IMG/VR virus record: IMGVR_UViG_3300027749_000047
Coordinates: 62,001 to 126,000 of that record
Direction: 5' to 3' (one strand)
Length of the DNA stretch: 64,000 nt
DNA from: a virus
Shown: positions 1 to 64,000 of the stretch, piece after piece
Layout: each line of letters starts with the position of its first letter
How positions within the stretch are numbered: position 1 is the first letter of the stretch
Made by a program: the position numbers and the translations under genes
Notes under the pieces: generated by a model
What the model was told of the DNA's origin: nothing
Databases searched by the model: none
Seen by the model: the letters and a program-made list of their open reading frames with translations, nothing else

Positions 1-1
1 T

Positions 2-442
2 ACTGCTGCAGCAAATAATGGCACTTTCACTATTACAGGTATTGCTTCGGCAACTACTTTTACTGTTGCTAACGCTGCCCCTGGTGTTACGCAGTCTGGT
101 GCAGGTATCACTGTAACTCGTAACATCAGCACTGCTGGCTTCCAGTACCGCTTTGTTAAGATTACTGGTTCTAAGACTGCTGGTCTTTGTACTGCTTCAT
201 CTGATTACAGCATTGGTGTTCTTCAGAACAAGCCACAGGTTACTGGCGCTGCTGCTCAGGTTGGCTTCATCGGTGTCTCGTTTGTTGTTTCAGGCGATGC
301 TTCAATCACTGCAGGTACAAAAGTAACTGCAGATTCACTCGGTCGTGCAACAACATACTCTAGTGGTGTGGTTGGCGGTGTAGCTCTTGCTGCTTCTTCA
401 ACTGTTGGCGAACTTATCCCCGTGCTTCTGGCCGCACGATAG
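2..442 (+). CDS. Capsid decoration-like protein, C-terminal part (partial)
   Basis: The frame is open from the left edge and stops at TAG 440-442, so only the last 146 residues are visible. The sequence is small-residue and beta-rich with few charges. Its end reads SITAGTKVTADSLGRATTYSS and then an Ala-rich tail, as in DUF2190-type head decoration proteins, where a G-x-V-x-x-D-x-x-GRA turn is common. It ends 17 bases before the major capsid gene, which is where decoration or head-fibre proteins usually sit. Near its N-terminal edge is a GTFTITG...TTFTVAN segment resembling a beta module found in three other virion proteins here. Decoration role is inference from position and motif. Confidence 0.5.
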   Translation, partial: TAAANNGTFTITGIASATTFTVANAAPGVTQSGAGITVTRNISTAGFQYRFVKITGSKTAGLCTASSDYSIGVLQNKPQVTGAAAQVGFIGVSFVVSGDASITAGTKVTADSLGRATTYSSGVVGGVALAASSTVGELIPVLLAAR

Positions 443-459
443 AAATAGGAGACTAACTC

Positions 460-1467
460 ATGCCAAGTCCATCCCAGTCCGATCTGCATGTAAATGTGCC
501 GTTGACCAATGTGTCGATTGCCTACATGCAGTCTGCAGATGCATACATTGCTGACAAGGTATTTCCTAAAGTACCGGTCAAAAAGCAATCAGACCTTTAT
601 TGGAAGTACAGCAAGAGCGATTGGCGTCGTACTGACGTTGCTCGCCGTGCGCCTTCTACAGAGTCTCCAGGCGTTGGTTGGAACACAACCACCGACCAGT
701 ACTTTGCTCACGTCTACGCCGTGCACAAGGACATTGACGATCAGTTACGCGCCAATGCTGATAGCAACTTCGTACTAGACCGTGACAGCACCGAATTCAT
801 CACAAACCAACTTTTGTTGAAGCGTGACGTTGACTGGGCTGCTAAGTACTTCACCACTGGTATTTGGGACAATGACCTTACTGTTGGTGCTTCTGCTAAC
901 GCTAATGGTTTCACTGCTCCTGCCGCTAAGTGGTCAGATGCTGGCTCAGACCCAATTGGCGACGTTGCTCGTGCGGTTATTTCTTTCCGCAAGAACACCG
1001 GTTTTGCTCCAAACATCATGGTTCTTGGTGCCGATGTTATGACTGCCCTAAAGCAGCATCCAGATATCATTGACCGTATCAAGTACACTCAGCGCGGTAT
1101 CGTGACTGAAGACTTGATTGCTACAATGTTTGGCGTTAACGAACTGTACACATCGTACGCTTCACAGTCAACTGGTCCACAGATTCCAGATGCTAAGACT
1201 CAGGATGCTGCTGCTTCATACAGCTTCATCAATGATTCTAAGTCTGCTCTGTTGTGCTACGCGCCTTCAGCACCTAGCTTGATGACTCCATCAGCTGGTT
1301 ACACCTTCACTTGGAATGGCTACCTTGGTGGTAATTCTGAAGGTATCAAGATCAAGCGTTTCCGTATGGAACACATTGCATCAGATCGTATCGAAGCAGA
1401 AATGACTTACGATATGAAGACTGTTGCTACTGACCTTGGTGCATTCTTCACAAGCGTGGTTGCATAA
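460..1467 (+). CDS. Major capsid protein, HK97-fold type
   Basis: This 335-residue protein builds the icosahedral shell. Residues 20-110 carry the signature of an actinophage capsid family: FPKVPVKKQSDLYWKY, a DW..TDVARRAPSTE stretch, the AVHKDIDDQLRANAD segment and then DRDSTEFITNQLLLKRDVDWAAKYF. A good ribosome site (GGAG) precedes the ATG. It follows a decoration-like gene and precedes connector genes, the usual head order. Codons ending in C (TTC, AAC, GAC, ATC) are much commoner than in neighbouring genes, which fits very high expression. The family match is strong. The assembly role is established knowledge for such proteins. Confidence 0.93.
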   Translation: MPSPSQSDLHVNVPLTNVSIAYMQSADAYIADKVFPKVPVKKQSDLYWKYSKSDWRRTDVARRAPSTESPGVGWNTTTDQYFAHVYAVHKDIDDQLRANADSNFVLDRDSTEFITNQLLLKRDVDWAAKYFTTGIWDNDLTVGASANANGFTAPAAKWSDAGSDPIGDVARAVISFRKNTGFAPNIMVLGADVMTALKQHPDIIDRIKYTQRGIVTEDLIATMFGVNELYTSYASQSTGPQIPDAKTQDAAASYSFINDSKSALLCYAPSAPSLMTPSAGYTFTWNGYLGGNSEGIKIKRFRMEHIASDRIEAEMTYDMKTVATDLGAFFTSVVA

Positions 1468-1469
1468 TC

Positions 1470-2099
1470 ATGTACCGTCCTGCAACTGTTCTTCGCTTAG
1501 CTAAGGCTCTTACCATTAATGGTGTGGCTCGTGCTAAGGGATATGTTCTTACTGATGCTGAAGTGCTTAGTATGAAGACGTTGCAGTCTATTATTGCGAA
1601 GCGGTGGGTGGTTCCTGTTCCTGGGCCATCCGCCGCTCGCCTTAGTACTGCTCGCCAGCAATCTGCAGATGGTACTTTTAGTAATGGTATTTTAAACTCT
1701 ACTGTTATGACTGATACTTCGTCTAATAATTCTGTAAAGTACACTCCACATCCTACATATTTGAATCCTCAAGTTCTTCGCGATTATGCTAAGGATAATA
1801 TTCCTTATGCTTTGACTGGTACTGTTACTGGTCAGGCTGCTGGCGCTGTGGTTTTGAATTGGTATGCTCCTGTTAATGCTCCTGCATTGCTAACAGATTA
1901 TGTTGTTCAGTATCGTACGTCTGCTGTTGGTTCTACTGCTGCAGGATCGTTTACTACTTTTTCTGATGGTACTTCTACTGCAGTTACTGCAACTGTTACT
2001 GGTTTGACTTCTGGTGTTAGTTACGATTTTCAGGTTGCTGCAGTTATTAATAGTGTTACTGGCACTTATTCAAATATTTTTACTACTACACCTAAGTAG
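1470..2099 (+). CDS. Virion protein with C-terminal fibronectin type III domain
   Basis: The protein has 209 residues and starts three bases after the capsid stop. Residues 1-50 form a small segment (LTINGVARAKGYVLTDAEV...LQSIIAKRW) whose layout resembles the C-terminus of the next protein. Residues about 110-209 look like a fibronectin type III sandwich, with VVLNWYAP, DYVVQYRT, VTGLTSGVSYDFQVAAV and a closing TYSNIFTTTP. Such domains decorate many phage capsids and tails and are thought to bind surface sugars. Its place directly after the capsid gene suggests a head surface or neck protein. The exact role is not known. Confidence 0.6.
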   Translation: MYRPATVLRLAKALTINGVARAKGYVLTDAEVLSMKTLQSIIAKRWVVPVPGPSAARLSTARQQSADGTFSNGILNSTVMTDTSSNNSVKYTPHPTYLNPQVLRDYAKDNIPYALTGTVTGQAAGAVVLNWYAPVNAPALLTDYVVQYRTSAVGSTAAGSFTTFSDGTSTAVTATVTGLTSGVSYDFQVAAVINSVTGTYSNIFTTTPK

Positions 2100-2104
2100 G
2101 AATT

Positions 2105-2404
2105 ATGACTGTGGCTAAAGCTGCTAATGGCAAAGTGCAGACGTCGATTAAGAAAGCCACTTCTACTACTTCTCGTGCTAGTTCTATATCTCAGCAGGAT
2201 GTTTCAGTGGCTAATAAAGAGGTTCAGCGGGTTGCTACTCGTAATGCAATCGTAGCTGATACTACTAAGGCTATTGTGTATAAGGCTGTCAAGACTATGG
2301 TTGTTGGCGCTAATACTTATGCTCCGGGTGATGTTGTGCCTGAGGCTAATAGTTGGTTGCGTCTTGAGTCGTGGATTGCGGCTCGTTGGATTCAGGAGTC
2401 ATAA
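2105..2404 (+). CDS. Small head-module protein, unrecognised
   Basis: This 99-residue basic protein has a Ser/Thr/Lys-rich N-terminal half. A compact C-terminal segment (TMVVGANTYAPGDVVPEA..WLRLESWIAARWIQES) resembles small terminal motifs seen near phage head-tail connector genes. It begins five bases after the previous stop with GGAATT just upstream. The same type of segment seems to occur at the N-terminus of the preceding protein, so the two may share a binding partner in the head. Function is not recognised. Confidence 0.6.
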   Translation: MTVAKAANGKVQTSIKKATSTTSRASSISQQDVSVANKEVQRVATRNAIVADTTKAIVYKAVKTMVVGANTYAPGDVVPEANSWLRLESWIAARWIQES

Positions 2405-2460
2405 TGTGTGCTGGGTCTAAAGTTGAAGATAAAATTTCTAGAGTAAAGCGTGGTTATTAA
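2404..2460 (+). CDS. Possible 18-residue leader peptide
   Basis: An ATG overlaps the stop of the previous gene (TAATG) and is preceded by AGGAG at ideal spacing. It encodes 18 residues, MCAGSKVEDKISRVKRGY, and ends one base before the ATG of the next gene. The strong ribosome site and tight coupling suggest that ribosomes do start here, perhaps only to feed the downstream gene. The peptide itself has no recognised feature. Confidence 0.35.
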   Translation: MCAGSKVEDKISRVKRGY

Positions 2461-2461
2461 A

Positions 2462-3055
2462 ATGGAAAAATCGTTTATGGTTGCTAAGGCTTACCGTGAT
2501 TTGGAAGAGTTTGCTAAGTCTTTTGATTTGGCTCCTACGCACGTAGGTAGTATTTCTGCTGGTCAACGTTATTGCGATAATGGTTCTTGTGCTACTTGCA
2601 TTAAGCAGAAGAGTCGTGACGATAATGATAAGCAGACTGCTTTGCATATTCGTAAAGATGATGATGTTGAAAAAGGTTTGCCATCTGTGGCTCGCCAAGC
2701 TATTCGTGAAGGCAAGGGCGCTAATGCATTCAGGCAAAATGGTCCCATGCAGTTCAGAATGGGTGCTAATAATGCTGGCAAGCGTGCATCAGCAGGGCTT
2801 AGCGCTGGCGGAGAGCGTAGTCACCTTAATACGATTATTGATTCTGGAAGAAACACAAAAGACCATTACCGTCTTTTGTCTGGCGAAAAAAACGTAGCAA
2901 ATCGTGGCAAAATTGGCTTACAGCGCTCTACTATTAATCCTGGCACCACGGTTAGGGAAAGCCAAGCGTCTCTTTCTGAAAAGCGAGAAGCTCTTTTAAG
3001 ATCTCGACGTCCAGTTCAAATCCGTGGCGGCGAAGCAAACAAGCCCGCCTGGTAA
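2462..3055 (+). CDS. Head-module protein with MEKSFMVAKAYRD N-terminus, unrecognised
   Basis: I chose the ATG at 2462 over an upstream GTG at 2450 because the resulting N-terminus (MEKSFMVAKAYRDLEEF) matches the start of two other genes nearby (3076 and 4266). The protein has 197 residues, is hydrophilic and basic, and contains a CDNGSCATC cysteine cluster near residue 40. The rest is rich in Arg, Gly, Ser and Asn and looks poorly ordered. It may be an internal head protein carried with the DNA; this is inference from charge, position and the shared N-terminal motif. Confidence 0.6.
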   Translation: MEKSFMVAKAYRDLEEFAKSFDLAPTHVGSISAGQRYCDNGSCATCIKQKSRDDNDKQTALHIRKDDDVEKGLPSVARQAIREGKGANAFRQNGPMQFRMGANNAGKRASAGLSAGGERSHLNTIIDSGRNTKDHYRLLSGEKNVANRGKIGLQRSTINPGTTVRESQASLSEKREALLRSRRPVQIRGGEANKPAW

Positions 3056-3075
3056 AACTAAGTTAGGAATTTATT

Positions 3076-3732
3076 ATGAGTAATGAGCAAGATTATTTAG
3101 TACGCAAGGCTCAGCGCGGTTTTAATGATATTGCTGATGCTGTGCTTGACGATGTTTACGAAGATGACTTAGTTGTTGACGAATATGGTAACGTTTATGC
3201 TCTGGTTGAATTAGAGGGCGTAGAAAAGGATGCTAATACTGCAACTGCTATGGGTGCAATACCTATTGCAAGTACTGTTGCTGGTCCTGGTTACAATGCT
3301 TCTCAGGCGCGTAAGGGACGTAAGGCCGCTGTTGCTGGTCGTACTTATGGCTCGCAAGCAGTGTACGGAGGTCTTGCAGGTACGGCTGGCGCAGCGGGTG
3401 TTCTTGCCCATGCTTCGCGCAAGGCAGGTGGTCTTGAACATATTGGACCTAGTTTAAGTCCTAAAGCAAAGCTGGCTGTTGGTGGCGCTGCCTTAGCTGG
3501 TACTGGTTTTGGCGCCCGTCGTGCTCATATAAATGCTAAAAAGCGTGGAGACATTGTTGAAAAAAGTATGAGTTCTGAAGGTGTTCGTAGTGCTTACTAT
3601 GGCGCTAAAGATGCTATGCGTGAAGCTAAGTATAAGGCTGGCGATTCTATGCGTGAGGCTAAATACAAGGCTGGGGATTCTTTACGCGAAACTCGTCTTA
3701 AAACTGGCGATAAACTTCGTAGGTCAAAATAA
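3076..3732 (+). CDS. Glycine-zipper basic virion protein with 11-residue repeats
   Basis: The protein has 218 residues. It begins MSNEQDYLVRKAQRGF, then has an acidic region to about residue 50. Two Ala/Gly-rich hydrophobic stretches (about 95-115 and 135-155, with GLAGTAGAAGVLAHA and VGGAALAGTGFGARR) look like glycine-zipper membrane helices. The C-terminus holds three copies of an 11-residue unit (MREAKYKAGDS type) and ends in basic residues. Proteins of the same build are encoded at 50872, 52899 and 55367. A role in passing DNA through the cell envelope is inferred from composition only. An AGGAATTTATT ribosome site precedes the ATG. Confidence 0.6.
   Translation: MSNEQDYLVRKAQRGFNDIADAVLDDVYEDDLVVDEYGNVYALVELEGVEKDANTATAMGAIPIASTVAGPGYNASQARKGRKAAVAGRTYGSQAVYGGLAGTAGAAGVLAHASRKAGGLEHIGPSLSPKAKLAVGGAALAGTGFGARRAHINAKKRGDIVEKSMSSEGVRSAYYGAKDAMREAKYKAGDSMREAKYKAGDSLRETRLKTGDKLRRSK
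3616..3714 (+). repeat. Three tandem 33-bp repeats coding for 11-residue units
   Basis: Units start at 3616, 3649 and 3682. Units 1 and 2 encode the same peptide, MREAKYKAGDS, but differ at several third codon positions. Unit 3 encodes the diverged LRETRLKTGDK. The silent differences show that the peptide, not the DNA, is conserved. An 11-residue period of charged and small residues is typical of amphipathic helices that lie on membranes. Confidence 0.85.
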
Positions 3733-3762
3733 TTTTTTAGCAATTTAGGTTAGGATTGTCCT

Positions 3763-4263
3763 ATGTCATGGACGTATAGCGGTAATCCGGGTTCTTCAGA
3801 TAAGGACAGTGTTCGCTTTTATGTGGGTGATACTGATTCTTCTTTTCCGTTGTTAACGGATGAGGAAGTACAGTTTCTTTTAGATCAGTGGGAGTTAGAT
3901 TACAATGCGCCTCTTTATGTGGCTGCTGTGGCTGCCGAGGTCATTTCTGGTCGTTTTGCTCGTGAGGTAAGTGTTTCTGCTGATGGTGTTTCTGTTCAGT
4001 TAAGCGAGTTGCAGGAGCGTTATAACAATCTTGCTTCGTCTTTGCGTGACCAGTACAAGGCGTTGTATGGTTGGTTTGACCCTGCTACTGCTAATAATAT
4101 TCTTAGCATTGATTGGGATCCTGAGATTAAGCCTCTTGTGTTTGGTATTGGCTTTAATGATAATTATTTGGCTGGTCGCCAAAATTATGGAGATTTCCAT
4201 CCTGGTCGTTCGACTGACTGGTGGAAGTCTGATGTTCAAAACGAACCGATTGTTTGGGGTTAA
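3763..4263 (+). CDS. Head-tail connector protein (adaptor type)
   Basis: The protein has 166 residues. It opens with SWTYSGNPGSSDKDSVRFYVGDTD and continues with FPLLTDEEVQFLLDQWELDY, then an Ala-rich helix. This is the usual pattern of Ad1/gp6-type adaptors, which dock on the portal and extend the DNA channel. It lies between the capsid gene and the head-closure and tail genes, as expected. The ATG has GGATTGTCCT upstream. Assignment is from pattern and position; the last 60 residues, with several Trp and Asn, are less typical. Confidence 0.75.
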   Translation: MSWTYSGNPGSSDKDSVRFYVGDTDSSFPLLTDEEVQFLLDQWELDYNAPLYVAAVAAEVISGRFAREVSVSADGVSVQLSELQERYNNLASSLRDQYKALYGWFDPATANNILSIDWDPEIKPLVFGIGFNDNYLAGRQNYGDFHPGRSTDWWKSDVQNEPIVWG

Positions 4264-4265
4264 TT

Positions 4266-4604
4266 ATGGAAAAAGATTATTTGATTAGTAAAGCTCAGCG
4301 AGAGATTGAAAAAGGTTGGCGTGATCCTAAAGTTAGAGGTCAGGCTGTTTGGGTTGATGTACATGAAGGTAATGAAAAAAAGACGTTAGCGCCTACTAAA
4401 ACTGAAATTCACCCAAAAGGTAAAAGTCTTATTTTGCGACGTAATAAATATTTTTTGACTTCTTTGCCTGAATTAAAGAAAAAACAAAATTTAATTGGCC
4501 TTCATGATGCTAAAAACTTTAAACTTGATAGTACTGGCGCTAAATTTGTTGAAAATGAATATAAGTCTGGTAAAAGGTATACAAAAACTCGAATTGGCGG
4601 CTAG
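4266..4604 (+). CDS. Small basic head-module protein, unrecognised
   Basis: I use the ATG at 4266, not the in-frame TTG at 4254, because it gives the N-terminus MEKDYLISKAQREIEKGW, matching the starts of genes 3076 and 2462. The protein has 112 residues and is Lys-rich, with the mixed beta pattern RGQAVWVDVHEG...KSLILRRNKYFL. The previous stop lies two bases upstream, so translation is coupled. It sits among connector genes but does not look like one. A virion internal protein is possible. Confidence 0.55.
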   Translation: MEKDYLISKAQREIEKGWRDPKVRGQAVWVDVHEGNEKKTLAPTKTEIHPKGKSLILRRNKYFLTSLPELKKKQNLIGLHDAKNFKLDSTGAKFVENEYKSGKRYTKTRIGG

Positions 4605-4606
4605 TT

Positions 4607-5074
4607 ATGTACAAGATTAATACAAGTCTTGTACGCAGGTATTCTCAGCGTTATGCCGAGATGAATATGATTGCTACTGTGCGTATTGACCGCCCAGGTC
4701 AACCATCTTTAAATACTTCGACTGGTGATGCTACAGCTACTGTTTTGTCTACTGTTTATTCCGGTAAAGCTAGAGTTACTACTGTCGCTGGGCCTGTTCA
4801 GTATCAGTTGGGTGAAGAACCTCAATATTTTTCTAGTGGCGCTGTGTCTATTCCTTTACTTGATGAGTCTGGTCAGCCTACTACTCCTCAGGTTAATGAT
4901 GTTGTTGTGGTTACTTCTCATCCTGATGTTTTGATGGTTGGTAGGGCTTTTCGTATTATGGATGTTCAGGCTGCTGGTCAGTTTGAGGCTGTTCGTCAGT
5001 TGAGTGTTACTGGCGTTCAGCGTTGGGAAGGTTGGACTCCTGATACTAATATTCCGTCGGAGTGGTATGTATGA
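4607..5074 (+). CDS. Head closure (stopper) protein, DUF6093-like
   Basis: The protein has 155 residues, with YAEMNMIATVRIDRPGQP, the segment YSGKARVTTVAGPVQYQLGE, and VNDVVVVTSHPD...GRAFRIMDV. This beta-barrel pattern is that of small proteins annotated as DUF6093 or head-closure in actinophages; they seal the DNA channel below the connector. It lies three bases after the previous gene and overlaps the next start by ATGA. The order connector, closure, tail completion, tail terminator is kept. Confidence 0.7.
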   Translation: MYKINTSLVRRYSQRYAEMNMIATVRIDRPGQPSLNTSTGDATATVLSTVYSGKARVTTVAGPVQYQLGEEPQYFSSGAVSIPLLDESGQPTTPQVNDVVVVTSHPDVLMVGRAFRIMDVQAAGQFEAVRQLSVTGVQRWEGWTPDTNIPSEWYV

Positions 5075-5349
5075 CGTTTAAGAATGTTACTGATCAGTTA
5101 AAAAAGATGCAATTGGAAGCACAAAAAATTCCACAATCTTTGCATAATAGTGCACAGGAGATTGTTAAAGCTAAGCCTATGGCTAATGTGTCTGCTGTTG
5201 TTCACAATACGTCTACTGGTACTGCTGTGACATTTAAGCCTAATGCGGGCGCTAGAGTCGATTCTAAGGCCATTTCTGAGCATGCTAATAGTATTGCTAA
5301 GGAATTGGCTAATAGGGGCTCTCAGGTCGCTAAGGGGGCTTTACGATGA
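5071..5349 (+). CDS. Tail completion or neck protein (gp10-like position)
   Basis: The ATG at 5071 overlaps the previous stop (ATGA). The protein has 92 residues, with an N-terminal helix (FKNVTDQLKKMQLEAQK) and a short beta part, VSAVVHNTSTGTAVTFKPNA. In the same slot other siphophages carry an HK97 gp10-type tail completion protein, which also starts with an amphipathic helix. It is shorter than the usual 120-140 residues. Position is the main support. Confidence 0.5.
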   Translation: MTFKNVTDQLKKMQLEAQKIPQSLHNSAQEIVKAKPMANVSAVVHNTSTGTAVTFKPNAGARVDSKAISEHANSIAKELANRGSQVAKGALR

Positions 5350-5804
5350 TTGACCATGGTGCTTTAACTGACTCAATTATTGCTGCTTTAACATCTACTG
5401 GCGAGTTGATTGGTGATGGTGTTGCGCCTACTGATGGTGGTTGGCTTAAAGGGCAGCCTAACCAGAGTGTTTTTGCGCCGTATACCGTGTTGGTTTCTAC
5501 TGGCTCTAATGTGATGATTAACGATCTTGACGGTAATTTGGATTGGACTGTTAACTTTAATTTGCGCCATTTTGGTGGTTCGCGCAAGCAGGTTGATTGG
5601 ATTGCCAATAAAACTCGTATTGCTGTTGATGGTGGGCCTAATAATCTTTTGCATTCTACGTTTGGCAGTGTAGAGGTTTTTAAGATTACTGCTATTCAGT
5701 GGCAAAATCTTGGTTCTGTTACTCGTGTTGATACAGTTAACCCACCTTATTGGCAATGTTTTGACTCTGTAGGATTTGTTTGTTCGAGGAACAGTTTTTC
5801 GTAA
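5346..5804 (+). CDS. Tail terminator protein
   Basis: The ATG overlaps the previous stop. The protein has 152 residues and a mixed alpha/beta pattern: an N-terminal helix (DSIIAALTSTG), FAPYTVLVSTGSNVMINDLDG, and FNLRHFGGSRKQVDWIANKTR, which is the pattern of gpU-type tail terminators where a pairwise R/D..A..R helix follows a beta sheet. It lies directly before the major tail protein, the standard place. It would cap the tail tube and set its end. Confidence 0.65.
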   Translation: MIDHGALTDSIIAALTSTGELIGDGVAPTDGGWLKGQPNQSVFAPYTVLVSTGSNVMINDLDGNLDWTVNFNLRHFGGSRKQVDWIANKTRIAVDGGPNNLLHSTFGSVEVFKITAIQWQNLGSVTRVDTVNPPYWQCFDSVGFVCSRNSFS

Positions 5805-5867
5805 AGTTGTAGTAGTATCGGATATACCGGTATTTAATCGTACGATTGGCTTAGGAGGCCTACCACC

Positions 5868-6869
5868 ATGGCAAGAATTATTCCGAATAATAATACGTGG
5901 ATTGGATTTATTCCAGTCACATCATTTGGTTCGGCTATTTCGGGTTACAGCAACACTTGGAACTCGTCACAGGCACAACCAAACATCACCGCTGCTGAAT
6001 TAGCTTTGGCTTACGACATTACACCTTTCGTAATTTCTGTAACCGCACAGTCAACAGGTAACACTGTTCCTACGCCTTCTTTGGACACTTTGTTCGAAGG
6101 TAACGTTCCAGGTACAGTTAATGCTTCGTTTACTGCAGATTTTTACCGCGATGATGCTTCATACACTGACCTTAACGGTACTGGCGCTAACGCTGTTGAC
6201 TTTGCTTGGACTAAACTTCCACGCGGTCAAAAAGGTTACTTTGTAATCTCGCGTTTCAATGATCCAGGCAGTATTACTCAGGGTACTAACCAGTCACCTG
6301 CATCAGGTAACGTTGTTGAAATTTGGCCTGTAGTTGTAACTGCTCGTACTGCGGGTCCTGTTACATCTAACACTGTTCAGACTTTCACAGTCACTGGTGC
6401 TGTTCCACAGGAACCAGCTGAAGGTGCAAACGTTATTGCTAGTGCTAGTGCTGTTCCATCTGCTGTTGTTAACCTTGTGGCTACTCGCTTGACTCAGACT
6501 GCATCTGCTTCTGTGCCATCTATTGGTCTTGACTGGGATACTCCGGCTTACACTGGTACGCTATCTGCCGGTGGTTCAGAGGCTGCTACGCCTTATGTTA
6601 TCCAGGTTTCAACTTCAGCGACTGGTACGTTCACTGACATTACTCAGTTGACTGCGACTTCTATTGCGTCTTCAACTAATTCATTGCACGTAACTTCGGT
6701 TTCACAGGTTCTAAACACTACGCCAACTACTCCGGTAACTAGTGGTGGTGTTGCATTCACGACTTCACAGGGTACTTCAAAGACCTTGTACTTCCGTGTA
6801 GCAGCGCGTAACGCTAACGGTGTTGGTACTTACAGCAACGTTGTTTCTGTAGCGGCCGTTCACGGTTAA
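5868..6869 (+). CDS. Major tail tube protein with fibronectin-like C-terminal domain
   Basis: The protein has 333 residues and a strong ribosome site (GGAGG). Residues 1-190 look like a tail tube protein: IIPNNNTWIGFIPVTSF, LDTLFEGNVPGTVNASFTADFYRDD, and a late W.VVVTARTAGPV strand. Residues about 200-333 form an added fibronectin/Ig-like domain (SIGLDWDTPAYTGTL...PYVIQVSTSATG...LYFRVAARNANGVGTYSN), expected on the outside of the tube. It uses many C-ending codons, like the capsid gene, which suggests high expression. A strong hairpin follows it. Length with the added domain fits actinophage tube proteins. Confidence 0.85.
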   Translation: MARIIPNNNTWIGFIPVTSFGSAISGYSNTWNSSQAQPNITAAELALAYDITPFVISVTAQSTGNTVPTPSLDTLFEGNVPGTVNASFTADFYRDDASYTDLNGTGANAVDFAWTKLPRGQKGYFVISRFNDPGSITQGTNQSPASGNVVEIWPVVVTARTAGPVTSNTVQTFTVTGAVPQEPAEGANVIASASAVPSAVVNLVATRLTQTASASVPSIGLDWDTPAYTGTLSAGGSEAATPYVIQVSTSATGTFTDITQLTATSIASSTNSLHVTSVSQVLNTTPTTPVTSGGVAFTTSQGTSKTLYFRVAARNANGVGTYSNVVSVAAVHG

Positions 6870-6878
6870 ACTAATTTT

Positions 6879-6921
6879 GTATAGGCGGGGAGTTTTCCCT
6901 CTCTTTTCTCCCCGCCTATAC
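6879..6921 (+). terminator. Hairpin after the major tail gene
   Basis: A perfect 14-bp inverted repeat (6879-6892 and 6908-6921, arm GTATAGGCGGGGAG) encloses a pyrimidine-rich loop. It lies ten bases after the tail tube stop. There is no long T run after it, so it may act as an inefficient terminator or as an RNA 3' end that stabilises the abundant capsid/tail message. Confidence 0.7.
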
Positions 6922-6991
6922 TTAATACATGTCCGCATCTACACCTCGTAATAAGCGTAAGCTTAAACAGACCAAACGAAGGAAATATATC

Positions 6992-7378
6992 ATGGCACGT
7001 AAGATTGCTACTCTTGAAGATTTATTGAAGAAGCCTGCTCGCACTAAAGAAATTATTATCAATGTTCCTACGGGCAAGTCGTCTACTACTGACTTTGTTG
7101 TCACTATTAAGGCGATTGGTTCGAAGGCTTATGATGATCTGTTGGCTGCTCATCCCCCAACTAATGAGCAGAAGAAGGAAGGCACTTCGTACAATATTGA
7201 TACGTTTGCGCCTGCTCTTATTTCTGCTTGTTCTGTAACTCCGGCATTGTCTGAGGAGCAGGCTACACAGATTTGGACTTCTAATGAGTGGTCTCGCGGT
7301 GAGTTGACTGAGTTGTTTATTGGGTGTGTTGAGGTTAATTCTAAAGGCCTTGATGTCCCTTTCAACGAAGTCGGCTGA
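6992..7378 (+). CDS. Tail assembly chaperone, short form (gpG-like)
   Basis: I chose the ATG at 6992, preceded by AAGGAAATATATC, giving 128 residues; an upstream ATG at 6929 has no clear ribosome site. The sequence (ARKIATLEDLLKKPARTKEI, DFVVTIKAIGSKAYDDLLAAH, FAPALISACSVTP, RGELTELFIGCVEVNS) is typical of gpG-type chaperones that coat the tape measure during tail assembly. It is followed by a -1 frame extension reached through a slippery site at 7357. Location between tail tube and tape measure is canonical. Confidence 0.85.
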   Translation: MARKIATLEDLLKKPARTKEIIINVPTGKSSTTDFVVTIKAIGSKAYDDLLAAHPPTNEQKKEGTSYNIDTFAPALISACSVTPALSEEQATQIWTSNEWSRGELTELFIGCVEVNSKGLDVPFNEVG

Positions 7379-7393
7379 GGTACGACCCGACTT
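7357..7393 (+). promoter_or_regulatory. Programmed -1 frameshift site of the tail chaperone
   Basis: The heptamer CCCTTTC at 7357-7363 sits in the zero frame as C-CCT-TTC, the X-XXY-YYZ form needed for tandem -1 slippage. Four bases further on, AAGTCGG (7368-7374) can pair with CCGACTT (7387-7393) as a stimulatory hairpin that also covers the zero-frame stop. The -1 frame is open from 7354 to 7719. Frameshifting here is conserved in most long-tailed phages. Confidence 0.85.
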
Positions 7394-7719
7394 TCTATAT
7401 GGAGGTCGCATGGTGCTCAGACCATGGGCTTCCTCACTCAACTTTGTTTAGTTGGGATGAGGATGACCGAGCTAAACTTGCAGCATATTTGTTGGAGTCT
7501 GGCGAGAAGTGTCAAATGTGTGGCACTGCGGGCTGGGAGTGGGAAGAAGATAGGTATGCTTACGAACCTATTACTCACCAGTGTTGGGGTTGTTACATGA
7601 AGGATCGTGCTACGGACGAGAATGACCGCTTGCCAGGCTCTACAATAACATTAGTACCTTCTTATGTTGCTGAGAGTGTTCGTAATCAAAAGACAAAGAG
7701 GCCTGAGCGAAAGGATTAA
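7363..7719 (+). CDS. Tail assembly chaperone, frameshifted extension (gpT part)
   Basis: This reading frame has no ribosome site of its own and is read by -1 slippage from the gene starting at 6992, giving a 242-residue gpGT protein. The extension has LPHSTLFSWDEDDRAKLAAYLLE followed by CQMCGTAGWEWEED and HQCWGCYMKD, the paired CxxC zinc-binding pattern of actinophage gpGT extensions. An in-frame ATG at 7399 exists but lacks a ribosome site. It ends two bases before the tape measure start. Confidence 0.85.
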   Translation, partial: QRSRLRYDPTFYMEVAWCSDHGLPHSTLFSWDEDDRAKLAAYLLESGEKCQMCGTAGWEWEEDRYAYEPITHQCWGCYMKDRATDENDRLPGSTITLVPSYVAESVRNQKTKRPERKD

Positions 7720-7721
7720 CT

Positions 7722-10700
7722 GTGTTTAATGAAGATGTAACAGTTGATTTTAATGCCAACGTAGGCCCTTACACGTCTTCTCTTGGTCAAGCTTTGGCTA
7801 TGACCAATCAATTTAGTGCGGCTAATGATATCGCGATTGCTAAATTGGGCAATCTTAATAAGATTTCTTTATCTCTTATTCAGTCTACGGCTGCTTTTAC
7901 TGGTGCTAATAAGGTTGCTGTTGCGCAGGCTGCGGCTTATGAGCAAAAACTTTCTTCACTTAATGCTACTGCCAAGATTGCTGGTAAACAGTTTGAGGGT
8001 CTTGGCTCTGTAACTATGAAGTTTGCTCGCCAGTTTCCTGTGGGTATGGATAAGGCGATTGAGACTACTAAGACTTTAGCAACGTCTGGCGTTACTACAA
8101 CTAAACAGATTCAAAAGTTGGGCCAGGAGTTTATTAAACTACAGGCTGCTTCTGGCGAGTGGGGCTCTGGCATGCAGCAGGACATGCTTCAGGTTACTCG
8201 TTCTTTTGGTAACTCTACTAACATGATTAAGGGTTTTAGCGATTCCCTTGTTTCTGTTACAGCAAAGTATGGCGCTTCAGCTTCGTCTGTTTTGGCTTTT
8301 TCTAAAGCTATTGCGCCTATTGCTTCTGTAGTTGGTATTAGCCAAGCTTCTGTGTTTGGTTTGTCTACGGCGATGTCTCGTCTTGGTGAAGACGGTTATC
8401 GTTCTGCTAACGCGTTTAACAAGGTTCTTTTGGATATGAACCGGTCTATTCGTACTGGTTCTCCTGAAATTCGTGAGTATGCCAAAGTTTTGAACATGTC
8501 TACGGACTCTTTGGGTAACTTGTTTAAGAGTGATCCTACTGAAATGATTTTGCGTTTTACTGACGCTATCAATAAGCAAGGTTCGCAGGCTGTTACGACT
8601 CTTGATAATTTGGGTCTTGATGGTGTTAACACGTTTAAGTCTTTGCAGGCTTTGTCTAAGTCTGGTGACTTGCGTCAAATTGTTGGCGATGCTACTAGTT
8701 CTTACAATAATGGGTCTGCTAATGCAGGTGCTACTTCGGCATTAGGCGGGGTTAATGACCAATTGTCTAAAATGCAAGAAACTATGTCGCAAACTACTGC
8801 TGAGGCAGGTAAACCATTTCTGTCGTTTTTAAATAGCGTTTTGGGTGTATCAAACGGTATGGCTGAAGGCGTTCATGGTTTGGTTACTGCTCTTTCGGGG
8901 CTTGGACCATTGCTTCCAGTTTTGACTAGTTTGTGGACAATTCTTAAAGGTATTGCTGTCATTCAACTTGGTCGTCTTGGCTTAAGTATGTTTACAAATT
9001 CTAATTTTGGGCAACAATTTTTTGCTGGACGTACCCAAGCTATTAACGGGCAGGCTTTTGGACCTAATGCTTTGTCTACTGCTGGCGCTCGCGTTGGTCA
9101 AGCATTTGGCACGCTTTTTGGTGGTAAGGATCCAGTTACAGGTGCAAGAGGCGGACCGATTGGGATGCTTAAGGGTGGCGCTCAGTGGATTGCGCAGGCT
9201 TATACCAACGCTAATGCCAACCTTTACAACGCTGACCCAAGTAACTCTCGTATGCGTACCGATGCCGGTATGGCTGCTTCTAATAATAAATTTATGCTTA
9301 AAAATGGTGGAACAATAATGTCTGCTGAAGAGCAGGCTATTCGTTATGGTAGAGATTCAAATAATGTAATTCGTCCTGCAACGATGGCTACTATGCCTAA
9401 TGCAATTGCTAGTCAACTTGCTATGCAAATGGGTGCGTATGGTTCGCCTAATGGTGAGTATGGTGCGTCGCAACGTTTGGCTGTACAAAAAGCAATGTTT
9501 AATGATATGCGTCAAACTTCAGGTACTTTAGGGTTTTTTAAAGATGCTGTTAAGTATGCAGGCAAAAATGTCGGTGAATTTGGTAAGTCTATGGGCACTA
9601 GAGTTAAGGATTGGGTTAAACAAGGCGCTATTACTGGTGTTTCTGAAGAAGGTACAGCTATTCGTGGTGGTCAGCGTTTTGGTGCTTTAGGCGGCGCTTT
9701 AAGCGGAATGATGGGAATGCTAGGATCTACTATCGGAATTATGGCTGTCATGGCTGCTGCGGGTTTTGTATCTAAAGCAATTAAGCAAAATAATGAGCGC
9801 CAAACTGGTACTGGTTTTAGTGATGCTTATTCTGTGTACAATGATTTTGCTACTAAAGCAGGTTTGCCAACGCAGTCTTACACTAATACAAATGCTATGT
9901 ATGATCCTATGGCTTGGGCGAGTTATTATGCAAAAAGTGCTAAGTCGCCTAGGCAAGCAACTAAAATGTCAACGTCGGAAATTTTAAATGCTTTAAAAAC
10001 TGATTACAAAGCTAGCTATACTTTTAATACTCAAAAAGAGTTATTAACTGGTACTGGTTTGGGTATTCAAGCAAGAATGATGGCTGGTCCTAATGCTAGT
10101 CCTGAAGTTATTAGCCGTTTGACGCAAGATGCGCTTGCTGGCACAAAAAATGCTACTTTGGCGCGTGCCGCTGGTAATTACGCTACTGGTAAATCAACTT
10201 ACGGTAGTTCTAATAGTGGTCTTTATACCGACGCTTTTCAATCGGCTGCCGACACAATGACTTATACTGATGCTGTGGCTCACCGTCAAAGTGCCTACGG
10301 CGGAACTATGGCACAGTTGATTCGACAAGAGGCGACTTCTAATATTAATAATACTGCCCTAAAATTTGGAACCGGTACTATCCGTATGGCTACGCTTTCC
10401 GAGGCAGTAAAAATTCTTAGGGGCACTGCTGGCATTTCAGGCTCAAAGGGCTATAGAGATGTGCAGAACATGAATGCAGCTCGTATTGTTTCGGAATTGC
10501 TTGGTGTAAAGTATGACCTTAATTCTTGGAATTTACTCAAACAACAACGTGTTAACTCAGCTGTGTCTCAGTCTACAAGTGACACTGATCCGCTAAGTGT
10601 ATTTTTTGCTAATACTTCTGACAAAAAATCACTCCCAAGTAATTCTTTTTACCAATATTACAAAACTTTGATTAAGGGTGGCGGTTACGGCTGGGAGACG

Positions 10701-13127
10701 CCATATTATGTAAAAGGTAAGCGCCAAGTTTCTCCTGAAGAAACTTATGCTAAAAAACAAAATAGCCAACTTGGCGGGGCTCTTTTTGCAGCCGAAGATT
10801 TTGCTTGGTCAAAAAGCAAAACTGTTTTAGATATTTATAATGATCCTACAGTTTTTAATGGTATTAAAAACAAAATTGTTAAATTGGCCATTAATGCTTT
10901 TGTTGCTCAAAACGATGTTGGTTCGCAAAATTCTTTTTCACAAGCAATATCTACAATGTCTTTGACTGCTAATGCAGAAAATGGCGCAAATGCTGTCATT
11001 GATTTGTTAAAAGAATTAGCAAATCCTAACCTTGCCGCTACCAGTTCACAAGCTGCTGCAATCATGAATGCTTACAGTATGACGGCTGCTTCGCGCTCGG
11101 TTCAACAAGCGGGTCAATCTGGTTTGGCTAATATTAATGAAAATATTAAAACTGGTGTTAAAGCGGCCAATACTGTTTTGCCTACCGGCGCAACTCAAGA
11201 TGAGCAGTCGATTCTTAATCAAGAAAAATCTAATGGTCAGCAAGCAGTTTCGCAAGTGATGTCGTTTGCTAAGCAAATTGCTAATTTAAATCATTCTTTG
11301 GCTGAAAGCCAAAATGATATGAATCTAAACATTACACGTTCACAAGCCAAATTTACATTGGGTATTTTGCGCGGTACGCAAGATTTTGCTAAAAGTTATT
11401 ACAATGTTTATGAGCGTATTGGCGGTCAGCGTGTTGCTTCAACAGGCGCGTTAGTTACGAACCTTAAAGAGCAAAATACTCTTTTGAATCGTCAAATGAA
11501 GAATGTGGCTAAGTTGAAAAAACTTGGGCTGTCTGATGATGCCATTCGCACTTTGGATTTGATGAATCCTGCTAACGCACAACAAACAGATCAGCTTGTT
11601 AATGATATGACTCGTAATGCTGCTTTAGTATCGCAGACTAATGAAACAGTATCTAAGCGCATTGGGCTCTCAAATCAACATGAAACTAGTCCTTTTAATA
11701 CGGCTTATGCTCGTGCTAAAGAAGATTTTAATTTGCAGATGCAGTACATGAATGAAGATTTTGAAAAGGCTGCTAAGCGTGCATATAACGATTTGTTTAA
11801 TTTTGGCGAGAACGTTGCTATTGGCGGTAAAGGCGCTACCGATAAACTTGCCAAGGCTTTATCTGGTATGCCTGATGTTGCAGGTAAAGCCGCTAAAGCA
11901 GCCGGACAAGCAATTTTGGCTAATCTAAAAAGTTCTTTAGGTGGTTTGACTGGCAGCGAGCAATTTAGTTTAGTAAACGGTATTTTGAATGCTCCTAAAA
12001 AAGCGCCAAATGCTGTTTCTGCGCCTAATAGTGGCTCGTCAGGCAGCGGGTATCTTGCTGGTGGTAGCGGTAGTACTTCGCCTACTGGCTCCGCTAATCG
12101 TAATGCCGCTAGTACTATTGGTAAAAATACAGGAGTTGGAACTAGAATTGGTGGCGTTCAATCACAAAGTTCTACACCCGATACTGTGTGGGGCGCTGGT
12201 GTTCCTGTTTTTGGAACTGGTAAGAATCGCACTGAGGTTTGGGCTGCTAGTAACGATTTGATTCATTACGACAAGCATTATGATGCAGCTAGTAAAAAAT
12301 GGGTTTGGAATGCTACTGATACTGCCAGTGGCAAGAAACTTACTACTGCTCGCAAGCTAGAGGTTAACGCTTCTTCAAAGCGTGCGCAGTTTCTTGAGGC
12401 TGCTTTTCAACAAATCGGCAAGCCTTACAAAACTGGTGGGTGGCACTACACGGATCATGATGGGCATGATTTTGACTGTTCTGGGCTTGTTGATTACGCA
12501 GCGCATGCTGCTGGGGTTAAAGATTTAGGTTATAGCACTGCGCAAGGTATTAAAAATAAAGTTGCTAAGATTGACAGTAAAAATGCTAAGGCTGGAGATT
12601 TAGTTTTTTGGACTAAAAATGGTTCAAACGAAGCACATCACGTTGCTATTTTTATTGGTAACGGTATGGTTTTGGATGCTCAAAAATCCGGTACTAATGT
12701 GCACGTCCAAGGTCTTAATGATTTTAAAAATGATGGTAATGAGTCTTGGGGACGTATTAAAGGTTTTGCTACTGGTGGTTACATTACTGGCCCTGGTACA
12801 GGTACTTCTGACTCTATTCCCGCCAAACTTTCTCATGGTGAGTTTGTTGTTAAGGCTGATGCGGTTAATAAGTATGGCATTGATTTGTTGCATGCTTTGA
12901 ATGACCAAAAACTAGGTTCTCCGGGTTATGTTAAGCATAGTGATGTTAGGGCGTCTAGAATGAATCATTATTCTACTCAAACCTATAATGTGAGTCATTC
13001 TCAGTATGACCAATCTACGCAGATTAATGGTCCTATTACTGTTCAATCTTCTGATCCTGCAGAGTTTGCTCGTAAGATGAATGCTCGTCAAAGGCGTCAG
13101 CGTCTCTTACAACCGGTAGGTAACTAA
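7722..13127 (+). CDS. Tape measure protein with NlpC/P60 peptidase domain
   Basis: The 1801-residue protein starts with GTG and sets tail length. Its first half has the Ala/Ser/Gly-rich helices and GASASSVLAFSKAIAP-type repeats of TP901-type tape measures, with hydrophobic segments near residues 400 and 660. Residues about 1555-1690 form an NlpC/P60 endopeptidase: FDCSGLVDYA (Cys near 1586) and HHVAIFIGNGMVLDA (His near 1640), which would cut peptidoglycan during DNA entry. The closing GTSDSIPAKLSHGEFVVKADA motif is typical of tape measure C-termini. The tail would be long, of the order of 250 nm if about 1.5 Angstrom per residue applies; that figure is inference. Confidence 0.95.
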   Translation: MFNEDVTVDFNANVGPYTSSLGQALAMTNQFSAANDIAIAKLGNLNKISLSLIQSTAAFTGANKVAVAQAAAYEQKLSSLNATAKIAGKQFEGLGSVTMKFARQFPVGMDKAIETTKTLATSGVTTTKQIQKLGQEFIKLQAASGEWGSGMQQDMLQVTRSFGNSTNMIKGFSDSLVSVTAKYGASASSVLAFSKAIAPIASVVGISQASVFGLSTAMSRLGEDGYRSANAFNKVLLDMNRSIRTGSPEIREYAKVLNMSTDSLGNLFKSDPTEMILRFTDAINKQGSQAVTTLDNLGLDGVNTFKSLQALSKSGDLRQIVGDATSSYNNGSANAGATSALGGVNDQLSKMQETMSQTTAEAGKPFLSFLNSVLGVSNGMAEGVHGLVTALSGLGPLLPVLTSLWTILKGIAVIQLGRLGLSMFTNSNFGQQFFAGRTQAINGQAFGPNALSTAGARVGQAFGTLFGGKDPVTGARGGPIGMLKGGAQWIAQAYTNANANLYNADPSNSRMRTDAGMAASNNKFMLKNGGTIMSAEEQAIRYGRDSNNVIRPATMATMPNAIASQLAMQMGAYGSPNGEYGASQRLAVQKAMFNDMRQTSGTLGFFKDAVKYAGKNVGEFGKSMGTRVKDWVKQGAITGVSEEGTAIRGGQRFGALGGALSGMMGMLGSTIGIMAVMAAAGFVSKAIKQNNERQTGTGFSDAYSVYNDFATKAGLPTQSYTNTNAMYDPMAWASYYAKSAKSPRQATKMSTSEILNALKTDYKASYTFNTQKELLTGTGLGIQARMMAGPNASPEVISRLTQDALAGTKNATLARAAGNYATGKSTYGSSNSGLYTDAFQSAADTMTYTDAVAHRQSAYGGTMAQLIRQEATSNINNTALKFGTGTIRMATLSEAVKILRGTAGISGSKGYRDVQNMNAARIVSELLGVKYDLNSWNLLKQQRVNSAVSQSTSDTDPLSVFFANTSDKKSLPSNSFYQYYKTLIKGGGYGWETPYYVKGKRQVSPEETYAKKQNSQLGGALFAAEDFAWSKSKTVLDIYNDPTVFNGIKNKIVKLAINAFVAQNDVGSQNSFSQAISTMSLTANAENGANAVIDLLKELANPNLAATSSQAAAIMNAYSMTAASRSVQQAGQSGLANINENIKTGVKAANTVLPTGATQDEQSILNQEKSNGQQAVSQVMSFAKQIANLNHSLAESQNDMNLNITRSQAKFTLGILRGTQDFAKSYYNVYERIGGQRVASTGALVTNLKEQNTLLNRQMKNVAKLKKLGLSDDAIRTLDLMNPANAQQTDQLVNDMTRNAALVSQTNETVSKRIGLSNQHETSPFNTAYARAKEDFNLQMQYMNEDFEKAAKRAYNDLFNFGENVAIGGKGATDKLAKALSGMPDVAGKAAKAAGQAILANLKSSLGGLTGSEQFSLVNGILNAPKKAPNAVSAPNSGSSGSGYLAGGSGSTSPTGSANRNAASTIGKNTGVGTRIGGVQSQSSTPDTVWGAGVPVFGTGKNRTEVWAASNDLIHYDKHYDAASKKWVWNATDTASGKKLTTARKLEVNASSKRAQFLEAAFQQIGKPYKTGGWHYTDHDGHDFDCSGLVDYAAHAAGVKDLGYSTAQGIKNKVAKIDSKNAKAGDLVFWTKNGSNEAHHVAIFIGNGMVLDAQKSGTNVHVQGLNDFKNDGNESWGRIKGFATGGYITGPGTGTSDSIPAKLSHGEFVVKADAVNKYGIDLLHALNDQKLGSPGYVKHSDVRASRMNHYSTQTYNVSHSQYDQSTQINGPITVQSSDPAEFARKMNARQRRQRLLQPVGN

Positions 13128-13636
13128 TGGCTGTTAGTAAGTCGACTCCGTATTCAAATTTGCATACTGATGTGCAGGTTCGTATTTCTTTATCTACTGA
13201 TTTGTATTACTCAAATTCGGTAGTTAACAATGCAAGCCGGTGGTTGCTTGTCAATGATGGAATTGTTTATAAACTTGCTAAGGGTTCTTTTGAGAACTCT
13301 GCAGTTCAGTTTAGGCGCGATGAGGTAACTAACTCGTTTCTTGAGGGTAAGTACACTATTAATGCTTTGCGTGAGAATGTTACGGAAACGTTAGCGGTTT
13401 ATGTCCATGGGTCTACACATATGGAAGTTATGGATGCCGTTAAGTCTTTAACTGATGCGTTGTCTCAGATTGGGTTTGTTATTGAGGTGAGTATAGGTAA
13501 TTTGATTAAAAGCTGGAATTGTTATGCTTCGGACTATACGGTAAATATTTCGCATGAGTTGCTTCATGCTAAGATGGCTCTTGTAACGGCACAGGTGACG
13601 CGTGATCCTGTTGAAACAATAACTGAGGAAATTTAA
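13127..13636 (+). CDS. Minor tail protein (distal tail position)
   Basis: The ATG overlaps the tape measure stop. The protein has 169 residues with a mixed beta pattern (TDVQVRISLSTDLYYSNS, ASRWLLVNDGIVYKLAKGS, ALRENVTETLAVYVHGSTH). In long-tailed phages the gene after the tape measure is the distal tail protein that joins tube and baseplate; this one is shorter than many. The end DPVETITEEI recalls such proteins. Assignment is by position. Confidence 0.55.
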   Translation: MAVSKSTPYSNLHTDVQVRISLSTDLYYSNSVVNNASRWLLVNDGIVYKLAKGSFENSAVQFRRDEVTNSFLEGKYTINALRENVTETLAVYVHGSTHMEVMDAVKSLTDALSQIGFVIEVSIGNLIKSWNCYASDYTVNISHELLHAKMALVTAQVTRDPVETITEEI

Positions 13637-14046
13637 TGGGCTATATTTCAATGTATGGCGACCAGTTGCTTTTGGCTTCTTTATTGACGCCAGATTCAGC
13701 TGTTAGTATTGACTCATTTTATGTGGCTCTTTTGACTGATTTACCTGACAAAAACATTACTGATTCTGCGCTGTTGAGTGAACCTTCTGGTAGTGGGTAT
13801 GGCCGTGTAAGTTACCAATCGGGTTACGCTAACTGGTCTTCTTCTGTTGGGGTTTTTTACAACGCTAATGACATTGTTTTTCCTACGCCTACTGGCGATT
13901 GGGGACGTATTGTTGGGTGGGCTTTGTGTGATAGTGCCGGTATTGGCAATGTTATTGCTGTTGGTGCTTTAACGCCAGAATCTAGCGTGTCTGCTTATTC
14001 TAATGTTTATATTCCAGCAACGTCTTTGCGTTTAAAGTTGGTTTGA
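13636..14046 (+). CDS. Minor tail protein, tail-fibre-like small beta protein
   Basis: The start overlaps the previous stop by one base. The 136-residue protein has SFYVALLTDLP, SGYGRVSYQSGYANWS, FPTPTGDWGRIVGWALCDSAGIGNVIAVGAL, a pattern seen in a family of phage tail proteins with the series R-W-N-FP-W-G-GLCD-GN-L. These lie in the baseplate region next to the distal tail gene. Specific function is not established. Confidence 0.65.
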   Translation: MGYISMYGDQLLLASLLTPDSAVSIDSFYVALLTDLPDKNITDSALLSEPSGSGYGRVSYQSGYANWSSSVGVFYNANDIVFPTPTGDWGRIVGWALCDSAGIGNVIAVGALTPESSVSAYSNVYIPATSLRLKLV

Positions 14047-14047
14047 T

Positions 14048-15361
14048 GTGGCTTACGGCGTCGCTATTGCTTATCATGATTTTTCGGCAGCTTTACCTGA
14101 CCTAAATAATTCATACTATTTTTCTTTCGGAACTTATCCAAACGCATCTCCAGGTCCTATTACTGTCGGTGATGATGTCACTATTAGGTCGGTTAGTAAT
14201 ACTGATTGGTACATGTTTGGCTATGTAAATTCTAGTGTTGGCACTACTAGTACAACTATTGTTTACAACATTACTGTTACTGGTTTGTCAGAAATACTTC
14301 ATGGTGCATCTGTTGTTGATGAAACATATTGGAGTATTGATAGCACTGTTAGTATTGATGTTCCTTTGCCCTCTGACGAGTCACTTTCTATGTCAGACGC
14401 TAGCGCTTCGTTAACGGTTCGACCTAAAATTGCGTATCATAAAGGCCTTATTATGGCTAAATCTGCTGTTTTCAATACCGATCCTTATTTTGTTGTAGCC
14501 GGATACCCTATTGCAGCTAGCGGTTTTGGTGTCAATATTTATTCCAAAGGCACTATTGACATGAATGGTGTTGAAACTAACGTTAAATATTCTGATGTTG
14601 ATTTGTATTCTGATGAACGTTGGGTGCCTATCGATTCCACTTTAGGCATTAGCACTCAAGGGGCAAATACTTATTTAACAAAATGGTGGCCGTGGAAATC
14701 TAATGTTGCTAATAGTGTTTTGGCTTCTTCTACAAACAGCCCAACAGTAGTAAATAATGTTCAGGTTAATTACGGCTATGGCACGCAAAACACTAGGCTA
14801 AATGAAAAAGCCGTAAGATTTTTAAATGACCAATATCTAGTTACCAATAATAAACCTTTGACTACTGTTAATAATCAGTCGAAATATTTCACTATGATGT
14901 CGGTCATTTTTTTACAGCCTCCAACTAAAAGCAATTGGTATGTTGTTATGGGTGCTGGTGGGGATAAATATACTTCTTTTGATCCTTTAATTAGTGTAAG
15001 GTATTACAGAAACAGTACTTTGAAGTTGATGCTGGGTCATACTGTTTTGTCTGAGATACGTATTGATGCGTCTAGGTTTCAAATGTTTAAGCCTATTGTT
15101 ATTGCTGTTAGTGTTTCTGCTACAGATAAAATAGTGCGTTTTGCTGTTTTGGACACTCAATTTCATTACGAACAGGTGGCTATAGCGGCAAATCATCCGT
15201 TTGATGTTAACTTTTATCTTGGTGGGGCTCCTGTTACTGACAAGAATTACACGGCGCATATGTATTTGCTGGAGCATAATCAGTATTATTCTGAGTTGTC
15301 ACAAGAACAAATACAAGACCGTATGCTTTTGTTAGATAAAATTTATGGAGTTACTTTATGA
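14048..15361 (+). CDS. Minor tail protein, unrecognised
   Basis: The protein has 437 residues and a GTG start just after the previous stop. It is beta-rich with many Ser, Thr, Tyr and Asn. A central part (residues 190-240) reads DVDLYSDERWVPID and LTKWWPWKSNVANSV. The C-terminal half (NQSKYFTMMSVIFLQPP, MLGHTVLSEIRIDASRFQMF, VIAVSVSATDKIVRFAVLD, AHMYLLEHNQYYSE) looks like a concanavalin/laminin-G type jelly roll, which could bind cell-surface glycans. It overlaps the next gene by ATGA. Confidence 0.6.
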   Translation: MAYGVAIAYHDFSAALPDLNNSYYFSFGTYPNASPGPITVGDDVTIRSVSNTDWYMFGYVNSSVGTTSTTIVYNITVTGLSEILHGASVVDETYWSIDSTVSIDVPLPSDESLSMSDASASLTVRPKIAYHKGLIMAKSAVFNTDPYFVVAGYPIAASGFGVNIYSKGTIDMNGVETNVKYSDVDLYSDERWVPIDSTLGISTQGANTYLTKWWPWKSNVANSVLASSTNSPTVVNNVQVNYGYGTQNTRLNEKAVRFLNDQYLVTNNKPLTTVNNQSKYFTMMSVIFLQPPTKSNWYVVMGAGGDKYTSFDPLISVRYYRNSTLKLMLGHTVLSEIRIDASRFQMFKPIVIAVSVSATDKIVRFAVLDTQFHYEQVAIAANHPFDVNFYLGGAPVTDKNYTAHMYLLEHNQYYSELSQEQIQDRMLLLDKIYGVTL

Positions 15362-17970
15362 AACGGCCTCAAGCAAATATTACGTCTTTAACTGAGTCTG
15401 GTTATTGGCGTATCATTGTTGATCCTTTGCCTAAAACATCTGGAGATAAGTCTAAAAGGGATGTCACTGTGTTTCGTGGCGGGGCTACTACTGTTTCTAG
15501 TTTGTCTACTACAGACCCTTTTGGGCCTGCTACCGCTACTATTTCTTTCCCAGCTATTACTATTTTTGATTCGTTGGGTACTGGCGATTTGGATTGGTGT
15601 GTGCCTGAGGCAAATGTAGATATTATTTGGATGTCTCCTCAGTCAGCTGACGGCACTTCTGCTGGTACGCCTTTGTATTATTGGGAAGGTTACTTTCTCG
15701 CTTTTGAGTTTGGCGAAGATGATGCTGGCGGTACTTTGACTATTACATGTAATGGAGCGATGCGTCAGTTAGATAACTTTTTGGCTAAGCCTGAATATTT
15801 GACGCATCCTATTTCTTATGAGCAGGCTATCGCTCGCCAGTTTTATTATAGTCTGCATCCTTCAAGTCGCCTTCGAGAAATTAGTCCTCTTTCTGAAACT
15901 CTTGATGAGTTGGATTGGTGGGATACGGTATATAACGCTTCTGATTATGCTAATCTTTCTAACTTTTATCGTCCTGTAAGTATTAAAGATAAGACTCGTT
16001 GGACTGGTTTTTTAACTCGTTCTACTGGTAACTTTGAACCTGTTTTGACTACTTATATTCAGGGTTTGTTATCTACTATGCAAACATCTAGGGGCTGTTT
16101 TACTATTTTGTTAGGTAAGGATCGTAGACCTTATTTTAAACATCGTGACCGTTTACATGCGCCTTCTAACGAAACGCTAGTAATTGATTTGTTGTGGCCG
16201 GGTGTACAGGTTAGTGTGTCTCAGGATTATTCGCAGCGCCTAAATGTTGTTTATGGTAATGGGCAGTCTTTGTCGGGATATTCTTACTCTAACCTTAAAG
16301 TTTCTGCCGATGGGTCTAAAACTTATTACCAACCTTTTGCGGCTAGGCGCCAGGTTTATCCTTCTTTGGAAACAAACATTAATTTTGACCCTAATAAAAT
16401 GGCTAAAGAAGTTTCGTTGCAGTTCTTTAGTGGTTTAGATGCAGATGAGGCTGCTGCTGTGGCTAGAAAGCATTTGGAGATGTTTTCTGAGCCTGGTATT
16501 ACTGGGTCTTTGACTTTAAAAACTGACCCTCTTGTTAATGGTGTTTCTTATCCTCGTCAAATGATTACAGCTGGTATGTCTGTTCAGTTGGTAGGGCTTT
16601 TTGGCGACCCTAATGGTGTTGTTGTTCATATTACAGAAACGTCTTATTCTGAAGACGGAAGCGTTTCTATCACTTTTGATTCAAAGTTTCGTGATCAGTT
16701 GACTGTGCAAGAAGTACGTAAGCGCGGGCGTGATTCTATGGTGGTTAATAGAGTTTTGGGCGTTGGCCGTTATGCTCCGAGTATTCCGGATTTGTTGTTC
16801 CCGTGGACTTACGAAAAGCCAGTTTATTCAGGGTACATTCCGCAAGCGTCAGGGTTTATGTGGAATGCTGGCGTGAATTCTAATACTATTGCTAATGACG
16901 TTTCTTTCCCGTGGGCTGGTTTTACTAAAGCGTATCCACCAGGTAAGTCAGGGCATGAGTCTTTTTATGCCAAGATTGAGGGGCCTGCTAGTACAAATAA
17001 TGCTGACAGTAACTGGTCTGACCCTACGGTAGTTAATCTTGCGGTTACTGGGCAGGTTGTTGGTGCGCAGTTTGTTGCGGTCAAATCTGATGGTACACAG
17101 TACAAAGTGCCTTTTCATGTTTCTATTTGGTATCAAAATGTTGATGTTTTGACAGGTATGCCTATTTTGCCTACGGCAACTGGGGCGGATACTTTTTCTA
17201 AAACTATTACAGATCATGCTTTGGTGACTAGTACAGCAACTATTTCTGGCGGTATGTATACGATTACGTTTACTACTTCTAGGGCGCACAATCTAAACGT
17301 TGGCGATAATGTTTTTGTGATGGCTGACCCTGCGCCAACTATTGATGGGTTGTTGTCTCCAACTTATTACGTGGTCGATACTGTACCAAGTGCAACTAAA
17401 ATAACTGTCAAGGTAAGTTCTAGTGCTATTTCTGCTGCTGAGGCTAATACTTTGAAGTATGGTGATTCTACTTTTGCTAGGCAGTATGTAGGGCTTGCTA
17501 AATACATTATTGGTGTAAAAGATGCTGCTACTGGGTTTTCTTACCAGCCTGGTCAGTATTACCCGTTTTTTGAAGGTGCTTGGGAAAACAATAGAGCTGA
17601 TGGCACTATTATTCAGGACCCTAATGTTGTGGCTAAAACGCCTCCTATTGCTGCGTGGGGTACTCATTATCAAAAGGCTGGCTATTGGCCTGCTTCATCG
17701 CCCGGTCCGGAACGCGATGGAGTAACTGTTCCTACCGGCAGGCTGGTGGATGAAACGCCTTTTAGTTTTGACTTTAAGGGTACTTCTATTGTTAATGTCA
17801 GCCAGTATGAGGCTTTCAATCCTAAGTTGCCTGATGCTGCGCGTGTGGCAGCTTATGTGATGTTTTATTGTGATCAGGAATGGAGTGATTCTCAAGGTAA
17901 ACTTATTCCTAGAACTGAGGATGTCTATTTCTTGGGTCGCTTGTATCACCAACCACCGACGGGACAATAA
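15358..17970 (+). CDS. Large minor tail / baseplate hub protein
   Basis: The protein has 870 residues. Residues 1-460 have the layout of hub (Tal-like) proteins: VTVFRGGATTVSSLSTTDPFGPATATISFP, PLYYWEGYFLAFEFG, an R-x-LDNFLAKPEYL helix, QDYSQRLNVVYGNGQSLSGY, and SITFDSKFRDQLTVQEVRKRGRDSM. The rest is a series of beta domains. One, at about residues 621-695, contains RAHNLNVGDNVFVMADP...YYVVDTVPSATKITVKV, a module seen in other fibre proteins of this phage. The start overlaps the previous stop. Confidence 0.7.
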   Translation: MKRPQANITSLTESGYWRIIVDPLPKTSGDKSKRDVTVFRGGATTVSSLSTTDPFGPATATISFPAITIFDSLGTGDLDWCVPEANVDIIWMSPQSADGTSAGTPLYYWEGYFLAFEFGEDDAGGTLTITCNGAMRQLDNFLAKPEYLTHPISYEQAIARQFYYSLHPSSRLREISPLSETLDELDWWDTVYNASDYANLSNFYRPVSIKDKTRWTGFLTRSTGNFEPVLTTYIQGLLSTMQTSRGCFTILLGKDRRPYFKHRDRLHAPSNETLVIDLLWPGVQVSVSQDYSQRLNVVYGNGQSLSGYSYSNLKVSADGSKTYYQPFAARRQVYPSLETNINFDPNKMAKEVSLQFFSGLDADEAAAVARKHLEMFSEPGITGSLTLKTDPLVNGVSYPRQMITAGMSVQLVGLFGDPNGVVVHITETSYSEDGSVSITFDSKFRDQLTVQEVRKRGRDSMVVNRVLGVGRYAPSIPDLLFPWTYEKPVYSGYIPQASGFMWNAGVNSNTIANDVSFPWAGFTKAYPPGKSGHESFYAKIEGPASTNNADSNWSDPTVVNLAVTGQVVGAQFVAVKSDGTQYKVPFHVSIWYQNVDVLTGMPILPTATGADTFSKTITDHALVTSTATISGGMYTITFTTSRAHNLNVGDNVFVMADPAPTIDGLLSPTYYVVDTVPSATKITVKVSSSAISAAEANTLKYGDSTFARQYVGLAKYIIGVKDAATGFSYQPGQYYPFFEGAWENNRADGTIIQDPNVVAKTPPIAAWGTHYQKAGYWPASSPGPERDGVTVPTGRLVDETPFSFDFKGTSIVNVSQYEAFNPKLPDAARVAAYVMFYCDQEWSDSQGKLIPRTEDVYFLGRLYHQPPTGQ

Positions 17971-18347
17971 TGTTAGGTATTGCTACTAATGAAACATATA
18001 ACCGTTTTGTTGAACTTATTAAATCGCAAAACTGCTATATGTCGCTTCATTTTGACTATCCGTCTAATGTTGACCCTACTGCCACTGAGTTAACTTCTGG
18101 CGGGTACAAGCGTCAGCAAATCAGCTGGTCTACATCTACGATTTCTTTGGTTAACTCTAACCGTATTACTTTTAGTGGTTTAACGTCGTGCACGATTAAA
18201 TATGTGGGTATTTTTGATGATTTAACCGGCGGGTATCTTTTGTTTAAACTTCCGTTGACTGACCCTATTGTTATTATTAATTCTGGGGCTTATCAGGTTG
18301 CGCCTAATGATTTGTTTATCGCTTTTGGTTCATCTGGTGACGTCTAA
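17970..18347 (+). CDS. Small minor tail protein, unrecognised
   Basis: The protein has 125 residues and overlaps the previous stop by one base. It is a beta-rich sequence (NCYMSLHFDYPSNVDP, GGYKRQQISWSTSTISLVNSNRITFSGL, VGIFDDLTGGYLLFKLPLTD, IVINSGAYQVAPNDLFIAFG) of the kind found in single-domain baseplate accessories. The stop lies inside a hairpin that separates it from the fibre genes. Confidence 0.6.
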   Translation: MLGIATNETYNRFVELIKSQNCYMSLHFDYPSNVDPTATELTSGGYKRQQISWSTSTISLVNSNRITFSGLTSCTIKYVGIFDDLTGGYLLFKLPLTDPIVIINSGAYQVAPNDLFIAFGSSGDV

Positions 18348-18374
18348 GTCTTGGTAGACTAAGACTATTGTTTT
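18342..18374 (+). terminator. Terminator-like hairpin before the fibre cassette
   Basis: GTCTAAGTCT (18342-18351) can pair with AGACTAAGAC (18356-18365), with one mismatch and a TGGT loop, followed by TATTGTTTT. The stop codon of the upstream gene is inside the stem. It would reduce read-through into the fibre genes or protect the upstream message. Confidence 0.55.
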
Positions 18375-18385
18375 AAGGAGTTTAA

Positions 18386-18496
18386 GTGGCTGCCCATACC
18401 TATCCGATTACTATCAATCAGGGTTCTGAGTGGGCTTTTTCGTTTACTTATTCAACTAAATTGAAACTGGAAGGTCTGGTCCTGTCTAATGGCTAA
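18386..18496 (+). pseudogene. Truncated duplicate of the following tail gene
   Basis: A GTG with AAGGAG upstream opens a 36-residue frame, MAAHTYPITINQGSEWAFSF and a short tail. Its first 22 residues match the start of the next protein (MANAHPYPIKIDQGGTWTLS) position by position, then homology ends and the frame stops. It looks like a gene copy that lost its 3' part, although the good ribosome site means the peptide may still be made. The next gene starts inside its last codons. Confidence 0.6.
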
Positions 18497-18836
18497 TGCG
18501 CATCCTTACCCAATTAAGATAGATCAAGGTGGTACCTGGACCCTATCTTTGACTTATAAAATTAACAGCACTCTGGTTAATTTGACTGGTTTTACAGCGT
18601 CAATGATGGTGCGTACAAATTACACAGATGACAATCCTTTGCTATCTTTAACTACTGCTAATGGCGGTATTGCTTTGGGAGGCACTGCTGGCACTATCAT
18701 AATTACTGCTTCGGCCATTAAGACTGCTGCTATTCCTGCTGGACAGGCTGTTTACGATTTGGAACTATATACAGGTAGTGAGGTTCGTAAGCTTCTGCGC
18801 GGTGATGTGACGATTGTGCCTGAGGTTACTCGATGA
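18489..18836 (+). CDS. Small tail protein with upper-baseplate-like beta domain
   Basis: The protein has 115 residues: AHPYPIKIDQGGTWTLSLTYK, LTGFTASMMVRTNYTDDNPLL, GTIIITASAIKTAAIPAGQAVYDLELYTGSEVRKLLRGDVTIVPEVT. This order of strands is typical of a small beta-sandwich common in tail modules and similar in layout to the N-terminal domain of BppU-type baseplate proteins. A related domain, split by an insertion, is found in the minus-strand fibre cassette (36111-36725). It overlaps both neighbours. Confidence 0.65.
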   Translation: MANAHPYPIKIDQGGTWTLSLTYKINSTLVNLTGFTASMMVRTNYTDDNPLLSLTTANGGIALGGTAGTIIITASAIKTAAIPAGQAVYDLELYTGSEVRKLLRGDVTIVPEVTR

Positions 18837-19219
18837 GCGAAATTGTTGAAATTGGCAAGGATACGGTCAATTTGACGGTTGTTGATAATAATGTGTCCCT
18901 GAATGTCACTACATCGCAAATAACCCTTGAAACGGCTTCTGTGGGCCCTCAAGGGGTTGCTGGGGTTGCTGGACCAACTGGACCCGCAGGACCTACTGGA
19001 CCTGCCGGACCTACCGGACCTACAGGCGGCACTTTTACATACACACAGGGCAGCCCTGCGTCTACATGGACTATTACACACAATTTGGGTTATAGACCGC
19101 AAGTTAGTGTTATAGATTCCGCAAACAGTTTAGTTGAGGGCGACTTTGCTTATCCGACCGTTGATACAATGATATTAACTTTTTCATCTGCTTTTTCTGG
19201 TGTAGCATATTTATCTTAA
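18833..19219 (+). CDS. Collagen-like tail fibre protein
   Basis: The 128-residue protein has a short N-terminal beta part, then a run of Gly-X-Y triplets (about residues 38-64, GPTGPAGPTGP type), then a C-terminal head with TYTQGSPASTWTITHNLGYRP, VSVIDSANSLVEGDFAYP and ILTFSSAFSGVAYLS. The HNLGxRPxVxVxD head is common at phage fibre tips. The Gly-X-Y part would form a trimeric triple helix. It is probably part of a receptor-binding fibre. The start overlaps the previous stop (ATGA). Confidence 0.8.
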   Translation: MSEIVEIGKDTVNLTVVDNNVSLNVTTSQITLETASVGPQGVAGVAGPTGPAGPTGPAGPTGPTGGTFTYTQGSPASTWTITHNLGYRPQVSVIDSANSLVEGDFAYPTVDTMILTFSSAFSGVAYLS

Positions 19220-19233
19220 GGAGATAATGACTA

Positions 19234-20553
19234 ATGGCACGTAAATTTTTAACTAAAATTGATTTGAACGGAAATGAACTAACTAACTTTGCTGTTCAAA
19301 ACTTAGGTACCCTTCCGGGCTCTGCTGCATATGGTCAATTGGTCTTTTACACTTCTGACAACACCCTTAGATATAACACCAGCAGTGTGCTCGGTTCACC
19401 TAGCTGGCAGACCGTCAGCAATGGTGCTGGATCCTTTATTTTGGGTTCTACCACTATTAATTTGGGCTCAACCGCTGCAACTGTTAGTGGCCTTACACTT
19501 AGTACTTCTAGTGTTTGGAATGGTAACGCAATTGGCGTTGGTTATGGTGGTACTGGAACGTCTACTGGTTCTATTACAGGTACCGGCGCCCTTACTTTTA
19601 CAGCCGGCGGGACAAACACCAACATTAACTTAGTACCCCTTGGTACGGGATCTGTAGATGTTGCTAGCAAAAAAATTACAAGTGTTGCGGACCCTACTCT
19701 TGCTCAAGATGCTGCTACTAAAGCTTACGTAGATACTCAGGTTGGTACTGTTGCTAGTGGTCTAAATGCCCATGATGCTGTGGCGTACGCTACAACTGGC
19801 GCTCTAGGTACTACAGGTAACCTTGTTGGTGGAACTATTACCACTACCCATACCACCCCATTTCTTACGCTAACTATTGCTACTTCAACTAACTGGACCT
19901 CTATTACAATTGACGGTCAGTCTCTAACCGTTGGCGATCGTGTTCTTATCAAGAATCAAGCTACTACTTCGCAAAATGGTATCTACACAGTAACTTCCGT
20001 TGGTGCTATCGGCAACACAACCTCGTTTGTATTTACTCGTGCAGCCGATGCTGATACTGTTGGTGAACTTAGTGCAGGCGATTTCTGTTACGTTCTTAAC
20101 GGCACTACCAACGGTCGTTTTACGTATGTTGAAACAGCAACCGTTTCTACTCTTGGATCTAGCGCAATTACTTACTCGGTTTTGTCTAATGGTAACTTGA
20201 CCAGTATTGTTACTGCAGCGCAGGGCGGTACTGGCGCTAGCAACACTGCTACGCTAAATAACTTCCTTGTTGGTGATGGCACTAACTTTGTTGCTACTAA
20301 CCCTGCTAGTGCAAGAGCTGCTCTTAGTGTTTCTGGTAAATACTCTGGTTCAGTATCTTTTAGTGCAGCTACTACTGCAACAGTTACACATGGTCTTGGA
20401 ACATCTGCACTTATTGTTCAAGTATACGATAACGGTTCTCCGGCAAACTTAGTTGATTTTGATGTAAGTATTGCTGCTGCTTCGCCGTACACTATTACTT
20501 TAACTTCAGCAACAACAATCACGGGTACGTATTCTGTTGTTGTTATTGGCTAG
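19234..20553 (+). CDS. Tail fibre protein
   Basis: The protein has 439 residues and AAGGAG upstream. Residues 1-60 are a fibre base (MARKFLTKIDLNGNELTNFAVQNLG...GQLVFYTSDNTLRYNT). Residues 145-170 hold the KITSVADPTLAQDAATKAYVD motif found in many fibres. A domain near 225-300 reads DGQSLTVGDRVLIKNQ...NGIYTVTSVG...FTRAADAD, and the C-terminal 70 residues form a VTHGLGTSALIVQVYD head related to the HNLG head of the previous protein. Many C-ending codons suggest good expression. Expected role: host recognition. Confidence 0.8.
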   Translation: MARKFLTKIDLNGNELTNFAVQNLGTLPGSAAYGQLVFYTSDNTLRYNTSSVLGSPSWQTVSNGAGSFILGSTTINLGSTAATVSGLTLSTSSVWNGNAIGVGYGGTGTSTGSITGTGALTFTAGGTNTNINLVPLGTGSVDVASKKITSVADPTLAQDAATKAYVDTQVGTVASGLNAHDAVAYATTGALGTTGNLVGGTITTTHTTPFLTLTIATSTNWTSITIDGQSLTVGDRVLIKNQATTSQNGIYTVTSVGAIGNTTSFVFTRAADADTVGELSAGDFCYVLNGTTNGRFTYVETATVSTLGSSAITYSVLSNGNLTSIVTAAQGGTGASNTATLNNFLVGDGTNFVATNPASARAALSVSGKYSGSVSFSAATTATVTHGLGTSALIVQVYDNGSPANLVDFDVSIAAASPYTITLTSATTITGTYSVVVIG

Positions 20554-20565
20554 TAGGGGTTTGTA

Positions 20566-21744
20566 ATGTCTAGGGTATTTAAAACAAATATCAGTGCACC
20601 AAATATTATTGCAACTAATACGGTGTATGGTGCTGCGGTGGATGTTACTACTATAAGCTCAGGTTCATTAAATGTTCGTACAGATGGTGCAATAACTCTT
20701 ACCTCAAGTACGGGTCAGCCTATGAGTGTAGATGCATCAACGGGCATAATTCAGGCTGCCACAAGTGTGATTGCAAATCTTGGTAATGTTGATGCTTGGG
20801 ATAATTCCTCAACACTGCCATCAGTAACAACAGGTTATGGAAATGTTAGGGCTATCAACCAAATTATTACCAGTAGTACTGCTTCAAATTCTATTAAAAC
20901 TTCTGGTGGAATTGTTACTGGAGGTAGCCTTAATATAACTTCTAGTGCCATACCTTTAACCGTTACTACAACTGCTGGAGCAAGTTTTACGGGTGGATAT
21001 TTAGCTACTTTTAGTAATCCTTTTGATCAAACTACTAATTTAGTTACTATTGACTCTGCGGGGAATATAAATACACAAGCTGGTTTAACTGCTGGCCCTA
21101 TACAGTGCAATGGTACATTCACTCTTCCAGCAACCGGAACCCCCGGTTCAGGAGGTTACTCTGCAGGCTCTATTGGATTTGACTCCGCTAGTAATAAATT
21201 TTATGGAACTACAACTACAACTAGTGGTAGAGGGCTTATTCCATCTATTCAAAAGCAAGTTCTTGCTGGAAATAGCTCCGCCGCTACCACTAATACTTTA
21301 GTTAACGTATTTCCAACTACCCCTGGATTACCTATTGAAGCGGCTAAACTTTATTACTTTAAGGCAACCTATCATTTTAATACCACTTGGACTTCAGGAA
21401 CGGCGGTTGCTAACGTAGCTTTCACGTTTGCTAATGCCCCAGTAGCAATTAAGTACACCATAAAAACTTACAATGCCACTACTGCAAACTCGGCTTTAGA
21501 ATACAATGCCGTGCGTACTACCGCAGCGGCCTCTCAAGCAACTGCTGCTTTTACAGCCTCTAGGAACTCAACGGCTGAAATTGAAGGTTACTTTACATCC
21601 AATGCGACAACGGGTGGAACTATGACTCCTCAATTTAGTATGTCAACCACAGGATCATCCACAGTAGTTTCACAGTTTTCTACTTTTGAGATTCAAAAAA
21701 TAGGTACTACAGGTACTCAAAATATTGCTGGTGCATGGGCATAA
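20566..21744 (+). CDS. Tail fibre protein
   Basis: The 392-residue protein starts SRVFKTNISAPNIIATNTV and continues with short beta repeats of fibre type (SGSLNVRTDGAITLTSSTGQPMSVDAS, TSSAIPLTVTTTAGASF, NLVTIDSAGNINTQAGLTAG). Residues from about 230 form a C-terminal globular part (KQVLAGNSSAATTNTLVNVF, ALEYNAVRTTAAASQATAAF, STAEIEGYFTSNAT). It is Thr/Ser/Ala-rich with almost no Cys. It lies last in the fibre cassette, where the most variable receptor-binding subunit is often placed. Confidence 0.7.
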   Translation: MSRVFKTNISAPNIIATNTVYGAAVDVTTISSGSLNVRTDGAITLTSSTGQPMSVDASTGIIQAATSVIANLGNVDAWDNSSTLPSVTTGYGNVRAINQIITSSTASNSIKTSGGIVTGGSLNITSSAIPLTVTTTAGASFTGGYLATFSNPFDQTTNLVTIDSAGNINTQAGLTAGPIQCNGTFTLPATGTPGSGGYSAGSIGFDSASNKFYGTTTTTSGRGLIPSIQKQVLAGNSSAATTNTLVNVFPTTPGLPIEAAKLYYFKATYHFNTTWTSGTAVANVAFTFANAPVAIKYTIKTYNATTANSALEYNAVRTTAAASQATAAFTASRNSTAEIEGYFTSNATTGGTMTPQFSMSTTGSSTVVSQFSTFEIQKIGTTGTQNIAGAWA

Positions 21745-21776
21745 TAATAGTTTAATTAACAAGTTGTCATAACATA

Positions 21777-21787
21777 TATGCTAGTAT
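21777..21787 (+). promoter_or_regulatory. Possible extended -10 promoter
   Basis: TATGCTAGTAT contains the extended -10 form TGC-TAGTAT at 21779-21787, 30 bases before the ATG of the small gene at 21817. No good -35 is seen at 16-18 bases. The ten-base string TATGCTAGTA also occurs in the promoter region of the plus-strand operon at 30931, which supports a shared signal. Confidence 0.4.
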
Positions 21788-21816
21788 TTCCTTGACCATC
21801 TAACTAGGAGTAAAAC

Positions 21817-22044
21817 ATGGCCATCGATTACGACGCTCTGCTATCTGCTGAGCAAAAGCAAACAATCATTGAGAACCGTATTCAGCAGTTTGCTGCCGAT
21901 ATGTTTCAAACTGAACTAAATCGTGAGATTCATGTACGCGCAGGTAATGAAGATGCTATTACTGGTTCTGACGAATCTATTGCATTTTTGAAGATTGCTA
22001 TTGATGTTCATCAGGAAGAATTGGCTAAAATTTCTGCCGAGTGA
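21817..22044 (+). CDS. Small helical protein, unrecognised
   Basis: The 75-residue protein (AIDYDALLSAEQKQTIIENRIQQFAADMFQTELNREI) is helical, acidic and soluble. The second half (DESIAFLKIAIDVHQEELAKI) is a second helix. Proteins of this form occur singly after tail genes in other actinophages, without known function. It has a clear ribosome site (AGGAG) and its own likely promoter, and is followed by a terminator. Confidence 0.65.
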   Translation: MAIDYDALLSAEQKQTIIENRIQQFAADMFQTELNREIHVRAGNEDAITGSDESIAFLKIAIDVHQEELAKISAE

Positions 22045-22061
22045 CCTGTTTTTGGGCATAA

Positions 22062-22102
22062 AAAAAAGACCAAATGGGGCGCCCCCGAAGGGGTGCCCCA
22101 TT
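22062..22102. terminator. Bidirectional terminator between convergent operons
   Basis: AATGGGGCGCCCC (22073-22085) pairs with GGGGTGCCCCATT (22090-22102) through one G-U, with a CGAAG-type loop. A run of eight A upstream becomes a U run for leftward transcripts, making this a strong intrinsic terminator for the minus-strand operon. For rightward transcripts it has only a weak T tract. Confidence 0.8.
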
Positions 22103-22450
22103 GGCTTTATACATTGACGTAATGCATAACGCACACACCAAATAAAACACGACTAAGGAAAATGTCTCATTGGTTTTATGCATTAGCGTAATGTAGTTGC
22201 ACATGTTGCGTCCGGTTTTTACCTTGCACTGTCTACCACACAAGGCTTGGTATGTGCATGCACGCAGGCCTCTGTCTATTTGCATATCAGCGAGGGGCCA
22301 CTCACGTCAATGTCTTTCGGGTATTGCTACGTGCGTCGTGCGGGCGATACATCAAATAAATAGTCAGTCGACCTTAAACTACTGCCAGAACAACAGTAAG
22401 CATAGGCAGGTTGACGTTTGCTCCCTGGAAAGGAGTCAGACGCACTTTAC
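22103..22450. other. Non-coding convergent region with a 26-bp direct repeat
   Basis: No convincing protein gene is present; the small frames here lack ribosome sites. Two imperfect copies (22 of 26 matches) of a CATTGG-TTTAT-CATT--CGTAATG element lie at 22099-22124 and 22168-22193, 69 bases apart. The remainder includes GTGCATGCAC-type palindromes. It could hold a 3' untranslated region, an RNA or a protein-binding site; nothing decides between these. Confidence 0.5.
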
Positions 22451-22810
22451 TTAAGGTATCGTAACTGCGGGAGCAGTCATCTTGGGGGGTAGACCCAAGT
22501 CTTTTCCAACAGGATCACCAATGTACAGGTCATTTTCTGTCATTCGTGTCGGTGGACGTTGTGCTGCTGGCGCACCGTTTGGCACACCAGCTTTTGCTGG
22601 AACAGGTACGGTCAAGGGTCCTTGACCTACGTGACCTTCAGCAAACCAGATTGCTACTTGCCGTACTGAATCAAATACGGTCAAGACGCGAGTGAGGATT
22701 CCTGAGAGGTTTCCAAACTGGTTGAGTCGGTCAAGGTTTCTTGCTCCGTTAGTCTTTGCCCAGGAGAATCCAAAAATGGAGACTGCTGTTGCCACAATAA
22801 GTAAGCCCAT
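22451..22810 (-). CDS. Small membrane-anchored protein, unrecognised
   Basis: The 119-residue protein starts with a hydrophobic helix (MGLLIVATAVSIFGFSWAK) that could be a signal or anchor, and has a Pro/Ala-rich tail (VPVPAKAGVPNGAPAAQRPP) before a conserved-looking end, DLYIGDPVGKDLGLPP. GGAAG lies six bases before the ATG. It overlaps the preceding gene by 130 bp in another frame, which is unusual but supported by the ribosome site and the membrane helix. Confidence 0.55.
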   Translation of the reverse strand: MGLLIVATAVSIFGFSWAKTNGARNLDRLNQFGNLSGILTRVLTVFDSVRQVAIWFAEGHVGQGPLTVPVPAKAGVPNGAPAAQRPPTRMTENDLYIGDPVGKDLGLPPKMTAPAVTIP

Positions 22811-23661
22811 CGGTTACTTCCTTCATCTTGTAAGTCGTACACAGTTTGCCATCCTCTGTAAAAAGCATCTTGTGCTATTGACCAGATTTTGGCTGAGGTT
22901 TCAGATAGATGTTCTTCGATAACTGGTGGGTTAACATAGATTTCTTCTATCAATTGTTGTGCGTGATCTCGTGCATCGCAGTCACAGTCTTGCCTGTAAT
23001 CTTTAGCATGCGAGCACTCATCGGTGCATTCTACGAGTTCTAGTGAGCACCAACAGTCGTTAAATCCTTCTAGCTTTTTCACAATTTCTGGGCTATTAAT
23101 TTCGGATTTAAAGATGCGGTAATACTCTTCTTTAAGAGGCATTACGGTCCAGATAGGAACAACACCTACAATATGAAACTTATTGTTTTCGTTTCCGACA
23201 ACAATTTCGTTACCGTTTACTTCGTAATCAAAACGGTCAGCGTTAGATTCATACTGTAGGTTGTCTATAGCCCACCGGTGATTTTCAAGCGGGCTATAGA
23301 CTCGTTGGATTCCTACGCAAGGGTAATCAATGTCAAAGAAATCAACTAGTTGCTGGTATGGCATGTTAGTTGATGGGTCAATGATTGAGCACCATTGCAC
23401 TGCTGTTGGGTACAGGTAGGGCTGTCGCTGTTGTGTACAAACGCAGTTGTAAGCCATGCTGTGGTAATACCCGACGCAATTGTTGCATTCAAATATTTGT
23501 CCAGCGTGTATTCCAACACCGGATTCAGCACCGCTAAGTAGTGAATACCAGTTTGTTTTGTCACCGGAAAGCCAGCGTTCATAGCCCGCTTTCCATTCAG
23601 CGATAAAAGGTGAATAAAAGGTATCTAACGTTGGCCTTTCATCACCTCTCATGCCCCACAT
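22681..23661 (-). CDS. Cysteine-rich protein, unrecognised
   Basis: The 326-residue protein has cysteine clusters at about residues 58-78 (FECNNCVGYYHSMAYNCVC) and 202-230 (CWCSLELVECTDECSHAKDYR, then DCDC), suggesting metal binding. A helical segment follows (ARDHAQQLIEEIYVNPPVIEE). The C-terminal 43 residues overlap the next gene. It is acidic with many aromatic residues, as for soluble proteins. An alternative start at the fourth codon is possible. No family recognised. Confidence 0.55.
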   Translation of the reverse strand: MWGMRGDERPTLDTFYSPFIAEWKAGYERWLSGDKTNWYSLLSGAESGVGIHAGQIFECNNCVGYYHSMAYNCVCTQQRQPYLYPTAVQWCSIIDPSTNMPYQQLVDFFDIDYPCVGIQRVYSPLENHRWAIDNLQYESNADRFDYEVNGNEIVVGNENNKFHIVGVVPIWTVMPLKEEYYRIFKSEINSPEIVKKLEGFNDCWCSLELVECTDECSHAKDYRQDCDCDARDHAQQLIEEIYVNPPVIEEHLSETSAKIWSIAQDAFYRGWQTVYDLQDEGSNRWAYLLWQQQSPFLDSPGQRLTEQETLTDSTSLETSQESSLAS

Positions 23662-23663
23662 GG

Positions 23664-24641
23664 TTACTTACGCTTTTTGTTCGGGTTGCTCTTAGGGTAG
23701 CTGTTACGCTGTCCCGGCTTGACGTTTGGGAAGTCTTTAGCCAGCGAACGTTCAGTGTCTGCTACTTCTTGAGCAACTGCTGCATTAGCAACCATTTCTG
23801 CTTGCTCTAGAGTGATGTCACCCTCAACTTCTACAGTGGCAATGTTTGACACAATGTCAATTACCGTTGCGCTTGCTGTAATCTTGTCGATGTTTTCGCT
23901 GATTACTTCTGCTACGATTTCGTCACGCTTGTAGAACAGGGTAAATGCTGCGCTAGCCATTGCTACGGAAACAATGAATAGGACGGTTGCGACTCCGCCT
24001 GATAGTGCTGCGGCGATGAAATTTCCGACGAACGGAAGGCTTGAAACAAACGATACAACAGCGCCGTTTAGTAGAGCGTTAACAGCTAGTCCTGCGCCAA
24101 CTGTTACAGATGCAAAAGTTGTTGAGCGGATAGTGATTGGGTTGTTGAAAGCGTGCTTCATGATTGTTCCGAGACCTGAAAGGTTACGGTATGCAAAGTT
24201 AGCAGCGTTGTAACGCATTTCAGTGAATGTAGCGTTTGCATCATGCACAAAATCACCAGTAGGTGCGTGTACACTCTTTACCAAACTGCCGAGCAATGCA
24301 CCGACCTTATCAATGCTGTTGTGCGTGATAATCGCGACTGTAGTGATGGTATTTGTTACAAAAGAAATCACTGACTGTACGATTCCTGTTAGTGTCAAAT
24401 ACCCTTGCTTAGTTGCAGTTAAACTAGCAACTAGTGATCCACTAACACCTGCTGGCATGGATGACCATACGCGCTTTGCAAAGTTAAGGCCTGTTGTCGT
24501 GATGCCTTTTGTTGATGATGTTAGCTTGATTGCTAGTGCCTTAAGGAAGGCTAGCTGGTTAGTCGCTTTGGACTGTACTTTAACTAGGACTGACTTGTAG
24601 TCCAAGCCTGCGCCTACTGGCGCTGCTGATGATGCAGACAT
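23664..24641 (-). CDS. Multi-pass membrane protein, unrecognised
   Basis: I start at the ATG at 24641 (MSASSAAPVG), which has AAAGGGTGT upstream. The 325-residue protein has several hydrophobic segments: near residues 85-110 (GIVQSVISFVTNTITTVAII), 180-205, and 215-245 (LPFVGNFIAAALSGGVATVLF then IVSVAMASAAFTLFY). An acidic helical region (VEGDITLEQAEMVANAAVAQE) and a very basic tail (SNPNKKRK) follow. It lies in an early-type operon, so it could act at the host membrane. Its role is unknown. Confidence 0.55.
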   Translation of the reverse strand: MSASSAAPVGAGLDYKSVLVKVQSKATNQLAFLKALAIKLTSSTKGITTTGLNFAKRVWSSMPAGVSGSLVASLTATKQGYLTLTGIVQSVISFVTNTITTVAIITHNSIDKVGALLGSLVKSVHAPTGDFVHDANATFTEMRYNAANFAYRNLSGLGTIMKHAFNNPITIRSTTFASVTVGAGLAVNALLNGAVVSFVSSLPFVGNFIAAALSGGVATVLFIVSVAMASAAFTLFYKRDEIVAEVISENIDKITASATVIDIVSNIATVEVEGDITLEQAEMVANAAVAQEVADTERSLAKDFPNVKPGQRNSYPKSNPNKKRK

Positions 24642-24760
24642 GTCTACACCCTTTCTTTGTGTGTAATTCACTTTTAGTGAATGGGTAAGGTACTTCTGTT
24701 TCCCTAACTCCCCTAGATGCTCAACCAGATAAGTGGCTGAGCATCGTAGGCAATCAGAGG

Positions 24761-25003
24761 TTAAAGTGCTTCACCTGGGCTGATTACTTCAAGGGCGCGA
24801 AGTAGCGTATTGATTTCTACGCCTAGCGCTTCGCACAGCGGGGGAAGAATGTCGATACTTGGCCTGGTTTCAAATGTGAAGTAACGGTACAAGTTACCTC
24901 GGTTGATACCAACGGCTACTGCGACTTCTTGCAGAGACTTATACTCAAGCTCTTTCATTCGTTCGCGTAGCCATTTCATTCCGGTTGGTTGTTTCTTAGC
25001 CAT
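24761..25003 (-). CDS. XRE-family helix-turn-helix regulator
   Basis: The 80-residue protein is a single Cro/CI-type helix-turn-helix domain: MKWLRERMKELEYKSLQEVA, VGINRGNLYRYFTFETRPSI and LPPLCEALGVEINTLLRAL. The recognition helix is around NRGNLYRYF. The gene overlaps the previous one by eight bases and has AAGGAG upstream of the ATG. A transcription regulator is expected; without an integrase there is no evidence that it is a lysogeny repressor. Confidence 0.85.
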   Translation of the reverse strand: MAKKQPTGMKWLRERMKELEYKSLQEVAVAVGINRGNLYRYFTFETRPSIDILPPLCEALGVEINTLLRALEVISPGEAL

Positions 25004-25391
25004 GGTGTACTAGCTCCTTTTCTTCTGCGCATTCGATGCAACCGCAGTCGCTGCACATTTTGTCGTATTCGTTAAAGATGTGACTGAGTGTTGCTGATGT
25101 TAGGTTGCAGTTACGGTCAATGACTTTTGCTGCTTGGGTAGTTGTTTGTGCGAGTGCGTCTACAATTTCGCCGTCGATTGAATTCATGATGCTTGACGCT
25201 TGTGACGCTGCAACATCTGGCGGTAGATAGTTCTCTAGGTGGCGTGTGATTGTGGTCTCGATAGCACCTAGTAGTTCACGACCAAAGATAGTTTTAGCTT
25301 GGTCGTTAAAGTGGTCAATCATGATACTGCGTGTTACTTCGTTTTTTTCATACTCGCGCTTGAGTATTGCTTTTTGTATTTGCTTGCACAT
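24996..25391 (-). CDS. Early protein with cysteine-rich C-terminus, unrecognised
   Basis: The ATG at 25391 has GGAG at five bases and lies beyond the leader terminator; an upstream ATG at 25406 overlaps the terminator T run. The 131-residue protein is mostly helical (KREYEKNEVTRSIMIDHFND, ASQASSIMNSIDGEIVDAL) and ends with CSDCGCIECAEEKEL, a probable metal-binding or redox cluster. It is the first gene after a strong promoter and structured leader. Confidence 0.6.
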   Translation of the reverse strand: MCKQIQKAILKREYEKNEVTRSIMIDHFNDQAKTIFGRELLGAIETTITRHLENYLPPDVAASQASSIMNSIDGEIVDALAQTTTQAAKVIDRNCNLTSATLSHIFNEYDKMCSDCGCIECAEEKELVHHG

Positions 25392-25405
25392 GTTTACTCC
25401 AGACA

Positions 25406-25576
25406 TGAAAAAAGCCCCGACGCTGTTTGCGTCAGAGCTGATTGCTTTGTATTTTGTCTTAAGGTTTGTCCGGTCACATCCAAATCGTGACTGAGGTTAT
25501 CCTCCGAGACTGGGAGTGATTATCAGATCAAATCGTAATAATCACTAGTTATCGGGTAAAGGTCTCCCAACCCGAT
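25406..25576 (-). ncRNA. Structured leader RNA ending in a terminator
   Basis: A strong promoter at 25583-25612 would start RNA near 25576. Reading leftward, the RNA can form ATCGGGT/ACCCGAT (25551-25576), an 8-bp perfect stem GTGATTAT/ATAATCAC (25516-25545), GAGG-TTAT-CCTC (25493-25504), GTCAC/GTGAC (25473-25491), then the terminator (25408-25438) just before the first gene. There is no protein frame in it. It is either a stand-alone small RNA of about 170 nt or an attenuated leader. Confidence 0.65.
25408..25438 (-). terminator. Intrinsic terminator in the leader of the XRE operon
   Basis: On the minus strand GCTCTGACGC pairs with GCGTCGGGGC (25429-25438 with 25414-25423) through G-U pairs, with a five-base loop and then six U. 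It lies only about 20 bases before the start of the gene at 25391, so read-through must be controlled for that operon to be expressed from the upstream promoter. Confidence 0.8.
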
Positions 25577-25582
25577 ACATCT

Positions 25583-25612
25583 ATTATACCACACATTTAC
25601 AACGGCTTGCAA
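25583..25612 (-). promoter_or_regulatory. Sigma70-type promoter
   Basis: On the minus strand TTGCAA is followed by an 18-base spacer and TATAAT, with TGG before it as an extended -10. It drives the leader RNA and the genes from 25391 leftward. The same layout (TTGCAT, 18 bases, TATAAT) is found at 28395-28424. Confidence 0.85.
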
Positions 25613-25614
25613 CT

Positions 25615-25803
25615 TTATTTGAAAGTTTTTTCTAACTCTCTTAAAACATCTTTTTCTTCACGAGATAGTTTGAGTTTATCTCGGTAGTAGCCAGATGTTA
25701 CCGTTCGTGTAGAAAGCCAGGCGCGAACACCAGCAGTAATAGCTACTGATGAACCTAATGTAAGTAGTGCACCCATGTATTTAATGGTATCTAAATGTGT
25801 CAT
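25615..25803 (-). CDS. Small membrane protein, unrecognised
   Basis: The 62-residue protein has one hydrophobic segment (MGALLTLGSSVAITAGVRAW) followed by a basic and charged helix (DKLKLSREEKDVLRELEKTF). The ATG overlaps the previous stop (TAATG). A single-span membrane protein with a cytoplasmic helical tail is likely. The downstream promoter begins right after its end. Confidence 0.6.
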   Translation of the reverse strand: MTHLDTIKYMGALLTLGSSVAITAGVRAWLSTRTVTSGYYRDKLKLSREEKDVLRELEKTFK

Positions 25804-26105
25804 TATTTGTCAACCACAGTCGGGCCTGTGTATCCGCTAATCTTTCGTGCAGCAACCTCAATGTTATTGATGTCGCCAATGTGGCTTAGTTCACACGTCT
25901 TATTCTTGTACAGTTCTCGTTCTTCGTACAAGATTTGATTCTCTGTGTCGTAGTCGTACAGAGATTTTAATAACTTTTGATTCTCAGCGTCACGTTCTAC
26001 AATTTCGCTAAGAAGTTTGTGGTTTTCTTCAACGCGGTAAAAACCGCCAATAACAATGCCTGTAAATAAAATTCCAAACATTTCTACATAACTAATGGCG
26101 TTCAT
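25803..26105 (-). CDS. Membrane-anchored coiled-coil protein, unrecognised
   Basis: I use the ATG at 26105 (MNAISYVEMFG), which has AGAAAGGC upstream and overlaps the stop of the previous small gene. The 100-residue protein has a hydrophobic N-terminal helix (FGILFTGIVIGGFYRV) and then a long charged coiled coil (NHKLLSEIVERDAENQKLL and onward). This build recalls Rz-like or phage exclusion membrane proteins, but the early-type location does not support a lysis role. Confidence 0.6.
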   Translation of the reverse strand: MNAISYVEMFGILFTGIVIGGFYRVEENHKLLSEIVERDAENQKLLKSLYDYDTENQILYEERELYKNKTCELSHIGDINNIEVAARKISGYTGPTVVDK

Positions 26106-26281
26106 TTCTTGCCTTTCTCGTGCTTTTCTAAGTACGCCGTGCATAGGTTAGCAAAGCGTACATCAACGGGTTGACTTTCATCCTCTAGATGTACCAATAG
26201 TTCTTGGTTATCCATAAGAAGTTTAATTAAGTCTGCTTGCGACTTTTTTAGGGCATTTACAGCTTTTATTTTATTGAGCAT
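26102..26281 (-). CDS. Small helical protein of 59 residues, unrecognised
   Basis: Starting at ATG 26281, the frame encodes MLNKIKAVNALKKSQADLIK and continues LLMDNQELLVHLEDESQPV, ending FANLCTAYLEKHEKGKK. It overlaps the upstream gene by 11 bases and the downstream gene by ATGA, like other genes in this operon. It appears soluble and helical, and no family is recognised. Confidence 0.55.
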   Translation of the reverse strand: MLNKIKAVNALKKSQADLIKLLMDNQELLVHLEDESQPVDVRFANLCTAYLEKHEKGKK

Positions 26282-27020
26282 TTAGCGACCTGTAGTTGAT
26301 TCGAGTGTTTCCATAAGATGATTGGTATTTAACAAATTCTTTGTCGTCACAAAAAACTTGTTGTATCAATTTTTCTTCGTTTGTGTAAGGGTTTTCTGAA
26401 ACGACTATGTGATACCTATGCTTATCGCAAAAACAAAGATTTGCTCTAATGTATTCGATAGCTGCTTTTTTAGTAAGAAACACACCCCAAAACTTTGCTT
26501 TAAACAAGCTAGAGTGTTTAGGTATGTCTAATGCTAAATAAGTTTTTGGTGGATCAATAACGTCAGACTCTAAAATGTCGTCAACAATTTTGATTGTAGG
26601 GCACGGATACTCAAGGTCGCACTCTACGCAAAAACCTTCTTCCTCTGTGTGCAGTTCATCTAACTTATCGACATGAAGTAAAACGTTATTAAACTTTTCG
26701 TTAATAGCAATTTCACGTTCAAATTTTCTTTCATTTCTTTCTTTTTGTTTTTGCCTCTTAGACTTGTGTGCAAAAGGATTGACATTGACTACTCGCTCAC
26801 CGATATTATTCGGACTACCAATAGAGTCCATGTAAGCGTTTGCAGCGTACGTACCTAATTGTTTTTCTACCGCACTGCGTAAACCTTCCGCATTACCTTC
26901 GGCTACTACCTTAGCAATATCTGAATTTTTTTCGGCGGCTTTTGCAAGTTCGGCAGCGATTTCTTTATACTCATCTGCGGTCAACAGAGTTATCGTTCTT
27001 AGATTAGTGTTTTTAATCAT
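26271..27020 (-). CDS. Unrecognised 249-residue early protein
   Basis: I start at ATG 27020 (MIKNTNLRTITLLTADEYKE); the longer upstream frame overlaps the preceding gene and is Thr/Ser-rich in a way typical of shadow frames. The protein has a helical N-terminus (YKEIAAELAKAAEKNSDIAK), a basic linker (HKSKRQKQKERNERKFEREI), then a C-terminal part with CVECDLEYPCP and NLCFCDKHRYHIVVSENPY. Cysteines suggest zinc binding. Function unknown. Confidence 0.6.
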   Translation of the reverse strand: MIKNTNLRTITLLTADEYKEIAAELAKAAEKNSDIAKVVAEGNAEGLRSAVEKQLGTYAANAYMDSIGSPNNIGERVVNVNPFAHKSKRQKQKERNERKFEREIAINEKFNNVLLHVDKLDELHTEEEGFCVECDLEYPCPTIKIVDDILESDVIDPPKTYLALDIPKHSSLFKAKFWGVFLTKKAAIEYIRANLCFCDKHRYHIVVSENPYTNEEKLIQQVFCDDKEFVKYQSSYGNTRINYRSLNAQ

Positions 27021-27255
27021 CAGCGTTTTTCTCACATTCGTGTTTGATGCTGTAATCAAATTGGCAGTAGTAGCACTCCATTGTTTCACCACAGTTCTTG
27101 CACTCGTAGACAAACTGTTGCTCATCGCAGTGGATGATTGTATTGTCAAGAATCCAGTAGTAAGTGTTGTGGTCGATTGCATAATCAGGCATGTTCCTGG
27201 TGTCTGCATCTTTAATGGCGTCGTGCATTGCGTCGAGAGTTCCATGGTCAGCCAT
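27013..27255 (-). CDS. Small zinc-ribbon-like protein
   Basis: The ATG at 27255 (MADHGTLDAMHDAIKD) overlaps the previous stop region by eight bases. The 80-residue protein has FVYECKNCGETMECYYCQFD, two CxxC pairs that form a probable zinc ribbon, followed by an acidic tail ending HECEKNADD. It may bind nucleic acid or protein; no more can be said. Confidence 0.6.
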   Translation of the reverse strand: MADHGTLDAMHDAIKDADTRNMPDYAIDHNTYYWILDNTIIHCDEQQFVYECKNCGETMECYYCQFDYSIKHECEKNADD

Positions 27256-27520
27256 GCTGACCACTTACTTGCTTTTGTGTGTGCAAATCCGTATCCAGTT
27301 TGGTTAAGGCTTGCTCTAACTCTCTTGCTAATTTCCTTGCTTCGTTAAACGTCAATGACGTTATCAACTTGTCAAGGTGCGCGTGGTCTTGCCAGACATT
27401 TACTGTTATGTTAACAACACCCTCAACGTAACCGTCTGGCGTGAACATGGTGGCGGAAGTTACGTCAACCAACTTGGTGCGATCTGCTGCGCGTAGCATT
27501 TCTAATTTACGAATATTCAC
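27248..27520 (-). CDS. Small early protein, unrecognised
   Basis: The GTG at 27520 with AAGGAAG upstream overlaps the preceding stop (GTGA). The 90-residue protein reads NIRKLEMLRAADRTKLVDVT, then TPDGYVEGVVNITVNVWQDH and a helix (FNEARKLARELEQALTKLDT). The layout is a small alpha/beta domain. Nearby genes share the same tight overlaps, so it belongs to one operon. Confidence 0.6.
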   Translation of the reverse strand: MNIRKLEMLRAADRTKLVDVTSATMFTPDGYVEGVVNITVNVWQDHAHLDKLITSLTFNEARKLARELEQALTKLDTDLHTQKQVSGQHG

Positions 27521-28068
27521 TTGACTTCCTTTCGGCTTGGGTTGCTGATAGTCACAAAGCATTCCATGCATACGTAACCTTTTGGGTGTATTAGCAGGGA
27601 GTTTTCGTAATCGTCAGCAACTAGGCACTGGCCGCTGTTCATTGCCATAACGAAGCAGCCTTGGCAAACAGGACGAGTCTCAATGTAGTAGACCTGGTAC
27701 TGCTTTTCTGGCTCTTGCTTAGACAAGCTAAACAGGGCTTTGATAGAGCCTGTAACTAACTCAAACAAAAACGTAACGGCTTCGTTCACGACATCTGAAT
27801 TGTGCGGTAGCGTGTGATCAGGGCATTTGCAGCAATCAACACACAGATAGTCGCCGTCTTGAATGGTGTGCGGGCAAGCCCACTCATCAACACGCAGTAC
27901 ATTACATTCCTTGCACAATGGTGGCTTAATCACTTCTTGCTCCTTTGCGGGTTCAGGCATCAATTCTTTGATGTCAGATTTAACTAGGTGGTACAGGATG
28001 ACTAGCAGGACTGGCATGAGCACTAGCAGAAATGCACGTTCTAGGAACGTGGCGATGGTCCAGCCCAT
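27517..28068 (-). CDS. Membrane-anchored cysteine-rich protein, unrecognised
   Basis: I start at ATG 28068 (MGWTIATFLERAFLLV), after AAGGAAGG. The 183-residue protein has one N-terminal membrane helix (LERAFLLVLMPVLLVILYHL), then cysteine pairs at KECNVLRVDEWACP, CVDCCKCPDH, CQGCF and CMECF. These could form two zinc sites. The build resembles neighbouring cysteine-rich early proteins. Function unknown. Confidence 0.6.
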   Translation of the reverse strand: MGWTIATFLERAFLLVLMPVLLVILYHLVKSDIKELMPEPAKEQEVIKPPLCKECNVLRVDEWACPHTIQDGDYLCVDCCKCPDHTLPHNSDVVNEAVTFLFELVTGSIKALFSLSKQEPEKQYQVYYIETRPVCQGCFVMAMNSGQCLVADDYENSLLIHPKGYVCMECFVTISNPSRKEVK

Positions 28069-28069
28069 G

Positions 28070-28309
28070 TTATTTACCTTCCTTGCATAAAGCGCAGTAA
28101 CTGCTGTTGTGGCGTTGCCCGCGCATGTGAGCGATGGTTTCTTCTTCGCGAAGCTTTTGCTGAGCCTCGCCAGCAGTTCCAAGTGCTACAAGTATTGACA
28201 TTGCTGTCTTTGCTGTAACACTGGCTGCCTTTTTTGCTGCTGCTTTAGCGTCAACACTTGGGGCGTCGACCTTAGAGCTACTGGTGTTTCCGGTTTTTGC
28301 TTTTGACAT
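28070..28309 (-). CDS. Small Ala/Lys-rich protein, unrecognised
   Basis: The ATG at 28309 has AGGAG at eight bases; the longer frame runs into the leader hairpin. The 79-residue protein (MSKAKTGNTSSSKVDAPSVD) is helical in the middle (AKAAAKKAASVTAKTAMSIL) and ends HNSSYCALCKEGK with one CxxC. It is the first gene after the promoter at 28395. Confidence 0.55.
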   Translation of the reverse strand: MSKAKTGNTSSSKVDAPSVDAKAAAKKAASVTAKTAMSILVALGTAGEAQQKLREEETIAHMRGQRHNSSYCALCKEGK

Positions 28310-28331
28310 GATTTTCTCCTGTAATGCAGAA

Positions 28332-28358
28332 ACCCCCAAAACACGGTATTTTGGGGGT
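28332..28358 (-). terminator. Leader hairpin before gene 28070-28309
   Basis: ACCCCCAAAA (28332-28341) and TTTTGGGGGT (28349-28358) form a perfect 10-bp stem with a seven-base loop, in the leader between the promoter and the first gene. On the minus strand it is followed by TTCT only, so termination may be partial. A smaller GGCA/TGCC hairpin lies just before it. Confidence 0.6.
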
Positions 28359-28394
28359 ATTTTCAGGCAGCACAAATGCCGCTTGAATACTTCT

Positions 28395-28424
28395 ATTATA
28401 GCACACTTTGTGACCTTTATGCAA
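28395..28424 (-). promoter_or_regulatory. Sigma70-type promoter
   Basis: On the minus strand TTGCAT, an 18-base spacer and TATAAT, with TGC before the -10. It drives the gene set from 28309 leftward to about 25615. It closely matches the promoter at 25583-25612. Confidence 0.85.
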
Positions 28425-28461
28425 CACATAAAGGCAAAAAAATACCGATAGGCTAATAGAT

Positions 28462-28525
28462 ACAGAAAGGCTGGTCTCTTTCTGTAGTAGGAAGGGCAGT
28501 TTTGCCGTGTTTCTGCCCTTCCTAC
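28462..28525. terminator. Two hairpins after the DUF932 gene
   Basis: GTAGGAAGGGCAG (28487-28499) pairs perfectly with CTGCCCTTCCTAC (28513-28525), and ACAGAAAG (28462-28469) pairs with CTTTCTGT (28478-28485). They lie directly after the stop at 28535 and before the next leftward promoter, so they insulate two transcription units. T tracts are short. Confidence 0.65.
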
Positions 28526-28534
28526 GTCTATTTA

Positions 28535-29491
28535 TTACAGTTTAGCCAGAATAGAATGTGCTTCTTGCTTAGGGCTTTCCAAGCGAGTCAAAGTGCGCTT
28601 AATTAACGAATCAGTGGTCTTAAACTCATTAACATGATCGCACAACTCAATAGCAGCCTGCAAAATGCCCCATTTGGTACCAGAAATACCAGCACATGTA
28701 GGGCCTTCGTACAGTTTGCGTAACTGTGCACGCTTACCAGTTACATTGTCACGAATCCTTTCAGACATGTCGGTTGAGTATGGCAACCACAAATCCATAA
28801 AGTCTTCAAACATGTAATCGCTAGCGTTCTGTGTCGCAAAATGCTCAGCCATACGTTCCCAATGCTTAAAAGCACCCAAACTAGATTGAATGTGCATTCT
28901 TGCAGCCTCAATCTTGGTAGCCCAACTGCTGGTATGGCGAATAGTAAACGATGTCTTGTTGCTATCCATTTGCCGTTCAGCGATTGCTTGAGTATTAGCA
29001 CAAACAACCCGTACGGCTGTAGGGCCTAGCTTTAACCCACCCTGACCGTCGTGCCGTGAAATAAACACAAGGTAAGGGTATGTTTCTGACGGGTCATTCC
29101 GGACTTGGATTGGTTCGTCCAAGTACATTGTGGCGACAATTTGTCTTCCGCCATCTAAACTAACTAGCGTTTCAAACTTTAGATTGCTAGTTCCAGCGAT
29201 GTTTCCATCCAAGACATAATCGATAATATCGCCAAACTCAGAATTTCCAATAACAGTGTACGAATTCTTTTCAATAGAGAGAATAGAGCCTGTATCATTG
29301 CGTACAATCCGTTGCCAACCGGGGATAACACTGTGGTCATCATCAAATAACTCCTTTGTTTCAACTTCCCAGGTTAAACCTGCTTGTTTGCGTGCTTCTT
29401 CAAACGATCCTGGCCAATCGCCAATTACGTTGCCTAACTTGTGCCAGGCTGGTGTGCGGACAAACATTCCGCTATCAAATAAATGTGCCAT
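28535..29491 (-). CDS. DUF932 / TIGR03299 phage-plasmid protein
   Basis: The 318-residue protein has the family's pattern: an opening AHLFDSGMFVRTPAWHKLG, then IVRNDTGSILSIEKNSYTVI, ETLVSLDGGRQIVATMYLD, YLVFISRHDGQGGLKLGPTA with VRVVCANT, and FTIRHTSSWATKIEAAR. The family is widespread in phages and plasmids; no biochemical function is settled. Length is normal. It is set apart by hairpins on its 3' side and lies in the early gene region. Confidence 0.88.
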   Translation of the reverse strand: MAHLFDSGMFVRTPAWHKLGNVIGDWPGSFEEARKQAGLTWEVETKELFDDDHSVIPGWQRIVRNDTGSILSIEKNSYTVIGNSEFGDIIDYVLDGNIAGTSNLKFETLVSLDGGRQIVATMYLDEPIQVRNDPSETYPYLVFISRHDGQGGLKLGPTAVRVVCANTQAIAERQMDSNKTSFTIRHTSSWATKIEAARMHIQSSLGAFKHWERMAEHFATQNASDYMFEDFMDLWLPYSTDMSERIRDNVTGKRAQLRKLYEGPTCAGISGTKWGILQAAIELCDHVNEFKTTDSLIKRTLTRLESPKQEAHSILAKL

Positions 29492-29499
29492 GCTTTCTC

Positions 29500-29760
29500 C
29501 TACAGGCTTATTGTGTGTGTGTAGTCAAGACCTGCTTCTCGTAGCAAGTCGTTTGCGTATCTTTCGGCATCTGACCATGCGGTCTCTGTGTCAAAAGTTT
29601 TGATTTTTGTGATTTTTATTTCTTTAGGTTTACCAGTTGTTTTTACAATAGTGTACTTTCCAGCCACTCCTTCATTTGGCTCGTAGTAAACCTCAATTAG
29701 CATATCTCCAACTAATCTAGTTGCCGCTAATGTTCTCATCGGGTTGTTGTGTTCCTTCAT
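29500..29760 (-). CDS. Small protein, unrecognised
   Basis: I favour the ATG at 29760 because AGAAGG lies five bases upstream; ATG 29739 is an alternative. The 86-residue protein has two beta pairs (MLIEVYYEPNEGVAGKYTIV, PKEIKITKIKTFDTETAWSD) and a helix (AERYANDLLREAGL). It overlaps the HNH gene by 44 bp. The fold looks like a small alpha/beta binding domain. Confidence 0.6.
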   Translation of the reverse strand: MKEHNNPMRTLAATRLVGDMLIEVYYEPNEGVAGKYTIVKTTGKPKEIKITKIKTFDTETAWSDAERYANDLLREAGLDYTHTISL

Positions 29761-30070
29761 ATTCACCTTCTGGGGTTAATAAAACCCACATTCTGTGGAT
29801 AAGGTTAAGTGGTGTTGTGTGTGGCTCTTCCCATGAATGGACCATAAAACCATTCGCGTAAGATTTTTTGGGATTTAGATGAACGCTGTTTGTGCCTAAG
29901 TTGTGGCATTCATGGTGTAATGCTACGGCGTTCTCGATGTTGTTTGTGCCTCCTTGTGAGCGGAGTTTGCGGTGATGAGCTGCCCAACTTTCTGGTAAAT
30001 CACCACCGCAATACTCGCACATGCCTTTGCAGCGCTTGTAAAGCGCTTTTCGGTCAATACCTTTAGACAC
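29717..30070 (-). CDS. HNH endonuclease
   Basis: The 117-residue protein has a full HNH site: KRCKGMCEYCGGDLPESWAA, HHRKLRSQGGTNNIENAVAL and HHECHNLG, with CxxC and CxxH zinc ligands and HH at the active site. It would cut DNA with a metal ion. In phages such genes can be homing or packaging nucleases. The position far from the terminase and inside a replication-side operon does not decide this. Confidence 0.85.
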   Translation of the reverse strand: MSKGIDRKALYKRCKGMCEYCGGDLPESWAAHHRKLRSQGGTNNIENAVALHHECHNLGTNSVHLNPKKSYANGFMVHSWEEPHTTPLNLIHRMWVLLTPEGEYEGTQQPDENISGN

Positions 30071-30407
30071 GCATACCGCTGTTTTTGTGGTCAGAATCGA
30101 TAGCGTACGACATTGTTCTTGCCGCTTCTACATTGTTCTTAAGGATTGAAAGGTGCATTGATAGTGCTTTGGTGTTTGCTTCTGCAAGTTTGGCATACAA
30201 ACGGTCATCGGCGCTTTCTAAAAATGCTTTGTTTTCTTTCTCAAAAACAGTTCCAGTTGCTGATAACCCTGCTTGAGACAGTTTTGTTCGATATTTTTGG
30301 TCAGCTAATACTTCTTCAACCAAAGCATCTTTGTAGTCTTGATATACCGCGGACTGTTCTAAAGTTACTTGCTCTAGATCATGCACGATACTGGTTTGTC
30401 GTATCAC
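30063..30407 (-). CDS. Helical protein, unrecognised
   Basis: The 114-residue protein begins with GTG overlapping the previous stop. It is almost entirely helical and acidic (VTLEQSAVYQDYKDALVEEV, KENKAFLESADDRLYAKLAE, MHLSILKNNVEAARTMSYAI). It overlaps the next gene by eight bases. No family recognised. Confidence 0.6.
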   Translation of the reverse strand: MIRQTSIVHDLEQVTLEQSAVYQDYKDALVEEVLADQKYRTKLSQAGLSATGTVFEKENKAFLESADDRLYAKLAEANTKALSMHLSILKNNVEAARTMSYAIDSDHKNSGMRV

Positions 30408-30649
30408 TTCTTTTTTCCTAACTCTTTGGCTAGCTTAGCGATGATGGCCACAAGGTCGTCCACAATGTCTTCGTAGATAGAAGTTTTAGGGTCTTCTTGC
30501 GGGGTTGGCTTGTGAAAGTGCTCGTTTGCTTTGGCGTTACTATATGGTTTTTTTTCATTGTTATCGTGAAAAAACCAACTGGTGTCGCGCTTGCGTTCCT
30601 TTGGCACTTCGGGTAAGTTTGGTGGTGGAGTCGTGTTGTTCTCGTCCAT
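30404..30649 (-). CDS. Small hydrophilic protein, unrecognised
   Basis: The 81-residue protein has a Pro-rich and charged N-terminus (TTPPPNLPEVPKERKRDTSW) that looks disordered, and a C-terminal amphipathic helix (SIYEDIVDDLVAIIAKLAKE). AGAAAGAA before the ATG fits a ribosome site. The helix suggests a peptide that binds another protein. Confidence 0.6.
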   Translation of the reverse strand: MDENNTTPPPNLPEVPKERKRDTSWFFHDNNEKKPYSNAKANEHFHKPTPQEDPKTSIYEDIVDDLVAIIAKLAKELGKKK

Positions 30650-30686
30650 TGCGGTTCTTTCTCCTTTGTGTGTGTTGAGTGGAAGG

Positions 30687-30706
30687 CCCCCTAGTTCTCT
30701 AGGGGG
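30687..30706. terminator. Hairpin between two early genes
   Basis: CCCCCTAG (30687-30694) and CTAGGGGG (30699-30706) form a perfect 8-bp stem with a TTCT loop. On the plus strand it is followed by TCTTTT; on the minus strand it follows the stop of the 43-residue gene. It may terminate stray rightward transcripts or partly terminate leftward ones. Confidence 0.55.
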
Positions 30707-30710
30707 TCTT

Positions 30711-30842
30711 TTACATTACTGCAGTTATCTTAATGTCTGAGCAATGATTTTCCAATTCTTGTTCGACTCTTTCAGAAGCCGTTTCAGGATCTGGAGCGTC
30801 AAGCGTTACTCGGACTATAGCCTCTACTTCATAAGTCGGCAT
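30711..30842 (-). CDS. Small 43-residue protein, unrecognised
   Basis: The frame begins at ATG 30842 with AAGGAG six bases upstream, an excellent ribosome site. It encodes MPTYEVEAIVRVTLDAPDPE, then TASERVEQELENHCSDIKIT and AVM. The beta-helix-beta outline is that of small phage proteins with an A/D-x-x-x-E-A helix. It is the first gene of a leftward operon facing the plus-strand promoter at 30879. Confidence 0.65.
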   Translation of the reverse strand: MPTYEVEAIVRVTLDAPDPETASERVEQELENHCSDIKITAVM

Positions 30843-30878
30843 TAATTTCTCCTTTTATTTCCTAGTGGTGTTCTTGAC

Positions 30879-30906
30879 TTGACTTCCTTACTGTGTATGC
30901 TAGTAG
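30879..30906 (+). promoter_or_regulatory. Promoter of the 30931-32792 operon
   Basis: TTGACT (30879-30884), a 16-base spacer and TAGTAG (30901-30906) preceded by TGC form an extended -10 promoter. A second TTGACT overlaps at 30874. It lies 25 bases before the first gene. The TATGCTAGTA string is shared with the sequence before gene 21817. Confidence 0.65.
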
Positions 30907-30930
30907 TACACACTGACAGAAAGGTTACTG

Positions 30931-31155
30931 ATGGCACTCAGTCTTGACGTACCAGTTGTAAAGAAAGACAAAATCTGTTCTTTACAAAAACTTCGCAATA
31001 AATTAGATGTAGATGATCAAGCAATACTTGATAGCTGGATTGATGGAAAGGTAACACCTTACCGCATCTACATGGCTCTTAAACGAGACGGACATGCTAT
31101 CGGCAGACAAGTTGTCTACGAACATATGAATGGATGTTGTATCTGTGGCTCTTAA
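30931..31155 (+). CDS. Small helix-turn-helix-like protein
   Basis: The 74-residue protein has AILDSWIDGKVTPYRIYMALKRDGHAIGRQVVYEHMNG, in which a helix-turn-helix can be seen (TPYRIYMALKRD, GRQVVYEHM), and ends CCICGS. Proteins of this form are found next to phage metallophosphoesterases of the kind encoded by the next gene, and may bind DNA. It overlaps the next gene by 26 bp or less, depending on the start used. AGAAAGG precedes the ATG. Confidence 0.6.
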   Translation: MALSLDVPVVKKDKICSLQKLRNKLDVDDQAILDSWIDGKVTPYRIYMALKRDGHAIGRQVVYEHMNGCCICGS

Positions 31156-32332
31156 AGATTTTGTTGAAATGGGCCCTGGCAGCCCTGACCCTCGTGGCAA
31201 ACACCCAAACATTCCTAAAGGGTGGGAGCCACGTTTAGAGTATGACGAAGCGCAGGGTGGTTATCTTGTCACTAAACCCCGCGAGGTCAAACAAGACGAC
31301 CCAAGTTCTTTAGAAATCTTTGACCAATTTAATGTGAATCCTGATAAATGGAAAATCACTAATTTGCGCAGATCTACATGGCAAACATTTAGTGGCGAAT
31401 GGCTTGAATCTTTTAAAGCCACTTTTGTGCCGGTTACTCAGTTTAATGAGACACTTAGACTAGATGCAGACCAGTTAATTGAGGAAGTTAAGCGTCACAA
31501 ACCAAGTAAGCGCACAGCCCCCTCAGGAGACTTTACAGCCGTTTTTGCTGTGGGTGACACTCAGATAGGTAAAGTAGACGGCGGTGGCTCAGAGACCATT
31601 CTGAGGAACATGCTGACGCGTTTTGACGCCTCTAAAGACCGCCTGACTGATTATCGCAAATTAGGTTACGGTATTGGCGAAGTAGTTGCTCCGTGGTTGG
31701 GTGACTGTATTGAGGGTAATCAAAGTCAAAGCGGGAATGCTGCAGCAGCTGGTCGTATAGATTTGACAATTACAGAACAATACCGTGTGCTACGTCGAAC
31801 GATGATGTATCAGATTAAAGCCTTAGCGCCTATGGTTGAAAGGCTTATTATTCCTGTTATTCCAGGTAATCATGACGAAGCTGAGCGTAGGGGTGGGATT
31901 GTTCGGTCTTACACTGATTCTTGGGCTATCGAAGCTGGAGTTGCTGTAGCGGATGCTTGTGCGGCAAATCCAGAGGTTTACGGAAATGTATCGTTTATCT
32001 TTCCTCAGCCTGATGAGTTAACTGTCACTATGCAAACTAGCAATACTATTCTTGCTATGGCACATGGACACCAGTTTGGTAGAGATCCAATTAAATGGTG
32101 GCAAGCACAGTCGCACGGACGTCAACCTGTAGGCGAAGCGCACATTCTGTTAGGCGCTCATCTTCACCATCATAAAATGCAGGATAGTGGCCAAGACCGT
32201 GTGTTTATCCAGGTCCCTGCGCTTGATGGCGGGTCTACTTGGTTCAGGCATAGGCAAGGTGAAAGCGCTAAAGCAGGTCTGCTAACATTTGTTACATCAA
32301 ACGGCGCATGGCATGAAATGAGTATTTTGTAA
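31130..32332 (+). CDS. Metallophosphoesterase (Mre11/SbcD-like nuclease family)
   Basis: The 400-residue protein has the calcineurin-type motifs in order: FAVGDTQIGK (about 142), WLGDCIEGN (191), PGNHDE (245), MAHGHQFGRD (313) and LGAHLHHHK (342). These bind two metal ions. In phages this family is annotated as a DNA repair exonuclease or phosphoesterase. The start is uncertain: ATG 31130 or GTG 31145. The N-terminal 130 residues are extra and include a Trp-rich segment (GKHPNIPKGWEPRLEYDEAQ). Confidence 0.85.
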   Translation: MDVVSVALKDFVEMGPGSPDPRGKHPNIPKGWEPRLEYDEAQGGYLVTKPREVKQDDPSSLEIFDQFNVNPDKWKITNLRRSTWQTFSGEWLESFKATFVPVTQFNETLRLDADQLIEEVKRHKPSKRTAPSGDFTAVFAVGDTQIGKVDGGGSETILRNMLTRFDASKDRLTDYRKLGYGIGEVVAPWLGDCIEGNQSQSGNAAAAGRIDLTITEQYRVLRRTMMYQIKALAPMVERLIIPVIPGNHDEAERRGGIVRSYTDSWAIEAGVAVADACAANPEVYGNVSFIFPQPDELTVTMQTSNTILAMAHGHQFGRDPIKWWQAQSHGRQPVGEAHILLGAHLHHHKMQDSGQDRVFIQVPALDGGSTWFRHRQGESAKAGLLTFVTSNGAWHEMSIL

Positions 32333-32589
32333 TGGACCAAACAATCCTTGACGAAGCATGGGAACTAGTTAATGGAGATCGTCAAAGCGACTATGGCAAA
32401 GCTAAAACTAACATGAGCAGAACAGCCAAAATTTGGTCAGGTATTTTAGACATTGATGTGACACCTGAACAAGTGGCTTTATGTATGGCTGGTGTAAAAC
32501 TTGCTCGTACACAACAGGCATACAAGCGTGACAATGTTGTCGATGCTGTTGGTTATCTGCTTGTTTACGACAATGTTATTAGGTCATGA
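32332..32589 (+). CDS. DUF6378-like protein
   Basis: The 85-residue protein carries the DUF6378 pattern: ILDEAWELVNGDRQSDYGKA, NMSRTAKIWSGILDIDVTPE and QVALCMAGVKLARTQQAYKR then DNVVDAVGYL. The conserved Asp, His/Tyr and Glu residues suggest an all-alpha nucleotide-related fold, but its biochemical role is unknown. It overlaps the previous stop by one base and the next start by four. Confidence 0.85.
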   Translation: MDQTILDEAWELVNGDRQSDYGKAKTNMSRTAKIWSGILDIDVTPEQVALCMAGVKLARTQQAYKRDNVVDAVGYLLVYDNVIRS

Positions 32590-32792
32590 GACGCCAAATT
32601 GTCATCAAACTTTTTGGTGATGAGATTGTCAATATTCTCATTGACGAAAGTGATGATGATGTTTTAGAAGAAACAGAAGATTCTGCGGAGCATTTGGGAT
32701 CTGTAGGTTCAGCAGATGTTTCTATCTCCGGGAAGAGTTCTGTTGGTTTTGGGTCTCCGTGGTCTGTGGAGTATTGGTCTGAAGAAGATTAA
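32586..32792 (+). CDS. Small acidic protein, unrecognised
   Basis: The 68-residue protein has a short hydrophobic start (RRQIVIKLFGDEIVNILIDE) and then an acidic, Ser-rich tail that ends SPWSVEYWSEED. It overlaps the upstream gene by ATGA. Its last 71 bases overlap the minus-strand gene 32722-32952 tail to tail. Confidence 0.55.
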   Translation: MRRQIVIKLFGDEIVNILIDESDDDVLEETEDSAEHLGSVGSADVSISGKSSVGFGSPWSVEYWSEED

Positions 32793-32952
32793 CTCTGTGC
32801 TCTACCCATTCAACTTTTTGCACATCATAATCGTCATTAATGTTGTCGGATTTCCAACCACATCTACAACCCGCTGATTTCAGCACTGTTAAAACACCAT
32901 TTATTGGTTTAATTTGTATTGCTTGGTCGTAACGGCACTTTTTGTTAGCCAT
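32722..32952 (-). CDS. Small cysteine-containing protein, unrecognised
   Basis: The 76-residue protein starts at an ATG that overlaps the stop of the upstream fibre gene (TAATG). Its first 50 residues (KKCRYDQAIQIKPINGVLTV then LKSAGCRCGWKSDN) form a small domain with three cysteines; the Gln/Thr/Asn-rich tail is read from the region that also codes on the other strand. It is the last gene of the long leftward operon. Confidence 0.55.
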   Translation of the reverse strand: MANKKCRYDQAIQIKPINGVLTVLKSAGCRCGWKSDNINDDYDVQKVEWVEHRVNLLQTNTPQTTETQNQQNSSRR

Positions 32953-33656
32953 TATGCCGCTTCGTAGATTCCACTAAAAACAATAAGGTCACTTGTGTTA
33001 CGTGTGTAGATAGCGCTTGTGATACCAGCGCGGTTAGCGTAAATAATTGATGGTGAAGCAGTTGTTGTAATGCTTAACAGCTGAGGAATAAATGTTGTTG
33101 TGCTGTTTGGCGAAATGATAAGGGCAGCAGTTGATGCTGTGCCTGTAAGTTGTGCTCTGCCTGTGCCTGACCAGTTGGTATCTAATGCTGTTACCGGAAG
33201 ACTGAGCACAAGAGACGTACTGCCGATAGTTGCTGTGGCTAGTGACCAACTACCTTTGAAATAGACTGTTTTGCCTATTTGTTTCCATTGTCCTACTGGG
33301 ACAGTGGCGCCTGTGGCCCAACTAGTACCTGTGACAGTTGGGTTGTAAGTTGTCCAAGCCGTGCGATCTACAGCCAAAGTAGAGCCAGATACACCGCCGA
33401 TAGTTGACGTCGAATCAATCGTTCCGGTTATGTTAGTGGCTGTTAGTTGTGCAAGATTTAATGACGCTGTTGCAGAGTTGTAATCCGCTAAGGTATCAAC
33501 TTGTAGTGGCGCTGCTACCCATTTGTTGTCTAGGTAAACAATGGTGTCATTAAGGTTCGGGCTTCCAGCGCTGATGTCGGTAATGTCGTTCAGTTCATGG
33601 ACATGCCCTGTTGCCGAGGATGTTGATGTTACTTTTCCTTGGTTTACTAAATCCAT
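32952..33656 (-). CDS. Tail fibre protein, second cassette
   Basis: The 234-residue protein has a fibre linker with TGHVHELNDITDISAGSPNL, NDTIVYLDNKWVAAPL and repeat-like NLAQLTATNITGTIDSTSTI. A C-terminal receptor-type domain follows (WTTYNPTVTGTSWATGATV, VGQWKQIGKTVYFKGSWSLA). The W..Y.PT...W...G...G.W..IG..V.F pattern is common at fibre tips. Encoded on the strand opposite to the main tail genes, next to other fibre genes. Confidence 0.75.
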   Translation of the reverse strand: MDLVNQGKVTSTSSATGHVHELNDITDISAGSPNLNDTIVYLDNKWVAAPLQVDTLADYNSATASLNLAQLTATNITGTIDSTSTIGGVSGSTLAVDRTAWTTYNPTVTGTSWATGATVPVGQWKQIGKTVYFKGSWSLATATIGSTSLVLSLPVTALDTNWSGTGRAQLTGTASTAALIISPNSTTTFIPQLLSITTTASPSIIYANRAGITSAIYTRNTSDLIVFSGIYEAA

Positions 33657-35203
33657 TAGGTAACTGTTACTTTCATTTGCCCATTAATGTTTGTTAATCC
33701 AGAAGTTAAATCACGGTCTAATCTCATGTATCCAGTACTAGAGTTGGAATAATCATACATTTGTCCGCCAATTGTTATGCCTTTGTATGTACCTGCTTTT
33801 AGTAGCGCTACCCATTCGGATGGAATCGTTATCCATCCTGACTTTCCTTTTGTTAGCGGCACAGTAGTAAAGCGGTACCATCCTGATTTGTCTGCGGGTT
33901 TTGATGTGGCATAGTCAGTTGTGCTATTAACTGTGTTTGCAGAGGAATAAGTGGTGTACTTATGCAATGTCATTGTTACATAAGTTGTTGTTGGGCCTGG
34001 ACTTACAGAACTTCGCTTAAAATATATTGCAATGTTTGACCATGTAGCGCTTGGCACATTAGCAAAAGCATTAGAGCCATAATAAAAGAACGTGTAATAA
34101 GTTCCTGCAAGGTCTGAATAAGAGTATCCGTTGCCGTGGTAATAGTTATTTGATGTTCCTAACCAAGCTGGGGTAGCATACAAACCGCCATCAACCCATG
34201 TATAGGCTTGTTTAGGGTTAACATAATAATCACCGTTAACGTAATTATCTGTAGTAAATGTAGTTGCTAGTCCTGTTGGTGAGTTATCAGGACCTACCTT
34301 TGCTTGCAAAGCAATCGTGTATGTTGAACCTTTTGTTAAGCCTGTTATTGTGGCACCTGACGCTACCGAGCTACCACCTGTAAATGCTACGCCTGTATTA
34401 AAATCAACGATGTCAAAAGATGTTGCGCCAGAGTATGTTCCTGTCCAAGTTACAACAGCACTAACATCTGTAATACCAGTAGACGACACTGTTGGGGCAA
34501 ATGTTGGTGCAGGTAGCTGGTCAAAATTTACTGTGATTGGTTGCGTTACTGATCCTGTGCTTATGGTGTTTGTTGTCGCATTGTAAATCGGGCCAAAAGC
34601 ATTTAGCTTAAAGTCAATTGGTGTCTGTGCTGTTGGTGAAGTGTAAGTGACTGTTTGCGTGCCAACTGGGCTGTTTCCACTAGCTATTGTTGTGTTGGTA
34701 TCTGTGTTAAAAATAGTCCAACTTGTAGCGTTTGGTACGTTAAAAGTAAACGTTACTGTGTTGTACGAAGGTGTACTTAAAGTGTAAGTAAAAGTATCTA
34801 CGTACACTGTTGTAGGGTAAACCTGCACCCATCGTGAAGTAGGAGTAGTAAAAATAATTTCGCCTTGTGTTGTTGCTGTGGCAGCAAAAGCAGTTCCTGT
34901 TGGTGTTGCAGTAAATGATGTAGAGCTAGTAACTGTAGCTACGGTATATGTGGTGTTGATGGTGGACGGTGAAGCGCCTACTACTGTAACCAAATCACCT
35001 ACTACAAATGAATGTCCTGTTACTGTAAATGTGGCTTTATTGGGTGAACTTGTAACAACAATGGCTGTCGTTTTTGCTTTGTTTAAGTTACGCCATGCTT
35101 TTTGTGCCGGAACATATTTACCATTTTCGTCATAAACAGATAGACGCTTAGCAACGTTAAATGTGTGCTGTGCGCTATTTGCCGATGTATTTGGTGTAGT
35201 CAT
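33656..35203 (-). CDS. Tail fibre/adhesin with fibronectin type III domain
   Basis: I start at ATG 35203 (MTTPNTSANSAQHTFNVAKR), overlapping the previous stop. The 515-residue protein has a beta module at about 46-105 (TVTGHSFVVGDLVTVVGASP, YTVATVTSSTSFTATPTG), a fibronectin type III domain at about 235-320 (VSAVVTWTGTYSGATSFDIV, ITGLTKGSTYTIALQAK), and a Tyr-rich C-terminal sandwich (VTMTLHKYTTYSSANTVNST, GWYRFTTVPLTKGKSGWITI) that could bind carbohydrate. Confidence 0.7.
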   Translation of the reverse strand: MTTPNTSANSAQHTFNVAKRLSVYDENGKYVPAQKAWRNLNKAKTTAIVVTSSPNKATFTVTGHSFVVGDLVTVVGASPSTINTTYTVATVTSSTSFTATPTGTAFAATATTQGEIIFTTPTSRWVQVYPTTVYVDTFTYTLSTPSYNTVTFTFNVPNATSWTIFNTDTNTTIASGNSPVGTQTVTYTSPTAQTPIDFKLNAFGPIYNATTNTISTGSVTQPITVNFDQLPAPTFAPTVSSTGITDVSAVVTWTGTYSGATSFDIVDFNTGVAFTGGSSVASGATITGLTKGSTYTIALQAKVGPDNSPTGLATTFTTDNYVNGDYYVNPKQAYTWVDGGLYATPAWLGTSNNYYHGNGYSYSDLAGTYYTFFYYGSNAFANVPSATWSNIAIYFKRSSVSPGPTTTYVTMTLHKYTTYSSANTVNSTTDYATSKPADKSGWYRFTTVPLTKGKSGWITIPSEWVALLKAGTYKGITIGGQMYDYSNSSTGYMRLDRDLTSGLTNINGQMKVTVT

Positions 35204-36114
35204 TAGTATTGAACCCACATAGATCCGTATGGATAAGTACCTGTAGTTGGGGCTGCCGAACTAGAAATATTTACCGTTGACAATACTGATGTGGTACCGG
35301 TTGTTCCGTCCCACAAATACACATACATAGTATTTGTATCTTGTTGTAGGTAAATTGTTCCGTTAGTGATTGCACCGCCTGTGTTTGTGCTTGTGTAAAA
35401 AGCGGCAGAAGCAGCAGCAGCGTTAGCATAAGACTGAACGCCTGAAGAACCCTTTACACCCGCAAGGCTTACTTTCCAAGAAGCATAAGTTCCAGTGCCA
35501 CCCCATGTGTCAACATTTACTGTGACATTTAATGAAGATACAGCAGTAATGATTCCTTCAACAAAGTTAACTGGTGCTGTAGGGTATGCAAGGCGCACAC
35601 GGTTTCCTACTGCATAAGCTCCAATAGCGCTAAAAGCAAAAACTTGGTTACCTGTTGATGTTGGGATTGCGTATGAAGTAGTTGATGTAATACCATCGTA
35701 TCCAGCACCAGTAGGACCTGTTGAGCCGCCACCAAAACTACCTTGAAGTGCCCAAGAGCCAGATACCTTTAGATAAATATTTTTGTTGGTGTAGTCCATG
35801 TAAACATCACCGTTGTTACTGGACGTTGGTGCTGGAGGTGATGATGTTGGTGCACCTGATCCTACATAAACCGATGTTCCAGTAGCACCAGTATTACCTT
35901 GCGGAATACTAAAGTTAAAAACAGCAGCTGATGAAGTTCCTGCGTTAGTTACAGTTGCGCTTGAGCCTGCGCTACCAGTTGTCACTGTTCCTACTGCAAT
36001 AGTTGCTGCTGATCCCGCACTACCTGCTGCGCCTGTTGGCCCTACTCCACGTAAAACACCTGTTCGGACTTGTACTGTTCCGCCAGAGGTTAGACGGACT
36101 GTGTTGTTGCTCAT
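35203..36114 (-). CDS. Collagen-like tail fibre protein, second cassette
   Basis: The 303-residue protein has short collagen-like pieces (GVGPTGAAGSAGSAA, QGNTGATGTSVYVG, GGGSTGPTGAGYDG) that separate beta segments, among them SNNGDVYMDYTNKNIYLKVS then GSWALQGSF, a motif of many fibres. A middle domain (IGAYAVGNRVRLAYPTAPVN then FVEGIITAVSSLNVTVNV) follows. The stop overlaps the next start. It parallels the collagen-like protein of the plus-strand cassette. Confidence 0.75.
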   Translation of the reverse strand: MSNNTVRLTSGGTVQVRTGVLRGVGPTGAAGSAGSAATIAVGTVTTGSAGSSATVTNAGTSSAAVFNFSIPQGNTGATGTSVYVGSGAPTSSPPAPTSSNNGDVYMDYTNKNIYLKVSGSWALQGSFGGGSTGPTGAGYDGITSTTSYAIPTSTGNQVFAFSAIGAYAVGNRVRLAYPTAPVNFVEGIITAVSSLNVTVNVDTWGGTGTYASWKVSLAGVKGSSGVQSYANAAAASAAFYTSTNTGGAITNGTIYLQQDTNTMYVYLWDGTTGTTSVLSTVNISSSAAPTTGTYPYGSMWVQY

Positions 36115-36725
36115 ACGCTCTCCATAATTGTTGTTCGGCTATTTACGGTAAAGAAGCCTGATACTAACTTTACTTGAGGATTAGCAATAGGTGAAGTTAC
36201 CCCATCAACAGTCGCATAAATATCTATTGAAAACTGTCCAGGCGTAAGGCTTTTTGTGACTGATTTTGGTGCACTTAGTTGAATGATGCCTTCTGACCCG
36301 GCAATAATAATTGATGCTTGAGTAGATGGCGTGTTAGACGATTTGAAAGAAATTATTGTGTTTCCTGAAGCATCTTTAACATCTGCTCGGCAACTTTCAA
36401 ATGTTGCTGAACCATAAGGTGATACAGGCGCAGCGTTTGCGTTTGCTATTTTAAATACAGTTGATGAAGTAACGGCTGTAACAGGAAAAATACCGTTATT
36501 AACACTTTGGCTAAAACCTGTCAGTGTTGCGTAGTCACCAACACTAAAGGAATGACCAGGTGTAGTAAGTGTTGCTATCCCACCTGAATAAGATAATGAC
36601 GACACTGTTACGGTTGAAGAAGCACGAATTGGCATTACTGTTCCGTCGCTGTCACTCCACAGCAACTGACAGGCAAAGTCCTCGCCGATATCTAAACTAA
36701 TATCGACATAATCTTGAGTGGCCAT
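36111..36725 (-). CDS. Baseplate-type beta protein with inserted module
   Basis: The 204-residue protein seems to be a BppU-like sandwich (YVDISLDIGEDFACQLLWSD at the start; CRADVKDASGNTIISFKSSN, EGIIQLSAPKSVTKSLTPGQ and FSIDIYATVDGV later) that is split by an inserted module at about residues 38-95 (ATLTTPGHSFSVGDYATLTG, NNGIFPVTAVTSSTVFKIAN). The outer domain resembles gene 18489-18836. It overlaps the next gene by four bases. Confidence 0.65.
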   Translation of the reverse strand: MATQDYVDISLDIGEDFACQLLWSDSDGTVMPIRASSTVTVSSLSYSGGIATLTTPGHSFSVGDYATLTGFSQSVNNGIFPVTAVTSSTVFKIANANAAPVSPYGSATFESCRADVKDASGNTIISFKSSNTPSTQASIIIAGSEGIIQLSAPKSVTKSLTPGQFSIDIYATVDGVTSPIANPQVKLVSGFFTVNSRTTIMESV

Positions 36726-37225
36726 TAATAATCTCCTTGATCAGTAATTACTGGCAGTTCAGCAACACGACGTAGAGCAGCAACATATTCTTCAGATGTA
36801 CCAGCAACAACGATAGTGTTATTAGTTATTGTACTAGTAGGCATGTTATCAAGACCCAATACTTTAGCACGCGCTTGAATAATCTTTAATGCTGTTTCTA
36901 CGGCTTGCCTGTCACCATTAATGGCGTCTTGCCATACAGCGCTTTGCAACTCATCAAGCCGGTCCACTTCCATAGCCAGTAAAGACCTTTTGTGGCCAGC
37001 GTCTACTAAGTCTGCGGCTTCTTTTAAAGCATCAGAAATCAAAGTGTTTACGTTTCGCTCTGAAATTCCTAGGTGTTCTGCTATTGACCATAAAGAGCGA
37101 CCTGATCTGCGCATTTCTAGTGCTTTTCTGGCTTTTTCGTTGCGTTCGTCTTGTAAAAGCGCCGCTGAAGTAACTTTTTTGGTTCTAGCTATTTCTTTAG
37201 TAACAGCCGCTTTTTTTACCGTCAT
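36725..37225 (-). CDS. Small terminase-like helix-turn-helix protein
   Basis: The 166-residue protein has a helix-turn-helix (RRSGRSLWSIAEHLGISERN, VNTLISDALKEAADLV) followed by a helical segment (AMEVDRLDELQSAVWQDAIN, GDRQAVETALKIIQARAKVL, GLD). This combination, with RLDELQ..W..A..GD..AV...L.I...RA...GL, is that of many actinophage small terminase subunits. It lies 11 kb from the large terminase and on the other strand, so another DNA-binding role is possible. Confidence 0.6.
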   Translation of the reverse strand: MTVKKAAVTKEIARTKKVTSAALLQDERNEKARKALEMRRSGRSLWSIAEHLGISERNVNTLISDALKEAADLVDAGHKRSLLAMEVDRLDELQSAVWQDAINGDRQAVETALKIIQARAKVLGLDNMPTSTITNNTIVVAGTSEEYVAALRRVAELPVITDQGDY

Positions 37226-37653
37226 TTCTTTCTCCTTCTAGGAGCTACAAAAGCTTTGTCGTCATAATCATCCATGGTTTTTTGCACGTTACCTTTATTG
37301 CGTGCTAAAGCCGCTCTTCGTTCAAAACTTGTAAAACCGCCCCATACACCAAAAGGCTCTTGTTTTTTTAAGGCTGTAATTAAACAGTCACGCTGAACAT
37401 CACATAGTTTGCAAATAGATTTAGCATAATTTATTTGCTGTGAAGACATTGGCAAATCGGAGTGTCCATAAAATATTTCTGATGGCATTCCAAAGCAATA
37501 AGAATCGTCACGCCAATCTCTGCGTGCCGTATAGCGCCAAGCAAGTGGCGTCGATGGCGTCTTGAGGTTTTTTGAGTTGCTGGCAGGCGTCGTAATAATT
37601 GGGGTGTTTGGAAGCAAGCCATCTTGCGACAGCTTCTTTGTCCGATCTTCCAT
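37222..37653 (-). CDS. WhiB-family iron-sulfur transcription regulator
   Basis: Starting at ATG 37653 the protein has 143 residues. It has the four cysteines of the WhiB cluster (C53, C81, C84, C90, with CKLCDVQRDC) and the GVWGG motif (102-106) followed by a basic stretch. WhiB proteins bind a 4Fe-4S cluster and the primary sigma factor region 4, and occur only in actinobacteria and their phages. The first 48 residues are coded by DNA that also codes the end of the RuvC-like gene. It overlaps the next gene by four bases. Confidence 0.88.
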   Translation of the reverse strand: MEDRTKKLSQDGLLPNTPIITTPASNSKNLKTPSTPLAWRYTARRDWRDDSYCFGMPSEIFYGHSDLPMSSQQINYAKSICKLCDVQRDCLITALKKQEPFGVWGGFTSFERRAALARNKGNVQKTMDDYDDKAFVAPRRRKK

Positions 37654-37975
37654 TACCAACTACCGCCTTTTTCCATGATGAAGGTCCAATAAATATTACC
37701 TCTGATTCTACTCGCTGTGCTGCCACAGCCAAAGCACCGGCTACCATACCCATAGATATGCCCGTACGGATGTTGTGGCTAGCGCCCTGAATTGCTTGTT
37801 CAATAACAGTCAATTCAGGGCACGTAGCCCACATTAGGTTGGTTAACCAATCAGACAGGATTAATAGGTTTTTGACGTCATCTTTGCTGGTCAAAATGAG
37901 TTCTTCAAAAACCATGTGGCTAGGGTGTGCGAACGCAATTCGTCTTACACCATAGTCAACTCCTGCTGCATCCAT
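37508..37975 (-). CDS. RuvC-like Holliday junction resolvase
   Basis: The 155-residue protein has an RNase H-like fold pattern with acidic residues at the expected places: D7 in AAGVDYGVRRIAFA, E59 in ELTVIEQAIQGASHNIR, and D139/D142 in KKPQDAIDATCLALYG. It would cut branched DNA made during replication and recombination before packaging. Length is normal for RuvC-type nucleases. Its last 146 bases overlap the WhiB reading frame. Confidence 0.8.
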   Translation of the reverse strand: MDAAGVDYGVRRIAFAHPSHMVFEELILTSKDDVKNLLILSDWLTNLMWATCPELTVIEQAIQGASHNIRTGISMGMVAGALAVAAQRVESEVIFIGPSSWKKAVVGNGRSDKEAVARWLASKHPNYYDACQQLKKPQDAIDATCLALYGTQRLA

Positions 37976-37984
37976 GTATCATTT

Positions 37985-38065
37985 CTACCAGTTTTGTCGC
38001 TGAATGTACAACATGACACACAATAAGCCACTAAAGGCTATCAGTAGCATAATGTCTTTAATCAT
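37985..38065 (-). CDS. Tiny 26-residue membrane peptide
   Basis: ATG 38065 overlaps the stop of the preceding gene (ATGA). The frame encodes MIKDIMLLIAFSGLLCVMLY followed by IQRQNW. It is one hydrophobic helix with a basic end, in the form of a single-span membrane peptide. Translational coupling and the amphipathic ends support that it is real; its role is unknown. Confidence 0.5.
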   Translation of the reverse strand: MIKDIMLLIAFSGLLCVMLYIQRQNW

Positions 38066-38265
38066 CGCTTTTCTCCGTCTGCTGGTGGCCCCCAAGACGA
38101 CCAAGGGTTTGGGCGCCAAGCAACACGACAAATCTTGTTATCAAACATGGTGATAAGTAGTTCGCCGCCTTCTGGCACGGGTATTTGGTCATTTTCATCT
38201 AGGTTTACTACAAATGTAGAAACAACCTCTTCGTTAATCATCTTTTGTAGCCTCTCATCTAACAT
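38062..38265 (-). CDS. Small protein, unrecognised
   Basis: The 67-residue protein (MLDERLQKMINEEVVSTFVV then NLDENDQIPVPEGGELLITM) has a helix, a beta hairpin and a Trp/Pro-rich end (VAWRPNPWSSWGPPADG). The start overlaps the previous gene by 11 bases. It lies in the long leftward replication operon. Confidence 0.55.
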   Translation of the reverse strand: MLDERLQKMINEEVVSTFVVNLDENDQIPVPEGGELLITMFDNKICRVAWRPNPWSSWGPPADGEKR

Positions 38266-38446
38266 CAGTTGATTCTCCTAACTCACTTACTTGGGTTAAC
38301 GCATCGCGATATCCCATGGCTATTACAGTGGCTATTTTTAGCCCATTTAATGTTCCGCCATAGTATTCACCTACATATGGCCCTGTTTCTTCAATGTAAT
38401 CGCTAATTTCTTGAGCAATTTTTTGACGAAACTGTTCTTCACTCAT
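38255..38446 (-). CDS. Small protein, unrecognised
   Basis: I start at ATG 38446 (MSEEQFRQKIAQEISDYIEE), which has CAAGAGAC upstream and overlaps the previous stop by eight bases; ATGs further upstream are possible. The 63-residue protein is an acidic helix, then GPYVGEYYGGTLNGLKIATV and a second helix (MGYRDALTQVSELGES). Confidence 0.55.
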   Translation of the reverse strand: MSEEQFRQKIAQEISDYIEETGPYVGEYYGGTLNGLKIATVIAMGYRDALTQVSELGESTDVR

Positions 38447-38651
38447 CGTCTCTTGAGTCATCATTATCCATTTCATCTTCAGAAAATTCGGCGTTGCATT
38501 CCCAGCAATTTATGGGCAGTGCGCGGCCTTTTGAGTGGTGTCGTCGACAGTTAGCGTTTGCTTCATCGTCGATTATGATTTCTTGCTGATACTGAGAAGT
38601 TGTATTTACCGTTATGGTAATACTTTCGGGTTTGTTTGTTGATGTGCTCAC
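38439..38651 (-). CDS. Small protein with zinc-type Cys/His cluster, unrecognised
   Basis: The GTG at 38651 overlaps the upstream stop (GTGA) with AAAGAG before it. The 70-residue protein has a beta N-terminus (PESITITVNTTSQYQQEIII), then NANCRRHHSKGRALPINCWEC, a Cys/His cluster, and an acidic tail ending DNDDSRDDE. It follows the Cas4/RecB-like gene. Confidence 0.5.
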   Translation of the reverse strand: MSTSTNKPESITITVNTTSQYQQEIIIDDEANANCRRHHSKGRALPINCWECNAEFSEDEMDNDDSRDDE

Positions 38652-39418
38652 GCTAACTCTTTCCATTGTGCTGTTGGGCAAGATTCTTTGAAATCACAAT
38701 AATTGTAATTACTGCCTTTTTTAGTTAGACATGTTTCTAGCATGACTGGCAGTTCTTTAATAGCAATGTGATTGTGTAGTGATTCCATGAGCAGTTCTAG
38801 TGTGTCATCGACCTCTTGCATTCTAGCTACTCGAAATTCTTTCCAGATAGCGTGCTCGCGGTTTTCGTACACGATAGAAAAATGGCTTAGATCAAGTGCT
38901 TTCATGTAAGCGTGCGTTTGCATAAGGTGTGGAAATAGAGGTGAGTTTTGTTTTAGTACATCTCGCCATTTGTTGCTGTTTACTGTTTTTAATTCCCACC
39001 CTGAGCCGTCACTGATTACGCCGTCCATAGCGCCTTTTACTAGCCAAGGATTGTACTCAACTTGAACCTCTATGTCAGCCAACCAACCTTGAGATAGGCC
39101 GGCAAGTTGCCATCTGTAATGCCCCCACGTTCCAGCGTTCATTACGTCAAAACTGCCGTCTGAAGGGGTAAGTTTTTCTTCCCCTAAATACGACAATAGA
39201 TGCTTACGTTGGCAGGAATCACCGATAAGCGATGGTCTAATGCGACCTGCTCCGCTGGTTCGTGAGTTGTCAAACGAATCGTTATGCATTACTTCTTGCA
39301 AACGAGCAAATGCTTCTGGCGTTATGACTGAACCGCTTTCACGCCATTTGCTCATGCCAAATGTGACAGGCATGTCGTTATTGCCCATCACACTTTTTAG
39401 TAGGTTAACCATGTTCAT
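38648..39418 (-). CDS. Cas4/RecB-type PD-(D/E)XK nuclease
   Basis: The 256-residue protein has the exonuclease motifs: H100 (GTWGHYRWQ), D132 (WLVKGAMDGVI), E142-x-K144 (GWELKTVNS) and Q167 in HLMQTHAYMKAL. Cysteines C69, C230, C241 and C247 (GDSCQRKHLL; ETCLTKK...YCDFKESCP) match the 4Fe-4S ligands of Cas4/AddB-type nucleases. It likely processes DNA ends in phage recombination or replication. There are no CRISPR genes nearby. It overlaps the polymerase stop by four bases. Confidence 0.88.
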   Translation of the reverse strand: MNMVNLLKSVMGNNDMPVTFGMSKWRESGSVITPEAFARLQEVMHNDSFDNSRTSGAGRIRPSLIGDSCQRKHLLSYLGEEKLTPSDGSFDVMNAGTWGHYRWQLAGLSQGWLADIEVQVEYNPWLVKGAMDGVISDGSGWELKTVNSNKWRDVLKQNSPLFPHLMQTHAYMKALDLSHFSIVYENREHAIWKEFRVARMQEVDDTLELLMESLHNHIAIKELPVMLETCLTKKGSNYNYCDFKESCPTAQWKELA

Positions 39419-42060
39419 GATTCTTCTCTTTCTAAGCCGATTAAAGCACCGGCATCAAATAGCGCAGCGACAATACCGCCACATGCTGATGGTGTGTGAC
39501 CTAGCCCAAGTGATTTTGCACCTGTGACTCTTCTTCCGCTTACTTTTCGTGCTAAATCATCAAGTGAAGTGTATGGTGCATGTCTGACAATCTCCTCTGC
39601 GGCTTTTGTGCCTACGTTCTTAATAGAGGTTAATCCTTTACGGATTGCGTTTTGTTTGATGTCAGCCGAGTAACCTTCTTGTGATCTATTTACATGTGGG
39701 GGTCTTATTTGTACTCCTGCTTCTCTAGCTGCTTTAAGGTAAAGCGGTTCTTGTTTTGCGCCTGTGTAGGAATGTAGCATTCCTGCCCAAAACGCTGCTG
39801 GGTGGTGCACTGAATAGTAACCAGTTATGTATGCTAAGACACCGTATGCTGTTGCATGTGCTTTGTTAAACCCATAGCCAGCGTATGCCTCAAGCGCTTC
39901 TTCTAGCCATGCCAAGTCATGAATGTTCATGCCTTTGGCTAATGCTAGTTCGCGTACACGCTTAAGTAGTTCTACCAATTCATCTCTTGCATCACCAACA
40001 TTGGCGTTAGATGCTTTAATGACTTTGCGCATGCGTTCAATTTCTTCAGCGTCCAAACCAATATTGCGCATAACACCAATAACTTGTTCTTGGTATAAAA
40101 GCACGCCGTATGTGTCTTTGGTCTCATCAGAAATAATTGCGTGACGTTGCGGTACTGGCTCTACTCTTTGCCTACGGTAAATGAAATCGTCAGTAGCGCC
40201 TGACTCCATAGTTGCAGGTCTAAACAGCGCCATAGCAGCAATAACATCAGCAATCTTTGTAGGCTTTAACCTACGAACACCACTGCGGCTAGAACCGCCT
40301 TCCAACTGAAACATACCAACCGTATTGCCTTTAGACATAGCACTATATACAGAACGATCATTAAGCGGAATGTCTTCAGGATTTACGCCTGAATACTCAC
40401 TCATAATACGCAAAGCAGTTAGTGTTTTAAGGCCTAGCAAATCAAGTTTTACTAAACCTAAACGCTCAACATCATCTTTATCAAACGATGTCACCATAGT
40501 TTTACTTGAAGCAACATATTGCAGCGGGACCACAGATGCGGCTTCTGCGCTAGGTGCAACAAGTAATCCAGCAGCATGGACGCCATAGCCCAAGAATGCT
40601 TTCTTGTTTGCTAAACCTTTTAGTGCATTCCATTGATACGTAGTTAAAGGTATGTCAGGGTCTGCGCCAAGTTTTCTTGCACGCATTTTCCATCGAACCA
40701 TAAGGCTACCTTTTTGGTCATTTTCATCATCATCTAGACCCATTTGTAGCCAAGTGCTGATGTTAACAACGTGAAAGTTATCTCTAAGCCAGTTAACTAC
40801 CTCATCTCGACGGTCATGCTCAACATCAATATCGATATCTGGTGGCTTAGTCCGGTCTTTTGATAAAAATCGGTCAAACCTTAATCCCCAAACAATTGGA
40901 TCAAAAGATGTGATGCCTAATAGCCAACAAAGTAGCGAACCAGATGCTGAACCACGAACGTTATAATTGATTTTGTTTTCGTCCATGTATCTGCAAACAG
41001 CAGCAGTAAATACTAAATAGCCTGAAAAACCAGCATTTGTAATAACATCTAATTCTTCATAGATACGGTCTAAGTAAGCCTTTTTCTTGCTTGGCTTTAA
41101 CTTTCCTGTTTCTATTTTGTAATCTAATGATTTTAAACTTACTTCTGCTAGTTCTTTTTCAGGATTTCCAGTAACTGTCGTGTCAGGTACTTTAAGCGAA
41201 AAAGTATCCAACTCTGGAATTACTACTTTTGCTTTAGACAACAAATCATCAAGCCCTTGCATTCCTGCGTTAAAAATTGCTGGGGCGTGGTGTTCTTTCA
41301 TCCATTGTGTATCTACCATGTGGTACCCATCACCAGGAAACAGCGCATCCTCTGGGTCTTCTGACCAAGATACAAGCTCTTTCATGGTGTCATGCAGTAC
41401 ACGATCAGACTCTTCTACATAATGCGAGTCTTGCGTAATAATCACCGGTAGACCGTGCTTTTGTGCAATGCGCCATTGAAGGTTTGAGTGCAGGTCGCTA
41501 TCTTGACCATCTAAATAGATTGCGTGGTTTTGTATTTCTACATAAAGACCTGAACCAAACCAGCCAGCCATACTCATAAGTAGGTTATCTGTAATCTTGT
41601 CGATGTCTGCATTTGGTGTTTTTAGTGTTTCAGACAAGACACCAAACCAACAGCCGGTCATTGCTGCAATGCCATCTAATCTTCCGTCTTCAGCAGCTTG
41701 TGCTAAGTCCGCAAAGTCTAGAATTGGCTTGTATTTGAACTGTTGGTGTGACTGCGTAACAAGCCCGGAAAGGTTGCGATAGCCTCTTTCACTTGTTGCA
41801 AGCATACCTAAGTGCATAGTGTCTGGGCGTTTTTGTTCTCTGTTAACTGCGATGTATGCTTCAACACCAGGCAAAGGCAATATTCCGGCTTTTCTGCAAC
41901 CTGTATAAAGTTGCACAGAGCCAGCCATTGTTCCATGATCTGTTAACCCAAGAGCAGGGTATTCTAACTCTTTGGCTTTATTGACTATTGCATCGACGGT
42001 TGGCAGAGCATCTTTAACAGAGTAGCGACTGTGTGTGTGTGCACTCCAAAACGTGCTCAT
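39415..42060 (-). CDS. dnaE: DNA polymerase III alpha subunit (DnaE-type), compact
   Basis: The 881-residue protein begins with a PHP domain (SAHTHSRYSVKDALPTVDAI, LTDHGTMAGSVQLYTGC) followed by the family C polymerase core, including FDRFLSKDRTKPPDIDIDVE near 395-410 and YQEQVIGVMRNIGLDAEEIE. It ends with a helix-hairpin-helix (AIRKGLTSIKNVGTKAAEEI). Bacterial DnaE proteins are about 1160 residues; here the OB and tau-binding C-terminal domains are missing. It should copy the phage genome, with the helicase and primase encoded upstream. Confidence 0.93.
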   Translation of the reverse strand: MSTFWSAHTHSRYSVKDALPTVDAIVNKAKELEYPALGLTDHGTMAGSVQLYTGCRKAGILPLPGVEAYIAVNREQKRPDTMHLGMLATSERGYRNLSGLVTQSHQQFKYKPILDFADLAQAAEDGRLDGIAAMTGCWFGVLSETLKTPNADIDKITDNLLMSMAGWFGSGLYVEIQNHAIYLDGQDSDLHSNLQWRIAQKHGLPVIITQDSHYVEESDRVLHDTMKELVSWSEDPEDALFPGDGYHMVDTQWMKEHHAPAIFNAGMQGLDDLLSKAKVVIPELDTFSLKVPDTTVTGNPEKELAEVSLKSLDYKIETGKLKPSKKKAYLDRIYEELDVITNAGFSGYLVFTAAVCRYMDENKINYNVRGSASGSLLCWLLGITSFDPIVWGLRFDRFLSKDRTKPPDIDIDVEHDRRDEVVNWLRDNFHVVNISTWLQMGLDDDENDQKGSLMVRWKMRARKLGADPDIPLTTYQWNALKGLANKKAFLGYGVHAAGLLVAPSAEAASVVPLQYVASSKTMVTSFDKDDVERLGLVKLDLLGLKTLTALRIMSEYSGVNPEDIPLNDRSVYSAMSKGNTVGMFQLEGGSSRSGVRRLKPTKIADVIAAMALFRPATMESGATDDFIYRRQRVEPVPQRHAIISDETKDTYGVLLYQEQVIGVMRNIGLDAEEIERMRKVIKASNANVGDARDELVELLKRVRELALAKGMNIHDLAWLEEALEAYAGYGFNKAHATAYGVLAYITGYYSVHHPAAFWAGMLHSYTGAKQEPLYLKAAREAGVQIRPPHVNRSQEGYSADIKQNAIRKGLTSIKNVGTKAAEEIVRHAPYTSLDDLARKVSGRRVTGAKSLGLGHTPSACGGIVAALFDAGALIGLEREES

Positions 42061-42087
42061 TATTTCTCCTGAAATATGTAGACAACA

Positions 42088-42117
42088 AAGGAGGCTGCCC
42101 CGCAGGACAGCCCCCTT
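42088..42117 (-). terminator. Hairpin between the SSB-like and polymerase genes
   Basis: AAGGAGGCTG (42088-42097) pairs with CAGCCCCCTT (42108-42117) through one G-U pair. It lies in a 68-base gap, just after the stop at 42129 and before the polymerase. Followed on the minus strand by TGTTGTCT, it is likely to stop part of the transcripts, so more SSB-like protein than polymerase would be made. Confidence 0.6.
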
Positions 42118-42128
42118 CGTAGTTATGA

Positions 42129-43031
42129 TTAAACGTTGTGCGCTTCGGCAAGTGCAATCAACGCAGAGCGTGTGGACCGTGGCGGAATAGAAACATTAGC
42201 CTTAGTCAACAGTGTCTTAAGACGCACATCAGAAATAGATGCATACTTGTTATCATCTGCAGATTCAGTCTCAATGACTGCTTCTTCGTATGATTCAACA
42301 ACATCGTATTCTTCATCTGCGATAGTTGTTTCAATGTGCGTAGATGAGAGACTGCGAACAAACTCTTCAACATCCTTGCGAACGGAAGCAAATACTTCAA
42401 CCAAATCGTACGGTTCAGGTAGTTCAACCGGTGGTTCGTCCTTGATTTGCTTAACGCTCAAGGTAGTGCTCAAGCCAGTTCCACTGACAGTAAGTGCCCA
42501 CGGATGAGTTGTGCAAGAGAAGTTCTCGTCAACATCCTTGTATGTGTTAAAAGCCTTAAACAAGTCTCTTGCTCGCGCAGCGCTCATCTTAAGAATGACA
42601 TGCTTACCTTCTTCAGTAAGAATGTTTACAGCAACCTTGTCTTGGCCTTTAACACGACCATCTGCAGGTGGGAACCTTAGTGATGGCACAACAAGTTCAA
42701 GTAGAGGGTCAGTGCCTCGTGGGGCATATTGACGAAGCCTTTCGCCTGTTTCAGGGTCTTCAACAATAACTTGGTCGTTGACTGGGAACTCTCGGCAACC
42801 TGGTGGGAGTTGGAAACCTCCACGCAGACCGTCAAAAGCTGCAACTTCACGGTAAATGTACCATCCGTGATCTTCAGCCATTGTTTCTTTGTCTGTCAAG
42901 AAACGAACAATGGTTGTGCCCTTTTCAAGGCGGTAGATAGGACGGTAATTGCTGTTATTCTTTTGCGGCTGAGCGTATCCATCGATACCGGCCAGCAACA
43001 TGTCTTCGTCGATGTTGTAATCAATCGGCAT
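42129..43031 (-). CDS. Candidate single-stranded DNA-binding protein
   Basis: ATG 43031 has AAAGGAG upstream, giving 300 residues. The middle (YRPIYRLEKGTTIVRFLTDK, LVVPSLRFPPADGRVKGQDK, VAVNILTEEGKHVILKMSAA) follows the pattern of T4 gp32-like proteins, with an acidic C-terminal part (ADEEYDVVESYEEAVIETES) as in SSBs. The last 40 residues (ISDVRLKTLLTKANVSIPPR then STRSALIALAE) look like a SAP-type DNA-binding domain. It uses C-ending codons often. It lies between the primase side and polymerase. The SSB role is inference. Confidence 0.55.
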   Translation of the reverse strand: MPIDYNIDEDMLLAGIDGYAQPQKNNSNYRPIYRLEKGTTIVRFLTDKETMAEDHGWYIYREVAAFDGLRGGFQLPPGCREFPVNDQVIVEDPETGERLRQYAPRGTDPLLELVVPSLRFPPADGRVKGQDKVAVNILTEEGKHVILKMSAARARDLFKAFNTYKDVDENFSCTTHPWALTVSGTGLSTTLSVKQIKDEPPVELPEPYDLVEVFASVRKDVEEFVRSLSSTHIETTIADEEYDVVESYEEAVIETESADDNKYASISDVRLKTLLTKANVSIPPRSTRSALIALAEAHNV

Positions 43032-43032
43032 G

Positions 43033-43320
43033 TTAACCAATCTCCTTTGCTTTCTTTGCTTGTAACGCGGCTTCACGCTTAGCGTCAATGATGGCTGCCA
43101 AGTTTTCGGCAGTTTGGAATGCAGTGCCTAGCGCAATTGATTGCGCACGATCACTGGCTTCGTCGGATGTTTCTTCTGGCAATACAGCAATACATGCTTC
43201 TGCAGTTGCCCATTGTGTCTGCCCATTCACCAAAAAGGTATGGGTAACTTTTACTGTTACTTTATCGCCGTCGCTAATGGGGATGGGCGCGTAAACATCG
43301 TCATCTTGCTCGTTACTCAT
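43033..43320 (-). CDS. Small protein in the replication operon, unrecognised
   Basis: ATG 43320 has GGAAGAAGA upstream and overlaps the previous stop by eight bases. The 95-residue protein has a beta N-terminal half (VYAPIPISDGDKVTVKVTHT, FLVNGQTQWATAEACIAVLP) and a helical end (FQTAENLAAIIDAKREAALQ). It may assist the SSB-like protein encoded directly downstream; this is only position-based. Confidence 0.6.
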   Translation of the reverse strand: MSNEQDDDVYAPIPISDGDKVTVKVTHTFLVNGQTQWATAEACIAVLPEETSDEASDRAQSIALGTAFQTAENLAAIIDAKREAALQAKKAKEIG

Positions 43321-43735
43321 TTGTATCTTCTTCCGTGTTTGTGACTTCACTGATTGATAGCCACGGCTTGCGCGGTTTAATCATAATGATTTTGTTAGCC
43401 AGGTCAGACTCTAAACCACCATTAGTTACTATACGGTTAAATGACGTTTTGTCCAACACAGACTTGGTTACTTTTGAATACAATTCTGGCGCTTCTGCTT
43501 TTAGCACCGCTAGGTCAACGTCAAAAGTTTCACTGCGCATTACTTTTGCTTTGAATTGTCGACTATCAATCTCAAACTCAACCTTGTCAAAAGTATCGGC
43601 TAGTTGTTCTTGAATGTCTTCAATTTCATGCTCAATCTCGGCCTTGCGTGATTTGAGCTGGAGCAAGCGGTAAAGATCTGCTGTTAGTTCTTCATCCGCT
43701 TTTGCTATTTCTTCTGTGTCAATAATATTTGACAT
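43313..43735 (-). CDS. Coiled-coil protein, unrecognised
   Basis: The 140-residue protein has a long coiled coil (ADLYRLLQLKSRKAEIEHEI, EDIQEQLADTFDKVEFEIDS) followed by a small domain (FKAKVMRSETFDVDLAVLKA, PELYSKVTKSVLDKTSFNRI). Proteins like this, similar in layout to phage Gp157-type proteins, lie next to replication genes. No function can be assigned. Confidence 0.6.
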   Translation of the reverse strand: MSNIIDTEEIAKADEELTADLYRLLQLKSRKAEIEHEIEDIQEQLADTFDKVEFEIDSRQFKAKVMRSETFDVDLAVLKAEAPELYSKVTKSVLDKTSFNRIVTNGGLESDLANKIIMIKPRKPWLSISEVTNTEEDTNE

Positions 43736-43743
43736 CTCTCTCC

Positions 43744-44568
43744 TTAACTGTGTTTTTTGTATGTGCTATTGGTTATTAAGCTGCGAATACTAGTGATTCT
43801 GTCACCTACTTTTATTTCGCCAGGATCGTTTCCACCTACTGTAGACCAGTGGTGTGACAAAACTGGGGAAATGTCGTTCAGTTGGTGTTTTGCTCTTTGA
43901 GCCGCACCCCAACCAGCCGTGTCATCATCAAAAGCAGCAATTACTACCTTTGGTGATAAATCTGCAATCATTTGTACTTGTGGCGCATGTAGACCAGAGC
44001 CAAAACAACCTAGTACAGTCCAGTGGTCTGGTATGCCGGATTGGTCTAAAGCCATCACATCAGCTGCTCCTTCAACAAGCACGACTACTCTTGATGGCTT
44101 GTATTCGCCATAAAAAGTTGCTGATGTACGTACACCGTATGGGTATTTGTATTTGGCTTTTTCATCCTCATGCCTAGTAACAACACCAATAAGTTCATTG
44201 TTTTGATTTCTTATTGGATATGTTGGTGAACCATCAAGATAATTTGTTCCGCATCTGTGTTTAGTTGCAGTCTCAATACCAAACCTTTTTACCCAGTATG
44301 GGCTTGGGCTGTGTGCATCAAATACATCAAGCCATGCTTCTGAATAGATACGTGGTGGTACATCACCTGCAAGTACGCGAATAATGTCTTCTACAGTTGG
44401 TACATAGCCTTCTGTAGTTCCGTGTGCTTTACATGCATGGCAATACCACACACCTTTGCCAACATTTACGGATGCTGATGCATTACCGTCATCGTGTACA
44501 GGGCAACAGAATGATCTCTCTAATCCTCTTCCTGTAGATAGAGCCTCATCTAGTGTTATTCGTTTCAT
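43744..44568 (-). CDS. DNA primase, compact DnaG-type
   Basis: The 274-residue protein has a CHC2-type zinc motif (C22-x2-H25 in RSFCCPVHDDG; C43-x2-C46 in GVWYCHACKAHG), then a Toprim domain with SRVVVLVEGAADVMALDQSG near 160 and VIAAFDDDTAGWGAAQRAKH near 210. It would make RNA primers for the DnaE-type polymerase. It is less than half the length of bacterial DnaG (about 600) and lacks the helicase-binding domain. It follows the helicase gene by three bases. Confidence 0.9.
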   Translation of the reverse strand: MKRITLDEALSTGRGLERSFCCPVHDDGNASASVNVGKGVWYCHACKAHGTTEGYVPTVEDIIRVLAGDVPPRIYSEAWLDVFDAHSPSPYWVKRFGIETATKHRCGTNYLDGSPTYPIRNQNNELIGVVTRHEDEKAKYKYPYGVRTSATFYGEYKPSRVVVLVEGAADVMALDQSGIPDHWTVLGCFGSGLHAPQVQMIADLSPKVVIAAFDDDTAGWGAAQRAKHQLNDISPVLSHHWSTVGGNDPGEIKVGDRITSIRSLITNSTYKKHS

Positions 44569-44571
44569 TTC

Positions 44572-45870
44572 TTACCCCATTTGCATTTCTTCAGCTTCGT
44601 CATCAGCCATTCTCATTTCTGCTGCACGTTCGGCGCTAATGTCGCCAAAGCGTCCAAAGGTTGGGTCAAACTCAGTAAACCAGCGCGAACCAGATTCACC
44701 GTGTCGATACTTAGTGAGTGAGTTAAGCAATACATGCTTAGATACTCTTTTGAGCGTCACTAACGCGTCAGCATCTTGTCCTAAAGCATCAGATTGTGCT
44801 AAATGTTCAGCGCCTGGTGTTTTGTCTGAGTTGCCTCCAGCGCGGTTTATTTGTGCCGCGGCAATGATTGGGACATTGCGATTAAGTGCTACTTCTTTAA
44901 GTTGGTTAGAAATAGCAGCCATTGCTCGCCAGTCTTCAATAGCGCGTGAGCCGGTTGTTGTGTGCATAAGGCCAACGTAGTCCACGATAACTAATGTGTT
45001 ATCACCTGCAACGGCTGAGATGACTGATGCGTCACATCTGCCTTTGGATGGATCATAGACACTAATTGTTCCTGTGGCTGTTTCTGACCACTTTTCCAAT
45101 AGTTTGCGGCGTGTATCAATGTCTATTTCTGTCCATGGACGTTTGTAGTCTTTGAATGCCACTCGATGAATACGATCTTGTACGGATTTAGCAGGCATTT
45201 CGAGACTGAAGTATGCAACATCCCAGCCACCTTCTGCTGCAGCAACAGCATGTTGAATCATTTTCCATGATTTACCAATACCTAAACGCGCTGCTACAAA
45301 CCACAAATCACCTGCAGCAATACCACCAGTGATTGCGCTAAGCATTCCATACGGTACTGGGCACATGTTGAGCTCTTGCTCATTCTCCAAAAGTGTTAAA
45401 TCTGTAGCATCAATGCCCATACCAATGGCTGGTTGTATTTGCGATAAACCATTTTTTAGGTAATCAATAGCCTCATCGTTTGCGTCTTCTGCAAGAGATG
45501 CTGATGCTTTAGACATTGCTGAACGTAAAACTCTGTTTGTGTGTGCATCAGATAGTTGACTTGCTGCCCATACAGGGTTTATGTCTGATGTGTACGGGAA
45601 CCGTGGGTACTTTTCTTGAAGTAAGTGAACTGGTGGAGCACAGTTAGCATCCTGTTGGTATTTCATACAAAACTCATGAATAGGTTTGTGGCCTGATATT
45701 TGTTCTGTCTTAACACCAAACATACCTGGGATATAGACACCGGTATCTATTAGCGCTGAAATAAACAATGCTTCTGGAGCATGATCTGCTGTAGAACCGT
45801 AGTTAACTTGTATGTGCTTATCACTGACCAGTTTCATGTAACTGTTTTTCTCTTGTTTTTGTAATCCCAT
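44572..45870 (-). CDS. DnaB-type replicative helicase
   Basis: The 432-residue protein has a RecA-type core: Walker A GIGKSWKMIQHA near 195, GWDVAYFSLEMPAKSVQDRI, Walker B NTLVIVDYVGLMHTTTGSR, NRNVPIIAAAQINRAGGNSD, and HGESGSRWFTEFDPTFGRFGD at the end, as in DnaB. The N-terminal domain is short. It is the first gene of the leftward operon, with AGGAG upstream, and starts about 20 bases after a terminator-like leader hairpin. Confidence 0.9.
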   Translation of the reverse strand: MGLQKQEKNSYMKLVSDKHIQVNYGSTADHAPEALFISALIDTGVYIPGMFGVKTEQISGHKPIHEFCMKYQQDANCAPPVHLLQEKYPRFPYTSDINPVWAASQLSDAHTNRVLRSAMSKASASLAEDANDEAIDYLKNGLSQIQPAIGMGIDATDLTLLENEQELNMCPVPYGMLSAITGGIAAGDLWFVAARLGIGKSWKMIQHAVAAAEGGWDVAYFSLEMPAKSVQDRIHRVAFKDYKRPWTEIDIDTRRKLLEKWSETATGTISVYDPSKGRCDASVISAVAGDNTLVIVDYVGLMHTTTGSRAIEDWRAMAAISNQLKEVALNRNVPIIAAAQINRAGGNSDKTPGAEHLAQSDALGQDADALVTLKRVSKHVLLNSLTKYRHGESGSRWFTEFDPTFGRFGDISAERAAEMRMADDEAEEMQMG

Positions 45871-45890
45871 TTTTTCTCCTGTGTGTATAA

Positions 45891-45950
45891 AACAAAATAG
45901 CCTTAAGTCTGTATCTAGAATTACCTAGACTAAGGCTTAAAGCTATTTTT
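45891..45950 (-). terminator. Terminator-like leader hairpin before the helicase
   Basis: On the minus strand AGCCTTAGTCT pairs with AGACTTAAGGCT (45927-45937 with 45899-45910, one bulge) and then ATTTTGTTTT follows. An outer 8-bp pairing AAAATAGC/GCTATTTT extends it. It lies between the -10 at 46007 and the helicase start, so it would stop transcription unless overcome. Confidence 0.7.
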
Positions 45951-46006
45951 GGGAAGTCAAAAGTTAAAATCTTTTAGGCATACTGCCCCCTCCCCGTGTA
46001 AGAGCA

Positions 46007-46012
46007 ATTATA
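46007..46012 (-). promoter_or_regulatory. Extended -10 promoter of the replication operon
   Basis: On the minus strand TGG-TATAAT is a full extended -10. A -35 is weak. It would start RNA near 46000 and give a leader of about 130 nt before the helicase gene at 45870. It faces away from the promoter at 46131. Confidence 0.65.
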
Positions 46013-46108
46013 CCAGATAAATCTGAATAGGAATACCTAACAGGAAGCCATAGCAGGTAATACTTTGTAACAATCTGATAACAAGAACTTATGGGTAATC
46101 AAAGTGGG

Positions 46109-46136
46109 GTTGCGATTAGAAAGCATATGATACAAT
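46109..46136 (+). promoter_or_regulatory. Promoter of the structured RNA and late-side genes
   Basis: GTTGCG (46109-46114), a 16-base spacer and TACAAT (46131-46136) preceded by TGA form an extended -10 promoter. RNA would begin near 46141, at the first base of the folded RNA described next. Confidence 0.65.
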
Positions 46137-46139
46137 AAA

Positions 46140-46363
46140 GGCTGAGTACGTAGTGTTCAGAAAGCAGATTAAATAACATTCACAATAACACTCCATTAAA
46201 AGTGTTAAAGTGAAAGAAGCGAAAGCAAAAAATCTGAGTACTTAACTGAGCATAGCTGTTAAAGCGAAGCGCCACTACGGTACGGAAGCCTAAACATATA
46301 GCGATAACCACTGTAAAAAATAGGCAAGGAATAACCCTTGTTAACGCAGGGGTTTTTTCTTTT
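46140..46363 (+). ncRNA. Structured non-coding RNA with closing stem and terminator
   Basis: The two ends pair: GGCT, GTAC and GTAGTG (46140-46155) with CACTAC, GTAC and AGCC (46273-46290). Inside, CAGATT/AATCTG (46165-46170 with 46231-46236) encloses TTCAC/GTGAA (46179, 46210) and AACACT/AGTGTT (46187-46192 with 46201-46206), a GCGAAAGC tetraloop hairpin (46219-46226), and beside it TTAAC/GTTAA (46242, 46258). A promoter starts it and an intrinsic terminator ends it. No protein frame is present. Family unknown; it could be a regulatory leader RNA or an origin-linked RNA. Confidence 0.75.
46333..46363 (+). terminator. Intrinsic terminator of the structured RNA
   Basis: AACCCTTG (46333-46340) pairs with CAGGGGTT (46347-46354), with one G-U pair and a six-base loop, followed by TTTTCTTTT. 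It ends 38 bases before the lysin-like gene, so that gene is served by read-through or another start. Confidence 0.85.
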
Positions 46364-46401
46364 GTGTACACTAGACACATAACTACAATCAAGGAGCAAT
46401 A

Positions 46402-46818
46402 ATGGCAATATCACGTATTACAGGCACTCAAGCATTTTCACACATGAATGTTTGGCGTCTTAATGAAAAAAATGGTTTTCTTGGCTACTGCCACAGAACA
46501 TGTCAGAATGCTTGGGGACTACCTCCTAAGTATGAATCAGCTATTGATGCATGGAATCATGTACCTAAGCAGCATCGTCATACAGATCCAACTAAGGCTC
46601 CTATAGGAAGTCCCCATTTTTGGGAAGGTGGCTTGTATGGGCATGTGGCGCTTCAGTCAGATAAGAAAGATGTTGTTATTACTACTGATGCCCCTCGCCC
46701 TAATTACATTGGTTTAGAGCACATGGATTTCTTTACTAAGAACTGGGGTAAGAAGTATCTTGGTTGGGCTTCCCAGTACAACGATGTTGATTTGCAGTTG
46801 GGTAAGATGCCTTCATGA
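46402..46818 (+). CDS. Lysin-like cell wall hydrolase (CHAP/NlpC-type)
   Basis: The 138-residue protein has NGFLGYCHRTCQNAWGLPPK (catalytic Cys candidate at about 30), APIGSPHFWEGGLYGHVALQ (His at about 81) and VVITTDAPRPNYIGLEHMDF then KKYLGWASQYNDVDL. The Cys...GHVA..S...TDA order is that of CHAP and related amidases. AAGGAG precedes the ATG. It is followed by a candidate holin-like membrane protein, which fits a lysis role. It lacks a separate wall-binding domain. Confidence 0.65.
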   Translation: MAISRITGTQAFSHMNVWRLNEKNGFLGYCHRTCQNAWGLPPKYESAIDAWNHVPKQHRHTDPTKAPIGSPHFWEGGLYGHVALQSDKKDVVITTDAPRPNYIGLEHMDFFTKNWGKKYLGWASQYNDVDLQLGKMPS

Positions 46819-46958
46819 TTAAATGGCTCAAGAGTTTAGATTGGGAACTTGTATTGTTCAGGTTCATTATTCTTATGACCGGCGCTTGGGCATTATTCAA
46901 TGCTTTCTTACTAGCTGATTTGTTTTATTGGTACAAGACAGGTCACAATTTCTGGTAA
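46815..46958 (+). CDS. Small membrane protein, holin-like
   Basis: The 47-residue frame overlaps the lysin stop (ATGA). It reads MIKWLKSLDWELVLFRFIIL, then MTGAWALFNAFLLADLFYWY and KTGHNFW. One long or two short membrane helices are likely, with a basic end. Coupling to a wall hydrolase suggests a holin or release peptide, but two other holin-like genes lie at 49878-50398. Confidence 0.55.
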   Translation: MIKWLKSLDWELVLFRFIILMTGAWALFNAFLLADLFYWYKTGHNFW

Positions 46959-47107
46959 TATTTTGCTTAGTGTGGGCTTCCTAGGACGTGCCTTTACTAG
47001 CCGCAGTATTGTGGCTCCGTATGGAGTACCAATACCGCCTTGCCAAGACCCTCGTGCACCACATTCTTTCAGTGTTTGTGGGAGCGGGGGTTTTGTGCTA
47101 CATTTAA

Positions 47108-47179
47108 GGTACTGTAGTCCAATAGAGCAGAGACGGCCAGAAAATGGAGGGATTGCAGGTTCAAATCCTGCCAGTACCA
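47108..47179 (+). tRNA. tRNA-like element with defective anticodon arm
   Basis: The acceptor stem is perfect (GGTACTG with CAGTACC, then A) and so is the T arm (GCAGG-TTCAAAT-CCTGC). The D arm is short (GTCC-AATA-GAGC with one mismatch) and lacks GG in the loop. The anticodon arm cannot form five pairs: only CCA/TGG pairs around GAAAA, and no T precedes a plausible anticodon. Total length 72 is normal. No CCA is encoded at the end. It may be a decayed tRNA or a tRNA mimic. Confidence 0.55.
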
Positions 47180-47485
47180 CTTCGCTAGTCTATGCACCAT
47201 GACGTCTGGGAGTATGGGCCTCCATTAAATTGGGCGGCGGAGTCTTTTATGGAATAAGAGTTTGTTTATTCCAAGTTATATGATAAGTTTTCTTTTAACA
47301 GCACGGATTGCAACTGTGTTGGTGAGTGGCTGAAAAAAGTCTCCTGTTTAGGTGGGATGATAAAGCACAACGTGGGTTTAGCGGCCTGGACTTAGCGGTC
47401 TAAAGCGTTGGTAGGAACAAGGCGGTACATAGGATACCTAAACTTCTCCTTGGTGGTAACAGACAATCCACCCTTACAACCTTAA

Positions 47486-47534
47486 GGCCCCGTATGCGGA
47501 CATGATCTGATTGTGACCGGTACGGGGTCTTTTG
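47486..47534 (+). terminator. Intrinsic terminator of the RNA region
   Basis: GGCCCCGTA (47486-47494) pairs with TACGGGGTC (47521-47529) through one G-U pair, with a 26-base loop that has its own pairing potential, followed by TTTTGTGATTTT. It ends the non-coding stretch that contains the tRNA-like element. Confidence 0.75.
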
Positions 47535-47535
47535 T

Positions 47536-47670
47536 GATTTTAGTAGTGTAGAACCTGTGAAATTGGTAGTGTTATATTGTTTACATTGAAATATAACAAA
47601 ACCACGCTAAGTGTTACATTGTTGCATCTTAGTGCAACACTTTGCTTGGTTATGTTGCACCACAATGCAA
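47536..47670 (+). other. Hairpin-rich spacer before the tmRNA-like gene
   Basis: GTTATATT (47571-47578) pairs perfectly with AATATAAC (47590-47597), and GTTGCA (47621-47626) with TGCAAC (47633-47638). AAGTGTT and AACACTT flank the second hairpin and could compete with it. No gene is seen. The tmRNA-like element begins at the end of this spacer. Confidence 0.5.
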
Positions 47671-47750
47671 GGGGCAGGAAGGTTTCGACTAGACATTAAA
47701 ACCGCATGTCGGTAGTGTTTAGGACCAGAGTTCAATTCTCTGCTGCTCCA
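47671..47750 (+). ncRNA. Minimal tmRNA-like gene (tRNA-like domain only)
   Basis: The 5' end GGGGCAG pairs with CTGCTCC at 47743-47749, with a G-U at pair 3-70, the alanine identity mark, followed by A. The sequence after the 5' stem holds GGTTTCGAC, the conserved D-loop region of bacterial tmRNA. The T arm is perfect (CAGAG-TTCAATT-CTCTG). In place of the tag and pseudoknots there is one 10-bp helix (CTAGACATTA with TAGTGTTTAG, two G-U pairs) closed by CCG-CATGT-CGG. Normal tmRNA has about 350-400 nt; this has 80. Confidence 0.7.
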
Positions 47751-47776
47751 CACGCGGCCAAACAAAGGAGATAAGT

Positions 47777-48247
47777 GTGACAACGCAAACATTAGAGAAG
47801 ACACTTGATAGGTTTTATTCAAAAACTCAAGTATCTGCAGGTACTGATTGCTTGAAGTGGGTTGGTGCTATTAATAGCCAAGGTTATGGAAACTTTTGGT
47901 ATGAAGGTAAGACTGTTTCAGCACATAGGTTTATTTTTGTTATGCGCAAGAATGATGGTGAATGGCTAGATAGAAAACTAGTTGTTAGACACACATGTGA
48001 TACTAGAGATTGCACAAACATTGATCACCTTATTTCTGGTACTTACGGCGACAACTTGCAAGATGCTTGGGATAGGAATCGTCGTAGTCGCACGTTAAAG
48101 AAAAAGTCTTCTGCAGTTGCTAAAAAATGGAGTGAACACGCTCACGATGTGGGACTAGATGATTTGGAAACCCCTACGTTAGAGCAGATACGTACTGCTC
48201 AAAAGTTAGCTCGTGAAGTTCTTAGGGAACAAAAAGCGCGTGGCTAG
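47777..48247 (+). CDS. HNH endonuclease (homing-type)
   Basis: The 156-residue protein starts with GTG after AAAGGAGATAA. It has the HNH_3 pattern: CLKWVGAINSQGYGNFWYEG, SAHRFIFVMRKNDGEWLD, VVRHTCDTRDCTNIDHLISG and TYGDNLQDAWDRNRRS. Such free-standing nucleases are often mobile, and others near the terminase are needed for packaging. It lies just upstream of the large terminase. The C-terminal helix (TLEQIRTAQKLAREVLREQK) is extra. Confidence 0.85.
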   Translation: MTTQTLEKTLDRFYSKTQVSAGTDCLKWVGAINSQGYGNFWYEGKTVSAHRFIFVMRKNDGEWLDRKLVVRHTCDTRDCTNIDHLISGTYGDNLQDAWDRNRRSRTLKKKSSAVAKKWSEHAHDVGLDDLETPTLEQIRTAQKLAREVLREQKARG

Positions 48248-48308
48248 TTATGTGTTGACAGTCTTGCTACTGCTATGGTGGGTTGCATCATCGTACTCAG
48301 GAAAGTAA
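48240..48308 (+). CDS. Possible 22-residue membrane peptide
   Basis: A GTG at 48240 overlaps the HNH stop. The frame encodes MASYVLTVLLLLWWVASSYS followed by GK and ends exactly one base before the terminase ATG. It is very hydrophobic. The tight junctions suggest translational coupling, but the ribosome site (GGGAAC) is weak. Confidence 0.35.
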   Translation: MASYVLTVLLLLWWVASSYSGK

Positions 48309-49814
48309 ATGACTGAATCACCTATTTTTAGCCTTGTCAGGCCACCAACCAATAAAGAAGAGTTGTGGTGGACTGTTAAAGCGCTGTGGGGTGTTGAACT
48401 TCCAAGAGTGCAAGTGTGTCCGGATCACACAGCGCCTTTTGATGCTTTTGCAGAGGCGTATTTTGGTAATGATTACAACTGGGTGCTTTGGTATGGTTCG
48501 CGTGGTACAGGCAAGTCTTACATGCTTGCTTTGCTTGCTTTAACTAAGGCTGCTTTGCTTGAGATTAACGTAACGCTTCTTGGTGGGTCTATGGCTCAGT
48601 CACAAAACATTCATGAGCATGTGGAGTTTTTGACGCAATTTCGTAATGCGCCAGTGCACGCTATTGAATCAATTATCAAGACACAAATTACTTTTACTGG
48701 TGGTAACTGGATTCGTCCTCTACCAGCTTCTCAAAAGACTGTTCGTGGTCCTCACCCTCAAATGACTCTGCTTGATGAGATTGACGAAATGGAGCGTAAG
48801 ATTTATGACGCTGCTATGGGTCAGGCTATGACTAAACCTAACGTGCGTGGCGTTGAGATTCCTGAAATGGTTGTTGCTTCTTCTACTTGGCAAAACCCTG
48901 TTGGCACGTTTCAGTCTGTTATGGATGAAGCTTTGGCTAAGGGTATGCCTGTTCGTACGTGGTGTTATCGTGAGCAGTTGAAACCTAATGGGTGGATGGA
49001 TCCTGATTTTATTGAACGTAAACGTATGTCTGTTCCAGCAGAAATGTTTCGTGTTGAGTATGAACTTGGTGAACCTGCTGGTGGGTCTCGTGCGTTTGAT
49101 TTGGAAAAGTTAAATAAGGCTTTTGTTGAATTGCAGATTGTTGATGAGCGTCATTCTGCTAATGATGATGAGTGGATTTTTGAGCATCCAGTGCCTACTG
49201 CTACTTATTCTGCTGGGGCTGATTGGGCAAAAGAGCAAGATAAGACTGTTATTGCTGTGTTTAGGTTAGATGAGGGTAAGCGCACTCTTGTTTATTATCG
49301 CCGGTTTAATCGTATGGATTGGCCTACGATGATTGGTGTTTTTAACAAGGTAACTACTGACTATCAGGCTATGGCAGCGCATGATGCTACTGGTATTGGC
49401 AATGTTGTTCATGACATGGTTGATGAGCGTGTGATTAAGTTTACGATGTCTTCTCAGAAGCGTACTGAGATGCTTACTAATTACATTACTGCTGTTGAGC
49501 AGGGGCGTTATCGTTTGCCTCGCAATACGCCTGCTTACAATGAGCATAAGTCCACTACTGTTGAGGAAGTTTTTGGTGGTGGTGGTTGGAACTCTCATTT
49601 GTCTGATGATGTGTGTGCTTTTGCTTTGGCTCATCATGCTGCTGAACGTATGGCTCCTCCTGCTTCTGGTGAGGGTGTTAAGAAAACTGAATTTGCTCCG
49701 GCTAAGTTTAAAGAGATTACTCCTGTCTATGAGGATGATGGGCGTTACGTTACGCAGGTTGGTTCAGTGACTGTTAAGGATGACAGTGGTGTTGGAGTTT
49801 TTAACCTTTTCTGA
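48309..49814 (+). CDS. terL: Terminase large subunit
   Basis: The 501-residue protein has the packaging ATPase motifs: Walker A GSRGTGKSYMLALLAL (about 63-78), Walker B with glutamate in QMTLLDEIDEMERK (about 153), and the nuclease acidic residues in SAGADWAKEQDKTVIAVFRL (near 305) and MAAHDATGIGNVVHD (near 358). It drives DNA into the prohead and cuts the concatemer. It is in the expected place before the portal, but holin-like and Dps-like genes are inserted between. AGGAAAGT precedes the ATG. Confidence 0.95.
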   Translation: MTESPIFSLVRPPTNKEELWWTVKALWGVELPRVQVCPDHTAPFDAFAEAYFGNDYNWVLWYGSRGTGKSYMLALLALTKAALLEINVTLLGGSMAQSQNIHEHVEFLTQFRNAPVHAIESIIKTQITFTGGNWIRPLPASQKTVRGPHPQMTLLDEIDEMERKIYDAAMGQAMTKPNVRGVEIPEMVVASSTWQNPVGTFQSVMDEALAKGMPVRTWCYREQLKPNGWMDPDFIERKRMSVPAEMFRVEYELGEPAGGSRAFDLEKLNKAFVELQIVDERHSANDDEWIFEHPVPTATYSAGADWAKEQDKTVIAVFRLDEGKRTLVYYRRFNRMDWPTMIGVFNKVTTDYQAMAAHDATGIGNVVHDMVDERVIKFTMSSQKRTEMLTNYITAVEQGRYRLPRNTPAYNEHKSTTVEEVFGGGGWNSHLSDDVCAFALAHHAAERMAPPASGEGVKKTEFAPAKFKEITPVYEDDGRYVTQVGSVTVKDDSGVGVFNLF

Positions 49815-49877
49815 TTGCAATCGTTTGTTTGTGGGCTTAGGCTTGTAACGTCTGTTTTCTCAGTTTGCGAGGTTCTT

Positions 49878-50162
49878 ATGAACACTTTTCTTAAATGGTT
49901 TGGTACTAGTCCTGTTGCGGCTGTGCTAAAGATTGCTGTTAGTGGCTTGTTGGTTATTGTGTTTGATTCGATTAATTCTTATCATTTGCCTGCAGGTGTA
50001 GCTTTGGTTATTACTGCTTTTATTCCTGTTGTTGTGGACTATCTAAATCCGCATGATGCTCGTTTTGGTAAGGGCGCTGCGCCTAGCCTTGTGGATTTTT
50101 TGCAGGCTTACACTAAGGTTATTAATGCTGAGTCTGCTAATAGTGAGACGCCACAATCATGA
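49878..50162 (+). CDS. Holin-like membrane protein
   Basis: ATG 49878 (MNTFLKWFGTSP) has GAGG upstream; a longer frame upstream has no ribosome site. The 94-residue protein has two hydrophobic segments (AAVLKIAVSGLLVIVFDSIN and AGVALVITAFIPVVVDYLNP) and then DARFGKG. This form, with a NP-x-D-x-RFG ending, is typical of actinophage membrane proteins annotated as holins. It would form membrane lesions at lysis. Confidence 0.7.
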   Translation: MNTFLKWFGTSPVAAVLKIAVSGLLVIVFDSINSYHLPAGVALVITAFIPVVVDYLNPHDARFGKGAAPSLVDFLQAYTKVINAESANSETPQS

Positions 50163-50398
50163 GTGAAAAAATCGTTTCGTTAGGCCAGTTAGCGTTTGCT
50201 ATCGCTTCTATCTTGTCTTTGGCCGGGATTCTTGTTCGTTGGGGAATTGTTAAACCTTTGAAGCGTTTTATTGCTGACCAAACGTACCCTATTCAGCCTC
50301 ATGCTAATGGGGGCGATTCTTTGCCTGATGTTATTAAGACTATTAAACGTATTGAAAATAAGTTGGACCAGCACCTTGAAGTAGATCACGGACGCTAA
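50159..50398 (+). CDS. Second holin-like membrane protein
   Basis: The ATG overlaps the previous stop. The 79-residue protein has an N-terminal membrane helix (LGQLAFAIASILSLAGILVR) and a polar tail (SLPDVIKTIKRIENKLDQHL). It resembles DUF2746-type small membrane proteins found beside holins. The pair may act together as holin and regulator. Confidence 0.6.
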   Translation: MSEKIVSLGQLAFAIASILSLAGILVRWGIVKPLKRFIADQTYPIQPHANGGDSLPDVIKTIKRIENKLDQHLEVDHGR

Positions 50399-50440
50399 AA
50401 AAGCCATAGTGTATGGTTATCTCATACCTTCGGAGGATTT

Positions 50441-50869
50441 ATGGAACTTATTGCGTCTTTGCGTAAAACATTGGCTAATGTTGTTACTGAGTATTTTCAT
50501 GCTCATGGGTTTCATTGGAATGTTGTTGGCCCTGAGTTTGCGCAGTTGCATGAGTTTTTTGAGTCTGTGTATGAAGACATTTATTCTTCGATTGACCCTA
50601 TTGCTGAGATTTTGCGTAAGTTGAATGCTAAGTCTCCTTTTCGTTTGTCTGAGTTTATGGCTGATTCTACGATTACTGAGGCTAATCCTGTTGAGGCTTT
50701 AGATATGGTTCATGCTTTGAGCATGATGAATACTAAGGTTATTGAGTCTTTGAATGAGACTTATGGTTTGGCTAATGATGCTAATGAGCAGGGTGTGTGT
50801 AATTTTATTGCTGAACGTATTGATATGCATAAGAAGTGGGCGTGGCAGATGCGCTCATTGTTGAGTTAG
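50441..50869 (+). CDS. Dps-like ferritin-fold protein
   Basis: The 142-residue protein has GGAGG before its ATG. It has the Dps pattern AHGFHWNVVGPEFAQLHEFF, ESVYEDIYSSIDPIAEILRK with the His, Asp and Glu residues of the inter-subunit iron site, and a closing helix (FIAERIDMHKKWAWQMRSLL). Dps proteins form 12-mers that oxidise iron and protect DNA. Length is slightly shorter than host Dps (about 160). It lies inside the packaging module, which is unusual. A ferroxidase role needs to be shown. Confidence 0.85.
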   Translation: MELIASLRKTLANVVTEYFHAHGFHWNVVGPEFAQLHEFFESVYEDIYSSIDPIAEILRKLNAKSPFRLSEFMADSTITEANPVEALDMVHALSMMNTKVIESLNETYGLANDANEQGVCNFIAERIDMHKKWAWQMRSLLS

Positions 50870-50871
50870 TT

Positions 50872-52899
50872 ATGTATGTTCGTAAGAGTCAGTTAGAGAT
50901 TCCTGGCATTGGTGATGTGTTTCATGAGACTGCTAAGCGTAAATTACCTAACTATGCTTGGTGGAAGCACATGAATGGTAAAACTTCTAAAGTGCAAGTT
51001 ATTGGTCCGCATCCAACGCTTAAAGACCATTTTCATGTTATTGATCATCAAGATGTTAAGCGTGCTTTACATCGTGACCAAATTTCGTTTATTAAGTCAA
51101 AACCTATTTCAAAGTCGTTGGAGTATAGTGTAGTTATGAATTCTGTAAATAAAAAATATGACGGTCGTGACTTGTCGCATTTGTCCACCAAAGACAGAAT
51201 CAAAAATAACCCTCAATATATAGCACCTATTGCTGGCGGAGCTGCTCTTACCGGTATGTCGATACGAAATTATCATAAAGCCAATGTTGCTTTTTTAGAC
51301 AGCCACAACAAAATGTTGGATTATGGAGGGCATGCTTTATCAGAACACCTTGATCCAAATAATAAAATTACAGCTTCTGCTTTTAAAGATCAAGAAATTG
51401 CTGCGTGGGAGCACGGGAAAAAATTAGTAAAAAGAGGCAATAAATATCTTGCTGGTTCTGCTGCGCTGATGACTGCTGGTATGGCAAATAATGTTAGAGT
51501 TGCAAACAAACGACATAAACTTTATGAGCAAAAGAATGGACATCCACCAGAAATCAAAAAATCTATGAATCAATCCCGTTTTGGCGGCGCTAGTGCTGTT
51601 GCTAAGGGTCACGCAGGGGATAAGTATGACAAAGAGCTTGCTGAAAATCGTGCAAAGATTAGCACTACTCACACTATTAATCGCAATGCTTTTCGCCAGG
51701 GCGTTAAAGGTGGGTTGATTGTAGGGGTTCCTACTACTGCCGCTGCTACTTATGGTGCAGTTAAGGGCAAGCAGAAACTTTCTGAAATTAAGAAAGCATC
51801 TATGGGCGCCGCAAGGGTGTTTGAGGGCGCAGCTAATGATATTCGTCGTGCTGTCCCTGTCGGTCATGGTACTGGTGGTATGGGCGACCCTGAGGTGCGT
51901 CGTAGTATTCGCGAGCATGCTGCGCGTGAGATGCAACGCGGTTTGTCTAGAGGTAAAGAAGTTGCTGTTCGTGCTAAAAGTGAATTGGCTGATACACGTC
52001 CTCCTGCGTCTAAGAGGGGCACAGACATTGCTTTGAGGGGTAAGAATAGTCTTGTTAGTTTGCGTCAGAGTGTAAAGCCTAAGCCTGTTAAGGCTAGCCA
52101 AGAACTTTTGCCTATTAAGCAAGGTACTTCGGCACCTAAGGTTGAAGAGCCACTTCGTTCAGAAAAGGCTAGTCCTAAGCATTCATTTGTTGTTCCGCCT
52201 AAGCCTGCCGCAACTGGCGCTGCTCCACACGCTGCACCTCCTGCTGGCCCGCATCGTTTTGATGAAGGCGTTAAGACTAAGAGTTATGTTCCTCATGCTT
52301 TGGCTGCTGCTGGCGTGGGTACTACGGCTGGTGTGGCTATTACTGATCCTCAAAAGCGCAAGAATTGGGCTAGTGGGGCTAAGAGCCAGATTCATGAGTT
52401 GACTAAGGCTGAGAACTATGATGCTTCTGGCAATCCTCGTCAGAGTCCAACTATTTCTGGTAATACTGCGTTGGGTCTTGCAGGTGTTGGTACTGCTGCT
52501 TTGGGCGCTCGTACTTTGGGTCGCGCAGGTAATTTGCCTCATACTGCGGCGCGTAATGCTAATCTTCAGACTAACAATTTGCTGCAGCAACAAGGTTTGA
52601 ATGCTAATAAGGAGGCTGCTCGTCAGGCTGCTGAGGCTAAGGCAGCTAAGGCTAAAACTCCTTGGGGCAAGTCGCGTGCCAATAAGCAAGTAGATCGTGC
52701 TATTTATCATGAGTCTCGCCAGAATGAGCGTTTGATTGCTCAAGAGGGGAAGACTACTGCTGCGCATGATTTGGCGCATGCTGTTAAGCCACGTATGAAG
52801 ATGATGCGTAATGGTGGTTTGGCTATGGTTGCTGGCGGCACTGCTTTGGCTGCGGGTGCTTTACATAATGCTGGTAAGAATCGTGAGGTTCCTCAGTAA
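50872..52899 (+). CDS. Large basic glycine-zipper virion protein
   Basis: I start at ATG 50872 (MYVRKSQLEIPGIGDVFHET). The 675-residue protein has an N-terminal domain (GKTSKVQVIGPHPTLKDHFH then VIDHQDVKRALHRDQISFIK) and at least six Ala/Gly-rich stretches, such as IAPIAGGAALTGMS, LAGSAALMTAGMA, VKGGLIVGVPTTAAATYGA, LAAAGVGTTAGVAIT and LAMVAGGTALAAGAL. Between them are Lys/Arg-rich, Pro-rich parts. The make-up resembles phage ejection proteins that cross the membrane with DNA; that is inference. Related genes lie at 52899, 55367 and 3076. Confidence 0.6.
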   Translation: MYVRKSQLEIPGIGDVFHETAKRKLPNYAWWKHMNGKTSKVQVIGPHPTLKDHFHVIDHQDVKRALHRDQISFIKSKPISKSLEYSVVMNSVNKKYDGRDLSHLSTKDRIKNNPQYIAPIAGGAALTGMSIRNYHKANVAFLDSHNKMLDYGGHALSEHLDPNNKITASAFKDQEIAAWEHGKKLVKRGNKYLAGSAALMTAGMANNVRVANKRHKLYEQKNGHPPEIKKSMNQSRFGGASAVAKGHAGDKYDKELAENRAKISTTHTINRNAFRQGVKGGLIVGVPTTAAATYGAVKGKQKLSEIKKASMGAARVFEGAANDIRRAVPVGHGTGGMGDPEVRRSIREHAAREMQRGLSRGKEVAVRAKSELADTRPPASKRGTDIALRGKNSLVSLRQSVKPKPVKASQELLPIKQGTSAPKVEEPLRSEKASPKHSFVVPPKPAATGAAPHAAPPAGPHRFDEGVKTKSYVPHALAAAGVGTTAGVAITDPQKRKNWASGAKSQIHELTKAENYDASGNPRQSPTISGNTALGLAGVGTAALGARTLGRAGNLPHTAARNANLQTNNLLQQQGLNANKEAARQAAEAKAAKAKTPWGKSRANKQVDRAIYHESRQNERLIAQEGKTTAAHDLAHAVKPRMKMMRNGGLAMVAGGTALAAGALHNAGKNREVPQ

Positions 52900-53552
52900 T
52901 GACTATTTCGCAGTCTCGTTTTGGTAGCCAAGCGGAGGTTGGTCGTTCGCCTAATCGTAAGAATGCCAAGGATCAGCATCATTGGGGTGCTGCTGTTGGT
53001 TTAGGTGTTGCTGGTACTGGTTATGGTGCCACTCGCGCTGCGAGTGTATTGAGTAATAGTGCTGGCGCTTCTAAAGCTAAGGCTAATCAGTCTCGTGCTG
53101 GTATTCGTATTAGTCAGGGCGACGCTAATCTTGCTAGGAATCTTCAAGCAGTTGAGCAGGCTAAGTTGGCTAAGTTACGTGGTCGCAATAAAGGCCAAGC
53201 GATGTGGATTGTTGATGGTCAGGGTCGTAGGGTTAATGTTCCGGCTACTGCAGATAGTGCTTTTATGCATGGTGTTATTAATGATGTGGTTCGGGAAAGC
53301 AATAAGCATGCGCAGACTGCTAGCAGGCATGATTTGGCAACTAAAAAGTCTCGTGATGAGGCGCGTGCTCATGCTCAAAATTATGCTCGTATGAATCGTT
53401 ACAGTAAGTTGGCTTCTCGTGGCGGAAAGATTGCTATTGGTACTGGCTTGCTGGGCGCGGCTGGTGCTTTGGCTCAAACTGAACATGCTCGTGGTACAGT
53501 TGGCTACAAGCGACCTACACGCGCACAATTAAGGGGACGTAATGTCAGATGA
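52899..53552 (+). CDS. Basic glycine-zipper virion protein
   Basis: The ATG overlaps the previous stop. The 217-residue protein starts TISQSRFGSQAEVGRSPNRK, with the same NQSRFGG-like words as an internal part of the previous protein. Two zipper segments (WGAAVGLGVAGTGYGATRAA, GKIAIGTGLLGAAGALAQTE) flank a basic helical middle. It overlaps the portal gene by 11 bases. A role as an internal head protein is inferred. Confidence 0.6.
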   Translation: MTISQSRFGSQAEVGRSPNRKNAKDQHHWGAAVGLGVAGTGYGATRAASVLSNSAGASKAKANQSRAGIRISQGDANLARNLQAVEQAKLAKLRGRNKGQAMWIVDGQGRRVNVPATADSAFMHGVINDVVRESNKHAQTASRHDLATKKSRDEARAHAQNYARMNRYSKLASRGGKIAIGTGLLGAAGALAQTEHARGTVGYKRPTRAQLRGRNVR

Positions 53553-55113
53553 TGTACGTTTGGCGGCTAGACAAACTGATGGCTTAAATGCCACGCCTGC
53601 TGATATTCAGGCTTTAGAAGAATTAAAGAATGCTTCGCCGTTTCTGGAACTGGGTACTACTGGTCTTAAGCGTGCTGGTGGCTATATTGATGAACAGTTT
53701 CTTCCGCAGTTGCGTGGGCGTAAGGCTGTTCAAGTCTTTAAGGAAATGGCTGAGAATGACCCTTTGGTTGGGTCTTTGTGGTTCACTATAGATCGTTTGA
53801 TTCGTAATGTTGAATGGCGTGTTGAGCCTGCCAGTAAGTCTAAAGAAGATACTGATAATGCAAAGCTTGTTGAAACTTGTATGGATGACATGTCTCATAC
53901 TTGGGATGATTTTATTTCTGAGGTTTTGTCTTGTGTGATTTATGGCTGGTCTTGGCATGAGATTGTGTACAAGCGTCGTGTTGGTCCGTGGGAGCGCGAT
54001 TCTTCTAAGCGCTCTAAGTACACTGATGGTTTGATTGGCTGGCGTAAGATGCCAATTCGCGCACAGGAAACTTTGTTGCGTTGGGCGTTTGATGATACTG
54101 GTGATGTTTCTGCGATGATTCAGTTGGCTCCTCCTCGTTATGAAACTAAGGTTTTGCCTATTGAGCGTTCGTTACTGTTTCGTTATCGTCATCAAAAAGG
54201 TAATCCTGAGGGTATGTCTATGCTTCGTCAGGCTTATCGTCCTTGGTACATGAAGAAGCGCCTTGAAGAATATGAGGCTGTTGGTATTGAGCGTGACCTT
54301 GCTGGTTTGCCTGTTGTTAAGGTGCCGGCAGAGTTTTTGCGGGCTAAGCCTGGCTCTCAGCAGGCTCAAACTGTTGAGGCGTTTAAGCGTATGGTTAAGT
54401 CTGTGCGTCGTGATGAGCAAGAGGGCATTGTGTTTCCTATGGCTTATGATCAGGACACTAAGCAACCTTTGTATTCGTTTGAACTTATGGGCGGTGGCGG
54501 TGCTCGTGCTTTCAATACTGATGCAATTATTCAGCGTTATGAGCAGCGAATTTTGATGTCTGTTTTGGCTGATTTTATTATGGTTGGTCATGAGGGTGGT
54601 GGCTCTTACAGTTTGCATACTGATAAGACTGGTATTTTTCGTACTTCGCTTAACTCTATTGCTGGTTCTATTGCAGATACTTTGAACCGTTATGCTATTC
54701 CTCGGTTGTTTTCTGTTAATGGTATGAAGCCTGCTGAGTTGCCTAAGATTGTGCCTGGTGATGTTGATAGTCCAGATATTGCGCAGTTGGCTCAGTTTAT
54801 GTCCGCTATGTCTAGCACTGGTGTCACATGGTTCCCAGACCCAACTATGGAGAACTTTATTCGAGATGCTGCTCGTTTGCCTAAACTTAATGAAGAGGAT
54901 GAAGATCGTCGTCGTCAAATGCAGATGCGTACGGAGGCTACGCAATACGCACAAGCTAACATTGCGTATGTTCAGGCTAAGCAACAGTTGGCTCAAACTT
55001 TGATGGGTCAGCAACAACAGCAAGCGCAGCCTGGTCAGCCTGGTCAACAGGATAGTCAACAGAATGCTAGTCAACAAGAAAGTCAACAACAAAATCCTCA
55101 GCAGGGGCAGTAA
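53542..55113 (+). CDS. Portal protein
   Basis: The 523-residue protein has the DUF935-type portal pattern: AVQVFKEMAENDPLVGSLWF, TIDRLIRNVEWRVEPASKSK, EVLSCVIYGWSWHEIVYKRR, LPIERSLLFRYRHQKGNPEG, MSMLRQAYRPWYMKKRLEEY and a late MVGHEGGGSYSLHTDKTG. It forms the 12-subunit ring through which DNA enters and leaves. The C-terminus is a Gln-rich tail (QQQQAQPGQPGQQDSQQNAS). AAGGGG precedes the ATG. Confidence 0.92.
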   Translation: MSDDVRLAARQTDGLNATPADIQALEELKNASPFLELGTTGLKRAGGYIDEQFLPQLRGRKAVQVFKEMAENDPLVGSLWFTIDRLIRNVEWRVEPASKSKEDTDNAKLVETCMDDMSHTWDDFISEVLSCVIYGWSWHEIVYKRRVGPWERDSSKRSKYTDGLIGWRKMPIRAQETLLRWAFDDTGDVSAMIQLAPPRYETKVLPIERSLLFRYRHQKGNPEGMSMLRQAYRPWYMKKRLEEYEAVGIERDLAGLPVVKVPAEFLRAKPGSQQAQTVEAFKRMVKSVRRDEQEGIVFPMAYDQDTKQPLYSFELMGGGGARAFNTDAIIQRYEQRILMSVLADFIMVGHEGGGSYSLHTDKTGIFRTSLNSIAGSIADTLNRYAIPRLFSVNGMKPAELPKIVPGDVDSPDIAQLAQFMSAMSSTGVTWFPDPTMENFIRDAARLPKLNEEDEDRRRQMQMRTEATQYAQANIAYVQAKQQLAQTLMGQQQQQAQPGQPGQQDSQQNASQQESQQQNPQQGQ

Positions 55114-55367
55114 TGAATTTGGTTCTTGAACATAGGGCGCAAATGACTATTGCGGGTGCTTGTGCGCACATTGCGCAGGAGAATAATGCTGATGCTGCAA
55201 AACTTGTTAATTTGTTTGTGTCTGATGTTATGGAAGAGAATGGCGTTAAGTTTGATGAGGCTTTAGAGATGCTGGCTCGTGCTGGCATTGCTGTTTCTAT
55301 GATGGCTGCTGAACCTAATGTTGAGGAAACTTTTAGGCGTATTACTTTGGCGCTAAGTGGGTTGTGA
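55113..55367 (+). CDS. Small helical protein after the portal, unrecognised
   Basis: The ATG overlaps the portal stop (TAATG). The 84-residue protein is helical (LEHRAQMTIAGACAHIAQEN, AAKLVNLFVSDVMEENGVKF, ALEMLARAGIAVSMMAAEPN). No family recognised. Coupling to the portal suggests a head-assembly role. Confidence 0.6.
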   Translation: MNLVLEHRAQMTIAGACAHIAQENNADAAKLVNLFVSDVMEENGVKFDEALEMLARAGIAVSMMAAEPNVEETFRRITLALSGL

Positions 55368-56554
55368 TGAAGAAAGAGTCAAAGAATAGATTACATGGCG
55401 TTGAGGCTGCTGCTGTTGGTGGCAGTCTTACTGGCGTGGGCGCTAACATCAATTACCGCGCTGAGCGTACTTTGAGGGAGTCTGGCAAGAAGGGTTTGTG
55501 GGATGCTACTAAGGCCCGTGAGTTAGGTTCTCATCATGCCAAGTTTGTTGGTTCAAAGTTTGGTGCTCGTGGTTTGCAGGTCACAGGTATTCCTTTGGCT
55601 TTGGTTGGCGCTAAGCATGCTGTCACTGGTGAGGATACTCGTCGTTTGGACATTCACCATGATGTGGTTAAGCCTGTTGCTCGTAATGCTGTTATGGCTG
55701 ACCAGTTGAAGCGTGGGGAAAAGACTTTGAGTAAGAGTGATGCGCCGGAGTATGAAGACAAGATTCTTAATTCTAAGCGTCGCGCTAAGAACTTTTCTCG
55801 TGTTGCTGGCACTTTGGGTCTTGCTGCTTTGGGTACTCGTGCACCTGAGATTGCTAATTATGCTGTTAAGAAAACTCCTAAGTTGGCGGCTAATAAGCAT
55901 ATTTCTACTTTGATTTCACATGAGCCTAAAGCGACTAAAGCTTCTAACGCATTGGGTATTGGCTCTATTGGTGTTGGTTCTTTGGGTGCTTTTAATAATG
56001 CTCATATGCAAAACTTAGAAGTTAAGCAGGGTAAGCAGCGTAGGGCTTCGTCTTCTATTATTAAGCGCGATGACAAGTTTTTGGCTACTCATCGTGATCG
56101 TATTAGTCCAAAGGCTGAAGAGGGCTATAAGTATTTAAAACACGGCGCTAATAGTCGCACGTTTGATGCCGCTGCTGCTGGAGCGTTAGGTACTGGCGCT
56201 ATTGCTTATTCTGTCAGGGATTTGCGTCATAAGAATAAGGCTGGTGCGGCGCTAGGTACTCTTGCTGGTGCTATTACTCTTAAAGAAGCGCATGATAATG
56301 CTCGGGCTGCTAGGGCTTGGAATGCTAAGGCTAATAAGATTAAGGCTAAGGCTTATGAGCGCGAGGCTGTTGGTGAGTGGGGTAAGGGCCGTCATGTTGC
56401 TGTTGCTAAGTCTTTGTGGGATGTTGAAAAGGCATCTTTGGCTTTGGTGCCTAGCGTTCCTAAGGGTTTGATGCGTAAGCCTGCTATTAGAGCAGGTCAT
56501 TTGATGAGAACGCGTAGTGGTAAGGTTGTTTCTGTTAATGGGTCGATTGGTTAA
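55367..56554 (+). CDS. Basic glycine-zipper virion protein
   Basis: I use ATG 55367, giving 395 residues. Zipper segments include VEAAAVGGSLTGVGANINYR, VAGTLGLAALGTRAPEIANY, NALGIGSIGVGSLGAFNNAH, AAAAGALGTGAIAYSVRDLR and GAALGTLAGAITLKEAHDNA. The rest is strongly basic. The architecture matches genes 50872, 52899 and 3076. The words KTLSKSDAPEYEDKIL and IIKRDDKFLATHRDRIS recall the short K-S/D motifs seen in other head proteins here. A DNA-ejection role is inferred only. Confidence 0.6.
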   Translation: MKKESKNRLHGVEAAAVGGSLTGVGANINYRAERTLRESGKKGLWDATKARELGSHHAKFVGSKFGARGLQVTGIPLALVGAKHAVTGEDTRRLDIHHDVVKPVARNAVMADQLKRGEKTLSKSDAPEYEDKILNSKRRAKNFSRVAGTLGLAALGTRAPEIANYAVKKTPKLAANKHISTLISHEPKATKASNALGIGSIGVGSLGAFNNAHMQNLEVKQGKQRRASSSIIKRDDKFLATHRDRISPKAEEGYKYLKHGANSRTFDAAAAGALGTGAIAYSVRDLRHKNKAGAALGTLAGAITLKEAHDNARAARAWNAKANKIKAKAYEREAVGEWGKGRHVAVAKSLWDVEKASLALVPSVPKGLMRKPAIRAGHLMRTRSGKVVSVNGSIG

Positions 56555-56565
56555 GGGGTTTTGTT

Positions 56566-59500
56566 GTGTCGTTGCTTGATGCGGTTCGTAAGGCTGTAGA
56601 GGAAGACCCTATTGGCGGTTCGATTCTTATTGATGAAATCGTTTATTCGGTTTTGGCTGATGAGGCTGAGCAGGTTCGCCCTGCGGTTGAAAAGATGCTG
56701 TCTGTGTTTATGGCAGAGCGTGTTGGTGTTGCTAAGCGTGCGTTAGGTCGTGCATATGTTGAGACTATGGCTAATGGTGAGTATCCTGACCCTGAAGTTC
56801 AAAAGAATGCTGAATGGATTGCGGGCATCGAGCGTTTTATTGCTTCAGATATTTCTAAAGCTGATGATCGTACTTTTGATGAGCGTCTTCATCCTCGTGG
56901 CAGTGGTGGCCGCTTTAGTGTCAAAGCACCTCCTGCGGCTGAGGTAAAAGCAGGCGCATACGTTGGTTATGCCGCTGCGCAGCATAAGTCTAAGCATAGT
57001 GCGTCTACTCAAACGCACGTTATGCATGATGGTAAGAAAAACGTTTATGCTGAAGGTATTCATCCGGATACGCAAGAACTTGTTGACCAGCATCAGTATC
57101 AGTGGGATGCAGCTAATCAGCAGGCTAATAGCATTATGGAAAGTTTTGGTCGTGATGCGGGAAAGATTAACCTTCGTATTACTGTTCAAAATAAGCATAA
57201 TGACAAGTTGCGTGACATTGTTGTTCCTGGCTCTGAGGCTAAGGGTGGTCTACCGTCTGATAGCGCTTGGTCTATTAATGATGATTACAAGTCTATGAGT
57301 GTTGATGCGGCTAATTTGGATAACCCTACTGACCAAATTCTTATTGATAATAAGGTTAATGCTTATAATGTGATGGGTAATGCAGGCGGTCCAGCTTTGG
57401 CTGAATTGGGCACTATTGATTCTTCTCGTTACACAAAACTTGGTCAGACTATGGATCGCGGTTACATGCGTTCTCAAGACAAGTCTAAGATGGGCACTTT
57501 CTTTGACCGGTTGCATGCAGGTGGTGGCATTCTTCGTGAAACTCCTGGTATGGAAAAGTATGGGCGTTTTGCGCAGTTTGTTGGTCAGACTGGTCCTGAG
57601 GCTGAAAAGTATTTGGGGCCTTATGCTCAGCAGGCTGCGTATCGTTACCGCGGTACTGAGAAAGAACCTGATTTAGATTTGGTTAGTCAGTTTAATAGTG
57701 TCACTATGAATGCTGTTAATGCTGTGGCTACTAACCCTAATAATACTTTGGCTATGAATCATCTTGAAAATGAAGTTTCAGGTCAGGGTGAAAAAGACGT
57801 TGTTGCTACGTCGGCTGTTTATGAAATGAATCATTTGAAGCGCACTCGTGGTGGCGAGTATACGCCAGATGAGTTGGCACTAAATGTTCGTGCTGATGTG
57901 GCGGCTCGTCATTTGTTGAATACGTTACCGTCGGACCCTTTTGTTGCTGATTTGTCTCGCGCAGCGGGTAATGTGTTGCCGTCGCAGGGTGTCATTATTG
58001 ATGCTGATGGCGATGTTGTTAGTCAGTCTGTTGGTTTTTCTGATGACCATTATTTGCCTTTTGATTTGAAGAATCTTAAGTCTTTGCGTGGCGGCCAGTA
58101 TGTGCGTACTCGTCAGCAGGGTGGTTTGACTGCGGAGGATGTTTATGCGTCTATTCGTACGGGTGCGCGTATGGCTACTGTTGTTTCCAGCAGTGGTGTG
58201 TTTTCTTTAGAGTTTGACCCTAATTTCCGTGGCGCTCGCGCTAACTCTGATAAGGCTCGACAGATGGTTGACCGCTATGTCAGTATTCTTGATGCGGTTC
58301 AAAACTCTAATTTGTACACTCAAGATATTGATCAGCGTGAAAAAGAACGTCTTCGCGGTATGGCTAACTCTATGGGCTCTACGCCAAAAGAACGCAAAGA
58401 TTTGTTTGAGCATTATGTTGACCAAGCTCGTACTGCTGGTGCGACGCTTAATGAGCAAGATTTGCAGATGCTTCATGAGGATGCCATTAAGCAGGTGGAT
58501 TCTGAGGGCTTTAAGTACAAGAATGAGCGTTACAATCGTCGTGTTAATGAAGTGTTTGATGAGTTGGCTGAGCAGAAGCGTGCAGCCCGTGTTTCTCGTC
58601 TTAATCTAAATTCAAAAGGTTATGACGCTGCTTTGCAAACTTTGCAACAGCAGTTCCCTTATTTTATTCGTTCTGTTAAGTATCAGCCTTTGACTGCTGA
58701 TAAGAATGGTCAGCGTGGATTCTTGCAGTCGCTTGGTCAGTCTGGTGCTGCGGGAGCGCGTCAAAAGTTGGGCGCTAAGGATCAGGGTTATGTTAATGCT
58801 GGTGCCGGTGATTTACGGCCTAATGTTGGTTACAAAGAGCCTAAGGAAGAAAAGACTGAGGCTGGTGCAGCGCCTAAGGAAGAAAAAGTTAGTGCAACAC
58901 CTTCTGCTGGTGCAACACCTGAGACTAAAGCTAAGCCTGTTCCTAAGGCTAAGTTTTTGGGTGATTTGGAAGCATTTACTGCTGTCGCGGATAAAGAAGC
59001 ATCTAAAGATGTTGAAGAGTTGGCGTCTATGTTCCGCAGTCATGACCCAACAATTCAAGGTATCCCAGGCACTACAGAGTGGTCTGTAGCAAAGGGTGCT
59101 TTTGAAACTACTGGTGATAAACGTTTGGCTGCTAAGTATCTTTTGGCTGCTTCAAATAATGGAGAGCACGATGCTTTAGTTAAGGCTTACAAATCAGACC
59201 CTGCTGTTGTAGGCGCGGTTTTGTCTGATGAAAAAGCAGTGAAAGAGGCTTTGGCTGCTTTGTATGGTTCTGCTTGGAAGGGCGAATCTGAAGCCAGTTT
59301 TGGTATGTCGCTTGAGGATTTGCAAAACAATGTGCATTATGTGGCAGATAAAATTAACGATTCTGCTTCGTTAAAGTCTCCTTACGCACCTGCGGCTCAT
59401 GGTCCTGCTGGTCTATTTTATTCAGGCGATAAGCCTCAGGAGATGGCTGAGTTGGCGTCTGTTAATGACAAGGCTGGTCTTAAAGCGATGATTAATGCTA

Positions 59501-60039
59501 ATCCTGCGGTTGCCGAGATTGCGTCAGACCTTGATGGTTTGGATAACACTCAAATGAGTAAATTGGTCGCTGAGCGCGTTGCTGTGCTTAAAAAAGCTAA
59601 GGATGCTCGTATTGGTGAGTTGTTTAGTTCTGAGGCCGCTATTGATCCGGATAAGGCTGCTGACAAGGCTTTGTCTAAAGCAGGCATTACTCCTGATGAA
59701 TGGAAAGATGCGATGGGGTCTAGCACTAGTTCTCATTTTGGTACATTCCAACAGTTCTTGCCTGAAACTATTGACCAGCGTGCGCAAGCTACACAAGCTG
59801 CTTGGGGTGCTATCTATACGTCTCAGTTGATGGATAAGTTAGAGGAGTTGAAAGCATCTTCTGCTGAGGCAGGTGGTGTTGAGGCCCCAAAAGCGGAGCC
59901 CCCAGCGGGGGAGTTAGCGAAAAGCCAGCAGGGGTACTCGTCCCGACAGGTGCTCATCGCGAAGAATCATTGGCTGGCCCAAGAGGTGGCAGTGAGGCGC
60001 GAGGCGGGTCTACCACTGGTGCCGATACGGCAAAAGTAG
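56566..60039 (+). CDS. Giant head-module protein (zero-frame product)
   Basis: The 1157-residue protein begins with GTG after AAGGGG. Residues 1-105 are helical, with ISKADDRTFDERLHPRGSGG and RF near 95-115, a motif of head maturation proteins. The middle (residues 150-750) has no recognised domain; it includes FDRLHAGGGILRETPGMEKY and ATVVSSSGVFSLEFDPNFRG. Residues 770-800 are a Pro/Glu/Lys linker and the part after that is helical. The last 48 codons follow a slippery site and read poorly, so they may be only a readout of dual-coded DNA. The gene would make two products. Confidence 0.75.
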   Translation: MSLLDAVRKAVEEDPIGGSILIDEIVYSVLADEAEQVRPAVEKMLSVFMAERVGVAKRALGRAYVETMANGEYPDPEVQKNAEWIAGIERFIASDISKADDRTFDERLHPRGSGGRFSVKAPPAAEVKAGAYVGYAAAQHKSKHSASTQTHVMHDGKKNVYAEGIHPDTQELVDQHQYQWDAANQQANSIMESFGRDAGKINLRITVQNKHNDKLRDIVVPGSEAKGGLPSDSAWSINDDYKSMSVDAANLDNPTDQILIDNKVNAYNVMGNAGGPALAELGTIDSSRYTKLGQTMDRGYMRSQDKSKMGTFFDRLHAGGGILRETPGMEKYGRFAQFVGQTGPEAEKYLGPYAQQAAYRYRGTEKEPDLDLVSQFNSVTMNAVNAVATNPNNTLAMNHLENEVSGQGEKDVVATSAVYEMNHLKRTRGGEYTPDELALNVRADVAARHLLNTLPSDPFVADLSRAAGNVLPSQGVIIDADGDVVSQSVGFSDDHYLPFDLKNLKSLRGGQYVRTRQQGGLTAEDVYASIRTGARMATVVSSSGVFSLEFDPNFRGARANSDKARQMVDRYVSILDAVQNSNLYTQDIDQREKERLRGMANSMGSTPKERKDLFEHYVDQARTAGATLNEQDLQMLHEDAIKQVDSEGFKYKNERYNRRVNEVFDELAEQKRAARVSRLNLNSKGYDAALQTLQQQFPYFIRSVKYQPLTADKNGQRGFLQSLGQSGAAGARQKLGAKDQGYVNAGAGDLRPNVGYKEPKEEKTEAGAAPKEEKVSATPSAGATPETKAKPVPKAKFLGDLEAFTAVADKEASKDVEELASMFRSHDPTIQGIPGTTEWSVAKGAFETTGDKRLAAKYLLAASNNGEHDALVKAYKSDPAVVGAVLSDEKAVKEALAALYGSAWKGESEASFGMSLEDLQNNVHYVADKINDSASLKSPYAPAAHGPAGLFYSGDKPQEMAELASVNDKAGLKAMINANPAVAEIASDLDGLDNTQMSKLVAERVAVLKKAKDARIGELFSSEAAIDPDKAADKALSKAGITPDEWKDAMGSSTSSHFGTFQQFLPETIDQRAQATQAAWGAIYTSQLMDKLEELKASSAEAGGVEAPKAEPPAGELAKSQQGYSSRQVLIAKNHWLAQEVAVRREAGLPLVPIRQK
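59886..59911 (+). promoter_or_regulatory. Putative programmed -1 frameshift site
   Basis: CCCAAAA (59886-59892) lies in the zero frame as C-CCA-AAA, the X-XXY-YYZ form. After a six-base spacer, CCCCC-AGC-GGGGG (59899-59911) forms a short GC hairpin. The -1 frame is open from 59883 through the AAA+ gene, while the zero frame ends at 60039. This stretch is markedly GC-rich compared with its surroundings. Confidence 0.7.
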
Positions 60040-60839
60040 AGCGTATTAGTTCTGACCTTCATTCAATGATTGGTATGAATGAAGTGGCTAATGAAGTGGA
60101 TAGTCTTGTTGCTACTGGTTTGATGAATCAGAAGCGCGAAGAAGCTGGCTTGCCTGTGTCTAATAACGCTAAGCATTTGGTGTTTGTTGGTGAGCCTGGT
60201 ACTGGTAAAACGACTGTGGCTAAAAAGTTGGCAAAGTTGTATAACGCGGCTGGTTTGTTGCCAAAGGATACTGTTGTTGAGACTGACCGTAGTAAATTGG
60301 TTGGTAAGTATGGCAATAACATTTCTGATCGTGTTCGTAAAGAGTTTGAGTCTGCTCGTGGCGGTGTTTTGTTTGTTGATGAGGCTTACACTCTTGCGGA
60401 TGATGCTTTTGGTAAAGAAGCTGCTACTCAGTTGATGAAACTTATGGAGGAACATAAGGATGATACTGTGGTTATTGTTGCTGGTTATCCGGGTGAGATG
60501 GGTAAGTTTATGGCGCTTAATCCTGGTATGAAGTCTCGTTTTTCTAAGACTGTTAATTTTCCTAACTATTCTCATAAGGAGCAGGTACAGATTCTTGAGC
60601 AACGTATGGCTAGGCATAAGGATGTGGTTGATAGTCCACAGACTGCTAAGGCTTTGAATGAGGCTGTTCGTGTGGCATCTGCTGAAGGTGGTAATGGCCG
60701 TGCTATGGAGCGTTTGCATGCCAGACTTGAAGAGGCAAGAAATGTGCGTTTGAGTCGTAAGCCTGATTTGTCTACTGAAGATTTGTCTGTGTTTACTGTT
60801 GATGATGTAAACTCGGCTATCGGGGCTTCTAGCTCTTAG
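59892..60839 (+). CDS. AAA+ ATPase of the CbbX/SpoVK type, probably made by frameshift
   Basis: The -1 frame from 59892 encodes a Gly/Ser/Pro linker and then an AAA+ domain: HLVFVGEPGTGKTTVAKKLA, SKLVGKYGNNISDRVRKEFE, RGGVLFVDEAYTLADDAFGK, VVIVAGYPGEMGKFMALNPG and MKSRFSKTVNF with the arginine finger region. A TTG at 59970 is the first possible independent start but has no clear ribosome site. The fusion would have 1424 residues. CbbX-type ATPases remodel proteins. Such an enzyme in a head operon is unusual and may assist assembly or packaging. Confidence 0.8.
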   Translation, partial: SGAPSGGVSEKPAGVLVPTGAHREESLAGPRGGSEARGGSTTGADTAKVERISSDLHSMIGMNEVANEVDSLVATGLMNQKREEAGLPVSNNAKHLVFVGEPGTGKTTVAKKLAKLYNAAGLLPKDTVVETDRSKLVGKYGNNISDRVRKEFESARGGVLFVDEAYTLADDAFGKEAATQLMKLMEEHKDDTVVIVAGYPGEMGKFMALNPGMKSRFSKTVNFPNYSHKEQVQILEQRMARHKDVVDSPQTAKALNEAVRVASAEGGNGRAMERLHARLEEARNVRLSRKPDLSTEDLSVFTVDDVNSAIGASSS

Positions 60840-60857
60840 CATTGAAAGTAGGGGATT

Positions 60858-63314
60858 GTGAATCGTTGGTGGGCCAATCCGGAGTTATCTGCAGAGATTT
60901 TAAAGTCTGTTGATGATTCGGATGTTGTCAATGGTGTTGGTGTGGCTGTTTTGGGTTATCACGGGCTTGCTATGGGTGTTTTAAAGCCTTTAGTTACTCA
61001 GACACTAGTTGATACTCATACTGTGCGTAAGGCGCTTTTACAGGTTGATTTACAGCCTATTGCTAAGGCTTTGTCTGAGGCAACTAAACCTGTTATGGGT
61101 GATGCTTCTGAACGTTATGGCAAATTGTTGGCTGATGCTATTCATGAGAAAGCCGTGGCTTCTACTGAGCGTTTATTGCATACGTGGACAAATAACGGAA
61201 TGCCTTGGCCTAACGCTATTGAACGTGCTGCTGAGGTGCATGGTGTTCCTGTTGAGCGTCTGGGGCGTTATGCGTCTGTTATGAAAGCGGCTACTGTTAA
61301 TCCGCATATTCGTGCTGATTATGCTGATCGCGAGTTGATGACTTATGCATCTGTTATGGGTAGTCGTGAGTCTTTGATTTCTTCTGAGTTAATTTCTAAG
61401 CAAAAGTCTGAGTTTGAAGAGTTGCACCCTAGGGCTTCTGATGGTCGTTTTACTGATAAGAGTGAAGTTCTTGATTTGCGTGCCAAGTTGAATAAGATGA
61501 AAAAGTTTAAGGCTGCTCGTGAGGTTGGTTCGCAAGTCAAGCGTGGTACTTTTGATTTTGCTAGGTCTAAGACCGCTGGTGAGTCTCGAACTAAGATTGC
61601 GCCTCGTACTAAAGTGGAGCCTAAAAAAATGGAGGTGCAAACTACTGGCGATACTTTTAAAACTAGTTTTAGGCATTCTTTTCGCAAGCCTGATTTTAAA
61701 CTAAACGACCCTAGTGGCGATTGCCCTACGGTTCCAACGTTTTTTGTTAATGGTGACGTGTATATTCCTGTTAATGCTTCTTTACTTAATCAAATTAAAA
61801 AGCAGAGTAATCTTTTTACTGCGTGGGATGTTAAGAATCATGATGGTAATGGTGAACTTGAGGCTTTTGGCAAAGATGGCTTTAGTGACTATGTTGACAT
61901 ACGTGGTTTAAAAAATATTGTTAATGAAGGCACTGTTCTTCTAAAATGTAGTTACACGCCTGTTCACAAGAATCGTGCTGATGTTTTGACTAATTCTAGC
62001 GGTAATCCGCATACTGATGATTTTAAGTGGAGTACTGTTGCACCTAAAGCTACATTTAGACTTGTTACTGGTGGCCCAGAGCCTCGCAGTTTAATGTCTT
62101 TGATTAATGCCGGCAAGCATAAGTTGCACAGTTATTCTGACGATTTTGAAGACGATTTTGTACCTAATACTGATGATTTTAAAGTTTATGAAATCGCTTT
62201 GGTTAATGATGATCCTGATTTGTGGGAAGAAGATATTAGTAAAAATTTGTCAGATGAGGAGCGTGAGGTTTTTAACGTAGAACATCCTCGTGCTGTTAAT
62301 GGTCAGTTTACTGATAAGAATGTTACGTCTCTTAAGGCTAAGTTGGATAAGCGCAATAAGATGGCTCGCCAGCGTGAGATTGGGCAAAAAGCTAAGCAGG
62401 GTAATTTTGATTTTAAAGAGTCGCGTCAGAATCAAGCTGATGTTCGTCAGAAGGTTTCTGCTTTGCGCCAAGAGCCAGTTTTTGCTGAAACTAAATTTAA
62501 GCAAAGTTTTAAAACTAATTTTAAAATGTTTTATAGGGATGAAACACATGACCCTATTAAGTTTGGTGACAGTTGGGCTGTGATTGTTCCTTACGGTATG
62601 TCTCCTATGCCTGATTTGTGGCCATGGTTAAATGAAAAAGCATTTAGCGAGCGTTCGTATAAAAAAGAAACTCACCCTAAAGGTCCTACAGAAATAGTTT
62701 CAGGAAATCTTGAGGATGATAGAACTGCTTTAAAAGTGTTTAAAAATACTCATGGCAGCAGTTTGTTAATACCTAGAGAACAACGCACGTCTCCCGGTAG
62801 GGCTTTGTCACCAGTTGTTGGAAATATTATTAATCATGCTGATCGCAGAGAGCCTGAAAAAATTATTAAAGTTACAGGTACTGGTGGTAATAGCGAAGAT
62901 ACTGGTGAGTGGTCTTTTGAAACACCTGAGCAGGCGCTTGAAGCGGCTAATAATAGTAAGCAGCGTTTTAGTCTAAGTAATTCATTTTTAATGTGGCAAC
63001 CGGAAGCTTTGATTAATGAAAACGGCGAATATGATGCTATTTTGGCTGGGTACAACCCAGAAGAGAAATATCAACTTATTGTAGGTAGTTATAGTGACCT
63101 TTGGGAAGCGCATTATATTGCTAACGAAAATCCTGAAGAGTTTGCTGAAAGAGTAAAAATTGTGCCTTCTGATAAGGACGTAAGTAATTTGCAGGAGTTT
63201 TTATCACTTAGTGATAGCGATGAGATTATTGATGAAGTTAATTCGGCTATTCGCGATAAGGGTACTAACCCGCCAATAGAATTGTATGAAATTAAAGTTA
63301 TGCCACCTTGGTAG
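60858..63314 (+). CDS. Large head-module protein with internal duplication
   Basis: The 818-residue protein starts with GTG after GTAGGGGATT. Residues 1-180 are helical, of the kind found in phage head minor proteins. Two related segments follow: FEELHPRASDGRFTDKSEVL with DLRAKLNKMKKF and GTFDFARSK (about 190-240), and FNVEHPRAVNGQFTDKNVTS with LKAKLDKRNKMA and GNFDFKESR (about 470-520). Each precedes a TFKTSFRHSF or KFKQSFKTNF basic word. The remainder has no known domain. HPRxxxGxFTDK motifs occur in head maturation proteins. Confidence 0.7.
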   Translation: MNRWWANPELSAEILKSVDDSDVVNGVGVAVLGYHGLAMGVLKPLVTQTLVDTHTVRKALLQVDLQPIAKALSEATKPVMGDASERYGKLLADAIHEKAVASTERLLHTWTNNGMPWPNAIERAAEVHGVPVERLGRYASVMKAATVNPHIRADYADRELMTYASVMGSRESLISSELISKQKSEFEELHPRASDGRFTDKSEVLDLRAKLNKMKKFKAAREVGSQVKRGTFDFARSKTAGESRTKIAPRTKVEPKKMEVQTTGDTFKTSFRHSFRKPDFKLNDPSGDCPTVPTFFVNGDVYIPVNASLLNQIKKQSNLFTAWDVKNHDGNGELEAFGKDGFSDYVDIRGLKNIVNEGTVLLKCSYTPVHKNRADVLTNSSGNPHTDDFKWSTVAPKATFRLVTGGPEPRSLMSLINAGKHKLHSYSDDFEDDFVPNTDDFKVYEIALVNDDPDLWEEDISKNLSDEEREVFNVEHPRAVNGQFTDKNVTSLKAKLDKRNKMARQREIGQKAKQGNFDFKESRQNQADVRQKVSALRQEPVFAETKFKQSFKTNFKMFYRDETHDPIKFGDSWAVIVPYGMSPMPDLWPWLNEKAFSERSYKKETHPKGPTEIVSGNLEDDRTALKVFKNTHGSSLLIPREQRTSPGRALSPVVGNIINHADRREPEKIIKVTGTGGNSEDTGEWSFETPEQALEAANNSKQRFSLSNSFLMWQPEALINENGEYDAILAGYNPEEKYQLIVGSYSDLWEAHYIANENPEEFAERVKIVPSDKDVSNLQEFLSLSDSDEIIDEVNSAIRDKGTNPPIELYEIKVMPPW

Positions 63315-63361
63315 ACTTTAGCTGTAAGATAAGATAAACGTAATAAGAATTTGGAGAATCA

Positions 63362-64000
63362 ATGGATTCGTTAGAGATTGTTAAGTCGCTTCATAAGGTT
63401 GATCCTGGCTTTGTTGATTTGTGCAAAACTTTGTTTGGCGATGCTGTTTATCCTGAGGCCATTTGGGAGTATTTGTACACTCCTGAGGGTATTTCTAAGA
63501 TGGGTCCAGAGCCTTCAGAGCTAAATACTTCTTCTAGTAATAAGCGTGGCCGTCTTGTTCCACAGGAGCGTACTCCGCAGGTGCCTCGCGTTAAGGTTCC
63601 ACCTAAGCATTCTCATAAGGGCGAGCAGGTTGATAATACTGACGCTATGAGTAAGTCTGATGATGATTTTGACATTACGTGGGCTGGTGAGTTTGCTAAG
63701 TCTGATGAGGATAAGCGTCAAGTTTTTGGTTGGGCTTCTATTGTTGAGGTTGATGGTCGCCCGGTTGTTGATCGTCAGGGCGATTGGATTACTCCTGAAG
63801 AGATTGAGAAGGCTGCATACCAGTATGTTCTTAATTCTCGTAAAGCAGGTCATCAGCATAAGCGTGATGGCGACCAGCCGTTTCATGCCGGTGACATGAT
63901 TGAGTCTTTTGTTATGACACCTGAAAAGGTTGAAAAGATGGGTTTGCCTGACGATACTCCTATTGGTTGGTGGGTTGGCTACAAGATTCATGATGAGGAT
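63362..64000 (+). CDS. Prohead protease, XkdF-like (partial)
   Basis: The frame starts at ATG 63362 after TTGGAGAATC and remains open to the right edge (213 residues seen). The last 90 residues have RQVFGWASIVEVDGRPVVDR, QGDWITPEEIEKAAYQYVLN and AGHQHKRDG, the pattern of the XkdF-type phage serine protease that matures capsid proteins. Before it is a linker with VPPKHSHKGEQ and DAMSKSDDDFDITWAGEFAK. The window boundary cuts the gene; the capsid gene at the window start probably follows in the genome. Confidence 0.85.
   Translation, partial: MDSLEIVKSLHKVDPGFVDLCKTLFGDAVYPEAIWEYLYTPEGISKMGPEPSELNTSSSNKRGRLVPQERTPQVPRVKVPPKHSHKGEQVDNTDAMSKSDDDFDITWAGEFAKSDEDKRQVFGWASIVEVDGRPVVDRQGDWITPEEIEKAAYQYVLNSRKAGHQHKRDGDQPFHAGDMIESFVMTPEKVEKMGLPDDTPIGWWVGYKIHDED

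Follow-up and report, generated by a model that had tools for sequence, protein, structure and literature searches.

A conserved structured non-coding RNA predicted between its own promoter and terminator in phages of probable freshwater actinobacterial hosts

The window, the whole stretch of 64,000 nucleotides that was analysed, is contained in the virus record G000 of 135,953 bases. When pieces of the record were compared with each other, its halves (1 to ~68,175 and ~68,176 to 135,953) were found to be colinear, with roughly 64-90% identity. Judged from this comparison, the record is two related phages of ~68 kb placed head to tail with the junction near 68,175, probably joined by an artefact of assembly. 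The window therefore begins with ~6 kb of the other phage, and the RNA locus described here sits in the second phage of the record. The second RNA copy in the record was not read as a duplication, since the record is made of two related phages. The locus was found within a minus-strand run of small genes, from 30.8 to 22.4 kb (Table 1).

Table 1. Positions of the RNA module, the sibling module and the neighbouring genes in the window
Feature	Position	Strand	Description
Extended -10 promoter	25583..25612	-	TTGCAA (25612-25607), 18-nt spacer, TATAAT (25588-25583), TG before the -10
Predicted non-coding RNA, ~169 nt	about 25408..25576	-	Start set from the -10; fold z -5.69; homologues in B, C, D and E
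Hairpin 1 (H1, 5' hairpin)	about 25550..25577	-	5' hairpin in 5/5 types, letters vary
Hairpin 2 (H2)	25515..25546	-	Confined to type A, in the window and the contigs identical to it; B has a replacement; C, D and E lack it
Hairpin 3 (H3), conserved core, 57 nt	25455..25511	-	Interrupted by internal loops
Intrinsic terminator (H4)	25408..25439	-	11-bp stem (25439-25413) and U-tract (six T, 25413-25408)
Sibling module	28320..28424	-	Promoter of the same class, a short and a terminator-like hairpin, then SD-ATG
First downstream gene, 131-aa protein	24996..25391	-	No match to a family; A-C share 29-46% aa identity; another gene takes its place in E
XRE (Cro/C1-type HTH) regulator gene	24761..25003	-	HTH_26/HTH_3; found in A-D but not in E
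Downstream gene, up to 335 aa	23664..24671	-	Start uncertain; C, D and E have a homologue behind the RNA, and G014 has one behind the similar layout
Upstream 62-aa gene	25615..25803	-	Present in A-C, absent in D

The initial annotation had described a promoter, four hairpins and a strong terminator between 25406 and 25612. An extended -10 promoter was indeed present there on the minus strand. Its class, TTGC-N15-TGTGNTATAATAGANGTAT, occurred exactly twice in the window and in none of 100 shuffles, and the -10 element and the initial transcribed region were conserved in types A-D of the homologues described below. The terminator also held, with a stem of 11 pairs, six T nucleotides and a start codon 16 nt behind the U-tract. 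The supported start of that next gene was the ATG at 25391, with the SD sequence GGAG at 25400-25397; an alternative in-frame ATG at 25406 was found to be out of frame in relative B. The 16-nt gap contained no promoter and had no room for one. All four hairpins were present in the window, but only H1, H3 and H4 were kept in the relatives, H2 being type-specific. The H3 core contained RGG-AUAA-CC, followed by a hairpin and CCGG-ACAAA-CC; these form an asymmetric internal loop, and a GUCU/AGAC helix closes it. The RNA has a promoter and an intrinsic terminator of its own and no conserved ORF (the ORFs were compared by eye only), as is expected of an intergenic small RNA of a phage.

The minimum free energy of the RNA was -58.2 kcal/mol, against -36.5 +/- 3.8 kcal/mol in dinucleotide shuffles (z -5.69), and 0/200 shuffles were as good. 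The z of the opposite strand, folded with slightly different end points, was -1.81. When types A-E were each compared with their own shuffles, the sense z ranged from -2.9 to -5.7 and the antisense strand was always weaker.

Homologues of the RNA were found in five phage types, namely A (the window), B, C, D and E, of which four were strong and E was weaker by score; one copy was present per phage genome. Type B, the neighbouring phage of the same record, was found by blast. A gapped motif scan of the viral contigs turned up copies identical to those of A and B, as well as a third type, C. Complete records of known members and of 50 terminase relatives were searched with model R1, which yielded type D, and type E was found with model R2. 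The full-model score of type E was 26.9 bits, with terminator-only matches at 18-25 bits, and the core-only model R3 gave it 8.1 bits. The assignment of E therefore rests on the full-model score, on the exact motif GGATAACC...CCGGACAA, which was found in E, in 0/11 other relatives and not once in the reversed control, on its promoter, 5' hairpin and terminator, and on synteny, the homologue of the 335-aa gene following the RNA with matching orientation. Exact half-motif scans and a relaxed motif scan of the viral contigs gave only chance matches beyond the family and type E.

In G014 and G019 the corresponding site, upstream of homologues of the 335-aa and/or 119-aa genes, was inspected as well; there, a promoter-like site with 18-nt spacing was followed by a 5' hairpin, a long central hairpin and a terminator. 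The letters of the core do not align, so these two were counted as having the same layout only. Loci of similar layout, from two more distant relatives, were L163 (G019:C1, minus strand, about 41,750-41,920) and L152:1160-1324 (-), which are possibly fast-evolving members of the same RNA.

No match of the RNA at gathering score was found among the 4,227 Rfam models, the best being MicC with 18.7 bits against a cut-off of 90; MicC, DdR8 and the other weak Rfam matches were regarded as chance. The blast of types A and E against INPHARED gave no real match. Model R3 had 0 matches in 166 genomes of the actinobacterial order of the host-like MAG, a set that contains no positive control, and no match was found in one Arthrobacter and one Microbacterium phage, both cultivated and capsid-sharing. 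A host match, L140, consisted of a terminator hairpin only.

The structure was found to be kept by compensatory changes in the relatives. In the unfitted alignment of A-D, 25/25 pairs were kept in every sequence and double changes were seen in 4/25, a score reached by 2/500 shuffles; RNAalifold predicted the same structure from A-D unaided. The alignment of A-E, which was fitted to the model, had compensatory double changes in 10/25 pairs, and 124/124 cells were paired (100%). The covariation score of this fitted alignment was reached by 0/500 shuffles, and slid controls were nowhere near. Compensatory changes are a further property expected of a phage intergenic small RNA, and they were found here. 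Most of the invariant letters belong to the internal loop or adjoin it, with GG-AUAA-CC facing GG-ACA(A)A-CC. H1 was kept as a hairpin with varying letters and H2 was not kept. Loss of the hairpins from relatives that retain the promoter and the gene, which had been named as the result that would refute the proposal, was thus seen for H2 only, and H1, H3 and H4 were retained.

Between A and C, the core was 82% and the terminator 90% identical, whereas at the DNA level the upstream gene was 51%, the first downstream gene 48% and the XRE gene 64% identical. The RNA was also retained through the turnover of its neighbours: type D is without the 62-aa gene and has an inserted 87-aa gene, and in type E the XRE gene was not found and the 131-aa gene is replaced. 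Shape and key letters are kept while the neighbouring genes change, so the RNA is, by this comparative evidence, a real and conserved family of a known kind, uncatalogued before in the collections searched. The match to promoter and terminator, the structure, the covariation, the conservation and the position are what the analysis shows.

The 131-aa protein had no Pfam match at all. The XRE regulator, whose operon had been said to begin behind the terminator, does lie downstream of the RNA; it is the second gene in A-C and the third in D, not the first, and the arrangement is not general, as the gene was not found in E. The regulator was 53-62% identical to chromosomal genes of freshwater actinobacterial MAGs (L034-L041), where it adjoins a transporter-like gene (neighbour judged by eye). 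An exchange of the regulator between phage and host is possible. The host of this uncultured virus is probably an actinobacterium, probably of fresh water, and the chromosomal location of the XRE relatives in such MAGs supports an actinobacterial host.

The second occurrence of the promoter class belongs to a sibling module at 28.4 kb, which was without the conserved core. The sibling module was conserved in A-D, and its hairpin carried a compensatory change in D. Each genome has two modules, which share a promoter and an initial transcribed region conserved to an unusual degree and which end in a terminator just before an SD-ATG. Because promoter class and terminator recur in the sibling but the core does not, the order promoter-terminator-gene may be a general gating design.

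Other features were observed elsewhere in the window. An 83-nt RNA at 47671-47753 (+) matched the Rfam tmRNA with 61 bits (cut-off 47), in the tRNA-like domain only. A G3:U70-like pair was kept in its acceptor stem, the mRNA-like part was wholly missing, and no CCA end was present. The copies in the two phages of the record were 94% identical, and several relatives (L044, L045, L067, L047, L050 and L053) had matches of 54-62 bits ahead of the terminase; this tagless mini-tmRNA is perhaps a decoy. The segment 47108-47179 (+) gave a weak tRNA match (36.6 bits, cut-off 29), was absent from the ARAGORN output, and may be a degenerate or unusual tRNA. By our own reading of the translation, the ORF at 37222-37659 (-) has a cysteine pattern like that of WhiB regulators, which have been reported for phages of freshwater actinobacteria (PMC10202952).

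The initial annotation had left open whether the locus encodes a small RNA of the phage or a leader whose terminator must be bypassed. The first of these is favoured by the self-contained unit of promoter, RNA and terminator, by the compensatory changes and by a sequence that is kept as the flanking genes diverge. We propose a phage-encoded structured non-coding RNA that would stand alone and act in trans, with read-through feeding the operon, a proposal that we consider about evenly poised between right and wrong. The host RNA polymerase would initiate at the extended -10 promoter and produce an RNA of about 120-170 nt, with the 5' hairpin, the conserved 57-nt core hairpin, a spacer and the terminator in this order, and most of the RNA would be released at the terminator. 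It would then act in trans, most likely through a protein bound via the asymmetric internal loop (AUAA / ACAAA between GG/CC pairs); protein binding is favoured over antisense pairing because no conserved single-stranded seed was found. A minority of polymerases would pass the terminator and give low-level expression of the downstream operon, comparable to what was measured for the Pleft ncRNA of L5. We infer in this way the transcription and timing of the RNA, its trans action, its protein partner and the read-through.

Two findings count against an action in trans. The place is fixed, ahead of an operon with the 335-aa-type gene in A, C, D, E and G014, which also fits a cis leader, and the sibling module has the promoter class and the terminator but no core. 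Both would fit a gate that works in cis by antitermination, in which polymerase would stop at the terminator by default until a phage factor, or the core as a put-like RNA, converts it to read the operon, and the short RNA would be mainly a by-product. The next gene follows the terminator with no promoter in between, the two modules share promoter and initial transcribed region and place a terminator just before an SD-ATG, and C, D and E all keep the RNA ahead of the 335-aa-type operon. However, a sibling without the core means that the core is no general antitermination signal, and no antitermination protein was identified; we regard this gate as the main rival, but as a tentative and rather doubtful explanation. 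Less expected still, and unlikely in our estimate, is that the core is a self-sufficient put-like antitermination element, or an RNA binding the polymerase or a host protein, which would gate its own operon and act in trans as well. The trans RNA and the polymerase-modifying gate could both be true, by analogy with Listeria Rli51. If the RNA does both, it would be to our knowledge the first such RNA in phages of freshwater actinobacteria.

A structured leader with a terminator right ahead of a gene could also be a classical attenuator or riboswitch, in which the leader would switch between the terminator and an alternative fold, depending on a ligand, on uncharged tRNA or on whether a leader peptide is translated. 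The terminator, however, was found to form with P 0.97-0.99 in types A-E, and the structure was 16-19 kcal/mol better than that without the terminator. No conserved pairing competing with it was found in A-E, and upstream segments that could compete shared their position in two types at most; the best competitor, UCGGAG/CUCUGA, was confined to A and B. A stable, independent terminator without a conserved competitor makes a classical attenuator unlikely. A GGAGG was present without a start codon at usable distance, no short ORF was common to the types (by eye), and there was no Rfam match, so that we give this explanation very little credence. The leader reading with terminator bypass may still hold: the absence of a promoter between terminator and gene and the same layout in the sibling favour it, and the lack of a conserved antiterminator pairing and the variable gene behind the terminator do not. 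A replication element, acting as primer RNA or origin, in RNA or DNA form, would agree with a single structured, promoter-driven element at a fixed place in each genome, but a finished RNA product is the better reading of the strand-specific fold, the conserved U-G pairs and the strong, conserved terminator, and a replication element is slightly more improbable again. The order promoter, RNA, terminator and protein gene also matches a type III toxin-antitoxin system, with the RNA as antitoxin and the protein behind the terminator as toxin. Here the RNA unit is not in tandem, with a single copy of the core, and the 131-aa protein is without a Pfam family (no ToxN-type endoribonuclease) and has no counterpart in E; we regard such a system as the most improbable of all.

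Apart from those of the enteric models, structured phage small RNAs rarely come with comparative support; covariation and a defined 57-nt core with invariant loop letters were found here. With the predicted promoter-terminator frame, these make the RNA directly testable once a host is available. Among known systems, the lambda late leader gives the 6S RNA from pR' to tR', and Q lets the polymerase read on, and in HK022 the put RNA itself converts the polymerase to antitermination. The RNA of the window resembles them in being short and in terminating behind a promoter but ahead of the genes served; it differs in that no likeness to Q, N or put was demonstrated, and the lambda leader is without a core that has a conserved internal loop. 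Rli51 of Listeria is a 5' leader, about 121 nt long after premature termination, and serves as a trans sRNA as well, and an antiterminator fold was predicted for it (PMC11394854). This combination resembles the double role proposed for the RNA of the window, but Rli51 is bacterial and has a predicted antiterminator fold, whereas the phage RNA has no conserved one. The best precedent comes from the cluster A mycobacteriophages L5, D29 and StarStuff, in which the Pleft ncRNA is abundant and about 90% terminated, with some read-through; in L5 and D29 it is located between the early promoter Pleft and gene 89, the first gene (PMC5712189). Model R2 had no match in the right end of D29 (46500-49127). 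The Pleft ncRNA was measured, about 500 nt long and processed, whereas the RNA of the window is predicted and ~169 nt long. The layout of a promoter-driven ncRNA that ends shortly before the first gene of an operon in an actinobacterial phage is predicted for the window as well, and this parallel to the abundant unexplained ncRNAs of mycobacteriophages suggests that promoter-RNA-terminator units before operons may be common in actinophages.

Follow-up and report, generated by a model that had tools for sequence, protein, structure and literature searches.

Just ahead of their late genes, some uncultured and probably actinobacterial viruses appear to make, from a promoter of its own, a folded RNA of about 220 nt that is very likely functional, and the element is very probably a new structured phage RNA. 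Judged from the sequences compared, it is a real, conserved and new structured RNA of one phage lineage, with the sequence nearly wholly changed between relatives and the shape kept. The analysis concerns a stretch of 64,000 nt (the window), positions 62,001-126,000 of IMG/VR record IMGVR_UViG_3300027749_000047. This conserved RNA, unrelated to Rfam families, sits where late expression is probably decided, in an actinobacterial phage group known here from metagenomes alone.

Architecture of the RNA unit

Relatives were gathered from IMG/VR with the adjacent DnaB-like helicase and the terminase as queries, and are denoted by L and G numbers. The unit and the gene that follows it comprise the features below.

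46109-46363, + strand: structured RNA unit (promoter, core and terminator), with core and terminator inside 46137-46363
46109-46136, + strand: promoter, seen directly as a motif, with a weak -35 (GTTGCG), conserved spacer TTAGNNANNRTRTG and extended -10 TGATACAAT
46128-46136, + strand: extended -10, TG-A-TACAAT, seen directly as a motif; the -35 is weak
46139-46143/46287-46291, 46146-46149/46280-46283 and 46150-46155/46273-46278, + strand: P1, closing stem of 15 pairs in three segments
46165-46170/46231-46236, + strand: P2 (arm 46165-46236), enclosing P3 and P4; compensatory change between the window and L008
46179-46183/46210-46214 and 46186-46192/46201-46207, + strand: P3 (46179-46214), in two segments
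46219-46226, + strand: P4, GC-GAAA-GC; tetraloop variable among relatives
46250-46270, + strand: P5, GC-AUA-GCU-GUUAA-AGC-GAA-GC; pentaloop GUUAA in seven of seven sequences
46333-46363, + strand: intrinsic terminator, stem 46333-46354 and U-run
46402-46818, + strand: first gene of the late block, 138 aa (phrog_12298, E 1e-5), with Shine-Dalgarno AGGAG at 46392-46396

The sequence-only reading had placed a well-folded RNA between a promoter and a terminator, which is supported, beyond what was claimed, by the predicted promoter and terminator motifs, by conserved pairings and by the folding energy. The whole stretch 46109-46363 reaches -63.8 kcal/mol on the + strand (z = -4.86), with none of 200 shuffles as good, and the fold of the opposite strand is weaker (z = -2.88). 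The core spans 156 nt in the window and consists of P1, P2 with P3 and P4 inside, and P5. The three-segment closing stem of the earlier reading is present, with 15 pairs counted instead of 14, and the nested arm (46165-46236) and the second arm (46250-46270) are confirmed by their coordinates. The GNRA-type tetraloop hairpin was likewise found in the window at P4, but its loop is not conserved, reading AAAA in L008 and GACA in L009. P3 carries a symmetric AA/AA internal loop between its two segments and UUAA in its loop.

TTAGNAAGCATATGMTANNNT occurs only once in the window, even when three mismatches are allowed, and the promoter spacer is common to seven of eight relatives, L042 included. 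From the usual -10 spacing, the 5' end of the RNA is predicted at about 46141-46144; a start at this place could clip the outermost P1 pairs. A coding function was rejected. As had been claimed, the unit lacks a reading frame: no + strand ORF of at least 20 aa overlaps 46109-46401, and a one-base deletion in the L008 RNA would shift any frame there.

Conservation of the fold among diverged relatives

The comparison is based on only seven distinct RNA sequences, which fall into three types. The window's own 135,953-bp viral record carries the region twice, the other copy being 83% identical, and L007 and L008 carry a close variant (90% identity over the RNA). In L009/L010, L011, L037 and L012 an RNA occupies the same slot and is invisible to BLASTN with the window RNA as query. 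L043 also holds the RNA, as a third type, with a different upstream neighbour and a different first downstream gene. The core length is constant across members (148-156 nt), and UUAA in the P3 loop and GUUAA as the P5 loop occur in every one of them; since UUAA is self-complementary, the two loops could kiss. In addition, the window and L009 types share two nearly invariant unpaired segments, AAAUAACA ahead of P3 and GAAAG behind it.

Homology across these types was detected through structure, with a covariance model (R1) trained only on the diverged type (L009, L011, L037 and L012). Covariance-model alignments were chosen because MAFFT misaligned the 3' half of two RNA types. R1 retrieved the window RNA (46136-46292) as its best match in both strands of the 64 kb, at 29.8 bits and E 2e-4 against E 0.57 for the runner-up, E-values that are rough because model calibration was short, so that the contrast in bit scores is the main evidence. 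L008 was matched at 26 bits, and L043 gave the top match of its locus at 12.7 bits. A control model, consisting of the R1 alignment without base pairs, reached 7.0 bits on the window in a partial match of rank three, and missed L043. Because the window scores 29.8 bits with pairs and 7.0 without, about 23 bits of its match derive from secondary structure. Furthermore, a model trained on the R1 set plus the window type (R3), with L043 outside the training set, found L043 at 27.4 bits (E 2.2e-4 over its 37-kb record). Clear R3 matches (E <1e-3) were obtained in nine records, with one copy each but two in the chimeric record G000.

G000 (135,953 bp) is made up of two genomes, each of about 67 kb, that are roughly 83-94% identical and bring two terminases, two helicases and two RNAs; the assembly has probably joined two strains into a chimera. 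In the relative G002 (66,574 bp) the terminase spans the contig ends, which makes this record look like a single complete circular genome.

Covariation was assessed at two depths. Between the window and L008, nine substitutions break none of 40 pairs and one pair is changed on both sides, from A-U to G-C in P2; under random placement of substitutions this pattern has P ~0.0017, in a test that is slightly circular, the structure being the fold common to both sequences. Two further changes from A-U to G-U fit the + strand as the transcript, not the - strand. In the seven-sequence alignment, whose covariation is not independent because it was fitted to the structure, 93.8% of 288 pair cells pair, versus 28-39% when slid. 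Two-sided changes occur there at 28 of 42 pairs, with at least one per helix, a level reached by none of 500 shuffles; in P1, 95% of cells are paired and 11 of 15 pairs show a two-sided change. The independent evidence is R1 against the structure-free control on the window. When folded alone, each of the seven sequences forms the closing stem and P5 with its GUUAA loop. For the window, L009 and L043, none of 400 shuffles gave a GUUAA hairpin at a probability of at least 0.6, and a comparable closing stem appeared in at most 0.25% of shuffles.

A lack of conserved pairings in relatives had been set beforehand as the outcome that would speak against the RNA; structure-dependent homology and covariation instead came out in its favour. 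They also bear on the idea of a chance fold of an untranslated leader with no RNA function. Leaders can fold well by chance, but this explanation, now scarcely credible, is contradicted by structure-dependent detection across diverged sequences together with the shuffle tests and the covariation, and chance folding was rejected.

Searches of Rfam 15 at gathering and relaxed thresholds returned no family for any of the three types (window, L008, L012, L037 and L043), and BLASTN of the three types against 50,697 phage records gave no match. A terminase search of GTDB genomes yielded six distant MAG contigs, in which R1 found no copy. In L042 the RNA was not detected by the structure models, though the promoter is present. 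The 138-aa gene is likewise retained in this relative, whose leader is of another kind, with terminator-like hairpins preceding the late genes. At L042 6540-6735, AGCCGAAGGCTTTTTT stands immediately after the -10, and a long hairpin with TTTTTTATTT at its end directly precedes the Shine-Dalgarno of the following gene. This leader may represent an independent way of working the same late switch.

Genomic setting and candidate functions

To the left of the RNA, the - strand encodes a DnaB-like helicase, a DnaG-like primase and a long DnaE-like protein, whose polymerase label was read from sequence with no profile scan. To the right, the + strand encodes the 138-aa first gene, an HNH-like protein, the terminase and the portal, and the claimed position between the replication operon and the late-side genes is borne out. 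WhiB has been used as an actinophage marker (PMC10202952; PMC6802176); because a WhiB-like gene (37222-37659, PF02467) is present in the window, the host is probably an actinobacterium.

Further observations were made in the neighbouring sequence. The leader of the replication operon (45964-46014, - strand) holds TGGTATAAT, then a strong Shine-Dalgarno GGGGAGGGGG, then the tiny frame MPKRF, which in relatives reads MPSYSQ, MSSYSQ or MPSLSVPKFP, each ended by a stop. A 25-nt stem-loop at 45894-45949 follows the tiny frame, and over the block 45976-46037 identity reaches 85% in relatives whose helicases are about 70% identical; leader-peptide control of the helicase gene is possible. On the + strand of the window, some 640 nt at 46960-47600 are devoid of a convincing gene and include a stretch TTAGTGTGGG..CCTAGGA common with L009. 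A tRNA-like match lies at 47108-47179 (RF00005, 36.6 bits), with no ARAGORN call.

The first late gene is exchanged among members, being the 138-aa protein, an M23 peptidase or a 459-aa protein. Since the AlphaFold model of the 138-aa product reached a pLDDT of only 36.7, the suggested lysis role of this gene is taken from where it lies and from the M23 peptidase found in its stead in relatives. Throughout these exchanges of neighbours, the RNA remains at the start of the lysis, packaging and structural operon.

The RNA is tentatively read as a late-operon leader that may control passage through the terminator, working like the lambda late leader or HK022 put, a possibility somewhat short of probable. 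Of the functions suggested in the sequence-only reading, late-switch control or antitermination appears to fit best. The dedicated extended -10 promoter would give rise to a late-operon transcript with a structured 5' leader, which would fold into the conserved closed domain from P1 to P5 and, in four of seven members, end at an intrinsic terminator lying some tens of nucleotides upstream of the first late gene. By default, polymerase would make an RNA of 215-250 nt and then stop. At a later stage, polymerase would be admitted to the lysis-type, packaging and structural genes by the folded RNA, acting by itself or with a protein of phage or host that is perhaps loaded at the conserved promoter spacer. 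The promoter motif, the fold and its maintenance through compensatory changes, the strand, the terminator and the position are observed; the existence of the transcript, its conditional termination and the cis action of the RNA are what we infer.

This cis-acting leader is favoured because of the lambdoid-like gene order, the conserved spacer and the HK022 put precedent. The RNA heads the late block though the first gene is exchanged, as is the upstream gene in L043, and the spacer conserved in seven of eight relatives stands at the Q-binding place of lambdoids. In the window, 38 nt separate the terminator from the ATG of the first late gene, and no promoter-like site (9/12) was found in them; elsewhere in the late block, terminator-like sites are no more frequent than expected by chance. 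The terminator is kept in L008, and different ones occur in L012 and L043. Against the leader stand L009, L011 and L037, in which no recognisable terminator was found, and possible weak promoters that overlap the terminator in L008 (TGATACACT) and L012, from which transcription of the first late gene may begin separately. The missing competitor for the terminator 5' arm within the leader also counts against it. Nor did the 17 proteins compared with PHROGs include a recognisable N- or Q-like antiterminator; most accessory proteins had no match there.

A structured leader followed by a terminator, with a conserved unpaired core, would also suit a riboswitch-like element or attenuator in which a ligand or protein toggles between antiterminator and terminator. 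An attenuator switch is unlikely because no pairing within the leader competes with the terminator: in the four terminator-bearing members (window, L008, L012 and L043), the longest complementarity to its 5' arm does not exceed chance. With no Rfam riboswitch match and three members devoid of a terminator, this explanation as a whole is improbable.

The same lack of a competing antiterminator pairing agrees with a discrete, stable phage sRNA acting in trans, for which promoter, closed fold and constitutive terminator would form a stand-alone gene; this is doubtful taken singly, and nearly as likely as the cis leader. During infection such an RNA would bind a protein or RNA of the host or the phage, and the conserved unpaired AAAUAACA, GAAAG and the UUAA loops would serve as contact surface. 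Its own promoter and terminator, the constant core length of 148-156 nt and its freedom from any one downstream gene speak for trans action. However, the RNA always heads the late block, and in the terminator-less L009, L011 and L037 it would run on toward the peptidase gene unless processed. Co-occurrence with a second RNA in the records examined also favours trans action:

47671-47753, + strand: mini-tmRNA, 83 nt (Rfam tmRNA), also at L008 3963-4045, L012 809-891, L039 569-651 and L043 7710-7792

The mini-tmRNA matches Rfam tmRNA at 55-64 bits over both model ends and has an acceptor stem with G3-U70, a short P2 hairpin and a T-arm, and neither mRNA-like domain nor tag frame. It is conserved across the group with compensatory changes; ARAGORN made no call on it, and no close match was found in named phages. 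It could be charged with alanine, yet without a template. The two RNAs occur together in nine records (among G000-G016), with both copies in G000, and are absent from more distant records, including G010 (L042), G012 and G013; the co-occurrence may come from shared descent, the sampling being small. That the element founds a new RNA class, gating the late operon of actinobacterial phages by its own fold or, with the mini-tmRNA, reprogramming translation or ribosome rescue late in infection, is rather unlikely.

Participation in replication origin function had also been proposed from the placement between the helicase/primase/polymerase block and the late block; the RNA would then be a primer or origin transcript, and the GC skew does change sign at 46 kb. 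The skew change coincides with the change of coding strand, however, the L043 RNA lies with late genes and has no helicase beside it, and 45860-46420 holds no cluster of origin-type short direct repeats. Origin function has no support beyond position and is very improbable.

If late-operon gating is true, late control by a leader RNA becomes testable outside lambdoids. If trans action is true, a new infection-time RNA is at hand, and its partner becomes a target of search, as does a possible link to the mini-tmRNA.

Comparison with known systems

Like phage structured small RNAs generally, the RNA has its own promoter and terminator, is non-coding and folds compactly; unlike the known ones, it has no Rfam family at threshold for any of its three sequence types. 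6S RNA (SsrS), a single long hairpin with a central open bubble, was rejected, the fold here being multi-branched and without an Rfam 6S match. A split tmRNA with this RNA as its mRNA-like domain was also rejected, as there is no conserved tag frame; the candidate frames, read by eye, are AKNLST and a stop in the window versus a much longer unrelated frame in L008.

The lambda late leader is 194 nt long. The DNA site of lambdoid Q lies partly between -35 and -10, and Q allows polymerase to read through the terminator (PMC6266700; PMC7171158). The arrangement found here resembles lambdoid late control (pR', Q) in its conserved sequence between -35 and -10 and in its order of promoter, leader of about 200 nt, terminator, lysis-type gene and terminase, the lysis part of which rests on the M23 peptidase of relatives. 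Promoter, leader and terminator precede lysis-type and packaging genes in the window, L008, L012 and L043. Points of difference from lambdoids are the conserved structure of the leader RNA, the lack of a recognisable Q-like protein among the 17 scanned, a probably actinobacterial host, and three members without a terminator.

HK022 put suppresses termination in cis via the zinc-binding domain of the polymerase beta' subunit. This leader RNA alone can let polymerase pass terminators, and it comprises about 70 nt with two stem-loops behind early promoters (PMC9378689). The core described here differs, with 148-156 nt, a closing stem plus two arms, and a place ahead of late genes; identity with put was rejected on size and the two-stem-loop form. 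As with put, however, a structured RNA stands directly behind a phage promoter, and by analogy a cis action on polymerase is possible.

Follow-up and report, generated by a model that had tools for sequence, protein, structure and literature searches.

The window is a 64,000-nt stretch of viral DNA, positions 62,001 to 126,000 of IMG/VR record IMGVR_UViG_3300027749_000047. On its plus strand we found an 80-nt gene which, judged by its sequence, is one for a stand-alone tmRNA tRNA-like domain (TLD) without a tag. The features of the gene and its surroundings are:

47108..47179, plus strand: weak tRNA-like gene, a neighbor outside the element (RF00005, 36.6 bits; missed by ARAGORN)
47671..47750, plus strand: tag-less tmRNA (TLD-only RNA gene), 80 nt (RF00023; family model R1; syntenic footprint)
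47671..47677, plus strand: 5′ strand of the acceptor stem, GGGGCAG, pairing with 47743-47749 in 7 bp that include G3-U70 (fold)
47681..47689, plus strand: tmRNA-type D loop GGUUUCGAC, whose final C starts P2 (sequence)
47689..47722, plus strand: closed P2 hairpin replacing the mRNA-like domain and pseudoknots (fold, pairing and pair-type diversity)
47723..47725, plus strand: GAC finishing the GGAC motif 5′ of the T arm (GGAC is common in the family)
47726..47742, plus strand: T arm, perfect 5 bp, loop UUCAAUU (fold; family covariation)
47743..47750, plus strand: 3′ strand of the acceptor stem, CUGCUCC, and discriminator A73 (sequence)
47777..48247, plus strand: HNH endonuclease gene, downstream (PHROG 6254, E 7.8e-21)
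48309..49814, plus strand: terminase large subunit gene, used for finding syntenic relatives (PHROG 2, E 1.4e-19)

The gene (47671-47750, plus strand) reads GGGGCAG GAA GGTTTCGAC TAGACATT AAAACCGCATGTCGGT AGTGTTTAGGAC CAGAGTTCAATTCTCTG CTGCTCC A. Two programs had been named as checks by the initial annotation: the Rfam tmRNA model RF00023 matches across its full length with 61.4 bits (E 1.4e-21), 288 of its 374 positions being deleted in the alignment, and ARAGORN misses the gene, reporting neither a tRNA nor a tmRNA. At the gathering threshold the tmRNA model of Rfam matches the locus and the tRNA model does not; the D arm and the anticodon arm with readable anticodon that mark a tRNA are absent from the 80 nt. 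The score against the family model R1 is 84.4 bits. The predicted fold, at -27.8 kcal/mol, compares with a mean of -18.8 for 200 shuffles (z = -3.1). It contains the 7-bp acceptor stem, a P2 of 9 bp (47689-47697 with 47714-47722), an A-rich internal loop at 47698-47700 and an apical stem-loop, ACCG-CAUGU-CGGU, with a 4-bp stem at 47701-47713. Sequence, fold and Rfam match thus agree with the initial annotation, which had noted both halves of a TLD, with a paired acceptor, G3-U70 as alanine identity, a tmRNA D loop and a perfect T arm. CCA is not encoded; CAC comes after the discriminator. Across the family, 150 of 160 sequences have C at the position following the discriminator (74), and full CCA is encoded in only 38.

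It had also been claimed that one hairpin replaces the tag frame and pseudoknots and that the RNA could not tag proteins, and both claims held up. The pseudoknots and mRNA-like domain of tmRNA are missing from the gene, with the closed hairpin in their stead, and this hairpin, at 34 nt, is too short to leave space for a resume codon and tag reading frame, neither of which was found. GCA, the usual resume codon, occurs in the apical region of 64 family sequences, and in 57 of these no in-frame stop follows it before the RNA ends. A hidden tag frame was rejected, there being no conserved frame with a stop.

Similar elements were found in many phages; the counts from the viral scans are lower bounds. 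All scans together yielded at least 160 unique sequences (97 at 85% identity), and the pattern of D loop, short spacer, T loop and acceptor end was found in at least 118 viral contigs. Bacterial and archaeal genomes (257 Gb) gave 19 matches, 7 of which pass the structural parse, all from draft or metagenome assemblies, which suggests that the element is essentially viral. Plasmids gave no real member, only 33-nt partial matches. P2 positions 1-8 pair in 99, 97, 98, 94, 92, 86, 76 and 76 of 99 sequences, with up to six pair types; these were parsed sequences for which P2 pairing was not a selection criterion. The T stem likewise covaries, with up to 6 pair types. An alignment of 29 sequences has the named structure paired in 99.7% of cells, and its covariation score of 0.706 compares with 0.158 when shuffled and at most 0.187 with slid partners. 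The RNAalifold consensus of a 90-sequence alignment missed the acceptor stem because linker lengths vary; a length-matched subset recovered it. The GGAC motif is present in 87 of 107 unique sequences. The apical element, an A-rich internal loop and then a CC..GG hairpin (uAAAR-CC-NNNN-GG-A, often CCGCAYGCGG; 47698-47713 in the window), is conserved across otherwise dissimilar phages.

Early search patterns had required U70 or the D loop. To guard against circular evidence, searches were repeated with no constraint on the 3′ strand of the acceptor, on the D loop or on the acceptor stem as a whole, the acceptor-free pattern consisting of D loop, GGAC and T loop only. The latter search gave 117 unique viral sequences among the matches listed (fetched loci), a pool that includes loci fetched by the earlier, stricter patterns. 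Among these listed matches, with the acceptor unconstrained, 3:70 is G·U in 116 of 117 and residue 73 is A in all 117; all seven acceptor pairs form in 115 and all five T pairs in 117. The acceptor pairs 4:69 to 6:67 drift over 4-6 pair types in the same pool. Among the matches listed only L183, related to the L004 group but with one base deleted, departs from G·U, so the loci gained only by the looser search all obey G·U. Freeing the D loop still recovered loops of the GG-N-UCGAC type; its core is therefore conserved even when not searched for. Such a pattern would be expected if selection acts both on charging by AlaRS and on the tmRNA elbow.

Terminase-based synteny led to 7 further loci (L124, L126, L128, L129, L130, L132 and L146) where the element lies 113-892 bp upstream of a related terminase gene. 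Their 80 nt align almost gap-free and are nearly identical, and the 200 nt on either side are unalignable. Paired changes among the relatives include one in the acceptor, from GGGGCAG/CTGCTCC to GGGGTAG/CTACTCC, and another from CCGCATGTCGG to CCACACGTTGG. Conservation of the 80 nt with compensatory changes, while the flanks cannot be aligned, indicates that the element is under purifying selection. The initial annotation had looked to relatives for compensatory changes, which were found, and had considered that decay of the acceptor or T arm would count against it; no such decay was seen. The element was absent within the available sequence of more distant terminase relatives. Some of these have a diverged TLD-like RNA (L162 20103-20179, L163 12914-12990, L168 20261-20337 and L173 19604-19680, all minus strand), which keeps G3-U70 and P2, has paired changes at 4:69, a D loop GGAAAGAC and TAAC instead of GGAC, and scores 36-40 bits with RF00023 (two records scored), under the cut-off.

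Elements tend to sit in tRNA arrays. Twelve of the 97 non-redundant elements have a tRNA gene no more than 20 nt away, in each case on their own strand (random mean 1.0, maximum 4), and 22 have one within 500 nt (random 8.5). In Streptomyces phage Shaeky the element occupies the unannotated stretch that separates tRNA-Phe from tRNA-Leu in a tRNA array; in LuckySocke, pSt2308 and BRock it is found among tRNAs with an RNA ligase gene nearby; in GiJojo it falls within a stretch annotated as hypothetical protein; and in Pontimonas phage phiPsal1 it is directly upstream of the major capsid gene. Hosts are named for isolated phages only. None of these members in the Streptomyces and Pontimonas phages is annotated as a tag-less tmRNA. 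The tailed Streptomyces phage Wakanda has a full tmRNA of 280 nt in a tRNA array (NC_070785.1 74290-74569; L306), its product annotated as 'Hypothetical Protein', and permuted full tmRNAs of cyanophages S-CAM1 and S-CRM01 (L305 1175-1443 and L304 835-1056, both minus strand) are unannotated in the records viewed.

The virus record of 135,953 bp (G000:C1:1-135953) has two matches to the element, 67 kb apart. It consists of two related genomes of about 68 kb joined end to end, with aligned blocks mostly 70-86% identical, and is probably a chimeric assembly. Each of the joined genomes carries one element (the other copy is at G000:42520), and two paralogs in one phage were therefore rejected. A full tmRNA elsewhere in the phage, of which the element would be a broken copy, had been raised as a further objection; none was found in this record or in 23 other phage records, and the broken-copy explanation was rejected with no full tmRNA among the 24. 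Nor was smpB found in 22 phage records that bear the element or are related. The tRNA-like gene at 47108-47179 has a good acceptor and T arm and an irregular middle with no obvious anticodon. Between it and the element is a match to the manA RNA motif (RF01745, 47300-47482, plus strand; 52.1 bits, E 3.4e-12) that just misses the gathering score of 55.2; this motif has been described from marine sequences, gamma-proteobacteria and cyanophages (PMC2864571). The nearest terminases of named phages are too distant for naming a host. Among DNA polymerases, those of actinobacteriophages are nearest to that of the phage (30-34% identity), which is weak evidence on the host.

The kind of RNA is already known. 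Mycobacterium phage DS6A, called "TLD only" in the tmRNA Website papers, has a tmRNA cut to little beyond the TLD (PMC4131195, PMC11915505), and the present RNA is a further case of that kind. Both are phage-encoded TLDs without a tag, the likeness being one of description. Whether chargeable or not, a DS6A-like TLD-only RNA strongly inhibits the cell's own tmRNA in E. coli (PMC4131195, PMC11915505), and titration of SmpB may be the cause (PMC4131195); the DS6A result, of Mao et al. 2009, is given here as relayed by these later papers (PMC4131195, PMC11915505). DS6A was described as a single case, whereas the present family is found in many phages, with an apical hairpin that is conserved. The phage RNA shares with the one-piece tmRNA of RF00023 an acceptor with G3-U70, a D loop of the GGUUUCGAC type, P2, GGAC and the T arm, but not its resume codon, tag frame and pseudoknots. 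Tag-less tmRNAs also occur in the mitochondria of jakobids and oomycetes (RF02544) and as genes of about 65 bp in Mallomonadaceae plastids (PMC11915505). These too have no tag reading frame; however, the mitochondrial genes are usually permuted, whereas the phage gene is one-piece and its hosts are presumed to own a full tmRNA. The full tmRNAs of Wakanda, of mycobacteriophages and, permuted, of S-CAM1 and S-CRM01 are likewise phage-borne and often among tRNA genes, but retain the mRNA-like domain that the tag-less family does not have. A wider phage family of tag-less tmRNAs is not described in the open-licence literature that we searched; the kind is much larger than described there, and what is new is how widely it occurs, that its alanine identity is invariant and its apical hairpin conserved, and that it often lies in tRNA arrays.

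We favor, at a probability of roughly 0.55, the reading that the RNA would be alanylated, bind SmpB and, by competing with host tmRNA in a dominant-negative manner, reduce trans-translation in the infected host. The 80-nt RNA would be matured by RNase P and CCA enzyme as a tRNA is, charged by AlaRS through G3-U70, and bound by host SmpB and EF-Tu. It could then enter ribosomes that have stalled for lack of a stop codon, competing for them, as well as for SmpB, with the tmRNA of the host. Having no resume codon, it could not add a degradation tag, and would for that reason act as a dominant-negative competitor. In favor of this reading are the TLD anatomy and Rfam match, G3-U70 and A73, the covariation, the unalignable flanks, the D loop, the lack of a tag and the array habit, as well as the absence of both phage smpB and phage full tmRNA from the records checked. 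The earlier suggestion of a decoy against host trans-translation agrees with the published DS6A TLD-only inhibition in E. coli. Against competition, that inhibition was independent of charging, so SmpB titration alone would not predict a G3·U70 held fixed beside drifting pairs; the charged form probably matters, which suggests action on ribosomes beyond absorbing SmpB. A pure inhibitor would moreover leave the conserved apical CC..GG hairpin unexplained, and the persistence of organellar tag-less tmRNAs may point to a positive role for the tag-less form (PMC11915505).

A rival reading is rescue without tagging, which we hold to be possible, at well below even odds: a charged TLD with SmpB would enter the stalled ribosome and take the nascent chain, and the ribosome would be recycled with the protein untagged, sparing phage proteins tag-directed proteolysis while freeing ribosomes. 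Invariant alanine identity is expected if peptide transfer onto the RNA is the purpose, the gene is located among phage tRNAs, and mitochondria that keep SmpB retain tag-less tmRNAs (PMC11915505). However, without resume and stop codons there is no known step that frees the ribosome, so that release would call for a hydrolase or another rescue factor, and what has been published for a TLD-only RNA is an inhibitory effect. Given that inhibition, the blocking of stalled ribosomes against host tmRNA would be favored over tag-less rescue. That phages spread a minimal tag-free rescue RNA, which SmpB would carry in its alanine-charged form and for which the apical hairpin would be an extra binding site, seems unlikely. 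An alanine-bearing tRNA mimic working outside trans-translation, for example as a decoy for host defenses that cut or modify tRNAs, would have no need of SmpB; the RNA has no anticodon to attack. The tRNA arrays, some with the RNA ligase gene beside them, and the retained acceptor of chargeable type fit such a mimic, but the conserved tmRNA-specific D loop and GGAC are absent from ordinary tRNAs, and we regard it as improbable. The tmRNA gene is an integration site for many mycobacteriophages (PMC10865867), and integration there might leave a decayed tmRNA or an integration-site remnant of host ssrA; attP copies, though, typically hold the 3′ part only. Here both halves are present and paired and are maintained with the hairpin, P2 covaries, and practically all relatives have intact acceptor and T stems, a conservation pattern that refutes decay and makes a remnant extremely improbable.

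What was a single oddity in DS6A is now a large RNA family of phages. Its members were missed or misannotated even where Streptomyces phages have been sequenced, and the cultured carriers BRock, LuckySocke, GiJojo and Shaeky allow direct testing. If trans-translation is blocked or rerouted by these RNAs, this would be an RNA-based phage takeover of host ribosome rescue.
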